Below are positions 1-22,769 of a stretch of 22,769 bases of DNA, in pieces. The stretch is from a virus, in the IMG/VR virus record IMGVR_UViG_3300009515_000029, positions 1 to 22,769 of that record; one strand, written 5' to 3'. The position numbers and the translations under genes were made by a program. Each line of letters opens with the position of its first letter. The stretch's first letter is position 1. The notes below the pieces were generated by a model. The model searched no databases and had not been told where the DNA came from. It was given only the letters and a program-made list of their open reading frames with translations.

Positions 1-2
1 GA

Positions 3-947
3 ATTTCTGAATTCAGACGAACTGATAACAACAGCGCAAAGATGAATGTGAACGGTCTGGCTTTGGGCACGCCGGTTGTTGTCTGGAACGGCACTGGCGC
101 GGCTGACACGGGCGGTGATTGGACCCGATCAGGCATTGGTTCTGAATCTGTTGGCTCTGCTTTTTCTGGAACAAGAGGTTTGACCACAGGGGTGATCTCG
201 GCAAACTCGAACATATTTTTCGACAATGGATCGCTAGTAAACATTGGGGCGTTAGCTTCTCAGTTGACATTCATGCTGCAACCCAAGTTGTTCCCAGGAG
301 GTTCAGTTTTCAGAGTAGGCTGGTTGGATGATTCGAACAATCTAATTGGCAATTCTGTTCTTGTCGAGAATTATGCGGCGTCGAACATGGATCTTGATGT
401 TTGGCAAAAGGTGACGATACCAATCAGTGATTTTGAGCTTGACGCCACGGTCCAAAAACTTGCCATGCGGTTTACGGGTACGTTTGACCAGGGATATTTC
501 ATTGATGACATCGAGCTTGTTCCACCAGGCGCGGGCGGTCCTTATCAATACCGAATAGCGGCACCGGCAAATACTCGTTACCATGTGTCCAAGATTGCGC
601 TTGTGATTTCATCGAGTGACACAGGATGGGACAGCAACAAGTTTGCAACGTTGACGGCTTTGACCAATGGGCTTCTGTTGAGACAAGGTAATATCGTGTC
701 GAACGAGCTGATTTGGAAAATCAATTCACAACAAAACGTTGACTTGTTCGGACAGTTCTACCCAGCAGAAAGGGTTCCTTTCGGTAACAGTAGGCAATTG
801 ACGACTTTCCAGTTGAAGCCGGAAAAATCCAGCATCATCGTCACCGACCAGGAAGTGATTGAATTTTTGGTGCGGGATGACTTTTCAACATTGGATCACA
901 TGCGGGCTTACATGCAATACGGGATTGAGAATGTTGTGGTGGAATAG
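3..947 (+). CDS. Jelly-roll virion surface protein (5'-partial)
   Basis: The reading frame is open to the left edge, with 314 codons visible, so the start is probably outside the window. An alternative start is the ATG at 42, where another frame ends in TGA at 43-45 (ATGA overlap), but no Shine-Dalgarno precedes it. The first visible half, up to a YFIDDIEL motif near 495-520, looks like a carbohydrate-binding-type jelly roll (WNGTG, FSGTRGLTTG, WQKVTIPIS, FDQGYFIDDIEL). The second half begins near YRIAAPANTRYH and resembles, from memory, an uncharacterised phage structural family with the pattern I-PPAG...DTG...LTNG...V. A head decoration or surface fibre role is inferred from its place upstream of the connector genes. 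A short tail fibre is the main alternative. Confidence 0.6.
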   Translation: MSEFRRTDNNSAKMNVNGLALGTPVVVWNGTGAADTGGDWTRSGIGSESVGSAFSGTRGLTTGVISANSNIFFDNGSLVNIGALASQLTFMLQPKLFPGGSVFRVGWLDDSNNLIGNSVLVENYAASNMDLDVWQKVTIPISDFELDATVQKLAMRFTGTFDQGYFIDDIELVPPGAGGPYQYRIAAPANTRYHVSKIALVISSSDTGWDSNKFATLTALTNGLLLRQGNIVSNELIWKINSQQNVDLFGQFYPAERVPFGNSRQLTTFQLKPEKSSIIVTDQEVIEFLVRDDFSTLDHMRAYMQYGIENVVVE

Positions 948-957
948 GAGTTTAGTA

Positions 958-1593
958 ATGCGTCTGTTAGTTTTATTGCTAGTTTTGTTGTTTGCGCCTT
1001 TGGCCAGTGCTTTTCCTCATGTGCCGTATATTGAGGGTTGTGACTTTGCCGAAGGCGAAGCTTACATGGTTGTGCATCCGGTTGAGAAATCGGTTGCTGT
1101 TTACGCGCATTTTTCCGACGAGTACGACGTGGATATGGCTGTGTTCAACCTTTTGCACGGTGACGAAGTGAAGTTGCACCTCGGTTCACTGGTGCCAAAG
1201 TGCTCACTTTATGAAGACGTGCGGCCTAGCATTGCGGTGGTTGGACCGTTACAAGAATACTTGCCGCCATATGACGGTGACGATCTTCCCTTTGAAGTTG
1301 CAGAGTGGGAGGGAGTTTATCTGATTGTAAACGAGGAGCAGGGCGAAGAGTTCTATGAGCCTATTGGTGGAAAGTCCTACTGGAGACAGGAAAGGCACGA
1401 CATTTGGCTAAACGAGGCTGGTGAATACCGTATTTATTACTGGGAGCCAAACGGATACGTCGCTGACTACGTGATGGAAATCGGAGACGTGGAGATTTGG
1501 GGTTGGCGTGAAATCGTTCAAGCCATACGGCGAACGTGGGTCATTATTCATGATTTAGAAATTCATGATCCGATTTGTCGTGCTGAGTTGTGA
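958..1593 (+). CDS. Sec-exported protein of unknown function, host-like
   Basis: This 211-residue protein starts at ATG 958, chosen because TAGGAG (945-950) lies 7 bases upstream and because residues 1-18 then form a clean signal peptide: MR, a Leu/Val-rich core and an A-S-A signal peptidase I site before FPH. An earlier in-frame start at 859 would overlap the previous gene by about 90 bases and bury the signal. The mature part has three Cys (the YIEGCDF, VPKCSLY and HDPICRAEL regions). Its PSIAVVGP, FYEP, AGEYRIYYWEPNG and YVMEIGDVEIW blocks recall a family of exported bacterial proteins of unknown function (recalled, not searched). It lies within the virion gene run, so it is probably transcribed late. 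It could be a moron or lysogenic-conversion type gene; no function is assigned. Confidence 0.75.
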   Translation: MRLLVLLLVLLFAPLASAFPHVPYIEGCDFAEGEAYMVVHPVEKSVAVYAHFSDEYDVDMAVFNLLHGDEVKLHLGSLVPKCSLYEDVRPSIAVVGPLQEYLPPYDGDDLPFEVAEWEGVYLIVNEEQGEEFYEPIGGKSYWRQERHDIWLNEAGEYRIYYWEPNGYVADYVMEIGDVEIWGWREIVQAIRRTWVIIHDLEIHDPICRAEL

Positions 1594-1602
1594 GGGGTTT
1601 GA

Positions 1603-1908
1603 ATGACTGAGTTTTACGAAAGCAAGATCGTTGCGATGATTGGCACTCCAAATGGAGTGACGACACAGTTCACCACTCCGACTTCGTTTGTGGCTGGGTC
1701 GATTCGTGTGATTTGGAACGGAGTGCTTTACGGTCCAGAAGATGACGAGTTTGGCTGGACTGAGGTAGCAGTAAACAAGATTCAGTTCAGTAATAGGATT
1801 CCAATCACAGGCGACGTGTTGAATTGCTTTTATCAAGAGCTTGATCCGGTCCCTGGTGTGAGCAACGTGAAGGGGTCGCCATTTTCTCCAGATGATTCGT
1901 ATCCATAG
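1603..1908 (+). CDS. Small beta-rich virion protein
   Basis: This 101-residue protein begins 9 bases after the previous stop, with a GAGGGG Shine-Dalgarno at 1592-1597. The sequence is beta-rich: GTPNGVTTQFTTP, then IRVIWNGVLYGPEDD, GWTE and GDVLNCFYQE. The pattern of a short hairpin, an expected NG-V-Y turn and an F-T-P strand recurs in phage fibre, baseplate and decoration proteins that carry small Ig- or beta-sandwich domains. I recognise this as a recurring phage type but cannot give a family name. Its place between surface-type genes upstream of the head-tail connector suggests a virion surface or capsid accessory role. It is co-oriented with both neighbours and its stop is embedded in the TAGGAGAGG ribosome binding site of the next gene. 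Confidence 0.65.
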   Translation: MTEFYESKIVAMIGTPNGVTTQFTTPTSFVAGSIRVIWNGVLYGPEDDEFGWTEVAVNKIQFSNRIPITGDVLNCFYQELDPVPGVSNVKGSPFSPDDSYP

Positions 1909-1916
1909 GAGAGGAC

Positions 1917-2474
1917 ATGACGCTTGAAAGAATAGAAGGCAACGAAGGAACGGACTTGAGCGGCGACCACAATCAGACTGTTATTGATCGGATCAATGCA
2001 GCGATTGATCAAGTGAACGTTCTGACTGGACTTGTCACTGGCAATGATAACATCAAGTTTACGGACGAGGGTGGGTTGGCGATTAGTCTGTTGAACAAGA
2101 CAGGCTCGGCGTCGGTCAAAGGAACGGTCCTAATTTCAAGCACGTCAACAGACAGCGCAGTTGCTGTGGCTCCTGGAGACTCATACTCTCCAATGGGTGT
2201 TATGTACGAAAGCGGAATCGCGGACGGTGAATATTGCTGGGTTGTGGTCAGTGGTCTTGTTGATGTCTTGATAAAAGACGGTACTGCTGCGGTTCATGGC
2301 AATTGGGTTGGAATGTCAGACACGAATGGCAGGGCAGACGCCACAAGTGTTGCGCCTCCTGATGGCGGTTTGCTCGAAGGTCTAATTGAGCACATGAAGG
2401 AAATTGGAAAGTCGATGCAGAGTAAGAGCAGCGGGACGGATGTTCTTTGCAGGTGTAATTTGCATTTTAACTAA
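1917..2474 (+). CDS. Capsid decoration / head-fibre type protein
   Basis: A 185-residue protein with AGGAGAGG at 1907-1914, immediately before the ATG. Residues 15-45 look helical (an Asn/Ile/Val-rich amphipathic stretch, QTVIDRINAAIDQVNVL) and may form a trimeric coiled coil. The remainder is a compact beta domain with the order ISLLNKTG, SVKGTV, PMGVMYESGIADG, CWVVVSGLVDVLI, GNWVGMSD and LCRCNLHFN at the very end. That order resembles the DUF2190-like decoration proteins and related head-fibre proteins of phages (family recalled, not searched). A role on the capsid surface is inferred from this and from the neighbouring connector genes. A trimeric tail structural protein is the alternative. 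Confidence 0.65.
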   Translation: MTLERIEGNEGTDLSGDHNQTVIDRINAAIDQVNVLTGLVTGNDNIKFTDEGGLAISLLNKTGSASVKGTVLISSTSTDSAVAVAPGDSYSPMGVMYESGIADGEYCWVVVSGLVDVLIKDGTAAVHGNWVGMSDTNGRADATSVAPPDGGLLEGLIEHMKEIGKSMQSKSSGTDVLCRCNLHFN

Positions 2475-2485
2475 AGGATTTAATT

Positions 2486-2767
2486 ATGCCTTTTCCAAAT
2501 GAGCATGCAGCGAGACAAACTGACCCAGGTCAGTACAAAGAATTCCGTAGAAGTCATCCCAAAGATTTTCCTGCTGGGATTGATGTCATTTGGGGGATTA
2601 AAGGCGAAGGGGCAAACAGAACAAGTGAGATTCAGTCATTGCGGTTTGATAAAACGAAATGGACTCCAGATGCTGCAAAGAAATGGTTGAAAGATAACGG
2701 ATTCAAGACAACCTTAGAAGTGGCAGCAGGGCCGACTAAAAAGAGTTTTTGGAATGGAGTTTTGTAA
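2486..2767 (+). CDS. Free-standing small phage domain protein (MPFPNEHAAR type)
   Basis: A 93-residue basic protein opening MPFPNEHAAR, followed by Y-EFRRSHP, PAGIDVIWGIKGE, EIQSLRFDKTKW and AKKWLKDNGFKT. I recognise this pattern from many phage proteins, where it often forms the terminus of a larger head-maturation or portal-region protein. Here it stands alone with its own start, behind a modest AAAGGA site (2474-2479), 11 bases after the previous stop. Function is unknown. The EIQSLRFDK...W...AKKWL core looks like a small alpha/beta domain. Its stop TAA overlaps the ATG of the connector gene (TAATG at 2765-2769), so the two are probably translationally coupled. A head assembly accessory role is the natural inference. 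Confidence 0.7.
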   Translation: MPFPNEHAARQTDPGQYKEFRRSHPKDFPAGIDVIWGIKGEGANRTSEIQSLRFDKTKWTPDAAKKWLKDNGFKTTLEVAAGPTKKSFWNGVL

Positions 2768-3867
2768 TGCCTGCACTTGCTAGAGGACAAGAGAACACGC
2801 CAAGCATTCTCAATTGGTTTACTACGGTCAATGGTGTTTTGACTGACATGTATGAAGTTGGGTTTCAGATCTGGGATATCACTGGAGGGTTGCCAGGTGA
2901 TGTGGTCTTTCCTACTCCTGGCGATGCGAACGACTGGGAAGATGTGACGATTGCTCCAGGCAAGTATTCGGTTGGTCACTACTATGCATATGACAACACA
3001 AATGCTCAAGGGTACACGCCGGACATAGGCCAGCCGATTGGAACGCATCGAATCAAATGGCGTTGGAAATCTTCGGCTGCCGCACCATATCAATCGGACG
3101 CAGAAGACTTCGAGGTGTTGGTCCAGTCTGCGGGTGGAAGCGCGGATTGGTATATCTCAGTCGATGATGTTCGAGATGAGGGTTTATTGGAAGCGGATTA
3201 TCCTGATGCAAAAGTGATTGCTTACATTGAGATGTGGCAACAGATACTTGAGAGGATTTGTCGGCAATGGTTCAATGCAAGGACTCTCATTCTACAAATC
3301 GATGGTAATGACAGTGACACGATTCATTTTGGAGTCCCTATCATTTCGATTGATTATCTGAAATTGAACGAGAGAACAGATGAGCTGGACACGTCTTTTT
3401 ACAAGGTTTACAGCGGCAATCAGTGGCCTGATGATCGAGGAAACCCAAGAGTGAAGCTTATCGGTCCAGAATATGACCGTGATATTTTCTTGTCTCCTGT
3501 CACATGGGGTCGGTTGAGATTTCGTAAAGGCAGGCAGAATCAAGAATTCAAAGGGACGTTTGGCTATGTTGAATCTGATGGCTCGACTCCAAAAGCGATC
3601 AGTAGAGCGTTGTTGAAGTTGGTGGTAGAAAAATTGACTACGCCGATCTACTCGACCACAGGTGGCTCGTCGCCCAGTTTGCTCGGGATGGTACTTGAGG
3701 AAAAGACGGATGGGCATAGTATCAAGTACGGCTATCCGGGTGGCGAGCCTACTTCTCGAAGACCAGGGTTGACTGGAATAACGCAAGACCCAGAAATCCT
3801 TGACATTTTCAAATTGTATCGTGCTCCTTTGGGAGTAGCGACGCCTGCACATTGGAGCTATTACTAA
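2767..3867 (+). CDS. Head-tail connector with N-terminal Ig-like domain
   Basis: The 366-residue reading uses ATG 2767, which overlaps the upstream TAA and follows a GGAG at 2756-2759. An in-frame ATG at 2749 would add six residues but has poorer context. Residues 1-118 are a beta sandwich of Ig or beta-barrel type (FEVGFQIWDI-like strands, APGKYSVGHYYAY, GTHRIKWRWK). From about residue 130 comes a gp6-like connector pattern: YISVDDVRDEGL, AKVIAYIEMWQQILERICRQWF, then VPIISIDYLKLN, RLRFRKGRQNQEFKGTFGYV and ISRALLKLVVEKL. Connector proteins of this class form a ring under the portal and adapt it to the tail. The fusion of a beta domain to the connector is unusual relative to lone HK97 gp6 (about 110 residues). 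Confidence 0.75.
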   Translation: MPALARGQENTPSILNWFTTVNGVLTDMYEVGFQIWDITGGLPGDVVFPTPGDANDWEDVTIAPGKYSVGHYYAYDNTNAQGYTPDIGQPIGTHRIKWRWKSSAAAPYQSDAEDFEVLVQSAGGSADWYISVDDVRDEGLLEADYPDAKVIAYIEMWQQILERICRQWFNARTLILQIDGNDSDTIHFGVPIISIDYLKLNERTDELDTSFYKVYSGNQWPDDRGNPRVKLIGPEYDRDIFLSPVTWGRLRFRKGRQNQEFKGTFGYVESDGSTPKAISRALLKLVVEKLTTPIYSTTGGSSPSLLGMVLEEKTDGHSIKYGYPGGEPTSRRPGLTGITQDPEILDIFKLYRAPLGVATPAHWSYY

Positions 3868-4277
3868 TGGTTTTACCACGTCTTATTCATCCTGTGGATG
3901 TGATTGTTGAGCAGGTCGATCACTCTACAACCTATTATGATGAGGATGCTCGTGAAGAAATCCAAATCGTAGGTCGAGATGTGCAAAAGACTGTGCAAGG
4001 GCAAATAAAATGGGTTGAGCAACAAGCATTGTCTTATGAAAAAGCGGGAGTGGGTGAAGGTTCAAGAGGGTATGTGTTATTTCGCAAAGTGGATCTTGAT
4101 GCAGCGAGTATCACTTTGCAGCCGAATGATCGGATCAAGAAAATGGGGCATGTTGATACAGACGTTTACATCAACAGGTTAGAATGGCTTGGACACTATC
4201 CAGATCAGAGCGGTCCTGCATTGATCAAAGCTTACTTTATTGACCGGGCACCTTCTCATCAATCGAGGGGTCCTTGA
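3867..4277 (+). CDS. Probable head-closure / head-tail joining protein
   Basis: This 136-residue protein starts at the ATG that overlaps the connector's TAA (TAATG, 3865-3869), with GGAG about ten bases upstream. A TTG at 3852 is in frame but is not needed. The sequence has the shape of a small beta-barrel joining protein: HPVDVIVEQVD, EIQIVGRDVQKTVQGQIKW, GYVLFRKVDLD, ITLQPNDRIKKMG and YINRLEWLGHY. Proteins encoded directly after a gp6-like connector are commonly head-closure (stopper) proteins that plug the portal channel after DNA packaging. The assignment rests on this order and on the beta content rather than on a recognised motif. It ends in TGATG, overlapping the next start. Confidence 0.55.
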   Translation: MVLPRLIHPVDVIVEQVDHSTTYYDEDAREEIQIVGRDVQKTVQGQIKWVEQQALSYEKAGVGEGSRGYVLFRKVDLDAASITLQPNDRIKKMGHVDTDVYINRLEWLGHYPDQSGPALIKAYFIDRAPSHQSRGP

Positions 4278-4924
4278 TGGCCAGTTCTGGTTTAAAAAGA
4301 GACAAGAAAGCCTGGAAAGGTTTTGCTTGGGCACTCAATGCAAAGGGGTTTCAAGAGGAACTTAGAAAACAGGTTTCCAAATCAAATCGAATTGCAGGCA
4401 ATCGTGTTGTCAAAGCGGTTCGAGCTGTCATAAGAAGAAAAATTCCACCTGAAAATCATGCTTTGACGATTGCGATCAAGCGCAGTCGAAGACCTCTTAT
4501 CGATTTTGGGGACATGATCAATTCGATTACTTACAAAGAGGTGAAATGGGATCTTCTTTTTGTGGGGGTGCTTAGAACAGACAAGGATTTCAATGTTGCC
4601 GTGGCTGTTCATGATGGAACAGAGCAAAAGGTAACAAGGAAAATGCGGTTGCTTTTCGCGGCTCTTTCAAGAGTAAGCGATGGAGAAGCTGGTCCAGAGA
4701 TTTTGACTTCTGAAAGGGCGCAACATCTGTGGGAGAGATACAAAAAATGGAGGCCGATCAAAAAAGACACACATACAATTGTGATTCCAAAAAGACCTTT
4801 CATGACAGTAGCTTTTGCAGATCCAAAGGTGAAAGAAGCGGCCAAAAAAGTATGGCTAATGGCTGTTTTTAGGGCATTTCGAAAAAGAAGTGCTCGTGGA
4901 AAGAAGCCAAAACTTAAAGGGTAA
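4277..4924 (+). CDS. Tail completion / HK97 gp10-like or virion morphogenesis protein
   Basis: The 215-residue frame starts at ATG 4277, overlapping the preceding stop as TGATG. It is Lys/Arg-rich. The core reads IDFGDMINSITYKEV, LLFVGVLRTD, VAVAVHDGTEQKVT and, later, IPKRPFMTVAFADP followed by an amphipathic helix. A GD-L/M-S-I strand, a V-AVxxHxG strand and a late IPxRPF motif are the signature order I associate with HK97 gp10-like and Mu/P2 virion morphogenesis (tail completion) proteins, which act at the neck when heads and tails join. It is somewhat longer than the typical 120-160 residues because of an internal segment around residues 120-160. Confidence 0.7.
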   Translation: MASSGLKRDKKAWKGFAWALNAKGFQEELRKQVSKSNRIAGNRVVKAVRAVIRRKIPPENHALTIAIKRSRRPLIDFGDMINSITYKEVKWDLLFVGVLRTDKDFNVAVAVHDGTEQKVTRKMRLLFAALSRVSDGEAGPEILTSERAQHLWERYKKWRPIKKDTHTIVIPKRPFMTVAFADPKVKEAAKKVWLMAVFRAFRKRSARGKKPKLKG

Positions 4925-6163
4925 ATGATGAGACTTCGGAAAATTATCAAGGAGTTTGTGTTTGAAGAGGAAAATCGAACCAAGATAACACTTGGTTCGA
5001 ATACTCGTCTGAATCCTGATGAGAATTGGCTTCAATTGAAAGAGCAGTCAGATGGGTTGTATTTGACGGATTCGGATCTCTACGTGAAAACATGGGTAGT
5101 GAATCCTTTGACGGTAAAAAAATGGATCGGATTTCAGGTAGTGGAAACGATTCCAGAATATAACCTAGTAGTGACTGGCAGTCTTGCATATCGGCTGTCT
5201 GATGGTACGGACGAATTCTTTTGGAACGGATCGGCCTGGGAAGTGAACGTCGTAGATTGGAATACCGAAGCAGAAGTTGCGAACAACATTGAAAATTTTC
5301 CAGTAGCGTCAAAGAAATTGCAGGTTGTGATCAATCTCAAGACTGACAATGTAAGCTACACGCCGCTTGTGCATCGCATAAAGGTTCTGTACGAATCTAA
5401 TGTGGAACACACAGAGGATTTGGTTTATCGTTCTATGGTTCCAATGTTACGTGATGAGATTCGTCCGAGGGGCAGGATGCTTATAAAAATGACTTCCACA
5501 TCAGACACGATCAGTCTTGCTCCAATTGAGACGCCTTACAATATTGCAAGCATAGACAGTGTGTTTGACCACACAAACGATCCTGATCATTTCGTCGATC
5601 TGTATCAGTCATATGACGAAGGGACAGAAACGATTACTCTTTCCACTACAATTGCAGAAAATGATTTGGCGTATGTAAATTTTTTGTGGGAGCCGGAAGT
5701 AGCAGTGACTACTAGCCAAGATTATTATGAAGTCGAAAAAGTGCCAGTGATAGTTTTGGACGATATCAATTTATTGGACGCTACAGAACAGTCGCAAACA
5801 GACTTTGTTTTCAATAAAGATACTGGTTCGGGTTGGAAAATCAAATCGCCTTTGCGTGGAGATTTGGAATTTTCAATACGGTTGATTACAGATAAAGGAA
5901 TCGATTTATTGCGGTTAGCTGATGAGACAAAACGATTTTTTGCCAACAACAAAGTATTGAGGTCGGTGGGGTTGGATGAAGAGTATCGTCTGTGGCTTCT
6001 TACCGAATACGACATGACTACTTCTGCAAACCAAGAAGAGTTGCATTCGGCAAGAATGACTTGCAGGATTGTGAACGTGCTATTTTTTGAACAGGATGCA
6101 GCAGAAGCTTATGCAGTTGAGCGGTTAAATTTGCAAGGAGATATGGATCTAACAGTCTCGTAA
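4925..6163 (+). CDS. Neck / tail-terminator candidate, structural protein
   Basis: The 412-residue frame abuts the previous stop. ATG 4925 is only 3 bases from AAAGGG (4916-4921), so ATG 4928 (6 bases) may be the true start. Residues 85-160 look like a small phage structural beta domain (AYRLSDGTDEFFWNGSAWEV, then a strand ending HRIKVLYE). The middle, about 180-265, is another beta domain (GRMLIKMTSTSDTISL, ETITLSTTI, LAYVNFLWEP). The last 140 residues contain PVIVLDDI, SIRLITDKGIDLLRLADETKRFF, LRSVGLDEEYRLWLL and ARMTCRIVNVLFFE, a fold-like order reminiscent of tail-terminator proteins. Its position directly before the sheath also fits. Terminator function is inference; a large neck or collar protein is equally possible. 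Confidence 0.6.
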   Translation: MMRLRKIIKEFVFEEENRTKITLGSNTRLNPDENWLQLKEQSDGLYLTDSDLYVKTWVVNPLTVKKWIGFQVVETIPEYNLVVTGSLAYRLSDGTDEFFWNGSAWEVNVVDWNTEAEVANNIENFPVASKKLQVVINLKTDNVSYTPLVHRIKVLYESNVEHTEDLVYRSMVPMLRDEIRPRGRMLIKMTSTSDTISLAPIETPYNIASIDSVFDHTNDPDHFVDLYQSYDEGTETITLSTTIAENDLAYVNFLWEPEVAVTTSQDYYEVEKVPVIVLDDINLLDATEQSQTDFVFNKDTGSGWKIKSPLRGDLEFSIRLITDKGIDLLRLADETKRFFANNKVLRSVGLDEEYRLWLLTEYDMTTSANQEELHSARMTCRIVNVLFFEQDAAEAYAVERLNLQGDMDLTVS

Positions 6164-6175
6164 AGGAGGACTATC

Positions 6176-8467
6176 ATGGCGCAAAGACGATTTGGGCCAA
6201 CCCGTGGCGCGGGCACTGCCATTATTGAAAAAGAAGGTGATAAGCCCATTGAGAAAGGAGCGCTGGGCTGGGTTGGGTATGCAGGAATTCTGGAAAAGGG
6301 TCAGGTAGGCGAACTGATCCAATGCAGTAACAAGACGCAGTTTGAAAAACAGTGTGGTAGTTACATTGCAGATTCTCTTTTGCCAGATTGCTGTTATGAC
6401 TTTTTCAAAACAGCGGCTGGAGCTGGAGGATTGTATCTGGTTCGAGTGACAGATGGTAATGAGGTTCAAGCAGAGATCACGTTGTATGCTCGTAAAACCA
6501 GTATGGCCGCGATGGGAAAAATCAAAGCCAAAAATGGTGGTCGCTGGGCAGGCAAGGCAAAACGGTATTGGAATGAGGTAGCGAGTTCAGGCGATATCGC
6601 TGAAACGGCTTTGACTACCGGAATCACTTCTTGGACAAAAGACGAATGGAAGGGTGGTTGGCTTGAGCTAGAAGAGGTAGCAAGCACGCGGTATCCTATC
6701 ATTGGAAACACTGCTGCTGGAGTGGTTACGGTAGCGGCTGACCAAACGATGTCAACCGACTTTGGTGCAGGCACAGATTTGCAATACTATCTGTACTTGG
6801 AAAACGAATCAAAGGAAGTGACTTGCGAGATCAGAGACGGGATTGAGAATCCGACGACGGAATTTGGACTGTACATCTATGTTGATGGTGATCTGGAACT
6901 GGAGTACACGGATCTGTCTACCGATCCTACTTCAAATCGATACTGGGTCAACATCATCAACAATGACGACTCGAACCATCAAATCGTAGTCGAGGATCTT
7001 TGGACAGGTGCTCATGTTGCAGATGTTCGACCTGCAAATCTTTACGGTCTGAATTCGGCTATTGCTGCAACCTCCATCACAGCGGTAATCCATGAATTCG
7101 ATCCTGCAACGACAGGAGATGCGGACGGCACGGCTGCTCTTGGAACGACAACGGATGACCATGTTGCTCAAGTGTTGACGTTGACTTTCTCTGATGCCAC
7201 GACAGCAGCGGTGGTCAGTGACAAGTTTGGCGCACTTGGTGATTTGACTGTCGGGTCAGAATTCAGTCAGACGGATCACAAGAACAAATGGGTGCCTCCA
7301 TTTACGCTCACGGCAGGCGCTTCGGTATGGGAAGCGGCAGATGTTGCCACTTTGATTTACAAACCTTTCGTTGCCGATGAGTTGATCGGTGGTTCGTTGT
7401 ATCCAGACAAGCCAAATGCAACGCGTGAATTCTATCGAATCACTGACAACGATCATGATTCGATCACGGTTGCCGCTGGTTCGGACATGACGAATGCTGG
7501 AGCAAGGACAGGTGGCGAGACTTTTTTGGTCGTGGCTCCATTGCCGATGGGTGGTGGCAAAGACGGTATCGCGGATCTGGCCGATTCAGACTATGAGCAG
7601 CAAGCTTGGGATACTTCAGGCAGTCCATTCAATCAAATCCAGGGAAAGAATGCTGGTTTGATTAAATTCGCAACCCCAGGAAATTTTGCGACTGCGGTGC
7701 AGAAGGCAGGTCTTGCTTATGCTGCGGCGAAAAATCATCAGTATCGGTACGAAGTGGATTCATCGCTTACGACCGAAGCTGGAGTGGATGCTTACATCAA
7801 CGACACGATTGGTCGCTCGGATTATGCTAAGGTGTCTTTTCCTAGCTACGGATATGTCGCAGATCCCGAAGGCAACGGTGAGGGTAGGCTGAAATTGGTT
7901 CCTCTCACTGGAAAAATTCATGGTAGAGAAGCACGCATAGCGGTCGATTATGACGGTTACCACAAAGCTGGAGCAGGACTGGATGCAACGTTGCCTGGTG
8001 TGTTGAAGCTGACCACGGGCGATGCAATTCTGGACGAGGAATATCTGAATCCTCTTGGAATCAACATTGTCAAAAAGATGAGTGGTAACTTTGTCCTTTG
8101 GGGTGACCGTACTCTGTGGACCGATCCGAATTGGAAATGGGCTCATCAGCGAGAGCAAATGAGCTATTACGAGCAAGTTTTGGAAGAGTCGTTCGATTGG
8201 ATCATTTTCATGATCAACGACAAGGAAACTCAAGATTTGGCTCGTGCCTCTCTCAAGAGCTTTTTCTTGCCAGAATGGGTAAAGAGAGCATTGAGAGGTG
8301 ACACTTTCGAGGATGCTGCTCAAATCAAGATCGATGATGAAAACAATACCAATGCAACCATTGCAGCGGGTGATCTCAACGCAGAAGTCACTTTGCGCTT
8401 GGCTGATACGGTGGAGAGGTTCATCATCACAATTGGTAAAATGGGAATTTTTGATTCTGTGGCTTAG
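6176..8467 (+). CDS. Tail sheath protein
   Basis: 763 residues, preceded by the strongest ribosome binding site of the window (AAAGGAGG at 6162-6169, 6 bases from ATG), as expected for an abundant structural protein. The N-terminal region has GWVGYAGILEKGQVGE and GGLYLVRVTDG, the usual sheath N-terminal hub. Large beta inserts occupy about residues 110-450. The conserved core and C-terminal domain follow: GLIKFATPGNF, YAKVSFPSYGYV, EARIAVDYDGYHKAGAG, LNPLGINIVKKM, GNFVLWGDRTLW, then SFDWIIFMINDKET and EVTLRLADTVERFIITIGKMG at the end. The subunit contracts around the tube to drive infection. It is larger than typical P2 (about 400) or T4 (about 660) sheaths. It is followed by the tube gene after one small gene. 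Confidence 0.95.
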   Translation: MAQRRFGPTRGAGTAIIEKEGDKPIEKGALGWVGYAGILEKGQVGELIQCSNKTQFEKQCGSYIADSLLPDCCYDFFKTAAGAGGLYLVRVTDGNEVQAEITLYARKTSMAAMGKIKAKNGGRWAGKAKRYWNEVASSGDIAETALTTGITSWTKDEWKGGWLELEEVASTRYPIIGNTAAGVVTVAADQTMSTDFGAGTDLQYYLYLENESKEVTCEIRDGIENPTTEFGLYIYVDGDLELEYTDLSTDPTSNRYWVNIINNDDSNHQIVVEDLWTGAHVADVRPANLYGLNSAIAATSITAVIHEFDPATTGDADGTAALGTTTDDHVAQVLTLTFSDATTAAVVSDKFGALGDLTVGSEFSQTDHKNKWVPPFTLTAGASVWEAADVATLIYKPFVADELIGGSLYPDKPNATREFYRITDNDHDSITVAAGSDMTNAGARTGGETFLVVAPLPMGGGKDGIADLADSDYEQQAWDTSGSPFNQIQGKNAGLIKFATPGNFATAVQKAGLAYAAAKNHQYRYEVDSSLTTEAGVDAYINDTIGRSDYAKVSFPSYGYVADPEGNGEGRLKLVPLTGKIHGREARIAVDYDGYHKAGAGLDATLPGVLKLTTGDAILDEEYLNPLGINIVKKMSGNFVLWGDRTLWTDPNWKWAHQREQMSYYEQVLEESFDWIIFMINDKETQDLARASLKSFFLPEWVKRALRGDTFEDAAQIKIDDENNTNATIAAGDLNAEVTLRLADTVERFIITIGKMGIFDSVA

Positions 8468-8481
8468 GTAAAAATTTTTAC
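8468..8481. repeat. Perfect 14-bp AT-rich palindrome after the sheath stop
   Basis: GTAAAAATTTTTAC begins one base after the sheath TAG. As RNA it can form a weak AU hairpin, extended by a G-U and an A-U pair to 8466-8483. It lacks the GC-rich stem of a normal intrinsic terminator. Attenuation or mRNA processing between the abundant sheath message and downstream genes is possible but unproven. Confidence 0.5.
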
Positions 8482-8494
8482 TTTATTTGGAAAC

Positions 8495-8500
8495 GGAGGA
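8495..8500 (+). promoter_or_regulatory. Ribosome binding site GGAGGA fixing the start at 8505
   Basis: GGAGGA lies 4 bases before ATG 8505. An in-frame TTG at 8487 lies upstream of this site and would place it inside the coding region, so 8505 is taken as the start of the small gene. Confidence 0.7.
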
Positions 8501-8504
8501 AGAC

Positions 8505-8726
8505 ATGGCTGCAACACTGAAAAAGCTTGTTGGTGAAGGTGGGGCCGGAATCAGTGATGAAATGGGGTTCAACAATCTCTATGACGTTTTGAAAGCGTTA
8601 GCAGAGACCCAGAATGCTCTGGTAGCAGCATTCAACGTGTTGCTTACCGAGTACAACGCAGAGACAGACGCGGATCATACAACTAGCGCGGCATCGGCGG
8701 TTACGGCTGCGGTTACCGTGGAATAG
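8505..8726 (+). CDS. Small protein between sheath and tube, unknown
   Basis: A 73-residue acidic protein, not recognised. It reads MAATLKKLVGEGGAG, then a predicted helix (LYDVLKALAETQNALVAAFNVLLTEYN, about residues 28-54), and ends in a low-complexity Ala/Thr/Val tail (HTTSAASAVTAAVTVE). A single amphipathic helix plus a flexible tail would suit an assembly partner or small virion component. It is set apart from both neighbours by AT-rich inverted repeats (8468-8481 and 8738-8754) and has its own strong Shine-Dalgarno. Small genes at the sheath-tube junction are not a standard part of the P2 or T4 order. It could be phage-specific or a late insertion. Confidence 0.6.
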   Translation: MAATLKKLVGEGGAGISDEMGFNNLYDVLKALAETQNALVAAFNVLLTEYNAETDADHTTSAASAVTAAVTVE

Positions 8727-8737
8727 GTCAAAGGCTC

Positions 8738-8754
8738 TATTTATTGGATAAATA
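8738..8754. repeat. AT-rich inverted repeat upstream of the tube gene
   Basis: TATTTAT-TGG-ATAAATA is a perfect 7-bp inverted repeat with a 3-base spacer, placed 31 bases before the tube start. It may form a weak RNA hairpin. The right arm with the preceding G reads GATAAATA, one base from the T4-type late promoter core TATAAATA, so a promoter-like role is a low-confidence alternative. Confidence 0.4.
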
Positions 8755-8784
8755 AACAGGAGCACTTGCCATTGGGAGGAAATG

Positions 8785-9222
8785 ATGAAAGGGAAAATTA
8801 AGCCTGACCATATGCCGGTCAACAAGTTTGAGCTTATCATCATCGGTCTACCTCCTTTTACTCCGATCACAGTGAGCGGAATTGAGGATGAATTGCAGAC
8901 CGTGGATTTGCCAGACAGAACCAAAGCGAGTGGTGGCAATCGAGGACCGAGTGAAGTAGTTGTAATGCTTCCAATGCACCATTTGGCTGAACAGGCTGCA
9001 ATGGAGTTGTGGTACACTGAAAGCCAGGATCCAGTTGCGCCAACATACAAGAAAGTCGGCACGTTGATCTACAAGAGCTTGAGTGGACAAGCATTCAAGA
9101 GCTACACTTTGGATGGTGTGTTTCCTTCAAAGCGATCTTTGCCTGAAGGGGATATGGCAAACGAAGGAGAGCAAGCAAACGTCGAATGGACTTTGCAGGT
9201 AGACAACGTACTACCGATCTAA
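8785..9222 (+). CDS. Tail tube protein
   Basis: A 145-residue protein (ATG 8785; ATG 8782 is in frame, but GGGAGGA at 8774-8780 spaces better to 8785). The sequence fits the gp19/FII-type tube family: a start PVNKFELIIIGLPP, then LQTVDLPDRTKASGG, SEVVVMLPMHH, AMELWYTESQDP, YKKVGTLIYKSLSG, and a last strand EGEQANVEWTLQVDNVLPI. Tube subunits stack as hexameric rings through which DNA passes. The length is typical for the family. The order sheath, small gene, tube, then tape measure after a chaperone-type gene supports the assignment. A short linker of 63 bases separates it from the next gene; I see no clear regulatory site in it beyond the ribosome binding site at 9274-9278. Confidence 0.88.
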   Translation: MKGKIKPDHMPVNKFELIIIGLPPFTPITVSGIEDELQTVDLPDRTKASGGNRGPSEVVVMLPMHHLAEQAAMELWYTESQDPVAPTYKKVGTLIYKSLSGQAFKSYTLDGVFPSKRSLPEGDMANEGEQANVEWTLQVDNVLPI

Positions 9223-9273
9223 ATTGACCAACCACTGACGGTGTGGCCTAACAAGGTGACTAGATCACTAATT

Positions 9274-9278
9274 GGAGG
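9274..9278 (+). promoter_or_regulatory. Ribosome binding site GGAGG for the GTG start at 9286
   Basis: GGAGG lies 7 bases before GTG 9286. The upstream in-frame GTG at 9241 has no such site, and its first 15 codons give a composition unlike the rest of the protein, so 9286 is preferred. Confidence 0.75.
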
Positions 9279-9285
9279 TAAAACC

Positions 9286-10116
9286 GTGGAACAAGCCGAA
9301 CGTTACAAAATCATAACTGTGGGAGAGCTAGGGGATAGACTTCCTATTGGAATTCTGAAAGACGGTGTTCTGTATAGGGATATCGATGCCCGGCCTTTTA
9401 CAATGAAGCATGAACGTGTTTTGGGTGCGATACGAGACAAGCAACGGCAAAACAACGTAGCAAAGTTTGCCAGCATAGTCATATCGCAGTTGTGTACCAA
9501 AATTGGGCACCATGATTTTGAGTCAATGAAAGAGTCTGAAAGGTTGTTGGCTGTTAGTCAAATGTGGATGCCGGATGTTTACTATGTGTACGTTTGGTTG
9601 AGGATTCGATCTATCGGTTCTGAGTTGTCAATGCAGCTTACTTGTCCTAGTTGTGCAAACGAATTTCAGTATATTGGGGAACTTGATACGGTGGAAGTGC
9701 GAGTTCCTGCACAAGAGGGCGAAGATGTTCTTTCTTGGGATTACACTTTGAGAGATCCTTTTGAGCTTCGCAATAAAAAAGTCGAAGGTTTCAAAATGGG
9801 AATGTCGAGGTGGGGTTCGCTAGAGCCAGTAACGACAGGGGCTTTCAATTCAGGCGAGGCAAAGGCCGCGCTCATTCGGGGAAGTGTTCACGAAATACAC
9901 GGGTGGGATTCTGTTGCATTGGGTTCGGATGAGCTAGACGACATGTCAAAATATGATGTTGAGAATATCTCGGTCAGCATTGACGAAAATCGATTTGGGC
10001 CTGACTTAGCATTGAGTGCCGATTGCCCCAGGTGCAATCAAAAAATAGGCACTATGATAGACTGGGGTTATGATTCTTTTTTCTCGACTTCTTCCCGATC
10101 ACGCCGCTCGACGTAG
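9286..10116 (+). CDS. Tail assembly / baseplate-hub type protein with two CxxC knuckles (zero-frame product)
   Basis: The zero-frame product is 276 residues from GTG 9286. Two CxxC pairs, C120/C123 (CPSC) and C247/C250 (CPRC), are separated by about 125 residues and together could form one four-Cys zinc site. Helical stretches include LLAVSQMWMPDVYYVYVWLRI. The type recalls T4 gp26-like baseplate hub proteins and the zinc-knuckle genes often found between tube and tape measure in contractile phages. This position is normally held by the tail-assembly chaperone gene that frameshifts. The last 10 residues after the slippery site (STSSRSRRST) are low-complexity. The main interest is the -1 extension, described separately. 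The zero-frame product would be the more abundant form. Confidence 0.75.
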   Translation: MEQAERYKIITVGELGDRLPIGILKDGVLYRDIDARPFTMKHERVLGAIRDKQRQNNVAKFASIVISQLCTKIGHHDFESMKESERLLAVSQMWMPDVYYVYVWLRIRSIGSELSMQLTCPSCANEFQYIGELDTVEVRVPAQEGEDVLSWDYTLRDPFELRNKKVEGFKMGMSRWGSLEPVTTGAFNSGEAKAALIRGSVHEIHGWDSVALGSDELDDMSKYDVENISVSIDENRFGPDLALSADCPRCNQKIGTMIDWGYDSFFSTSSRSRRST

Positions 10117-10292
10117 TAAGGGAAGAAGCGTTTTTCTTGGCATATGCCAGTAAGGGCGGGTTTCCTATCGAGCACATAGAAAGGATGTCGCCAATTGATC
10201 GGAGGGCATATTGCGAGCTTCTTGGAAAGCAGCTAAAGGCAGAAGCCGACATATGGAAAAAGGGTGCTCGTAAGCCTCGATCTGGGAGGTAA
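9286..10292 (+). CDS. Frameshift fusion product of the tail assembly gene (-1 at 10083)
   Basis: Reading -1 at the heptamer 10077-10083 joins residues 1-266 to a 69-codon extension starting CTC at 10083 and ending TAA 10290-10292, a 335-residue protein. The extension reads like real protein: FPITPLDVVREEAFFLAYA, then GGFPIEHIERM, IDRRAYCELLGKQL and KAEADIWKKGARKP. This helix-turn-helix pattern, with an EExxFLAY segment and a later xRRxYxxxL helix, resembles tail-assembly chaperone and T4-type hub-assembly ends (recalled). It has no Shine-Dalgarno start: the frame opens only at 10074 after a TGA at 10071, and the first usable initiators (TTG, then ATG at 10185) lie inside the conserved part. 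Its stop lies 5 bases before the tape measure start. In related systems a small fraction of ribosomes shift to make the long form, which binds the tape measure. Confidence 0.8.
10077..10128 (+). promoter_or_regulatory. -1 ribosomal frameshift signal (T_TTT_TTC plus 9-bp stem)
   Basis: In the zero frame the codons are TCT TTT TTC, giving the canonical X_XXY_YYZ heptamer T_TTT_TTC at 10077-10083. After a 4-base spacer comes CTTCTTCCC (10088-10096), perfectly complementary to GGGAAGAAG (10120-10128), with a 23-base loop. Heptamer plus downstream stem is the classic stimulator of -1 frameshifting, as found in many phage tail assembly genes. The spacer is slightly short against the usual 5-9 bases. 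The zero-frame stop TAG (10114-10116) lies in the loop. Confidence 0.8.
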
Positions 10293-10297
10293 CTGTT

Positions 10298-13063
10298 GTG
10301 GCATTAACCTCGCTCGGTATTGGTGCAATTCTGTCATTTAATGCACGTAACGCATTAAAAAGTATGCAACAAGCACAGATGGCATTTGGGGAAATTGATT
10401 TATCCGCGACTCGCCTTGATACAACTATCCAAATGGCTACAACACGGTTTGTTGCTAGAATGATAGTGGCCAGGTCTTCTGTTAAAAAGCTTGCGTTTGC
10501 AATGGCAACCAACGCTGTAATGGCTGCAAATAAAATGGGCAGAGCGATTGTCAAAGCTGTGGATATGAGTATTCGCGCTTTGAAAAAGCTAGGCCAGTTT
10601 GCAGGGAGGACGGCCAAAGCTGCTGGTCAAGGGTTTAAAAATTTAGGGAGTGCCATGTCTAACGCTGGAGCAGCAATGCGAACAGCGGGCATGGGCATGC
10701 TTCCAGTTTCGTTTGCTTTGAAAAAGGGGATCGATACAGCGGCAGGCTTTGAACATCAGATGTCAGGGGTTCGAGCTGTTCTCAAAGGTGTTAGTCAAGA
10801 GGACATGGAGCAGTTGACTGCTAAAGCTAAGGAAATGGGAATCAAGTCGGCTTTCTCAGCACAACAGTCGGCGGAGGCAATGGAGAATTTAGCTCGTGCA
10901 GGTTTCAAAACCAATGACATTATGAGTGCGATTGAAGGCACGATGAATGCTGCTGCTGCTGAAGGTATGAGCCTTGCGGATTCTGCACGTATCGTTGCGA
11001 ATAATGTTCGAGCGTTTGGTTTGGATACGGGCGAAGCAAACAGGGTTGCAGATGTAATGGCCCTGACTTCTGCAAGAACAAACACCACAATGGAGGAGTT
11101 GGCAGAAGGTCTGAAGAATGCTGCTCCTACTGCTCGAAATCTGGGTATGGATATCGAGGAAACAGCGGCGGCATTGGGGTTGCTTGCAGACACAGGTTTG
11201 CAAGGAGGCCGATCTGGAACAGCGTTGAAAAATGCATTGCTCAAGTTGGCCAAGCCGACAGCGGCGGGCACTGCTCATATGGAGCGAATGGGACTTACCA
11301 TGAAGGATGCAGTGACTGGTAATATGCTCCCATTGAATGATATCCTGTTGCAATTGCAAAAGGGAATGAACAAGACAGGTGGTTCTGTGGATCGTGCTGC
11401 CGCTGCTGCTGAGTTATTTGGTCTACGCGGCATTCCACTAACGAACATGCTTACTCGCTTGCAAAGTCAAGGCGAAGGTGGTGCTTTGACTCTTACCGAA
11501 CTAGAAGAACAATTGAGGAATGCTAAGGGATCTGCCGAGGAAATGGCAGCGACTCGTTTGGACAACGTGATTGGGCAGCTAACCTTATTGAAATCGTCTG
11601 TTCAAGGTGCAGCTATTGAGATGTTTGAAGGTCTGCTGGGTCCGATGAAAGATGGATTGAAGGATTTCATTGGTGATGAAAACAGCGGTCTCAACGGTGT
11701 GATATTTGCTGTCCAAGGAATGAAGGCTGCTGGTCCTAAAGCCATGGCGGTTTGGGAAAAGGCTATGGAGAAAGGGGTTGGCGGTCCTCGTGAGATGGCG
11801 ATGCAGTTTGCAAAAGCAGGATTCACGATGAAAGAAAGCACTGCATTGACAGAAAAGCTTGGTTTTAAAATGACTCCAATCCAGCAAATTGCTTTAGGAA
11901 TAAATGATGCGGTTGTCTGGATGAAACAAGCTTTTCAAGGTGTGCTCGATTCAGTGTCTGAATTTTCAAATTGGTTGAATGAAAAACTTGGTGGCGAGGG
12001 TGTCAGAAAATTGACGACAATAGCAATCAAATTTTTGACGATTGCTGGTGCGATAACTCCTATCGTGCTAGGCGTGGGTTTGTTTTCTTGGGTTTTGAAA
12101 TCTTCCTTGTTGCCGATGATCAAAGCAGTCGGATTTGCTTTGAAGTTTGCATTCAGCCCTGCTGGATTCATTGTATTGGGTGTCATTGCAGCGATCATGC
12201 TTTTGCGAAAAGAGGGCGAGGATTTGTTTGATACGGTCAGACGAATCGGTGGAGGCATAATCGATTTTTTCAAAAACATTTGGGACAATGCGCTCAAGCC
12301 TTTTATCGATGGTTTTTTGGAGAATTTCCAGCATGCATTTACGCTCATTGGTGAGATTTTTACAGGAATTGGAGAGTTGTTCTCTGAGATTATCGGAATC
12401 TTTGTTTCTGATACTGATGAAGGGCTTGGCCAAGCGAGCGGTTTTTGGAAAGGATTTGGTAAGGTGGTGAGTGTTGTTCTGGGTGCGACACTCGTGATCA
12501 TCAAAGCTGTTGTGGATGCTCTCAAGCAAATGGTCAAATGGGTTTCTGAAGCAATAGACGGATTCATGGAATTCTCTGGCCTTGCTGAAAAGAAAGAAGC
12601 TAGAGCAAAAACTAATTTGGCAGGTACGGTTGAAGTAGCAGGCACATTTTTGAAGGTGCAAAATATTCGAGAAATCACTCAGTTGATGGGTCGGCAACAG
12701 CAACGTCAATGGGCAGCGGCTATTGCTGAACAGATGACTCCTGAACAATTGGCCAAACTCGATCCGAGAGTTTTGAAGGAAATGGGTCCCCAGTTTATCA
12801 ACATGATCAAAGAACAGTTTGGTGCAAAGGCAACAGCCGAAGCAGAGCGTAAAGATGTTGTTCCAGAATTGAAAGCTGAAATCAAAGGCGATCAGAATAT
12901 CGATGTGAAGGCTACACTTTGTGTGGATAAGAAAGAAATGGCAACGGCTGTAGCTCGACAGAAAATTGAAATTCTGGAAAGGACTGGCGGTTCTAAAACA
13001 CCATGGCAGCCTATGCGCAATTTGGAATTCCAAGGTTTTGATCTTTCGACGACTAGGGGTTAG
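10298..13063 (+). CDS. Tail tape measure protein
   Basis: 921 residues from GTG 10298, with GGGAGG at 10284-10289 spaced 8 bases. The N-terminus (1-100) is helical and Ala-rich. The TP901/PhageMin_Tail-type core lies at about residues 140-430: GFEHQMSGVRAVLKGVS, KAKEMGIKSAFSAQQSAEAM, NLARAGFKTNDIM, ADSARIVANNVRAFGLD, MALTSARTNTTMEELAEGLK and GLLADTGLQGGRSGTALKNAL. Hydrophobic segments lie at about 571-637 (several helices, including an AGAITPIVLGVGLFSWVL stretch) and 724-740. The C-terminus is Gln/Lys/Ala-rich. It sets tail length and is released into the host envelope with the DNA. It follows the frameshifting gene and precedes the LysM adaptor, the standard order. Confidence 0.95.
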   Translation: MALTSLGIGAILSFNARNALKSMQQAQMAFGEIDLSATRLDTTIQMATTRFVARMIVARSSVKKLAFAMATNAVMAANKMGRAIVKAVDMSIRALKKLGQFAGRTAKAAGQGFKNLGSAMSNAGAAMRTAGMGMLPVSFALKKGIDTAAGFEHQMSGVRAVLKGVSQEDMEQLTAKAKEMGIKSAFSAQQSAEAMENLARAGFKTNDIMSAIEGTMNAAAAEGMSLADSARIVANNVRAFGLDTGEANRVADVMALTSARTNTTMEELAEGLKNAAPTARNLGMDIEETAAALGLLADTGLQGGRSGTALKNALLKLAKPTAAGTAHMERMGLTMKDAVTGNMLPLNDILLQLQKGMNKTGGSVDRAAAAAELFGLRGIPLTNMLTRLQSQGEGGALTLTELEEQLRNAKGSAEEMAATRLDNVIGQLTLLKSSVQGAAIEMFEGLLGPMKDGLKDFIGDENSGLNGVIFAVQGMKAAGPKAMAVWEKAMEKGVGGPREMAMQFAKAGFTMKESTALTEKLGFKMTPIQQIALGINDAVVWMKQAFQGVLDSVSEFSNWLNEKLGGEGVRKLTTIAIKFLTIAGAITPIVLGVGLFSWVLKSSLLPMIKAVGFALKFAFSPAGFIVLGVIAAIMLLRKEGEDLFDTVRRIGGGIIDFFKNIWDNALKPFIDGFLENFQHAFTLIGEIFTGIGELFSEIIGIFVSDTDEGLGQASGFWKGFGKVVSVVLGATLVIIKAVVDALKQMVKWVSEAIDGFMEFSGLAEKKEARAKTNLAGTVEVAGTFLKVQNIREITQLMGRQQQRQWAAAIAEQMTPEQLAKLDPRVLKEMGPQFINMIKEQFGAKATAEAERKDVVPELKAEIKGDQNIDVKATLCVDKKEMATAVARQKIEILERTGGSKTPWQPMRNLEFQGFDLSTTRG

Positions 13064-13066
13064 AGG

Positions 13067-13855
13067 ATGGCTACGATTTTTGGAAAACCAAAGCAGTGGT
13101 TTTTGTATAACCTTGAGACAGACGACAAGATCGAGGGTCAGTTTATTGCAGAAGACGTGACTGAGAATATGGGTGCTGTTTGGTCAGAGCGGTTTGCTTT
13201 GAATCGACAGCATGGAATTCTGCAATGGATTCACGGTCAAGCTAGAGTAGTTTCTTTCAAAGGTCGTTTTTTCATGACCAGCGAGTTAGGCGGCAAAACA
13301 AACGATCCGATCAAGAAATTGCAGATGCTCAAATCGTGGACTGAAAGAGATTCCAAATTAGAACGTCCTCCGATTCTGGCTTTTTGGGTTGGCGACTCGC
13401 ATCTTAGACTTGACCAGTGTATTTTGGAGCAATTGTCTAGTATTACCTATGCAGAGCCTACTTTTTCAGGCTCTTTGCGGGATGTCTCTTTTACTGTTCA
13501 GTTGAAAGAATGGTATCCATACAGTATCGAGTTTGCGCAGAATTCAGCGGCTGGAGAGACAAGATATCATTATGCAGCGCAGAACGATTATTACGAGATG
13601 TTGACTTATCGTGAATATGACGACCCTATGATGGGGGATATTATTCGAAAGCGACATCCAACAAAAGCAAACGTTCAGATTGGGGATGTTATCAAGTTGC
13701 CTAGTGCGTCTGTAATAGAAGGCGAGAAGGTAACACAAACTTCTGTACCTCTCAAAACAGCATACGGCAGAAAGGACACGGTTCAGAAGAGATTGAGGCA
13801 GGAAATTTTCGACCGGAAAAATGTAACCAAAGTGTCGCACGTTGTTTTGGAGTAG
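13067..13855 (+). CDS. LysM-domain tail/baseplate adaptor (P2 gpX / Afp7-like)
   Basis: A 262-residue protein. Residues 20-150 form a domain of the contractile-injection-system tube-initiator type (VWSERFALNRQHGILQWIHG early, then PPILAFWVGDSHL, LSSITYAEPTFSGSLRDVSFTVQLKEWYPY). Residues about 174-213 are LysM-like (YYEMLTYREYDDPMMGDIIRKRHPT, then VQIGDVIKLPS), the module that in these proteins sits at the tube-baseplate interface rather than necessarily binding peptidoglycan. The C-terminal 50 residues are basic (GRKDTVQKRLRQEIFDRKN). It lies between tape measure and hub, the normal place. ATG 13067 follows the tape measure stop by 3 bases. A tube-initiator or gp53-like role is inferred from family and position. 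Confidence 0.75.
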   Translation: MATIFGKPKQWFLYNLETDDKIEGQFIAEDVTENMGAVWSERFALNRQHGILQWIHGQARVVSFKGRFFMTSELGGKTNDPIKKLQMLKSWTERDSKLERPPILAFWVGDSHLRLDQCILEQLSSITYAEPTFSGSLRDVSFTVQLKEWYPYSIEFAQNSAAGETRYHYAAQNDYYEMLTYREYDDPMMGDIIRKRHPTKANVQIGDVIKLPSASVIEGEKVTQTSVPLKTAYGRKDTVQKRLRQEIFDRKNVTKVSHVVLE

Positions 13856-13858
13856 TCC

Positions 13859-15070
13859 ATGGCGAGGTTTACAAAAGGCATACGCGGTGAAAGCGATCCG
13901 ATGACCGAGGCGAAGTATTCTACGCCACGGTTTCGTCTTGAGGTCGAGGATATTATTTTTCCAATCGGCATTACCCAATTTGTTGAACGGCTTGAGTACG
14001 AATCGGTTGAAAATGCTGTAGACATGATCAAGGTTGAAATCCTCGATCCTGATAAGAAAATAAGCAATTTGAAAATGCTTCTTCCAGGCAATGAGTTGAA
14101 GGTTTGGTTTGGATATGGAAGCGAGCTTATTTTCATTGGTGGTGCGGTCATTGTCAATGTTCGAGCAACGTTTCCAGCAGACGGCCAGCCTAGCATCGAG
14201 GTGACAGCATATACTCGTGACCATTTCATGATGGAAGTGAGACCAGATCCTGATCCGCCTCCTAATGCCAAAGCAAAATCGGGAAAGGGCAAAGAGAAGA
14301 AGGTCAATTATGGTGGAGTTCCAGTTGGTGCGGTGATTTCAGGGATTGCAGGAAGTCATGGTTTGAAGCCAGATGTTGACGATGTGAAATTGCCAGACAG
14401 TAAAATTTTGCAACCAATCAAAGCATCGGATTATGATTTCATTCGAGCCATGGCAAACATCTCAGGCTATTATTTTTGGGTAGATATGGATGAGGATGGC
14501 GTCTGGCATTTGCATTTCAAAGACCCAGAAGGAATTCTCAAAAGCCAAGAGAGACAGTATAATTTCAAGTATCGCAAAGGGGATGAAAGCACGCTGCTTT
14601 CGTTTGAGCCTGAGATGGTTTTCAAAAATCATTTCACAAAAATACAGGCTCAGACAAAACTTCCAAACGGTAAGGTTTTGAAAACTAGTTTTGTGGAAGG
14701 CAAAAAGCATGGCTGGTCTACAAAGCCAACTAAAGCAACAGAAGAGAATGAGGGTGAAATCGGCAGTGCTCAAGAGATACAGGTTTTTATTGGAGAGTAT
14801 TCTTTCAAGGCTATGCATAAAGGGCAGTTCACAGACAAAGCTTCCATGGAGCAGTGGGTCGAACAGTGGTTTAGAAGACATAAGCAAGACTTTGTGATTG
14901 GTTCTGGCATGCTGATCGGTGTTGAGGATTTGACGGCAAGGCAGATTCACAAGTTTGAAGGACTAGGCACGCTTTACGATGGGTTGTGGAATTTTGTTAG
15001 AGTTCGGCATGTGTTCGATACTAGCACAGGCTATACGTGCGAGGTTGCTGCTAGAAAGGTGACGAAGTAA
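13859..15070 (+). CDS. Baseplate hub protein, phage late control gene D (gpD)-like
   Basis: 403 residues, ATG 13859 with GGAG at 13849-13852. The first beta domain, about residues 20-125, has PRFRLEVEDIIFP, FVERLEYESVENAVDMIKVEILDPD, GNELKVWFGYGSELIFIGGAVI and IEVTAYTRDHFMM. A Pro/Lys-rich linker (PDPDPPPNAKAKSGKGKEKK) spans about 128-148. The second domain has VPVGAVISGIAGSHGL, SDYDFIRAMANISGYYFWVD and GVWHLHFKDPE, the hallmark gpD/VgrG-type pattern, and ends in a beta barrel with WFRRHKQDFVIGSGMLIGVEDLTARQIHKFEGLG. Three copies would form the hub ring under the spike. Its TAA overlaps the next ATG (15070), so spike and hub are coupled. Confidence 0.88.
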   Translation: MARFTKGIRGESDPMTEAKYSTPRFRLEVEDIIFPIGITQFVERLEYESVENAVDMIKVEILDPDKKISNLKMLLPGNELKVWFGYGSELIFIGGAVIVNVRATFPADGQPSIEVTAYTRDHFMMEVRPDPDPPPNAKAKSGKGKEKKVNYGGVPVGAVISGIAGSHGLKPDVDDVKLPDSKILQPIKASDYDFIRAMANISGYYFWVDMDEDGVWHLHFKDPEGILKSQERQYNFKYRKGDESTLLSFEPEMVFKNHFTKIQAQTKLPNGKVLKTSFVEGKKHGWSTKPTKATEENEGEIGSAQEIQVFIGEYSFKAMHKGQFTDKASMEQWVEQWFRRHKQDFVIGSGMLIGVEDLTARQIHKFEGLGTLYDGLWNFVRVRHVFDTSTGYTCEVAARKVTK

Positions 15071-15768
15071 TGCCTGCTATTTGGGAAAAATATTTGGCTC
15101 AAGTTACCGACAATCAAGACAAGGATCAGCTTGGCAGAATTCGTGTTTCGTGTCCTGATTTGGTAGGTGCGTATTTGGAAGAGTCCCAGGATATTGTGAT
15201 TGAGGGCTGGATCGATCCTATTCATGACTGGTCTTGGTTTTACATCCCGGATGTTGATGAGGTTGTGGAAATTGAGATATTGGTCTCTTCAGATGAAGAC
15301 GAAGTAGCAATGCAGTCAGCAATGTACAATCCCCAAATTCGATGGCGCGGCAAGCGATATTGGGGTGGTGAGGAGACGAATCAGCCGAGGCCGGTGCCTG
15401 ACGACTTCAAGACCAATTATGGAAAGCGAAGAGGCTTTGCTACTCCTCGTGGACACGTTTTTCTTTTTGACGACACAGAAGGTGATGAGCTTATCACTTT
15501 GAAGCTGGCCAAGAATGAAGACTTTGTGTCGCTGGAGTTGAACAAAGACGGTGAGGTGAACATTACAGCCGATGTTTGCAATGTGCTAGCGGCTACTGAA
15601 GTGAATCTTGGAGACAATGCAACCGAAGCGGTCGTCAAAGGCGATACTTGGAAGACGTTGTTTGACGGTCACAAGCATCCAACCGGGGTGGGTCCAAGCG
15701 GACCTCCGATTGCAGGCGATCCGATTCCTTCTGCTGATTGCTTATCAACGAAGGTGAACACTGAATGA
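15070..15768 (+). CDS. Baseplate spike, gpV/gp5-like (OB fold plus C-terminal HKH motif)
   Basis: 232 residues. The N-terminal OB-fold (about 1-90) starts IWEKYLAQVTDNQDKDQLGRIRVSCPDL and continues IEGWIDPIHDWSWFYIPDVDEVVEIEIL, the Phage_base_V pattern. The middle has GHVFLFDDTEGDELITLKL and a beta segment of repeated short strands (about 140-190). The tail GHKHPTGVGPSGPPIAGDP (HKH at 201-203) is the conserved end of small spike proteins, and the His residues may bind metal. No lysozyme domain is present, unlike T4 gp5. A trimer would cap the hub and puncture the host envelope. The stop overlaps the next ATG as ATGA (15765-15768). Confidence 0.85.
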   Translation: MPAIWEKYLAQVTDNQDKDQLGRIRVSCPDLVGAYLEESQDIVIEGWIDPIHDWSWFYIPDVDEVVEIEILVSSDEDEVAMQSAMYNPQIRWRGKRYWGGEETNQPRPVPDDFKTNYGKRRGFATPRGHVFLFDDTEGDELITLKLAKNEDFVSLELNKDGEVNITADVCNVLAATEVNLGDNATEAVVKGDTWKTLFDGHKHPTGVGPSGPPIAGDPIPSADCLSTKVNTE

Positions 15769-16385
15769 GTTTAGACAAAGCTAAAATGGAAGCCAAGTTG
15801 CTTCGAATGTTTGATCAGGACCACGTTGAATTCATTGGGTTTCCTACTGACATCGCAACGGCAGCAGCGAATTGGACAGACGCCTATGATACATATGCTT
15901 TGGACGCCGAAGACGCAAGCGGAGACACTTTGGCAAGTGCTTCAGCAAGTTCATTTGAGGAGCATCTTGGTGGAGGTCCAGGCGATCCTCCTTCACCACC
16001 TCCGAACTTGCCCGGCCCGGGTGGGACTCCGACGATGGCTGCGCAAGCTTTTGATGACGCATTTGTGAAGTATTGGACAGGTGCATCTTTCAACGTGGGC
16101 ACACCTCCAGTACATCTTAGTCCGTGTCCGAACGTCGGTGGGACGACAATTTTTTCGACTGAAGCAACCAGTGTGGTATCTGGAGTCACGGCGAATGTTC
16201 TGAGAGGTTTACTCATTCCGATTTTTAGCGATATCAATCCTTCGACCACAGCAGCGCAAAAAGCGTCGCAAATTGCTACTGCTTTTGACACTGCAACCAA
16301 ATCGGCAGTGATTGTATCGATAGATGGTTTGGACACAACAACTCCAACTCCGGTGCCGATAAATAACACCTGTACGGTGTTCTAG
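15765..16385 (+). CDS. Baseplate-region protein with Pro/Gly linker, unknown
   Basis: 206 residues, coupled to the spike by ATGA. The N-terminal half has an IATAAANWTDAYDTYA helix, then an Ala/Ser-rich stretch. A Pro/Gly linker (GGGPGDPPSPPPNLPGPGG) occupies about residues 69-87. The C-terminal half has AAQAFDDAFVKYWTG, VSGVTANVLRGLLIPIFSDI, then ASQIATAFDTATKSAVIVSIDG. From memory, proteins of this shape occur between spike and gp25 in several myophages and prophages, without function. The two halves may be related helical modules (AxxW, then FxxAFVKYWTG). Assembly or spike-associated roles are possible. Confidence that it is a real gene is high from overlap and codon flow. Confidence 0.7.
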   Translation: MSLDKAKMEAKLLRMFDQDHVEFIGFPTDIATAAANWTDAYDTYALDAEDASGDTLASASASSFEEHLGGGPGDPPSPPPNLPGPGGTPTMAAQAFDDAFVKYWTGASFNVGTPPVHLSPCPNVGGTTIFSTEATSVVSGVTANVLRGLLIPIFSDINPSTTAAQKASQIATAFDTATKSAVIVSIDGLDTTTPTPVPINNTCTVF

Positions 16386-16394
16386 GAGGAGCGA

Positions 16395-16769
16395 ATGCCG
16401 AAAGGATTGAAAATACCAGTAGGGGTCGATGCTCATGGAGGCGCTGCGATGTACGAAGGCGATTCGATGAACACTCAAATTATCAAGACGGCGCTTTCAG
16501 ATTGCGACAATGAAAATGCTTTCCAACAGGGGTTGGGGCTTGGTTCTGGAATGATTTTTGATGTAGACGACAACACGGTTCGAGCCAAGATCATGAGAAG
16601 GTTGGATGCAATTTTTACGCAATTTGAGCGTGATATCCGTTTTCGCCTTATGAAGCATACGGTTGAATGGACAAGTGCAGACGGGGAGCTGAATTTGGAA
16701 TTCCAGTACCTCGATATTGAAAGTGACGAGCGAAAGACTTTTGCAAAGACTTTTGCAACGACTCGGTAG
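16395..16769 (+). CDS. Baseplate wedge protein, gp25-like (W)
   Basis: 124 residues with AGGAGG overlapping the previous stop (16384-16389). The sequence IKTALSDCDNENAFQQGLGLG, then DDNTVRAKIMRRLDAIFTQFERDIRF and LNLEFQYLDIE is the gp25/gpW pattern (the Gp25-lysozyme-like fold; the conserved late strand with an I-Y/L core is present). In T4 this protein sits at the wedge, contacting sheath and gp6. The C-terminal residues KTFAKTFATT come from a perfect 12-bp tandem repeat (16733-16756). The length is standard. It is directly followed by the J/gp6 gene, as expected. Confidence 0.85.
   Translation: MPKGLKIPVGVDAHGGAAMYEGDSMNTQIIKTALSDCDNENAFQQGLGLGSGMIFDVDDNTVRAKIMRRLDAIFTQFERDIRFRLMKHTVEWTSADGELNLEFQYLDIESDERKTFAKTFATTR
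16733..16756. repeat. Perfect 12-bp tandem repeat within the gp25-like gene
   Basis: AAAGACTTTTGC occurs twice head to tail (16733-16744 and 16745-16756), coding KTFAKTFA near the C-terminus. It is probably a slippage duplication; it keeps the frame and adds four residues. Confidence 0.9.
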
Positions 16770-16778
16770 GAGGCAAGA

Positions 16779-18968
16779 ATGTCAACGGAAATCACGATCC
16801 CCGATTTTCAATTCGCTTCGTTTTACTATGCGGAATTGCTCGATGCGTTGATCGAGTACAAAAGACTGAATGTTCCAGAGCATACGGACGAGTCTGCTTA
16901 CGATCCGTTTATGCAATTTCTTCGAATGCAAGCGTTGGTCGGTCATTTGAACAACACCTTGATCGATTTAGTAGCAAACGAATCGACGCTTCCAACAGCG
17001 CAACTCCAGGAAACTGTTCGAAATATGTTGCAGTTGATCGATTATGACTTGAGTTCAGCGGTTCCAGCGCAGGCAGACGTAGTGATGAAGTTGACTAAAG
17101 TGTTCAATGCGTCGTTTGAATTGGTGCCACAGTACAGTAGAACGGCAACCGAGTCAACAGAAGAATCGCCTCAAATATTTTTTGAGGATTTAGTTGGACT
17201 TACGATTGAACGTACAGATCAACTTGGTGCGATCTATGCGTATGAGGGTACGGCTTATACCGATTACACTACAGAGGGAAATAGCCAGGTGACTCCCGGT
17301 GACGATTTCACGCCTTGGGCAACGCCAGCAGTCAAAGACATTTTGTATTTCGGACACAAGAACGTGATGTGGGATAAGCTTGGTATTTGGATAACTACTG
17401 CGGCTTCAGGAATTACAGGGGTTTGGGAGTATTACGATGGAGATTATCGTAAAACAGCGCCGACTTCTGTAGAGCTTGACGGCTCAACATTGATAATCGA
17501 TTTGACCTCGTATCTTGGAACGAATCCAAGACCGGGCACAGCTATTCGCGTTCAGTACAACGAGACGACCGCATTTGAGGATTTAGAGTCTCAATGGGGA
17601 GGCGGGATCAACTATGTCACGACTACAGGCTATCTCGGTCAAACTTCTCCAAAATACAACACGGGTGGGCCGTCACCGACCACAGATGCAGAGACCTACT
17701 ACACGGTCGGAAGTGATTGGGAGATTATCGACACTGTGACTGATAACACTTCAAATCTCACAGTGGAAGGGGATGTCGATTTCGATTTGCCTCAAACGGT
17801 GACTGAAAATTGGAAGACCACGACGGTCAATAGCTATCTTGGATATTGGCTAAGATATCGAATTGTTGTGGTATCTACTCCGTCTTCACCTGTTTTGCAA
17901 TATGCTCGAATAGACCAAGGAGACCAGTACATTTTACGTTCTATGACGCAAGGAAGGCTGCAAGTGGATGCGCCTCTTGGTTCTTCTACTGGGGTTGCCA
18001 ATTTTGAGCTAGAGACGAATCAGGATTATTACATCGACAATACCATGGAGGTCTATGTCGAGGATGAGCTGTGGAGTGAGGTAGACAATTTTCTTTCGAG
18101 CAAAGCGACCGATAAGCATTATCAGGTCAAGCTAGGAGACGATGATCGAGCTACCATTGTTTTTGGTGATGGTTCTACTGGAAAGGTTCCACCGACAGGA
18201 GTTGGTAACATCGAAGCCAATTATCGATGGGGGGCAAACGAAGATGGCAACGTCGGTTCGAACACGATCACGCTTGACCAGACCGGTTTGACTTACGTGT
18301 CTGATATTTTCAATCCGCGACCAGCATCAGGTTGGGCTCAGGCTGAAGGTGCAACAGACGAGAGTTTGGCGCAGGCCAAAATTTCTGGTCCAGCATCTCT
18401 TAGAACCAAGGATGTTGCGGTCGGACCTGAAGACGTTGAATTGATGTCCGTTCAGTACACAGATGACAATGGAGCCAGTCCGTTTTCCAGAGCAAGGGCA
18501 TTCGAGGAAGGGTTTGGTCCGAAGACTGTTGAATTGGTCGTGGTAGCTTCTGGTGGAAACTTGGCAAGTGCAGAGCAGATCGCTGCGTTGGAAGAATATT
18601 TCAACGGTGACAAGTATGCTTCTCCCGTTTTGCCACAAAGAATTGTGGCAAACCAGGAAGTTACAGTTGTCAATTTTACTCCGAAGTCGATTGACATCAC
18701 AGCTACGGTTTACGGCGATGTTACGGACGAGCAGGTCAGGAATAGATTGATTCAGGTGGTCCAGCCAGAAGCTTTGCGAGACGACGGGGTGACTTACGAA
18801 TGGGAGTTTGGAGAGGACGTGCCGATATCTCGAATCATTCATGAGATCTTTGTTGCTGATGAGGATATCACGAGAGTGGATCTGGCGGTGCCTTCTGCAA
18901 ATGTTGCGCTTGCGTCCAGAGAGTTGCCGGTGATTGGAACGATCACACTGACCATCGTTGAACCATAG
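16779..18968 (+). CDS. Baseplate wedge assembly protein J / gp6-like (Baseplate_J)
   Basis: 729 residues with TAGGAGG at 16767-16773. The N-terminal region reads FYYAELLDALIEYKR, YDPFMQFLRMQALVGHLNNTLIDL and NMLQLIDYDLSSAVPAQADVVMKL, typical of baseplate J proteins. A large beta insert (about residues 120-420) includes DKLGIWITTAASGITGVWEYYDGD and IRVQYNE. The core then has YQVKLGDDDRATIVFGDGSTGKVPPTG and YRWGANEDGNVG, ending with the wedge dimer-type C-domain (VNFTPKSIDITATVYGD). The FGDG...YRxG...GNV signature is characteristic of the family. It is larger than P2 gpJ (about 300) and closer to T4 gp6 and TIGR02243-like proteins. No separate gpI gene follows. Confidence 0.88.
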   Translation: MSTEITIPDFQFASFYYAELLDALIEYKRLNVPEHTDESAYDPFMQFLRMQALVGHLNNTLIDLVANESTLPTAQLQETVRNMLQLIDYDLSSAVPAQADVVMKLTKVFNASFELVPQYSRTATESTEESPQIFFEDLVGLTIERTDQLGAIYAYEGTAYTDYTTEGNSQVTPGDDFTPWATPAVKDILYFGHKNVMWDKLGIWITTAASGITGVWEYYDGDYRKTAPTSVELDGSTLIIDLTSYLGTNPRPGTAIRVQYNETTAFEDLESQWGGGINYVTTTGYLGQTSPKYNTGGPSPTTDAETYYTVGSDWEIIDTVTDNTSNLTVEGDVDFDLPQTVTENWKTTTVNSYLGYWLRYRIVVVSTPSSPVLQYARIDQGDQYILRSMTQGRLQVDAPLGSSTGVANFELETNQDYYIDNTMEVYVEDELWSEVDNFLSSKATDKHYQVKLGDDDRATIVFGDGSTGKVPPTGVGNIEANYRWGANEDGNVGSNTITLDQTGLTYVSDIFNPRPASGWAQAEGATDESLAQAKISGPASLRTKDVAVGPEDVELMSVQYTDDNGASPFSRARAFEEGFGPKTVELVVVASGGNLASAEQIAALEEYFNGDKYASPVLPQRIVANQEVTVVNFTPKSIDITATVYGDVTDEQVRNRLIQVVQPEALRDDGVTYEWEFGEDVPISRIIHEIFVADEDITRVDLAVPSANVALASRELPVIGTITLTIVEP

Positions 18969-18978
18969 GAGTTGAGAC

Positions 18979-19515
18979 ATGGCCGACATAACTTCAAATG
19001 GAACTGGCGGTGGCGATTGGTCTGTAGGGGGAACGTGGACAGGTGGGACGCCTCCAGGGGTAGGCGACAACGCCATTATTCAGTCAGGTGATACAGTCTA
19101 CATCGACGGCGATATAACAATCGGAGATGGAAGCACGTCTTATTTTTCTGTCTGGCAACTGAACATTCAAGGAAATCTTGTTTGGCGCAATGAGGCCGGG
19201 GATGCTTCGTCCAATTGGACTTTGAACATCTATGGCTCAGGTATTCGAATTCTGTATCCGGGAAGGTTCTTTATCGGCACCGAGGACGATTCTTTGTTTG
19301 GAAGCAAGTCTGTTGGTCCGATCCCGGCGACTCGCAAAGCAACGATCAATTTCACGTTAGATTATTTGATGCGTGTACAAGTTGACAATCATGATGATGG
19401 AACTTCTGCATTTGAATTTTGGGGAGCGGAGAACTACCATCAAGACGCGCCTCCTTCGATCACATCACAGACTGTGGACTCCGCGACTGACAAGATTTCC
19501 TTCATCGATTCAGGA
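18979..19515. repeat. Fibre N-terminal module, copy 1
   Basis: Codes for 179 residues shared with 21549-22085, which has the same length. Identical protein blocks include GTEDDSLFGS, SVGPIPATR and SFIDSG, and 17 bases are identical at 18994-19010 and 21564-21580. Similarity stops at SFIDSG, after which the two proteins diverge. Confidence 0.85.
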
Positions 19516-21537
19516 AGATCTGGGGACACTGCGAACAAGTGGCGTGGTGCTTGGCTGGAGATAACAGCCGGAACGAACGTCGGGCAGAAGAGAGAAATCA
19601 CTGTTTTTGATAATACGACAGGAAAAATTTCTTGGAGCGCAAACCAGCCTATGCCTGATCCGTGCGATAGTTCTTCGGTCTACTCCATTGTCCACAACTA
19701 CCATAGGGCGATGCTCTTGTCAGACGCGAGCGCGGGATCGACTGTTGACATCTACTTGGACCGACCAGCCAATTGGAGCGATGGTGATGAGGTAGTGATC
19801 GCGGTCGGAGTTGATTACGCGCAACAGACTGAAAAGCCAGAGCGCGTTCAACTGACAAAGATAGATGCGAGCCACTACACAGCCGACTTGACTTACGATC
19901 ACAAGGCAGGCGACTTCATCGTCCACCTCGACAAGAACATTGTCTTCAACTCGACAGACCTTACTGGAAGCCAAAAAAGTTACTGGTTTTATTTTACGAA
20001 TGGAACAGGTAACTTTTTCAAGTGCTATTGGACATTTTTTGACAATTCAGGCACGCCTGGAAATGATTTTTTCTCTCGCGGGTCAGGTTACTACTTTCCT
20101 GTGATGAAGCATGTAACCGCGTTTGGTCACCAATATTCCACCTCTAATCCGACTGGCGATTTTATCGATGCTCGGGGATGGCGATTTATGCCCGAAGAAT
20201 ATCAAATAGAGGATATTCATATTTGCAACCATGGCGGTCTGTTAGATATGGGTGGACAGTTTTCAACTGACAACCCGATAGAAGATAAAGAAAGGATGCT
20301 GTTCAGGAATTTTACTCTGATCGGAATGGGCGTTACGGCTACGTCTGGACAGTTCACTGGTAGCGATCATGGGGTTGGTATAGTTCCACGATTCTACAAT
20401 ATCTGGGCGACAGGCAGATCGTTTGAGGTTGTGAGCAATGAGTATGGGTACGGTTATTATGGCGGCGCTGCTCACATAGACGGGTTCAAGTTTTATCAAG
20501 TTAATAGAGGTATCTGGATGGAATCAGCGATCGGGTCATCGCAATGCGGAGTAATCGAAGATTGCGCAATAAAGAATGGCCTAATACACTATGCCCACAC
20601 CTTAGGCGTTCTGCTGGACACGATGCACGCATATCAAGTGGTTGTTGAAAATGTTGACATCCGGTCTGCGGTGACTGCGGCTATTCAGTTTGAGGATTGT
20701 CCTAGTTCCAACGTTTACTTGATAAACAACAAAATCAACGCCTGTGGGATTGGATTGAAGTTTTTGCCACAAGCTTCCGTTGGTAGCGTTTACGAACACA
20801 GCGGGGAGTACGGAGTTGACGATCCGAACATCAATCACAATATCGATTTGGTTGGATCTCAAACTATGGATGAGTGCAGCATTGCGTACATATCGCAAAA
20901 TACAAAATATGTTACGCCTTCAAGCCCAATCTTGACAGAGTTTCTGATAAACAAAGTATTCGATCAAAGTACTGGAAGCGGAACACTCAAACAGAGGAAG
21001 TTCAGGGCAATAAACTCGTTGAGCAAAATGCAGCTAGTCAATCCTACTATCGACGGGACCCCATATCACTCTATGGCTTTGACTCATGCTTGGACGCTTG
21101 TTGAGATTGTAGAACATCCTACAGTGCCGAGGGTCAACTCGAACATCAAGATGAAAATAACCCCGTATGCTGCCTTGGGTGAGGCGCATGTCAACTTTGC
21201 GGATCCGATTGTTTTCGAGCTAACAGCGAATGACGATGTGACAGTTTCGGTTTGGTTCCGAAAAAACATTTCTCAACTTGCTGGCTATACTCCCAAGCTG
21301 ACAATAATAGGTTGTGGGTTTTACAAGTCGGCGCAGATGTCAGACGCGATAGATACTTGGGAAAAAGTCTCGATCTCTTTCACGGCGAGATACACAGGCA
21401 CAGTGATGGCGTGGATCAGTTGTTACAATAACCTGGCGTATCCAAAGGATGACCTGAACGGATATGACGCCGAACCTGCTGCCCAAGGAACCGTGGTTGT
21501 GTACGCTGACGAGTTTGACGTTTCGATAGTTGAGTAA
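18979..21537 (+). CDS. Tail fibre / spike with G8-like N-terminus, beta-helix and C-terminal jelly roll
   Basis: 852 residues, AGGAG at 18967-18971. The N-terminal module (1-179) has GTGGGDWSVGGTWTGGTPPG and GDTVYIDGDITIGDG, a G8-like beta module, with later blocks IGTEDDSLFGS, SVGPIPATR and SFIDSG. Residues about 340-600 show repeated short strands with NN-I/V-type turns (IEDIHICNHGGLLDMGG, FKFYQVNRGIWMES, VVVENVDIRSAVTAAIQFEDC, VYLINNKINACGIGLKF), fitting a right-handed beta helix. Residues about 700-852 resemble a carbohydrate-binding jelly roll (VTVSVWFRKNISQLAG, WEKVSISFTARYTGTVMAWI). A polysaccharide-binding or depolymerising spike is plausible; no catalytic residues are identified. It follows J directly. 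Confidence 0.8.
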   Translation: MADITSNGTGGGDWSVGGTWTGGTPPGVGDNAIIQSGDTVYIDGDITIGDGSTSYFSVWQLNIQGNLVWRNEAGDASSNWTLNIYGSGIRILYPGRFFIGTEDDSLFGSKSVGPIPATRKATINFTLDYLMRVQVDNHDDGTSAFEFWGAENYHQDAPPSITSQTVDSATDKISFIDSGRSGDTANKWRGAWLEITAGTNVGQKREITVFDNTTGKISWSANQPMPDPCDSSSVYSIVHNYHRAMLLSDASAGSTVDIYLDRPANWSDGDEVVIAVGVDYAQQTEKPERVQLTKIDASHYTADLTYDHKAGDFIVHLDKNIVFNSTDLTGSQKSYWFYFTNGTGNFFKCYWTFFDNSGTPGNDFFSRGSGYYFPVMKHVTAFGHQYSTSNPTGDFIDARGWRFMPEEYQIEDIHICNHGGLLDMGGQFSTDNPIEDKERMLFRNFTLIGMGVTATSGQFTGSDHGVGIVPRFYNIWATGRSFEVVSNEYGYGYYGGAAHIDGFKFYQVNRGIWMESAIGSSQCGVIEDCAIKNGLIHYAHTLGVLLDTMHAYQVVVENVDIRSAVTAAIQFEDCPSSNVYLINNKINACGIGLKFLPQASVGSVYEHSGEYGVDDPNINHNIDLVGSQTMDECSIAYISQNTKYVTPSSPILTEFLINKVFDQSTGSGTLKQRKFRAINSLSKMQLVNPTIDGTPYHSMALTHAWTLVEIVEHPTVPRVNSNIKMKITPYAALGEAHVNFADPIVFELTANDDVTVSVWFRKNISQLAGYTPKLTIIGCGFYKSAQMSDAIDTWEKVSISFTARYTGTVMAWISCYNNLAYPKDDLNGYDAEPAAQGTVVVYADEFDVSIVE

Positions 21538-21548
21538 GAGAGGATACG

Positions 21549-22085
21549 ATGACTGCATACGACTCAAATGGAACTGGCGGCGGCGACTGGGGGAATTCAG
21601 CTACATGGAGCCCGGCAGGTGTTCCTGGAGCCGGCGATCAAGCCACCATCCTTGCAGGCGATACGGTTTACATTGATGGCGACAGGACCATCGGAGATGG
21701 AACGGACACAACCAGTGTCTTTCAGCTTATGATCTACGGAAATTTAGTTTGGCGCAACAGAACTACTGATGCTTCCGCGAGCTGGACGTTGAGTATCGAC
21801 GGGCACATGAGGATTTACAACAACGGCTTTTGGTACATCGGCACAGAAGACGACTCGTTGTTTGGGTCGGAGTCTGTGGGTCCGATTCCAGCCACGAGAA
21901 CAGCAACGGTCAATTTCATAAACAACTATCATCATCGATGCAGTGTTTGGTCTTGGACGAATTCATACACTGAATATGCTCAAGAGTTTTGGGGAGTTGA
22001 GCATTACCATACAGGTACCCCTCCTTCCACAACAGAGCAACTAGTTGATTCATCAGCGAGCAGGACCTCGTTTATTGATTCGGGC
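21549..22085. repeat. Fibre N-terminal module, copy 2
   Basis: Counterpart of 18979-19515: 179 codons, the same block order, ending at SFIDSG (22068-22085). Internal small gaps in the alignment cancel, and the wobble positions differ widely, so the duplication is not very recent or has been shuffled. Confidence 0.85.
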
Positions 22086-22769
22086 TCAATAGTGGAACAC
22101 CCGACAGCTGCGTATTGGGAGTTTGACGGTACAGATGATGCCTTGCGGCTAGCAGGAACAGACCCCAAAGCTTCTGTTTTTGACCCAACCTTGAATAGCA
22201 ACGATTTTACTGTCGCCGGGTTCATACGTCCAGCAGATGTGTCAGGTGTCGAAGGAATATTCGCCAAGCATTTAGGAAATGGTACAAATGACAGGACTTG
22301 GTCTTTTTTCAAGAACGGTGCGGACATTGGTTTGGGAGTTAGCAGAGACGGTACTGATACCAATCAAACTATATTGTACCAATCTGGCCTGTCTGCTGGA
22401 GTTGATTCATTTATTTGCGGCAGATTCAAGTATAGCGGAACTCCAGGTACAAGCAGCGAGTTCACAGTTAACGTTGATACGGCCAGTACGCAAATAACCA
22501 ATGGCAATGGCCCTGTTAATTCTACAACGGCCTCGGATATACAGATAGCCGATTTCGATTTCATTTTTGATCGTTTTTACGAAGGCAGAATCTACTGGCT
22601 CGCATACTGGAATAGAAAACTAACTGACTACGAAGTCTCTCTGTTACGAAGAGGTAGCTATCCAGCCGACTTAAAACCAGACGCTTATATTGATTTCAGT
22701 AAGGCAGTTGCGTCAACCTACGATATGGAGATACCTGCATCCAACCCTATACAGTTTGATGTGGAAGGA
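21549..22769 (+). CDS. Second tail fibre / spike, shared N-terminus and LamG-like domain (3'-partial)
   Basis: ATG 21549 follows GAGAGGA within 21538-21546. The frame stays open for 407 codons to the right edge, so the C-terminus is missing. Residues 1-179 match the preceding fibre (GTGGGDWGNSATWSPAGVPGAGD, GDTVYIDGD, IGTEDDSLFGS, SVGPIPATR, SFIDSG). Immediately after, a concanavalin-like LamG-type domain begins (about 190-385): YWEFDGTDDALRLAG, SNDFTVAGFIRPADV, GIFAKHLGNG, a strand ending in the RIYWLAYWNRKLTDYEVSLLRRG motif typical of Laminin_G_3. Such domains bind sugars or proteins at the receptor. It is a second adsorption protein, possibly displayed on the same baseplate site as its neighbour. 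Confidence 0.82.
   Translation, partial: MTAYDSNGTGGGDWGNSATWSPAGVPGAGDQATILAGDTVYIDGDRTIGDGTDTTSVFQLMIYGNLVWRNRTTDASASWTLSIDGHMRIYNNGFWYIGTEDDSLFGSESVGPIPATRTATVNFINNYHHRCSVWSWTNSYTEYAQEFWGVEHYHTGTPPSTTEQLVDSSASRTSFIDSGSIVEHPTAAYWEFDGTDDALRLAGTDPKASVFDPTLNSNDFTVAGFIRPADVSGVEGIFAKHLGNGTNDRTWSFFKNGADIGLGVSRDGTDTNQTILYQSGLSAGVDSFICGRFKYSGTPGTSSEFTVNVDTASTQITNGNGPVNSTTASDIQIADFDFIFDRFYEGRIYWLAYWNRKLTDYEVSLLRRGSYPADLKPDAYIDFSKAVASTYDMEIPASNPIQFDVEG

Follow-up and report, generated by a model that had tools for sequence, protein, structure and literature searches.

The window, that is, the entire stretch of 22,769 bases from an IMG/VR virus record that was analysed here, belongs to a contractile-tailed phage and carries its genes for sheath, tube, tape measure and baseplate. 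The locus of interest is a gene with a T4 gp26-like product, which is flanked by the genes for the tail tube (placed by position) and the tape measure protein, as is expected of the gp26/gp51 type; the sheath, tube and gp26-like genes follow one another in the same order as in the Streptomyces phage LuckySocke. The tape measure protein is likely the client of the chaperone encoded here. The features of the locus and its surroundings are:

6176..8467, +, tail sheath (phrog_23, E=3.6e-26), the query that found the relatives
8782..9222, +, putative tail tube, placed by position only, between sheath and chaperone
9286..10116, +, zero-frame ORF of 276 aa, TAC-N, T4 gp26-like (PF12322, phrog_150)
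9643..9654, +, first CxxC knuckle, CPSC, residues 120-123, read from the sequence
10024..10035, +, second CxxC knuckle, CPRC, residues 247-250, read from the sequence
10077..10083, +, T_TTT_TTC slippery heptamer, in zero-frame phase, conserved in relatives
10083..10292, +, -1 extension of 69 aa plus TAA, TAC-C, resembling the T4 gp51 C-domain (phrog_634; codon periodicity)
10088..10096, +, 5' arm of the proposed stimulatory stem, CTTCTTCCC, perfect complement of 10120-10128
10120..10128, +, 3' arm of the proposed stimulatory stem, GGGAAGAAG, exact reverse complement of the 5' arm
10284..10289, +, GGGAGG, ribosome-binding site (RBS) of the tape-measure gene, directly 5' of the -1 frame stop, read from the sequence
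10298..13063, +, tape measure protein of 921 aa (PF10145, E=2.5e-48; phrog_1533, E=2e-87)

Profile searches with the 8782..9222 ORF recovered no family match. Towards the end of the window, the ORFs at 18979-21537 and 21549-22769 have similar starts (SNGTGGGDW...GDTVYIDGD.TIGDG), which suggests that they are tandemly duplicated, tail-fibre-like genes.

Predicted short and long products of the probable chaperone gene

The short product starts from a GTG at 9286, with a GGAGG upstream at 9274-9278. It matches PF12322 (45.2 bits against a cut-off of 24.5, E=1.2e-11) and the baseplate hub family phrog_150 (E=1.8e-12). C120 and C123 of the first knuckle are nearly invariant across 29 relatives, and the second has the consensus CPxC among them. 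An AlphaFold2 model of this product (pLDDT 92) matches T4-like baseplate hub proteins in a viral library, including that of Bacillus phage SP-15; a PDB search with the same model returned no match at E<=0.001, siphophage chaperones included.

Near its 3' end the zero frame reads TCT TTT TTC, with TTTTTTC occupying 10077-10083. Checks of coordinates and phase agree with an earlier note on this DNA, which had placed an in-phase T_TTT_TTC here and the end of the zero frame ten residues further on: these residues, STSSRSRRST, complete the 276-aa product. The same note had described a 69-residue -1 frame that opens at 10074 without an RBS and ends with a TAA at 10292, five bases before the tape measure gene. 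This frame is present as described, opening after a TGA at 10071-10073 and closing with the TAA at 10290-10292, 5 nt before the tape-measure GTG at 10298; it has no start codon upstream of a TTG at 10137, its first start-like codon, which itself lacks an RBS. Positions 9286-10083 joined to the -1 extension would make up a long product of 335 aa (TAC-NC). In-frame heptamers of the X_XXY_YYZ type number 21 in the window's 6,834 codons, and the chance of an open -1 run of 71 codons is about 1%. As four of these heptamers are T_TTT_TTC, so that the window has three further in-frame copies of this very sequence, the signal in the window alone is weak evidence.

The extension is predicted to form three helices, and there is an alignable helical domain in every case compared. 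The phrog_634 family (baseplate hub assembly catalyst, T4 gp51) matches the window's extension with E=5e-4, a match that is found at E<=0.01 in only one of the 29 family members, and the profile of the family's extension hits the cyanophage C-domain with E=0.0013 at a probability of 18%. The family extension and the gp51 C-domain lie in the same place, have the same length and share the motif M.P.[ED]R...Y..L. The argument for their homology is thus modest by sequence and strong by position, and we treat the extension as a putative counterpart of the gp51 C-domain. Among the searches that were set aside, a mixed alignment of six sequences had diverged too far to serve as a query, a comparison of the A6 and A2 profiles was discarded because A2 includes the window's own sequence, and a comparison of the A5 profile with the single T4 gp51 was uninformative.

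The proposed frameshift site in near and distant relatives

Used directly as a query, the window's gp26-like protein had no match in viral or genome contigs, and the tape measure query recovered one unrelated locus only. A search with the sheath protein yielded 36 viral contigs and thereby opened the family, whose contigs are up to about 108 kb long; the best tblastn matches to named phages are at ~20-26% identity. In 33 relatives (the overlapping L126 being left out) the gp26-like gene has its 3' end intact, and 28 of these remain after removal of duplicates; together with the window these constitute a set of 29 loci.

Alignment of homologues had been proposed as a check on the heptamer, and T_TTT_TTY is indeed found at the homologous codons in 33/33 relatives, with TTC in all but one. 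The zero-frame stop usually lies 22 nt from the start of the heptamer. The -1 frame is open in all 33 and codes for a conserved domain of 58-80 aa that aligns throughout the 29 loci (RxFFPxxxxxxLREExFALTYCMxGxTYxDxExM...DRxWYLxRL.KQLK), and it is followed within ~20 nt by the tape measure ORF in most loci. Homologues without the slippery site and with separate starts for the -1 part, which had been named as evidence against a frameshift, were looked for, and none was found among the window's relatives. At all 29 loci T_TTT_TTY writes the homologous Phe-Phe, as against 13 of the 166 such pairs in the remainder of these loci, and the codon before the heptamer's TTT TTC always ends in T, though the residue that it encodes varies (S, N, D, G, H). 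Related loci are non-independent events, and such counts have therefore not been made into probabilities. Within the -1 extension, substitutions are concentrated at the third codon positions of the -1 frame. One relative, L104 (IMGVR_UViG_3300032164_000041, 9873-9879), reads T_TTT_TTT and is one codon shorter ahead of the conserved REE block.

The same heptamer recurs much further afield. In the cyanophages P-SSM2 and metaG-MbCM1 it is found where gp26 ends, and gp51 occupies the -1 frame; it is likewise present in 80/80 cyanophage-type contigs, always 10 nt before the gp26 stop, whereas the window's zero frame runs 10 codons past the site. Across the site in the cyanophage set the periodicity of substitutions switches from zero-frame to -1-frame codons. 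The heptamer is also found in Agrobacterium phage Atu_ph07 and Pseudomonas phage PA5oct.

These comparisons bear on the reading of the -1 part as a separate gene with its own start, which the public annotation of P-SSM2 gp51 (L006:3166-3339) as a gene in its own right assumes, and with which the annotation of such stretches elsewhere as small hypothetical genes would agree. We hold this to be very improbable: the TTG at 10137 in the window lies behind the stem and lacks an RBS, the only ATG of the window's extension is mid-domain, and in the relatives start codons are absent, deep within the domain or behind conserved residues, such that the FFP and REE residues precede any start in most of them. 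Moreover, the -1 frame of 16/29 loci is closed by a stop codon 3-6 nt ahead of the heptamer, and this stop together with the lack of early starts means that the whole domain cannot be independently initiated. P-SSM2 gp51, too, is probably a -1 extension of gp26 rather than a separate gene.

Alternatively, the T run could contain an indel introduced by sequencing or assembly, which would turn the locus into one continuous 335-aa gene. This view would find some encouragement in the error-prone nature of homopolymers and in the fact that the window is a single contig without reads. However, over 110 loci, drawn from many metagenomes as well as from sequenced or finished phage genomes, share the six Ts followed by C with unchanged phase; the 33 relatives agree in this with the 80 cyanophage loci, one relative having a seventh T. 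The short zero-frame tail and the position of its stop are conserved in the relatives, and the pattern of substitutions by codon position switches frame at the site. Since the same heptamer is shared by relatives, cyanophages, Atu_ph07 and PA5oct, we regard such an error as very unlikely.

Proposed stimulatory elements around the heptamer

The earlier note had also proposed a stimulatory stem, and its perfect 9-bp pairing between 10088-10096 and 10120-10128 stands (9/9 bp paired, 4 nt downstream of the heptamer); its conservation is less complete, for the structure is strong in the window and most relatives, but a good stem is missing in some, being weak or absent in L089, L107, L119 and L121. 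The energy of the downstream fold in the window reaches z = -2.0 relative to dinucleotide shuffles and likewise to synonymous-codon shuffles, and against synonymous recoding the mean z is -1.8 for 28 family loci and -3.9 for 79 cyanophage loci. Across the relatives 77% of the cells of the aligned stem are paired, compared with 41-57% when the alignment is slid. Changes on both sides of the stem in the relatives are no commoner than in column shuffles, and as this covariation is not significant, the case for the stem rests on its energy relative to the synonymous null. The stem is hence supported on average, not in every relative. Spacers to 3' stimulators are commonly 6-9 nt (PMC5009743); with a spacer of 4 nt in the window, the lowest pairs of the stem would have to melt.

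Cyanophages (L009-L088) add a Shine-Dalgarno-like element, GGAGG, GAGG or GAAGG, which is found in gp26 at 9-10 nt before T_TTT_TTC in 80/80 loci and spans roughly the bases 10-17 nt ahead of it. The Glu codon within it is GAG in 72 of the 80, as opposed to 31% elsewhere; this bias and the fixed spacing are as would be expected of a 5' frameshift stimulator. The corresponding element is weak in the window's family (z 0.4), where the stem is the likelier stimulator. The family and the cyanophages together offer a deep natural alignment in which the trade-off between stem and Shine-Dalgarno-like element in -1 signals can be studied.

Transcriptional rather than ribosomal slippage, for which a six-T run with a downstream hairpin might be invoked and where one added base would give the same fusion, deserves very little credence, for six Ts are short for polymerase slippage, the heptamer keeps the ribosomal phase with a T before TTT TTC whatever the residue, and the anti-Shine-Dalgarno-pairing element 9-10 nt upstream in all 80 cyanophage loci acts on ribosomes.

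Chaperone pairs of other phages and C-domains in other frames

On the basis of these sequence comparisons, we consider it very probable that the locus encodes a tail assembly chaperone (TAC) pair of the T4 gp26/gp51 type produced by -1 frameshifting, a device that is customary in long-tailed phages. The comparative evidence thus sides with the earlier proposal of a -1 shift that fuses a two-knuckle, T4-hub-like body to a chaperone-like end. Most ribosomes would finish the zero frame and release the 276-aa short form (TAC-N), while in a minority, perhaps some percent, the downstream stem-loop would help a -1 slip on T_TTT_TTC, after which another 69 residues would be added to yield the 335-aa long form (TAC-NC). 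By analogy with lambda G/GT and the literature on T4-like phages, the short form may coat the tape measure protein, and tail tube subunits may be recruited by the C-domain of the long form, which would be the scarcer of the two; if so, the ratio of the two, as set by the rate of slippage, would matter for tail assembly. With respect to the G/GT and E/E+E' systems of lambda and P2, the window's chaperone has no match in sequence or fold to the solved structures, and the slippery sequence of lambda differs from that of the window.

The closest parallels are the gp26/gp51 loci of T4-like phages, those of cyanophages included. Like the window, they have a gp26-like body, a gp51-like C-domain and the tape measure gene downstream, and the reading frame of their short form has a poly-T slippery site at its 3' end; the window's lineage is distant from them, with 21-25% identity to cyanophage gp26. 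T4 gp51 consists of a PF12322 domain (residues 1-201) and a C-terminal extension, and T4 gp26 of the PF12322 domain alone, such that the short form has its counterpart in gp26 and the long one in gp51. However, T4 has two separate genes without a frameshift, as opposed to the one gene with a frameshift in the window. These two roles were reportedly given to T4 genes 26 and 51 by Vladimirov and colleagues in 2022, and the present locus supports this assignment.

That study treats TAC-N and TAC-NC of T4-like phages (Vladimirov, Gautam and Davidson, 2022, Virology 566:9). The PRFect paper (PMC10885494) cites it for some T4-like phages having short and long chaperone genes with no frameshift, and the paper on phage Adele (PMC12846349) refers to it for T4-like TAC-N genes that have poly-T slippery sites; a 2016 review still lists T4 as the exception to G/GT frameshifting (PMC5009743). 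As these citing papers convey it, the arrangement has already been reported for T4-like phages, and the window is therefore a further case of a known arrangement, in a lineage far from the named phages. The TAC of the Vandenendeviridae phage Adele, likened here by description only, similarly has a conserved -1 poly-T site before the tape measure gene in myoviruses, though its motif, GTTTTT, is unlike that of the window (PMC12846349). Frameshifting at these loci would correct gene models, giving one gene with two products, in uncharacterised contractile-tailed environmental phages as well as for the cyanophage gp51 that is annotated separately in P-SSM2.

Other lineages place the C-domain differently. 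In the Streptomyces phages LuckySocke, Alone3, GiJojo, pSt2308 and BRock (L002:4155-4214; L127, L128, L129, L130) it occupies the +1 (or -2) frame as counted from the gp26-like gene, and annotators have either made it a small gene of its own or passed over it. The gp26-like gene of these phages ends in TTT C(AG/GC) GAA CTC T(GA/AA), and UUU_C or CUC_UGA is a candidate site for a +1 frameshift. The +1 (or -2) frame is also used in Bacillus phage SP-15 and Listeria phage LIS04, both Thornevirus, Streptococcus phage GXN1, Microcystis phage Mel-JY01 and a huge uncultured phage (this set comprising L005:3008-3070, L133, L134, L136 and L137). UUU followed by a pyrimidine, a context prone to +1 shifts in bacteria (PMC5009743), lies near the homologous Phe in the Streptomyces set (TTT C) and in SP-15 (TTT CAC). 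It is conceivable, and we put this forward tentatively, as somewhat less than an even chance, that one and the same gp26-type chaperone gene has come to shift in different directions in different lineages, by -1 in the window's family, cyanophages, Atu_ph07 and PA5oct and by +1 (or -2) in the ten phages just listed, with separate short and long genes in T4. Such a switch would mean that the fusing of both products has been under stronger selection than the means of fusing them. In yet another huge phage, LR756511 (L135:2176-2240), the C-domain lies in the -1 frame and the zero frame runs longer, with no T_TTT_TTC within its last 60 nt.
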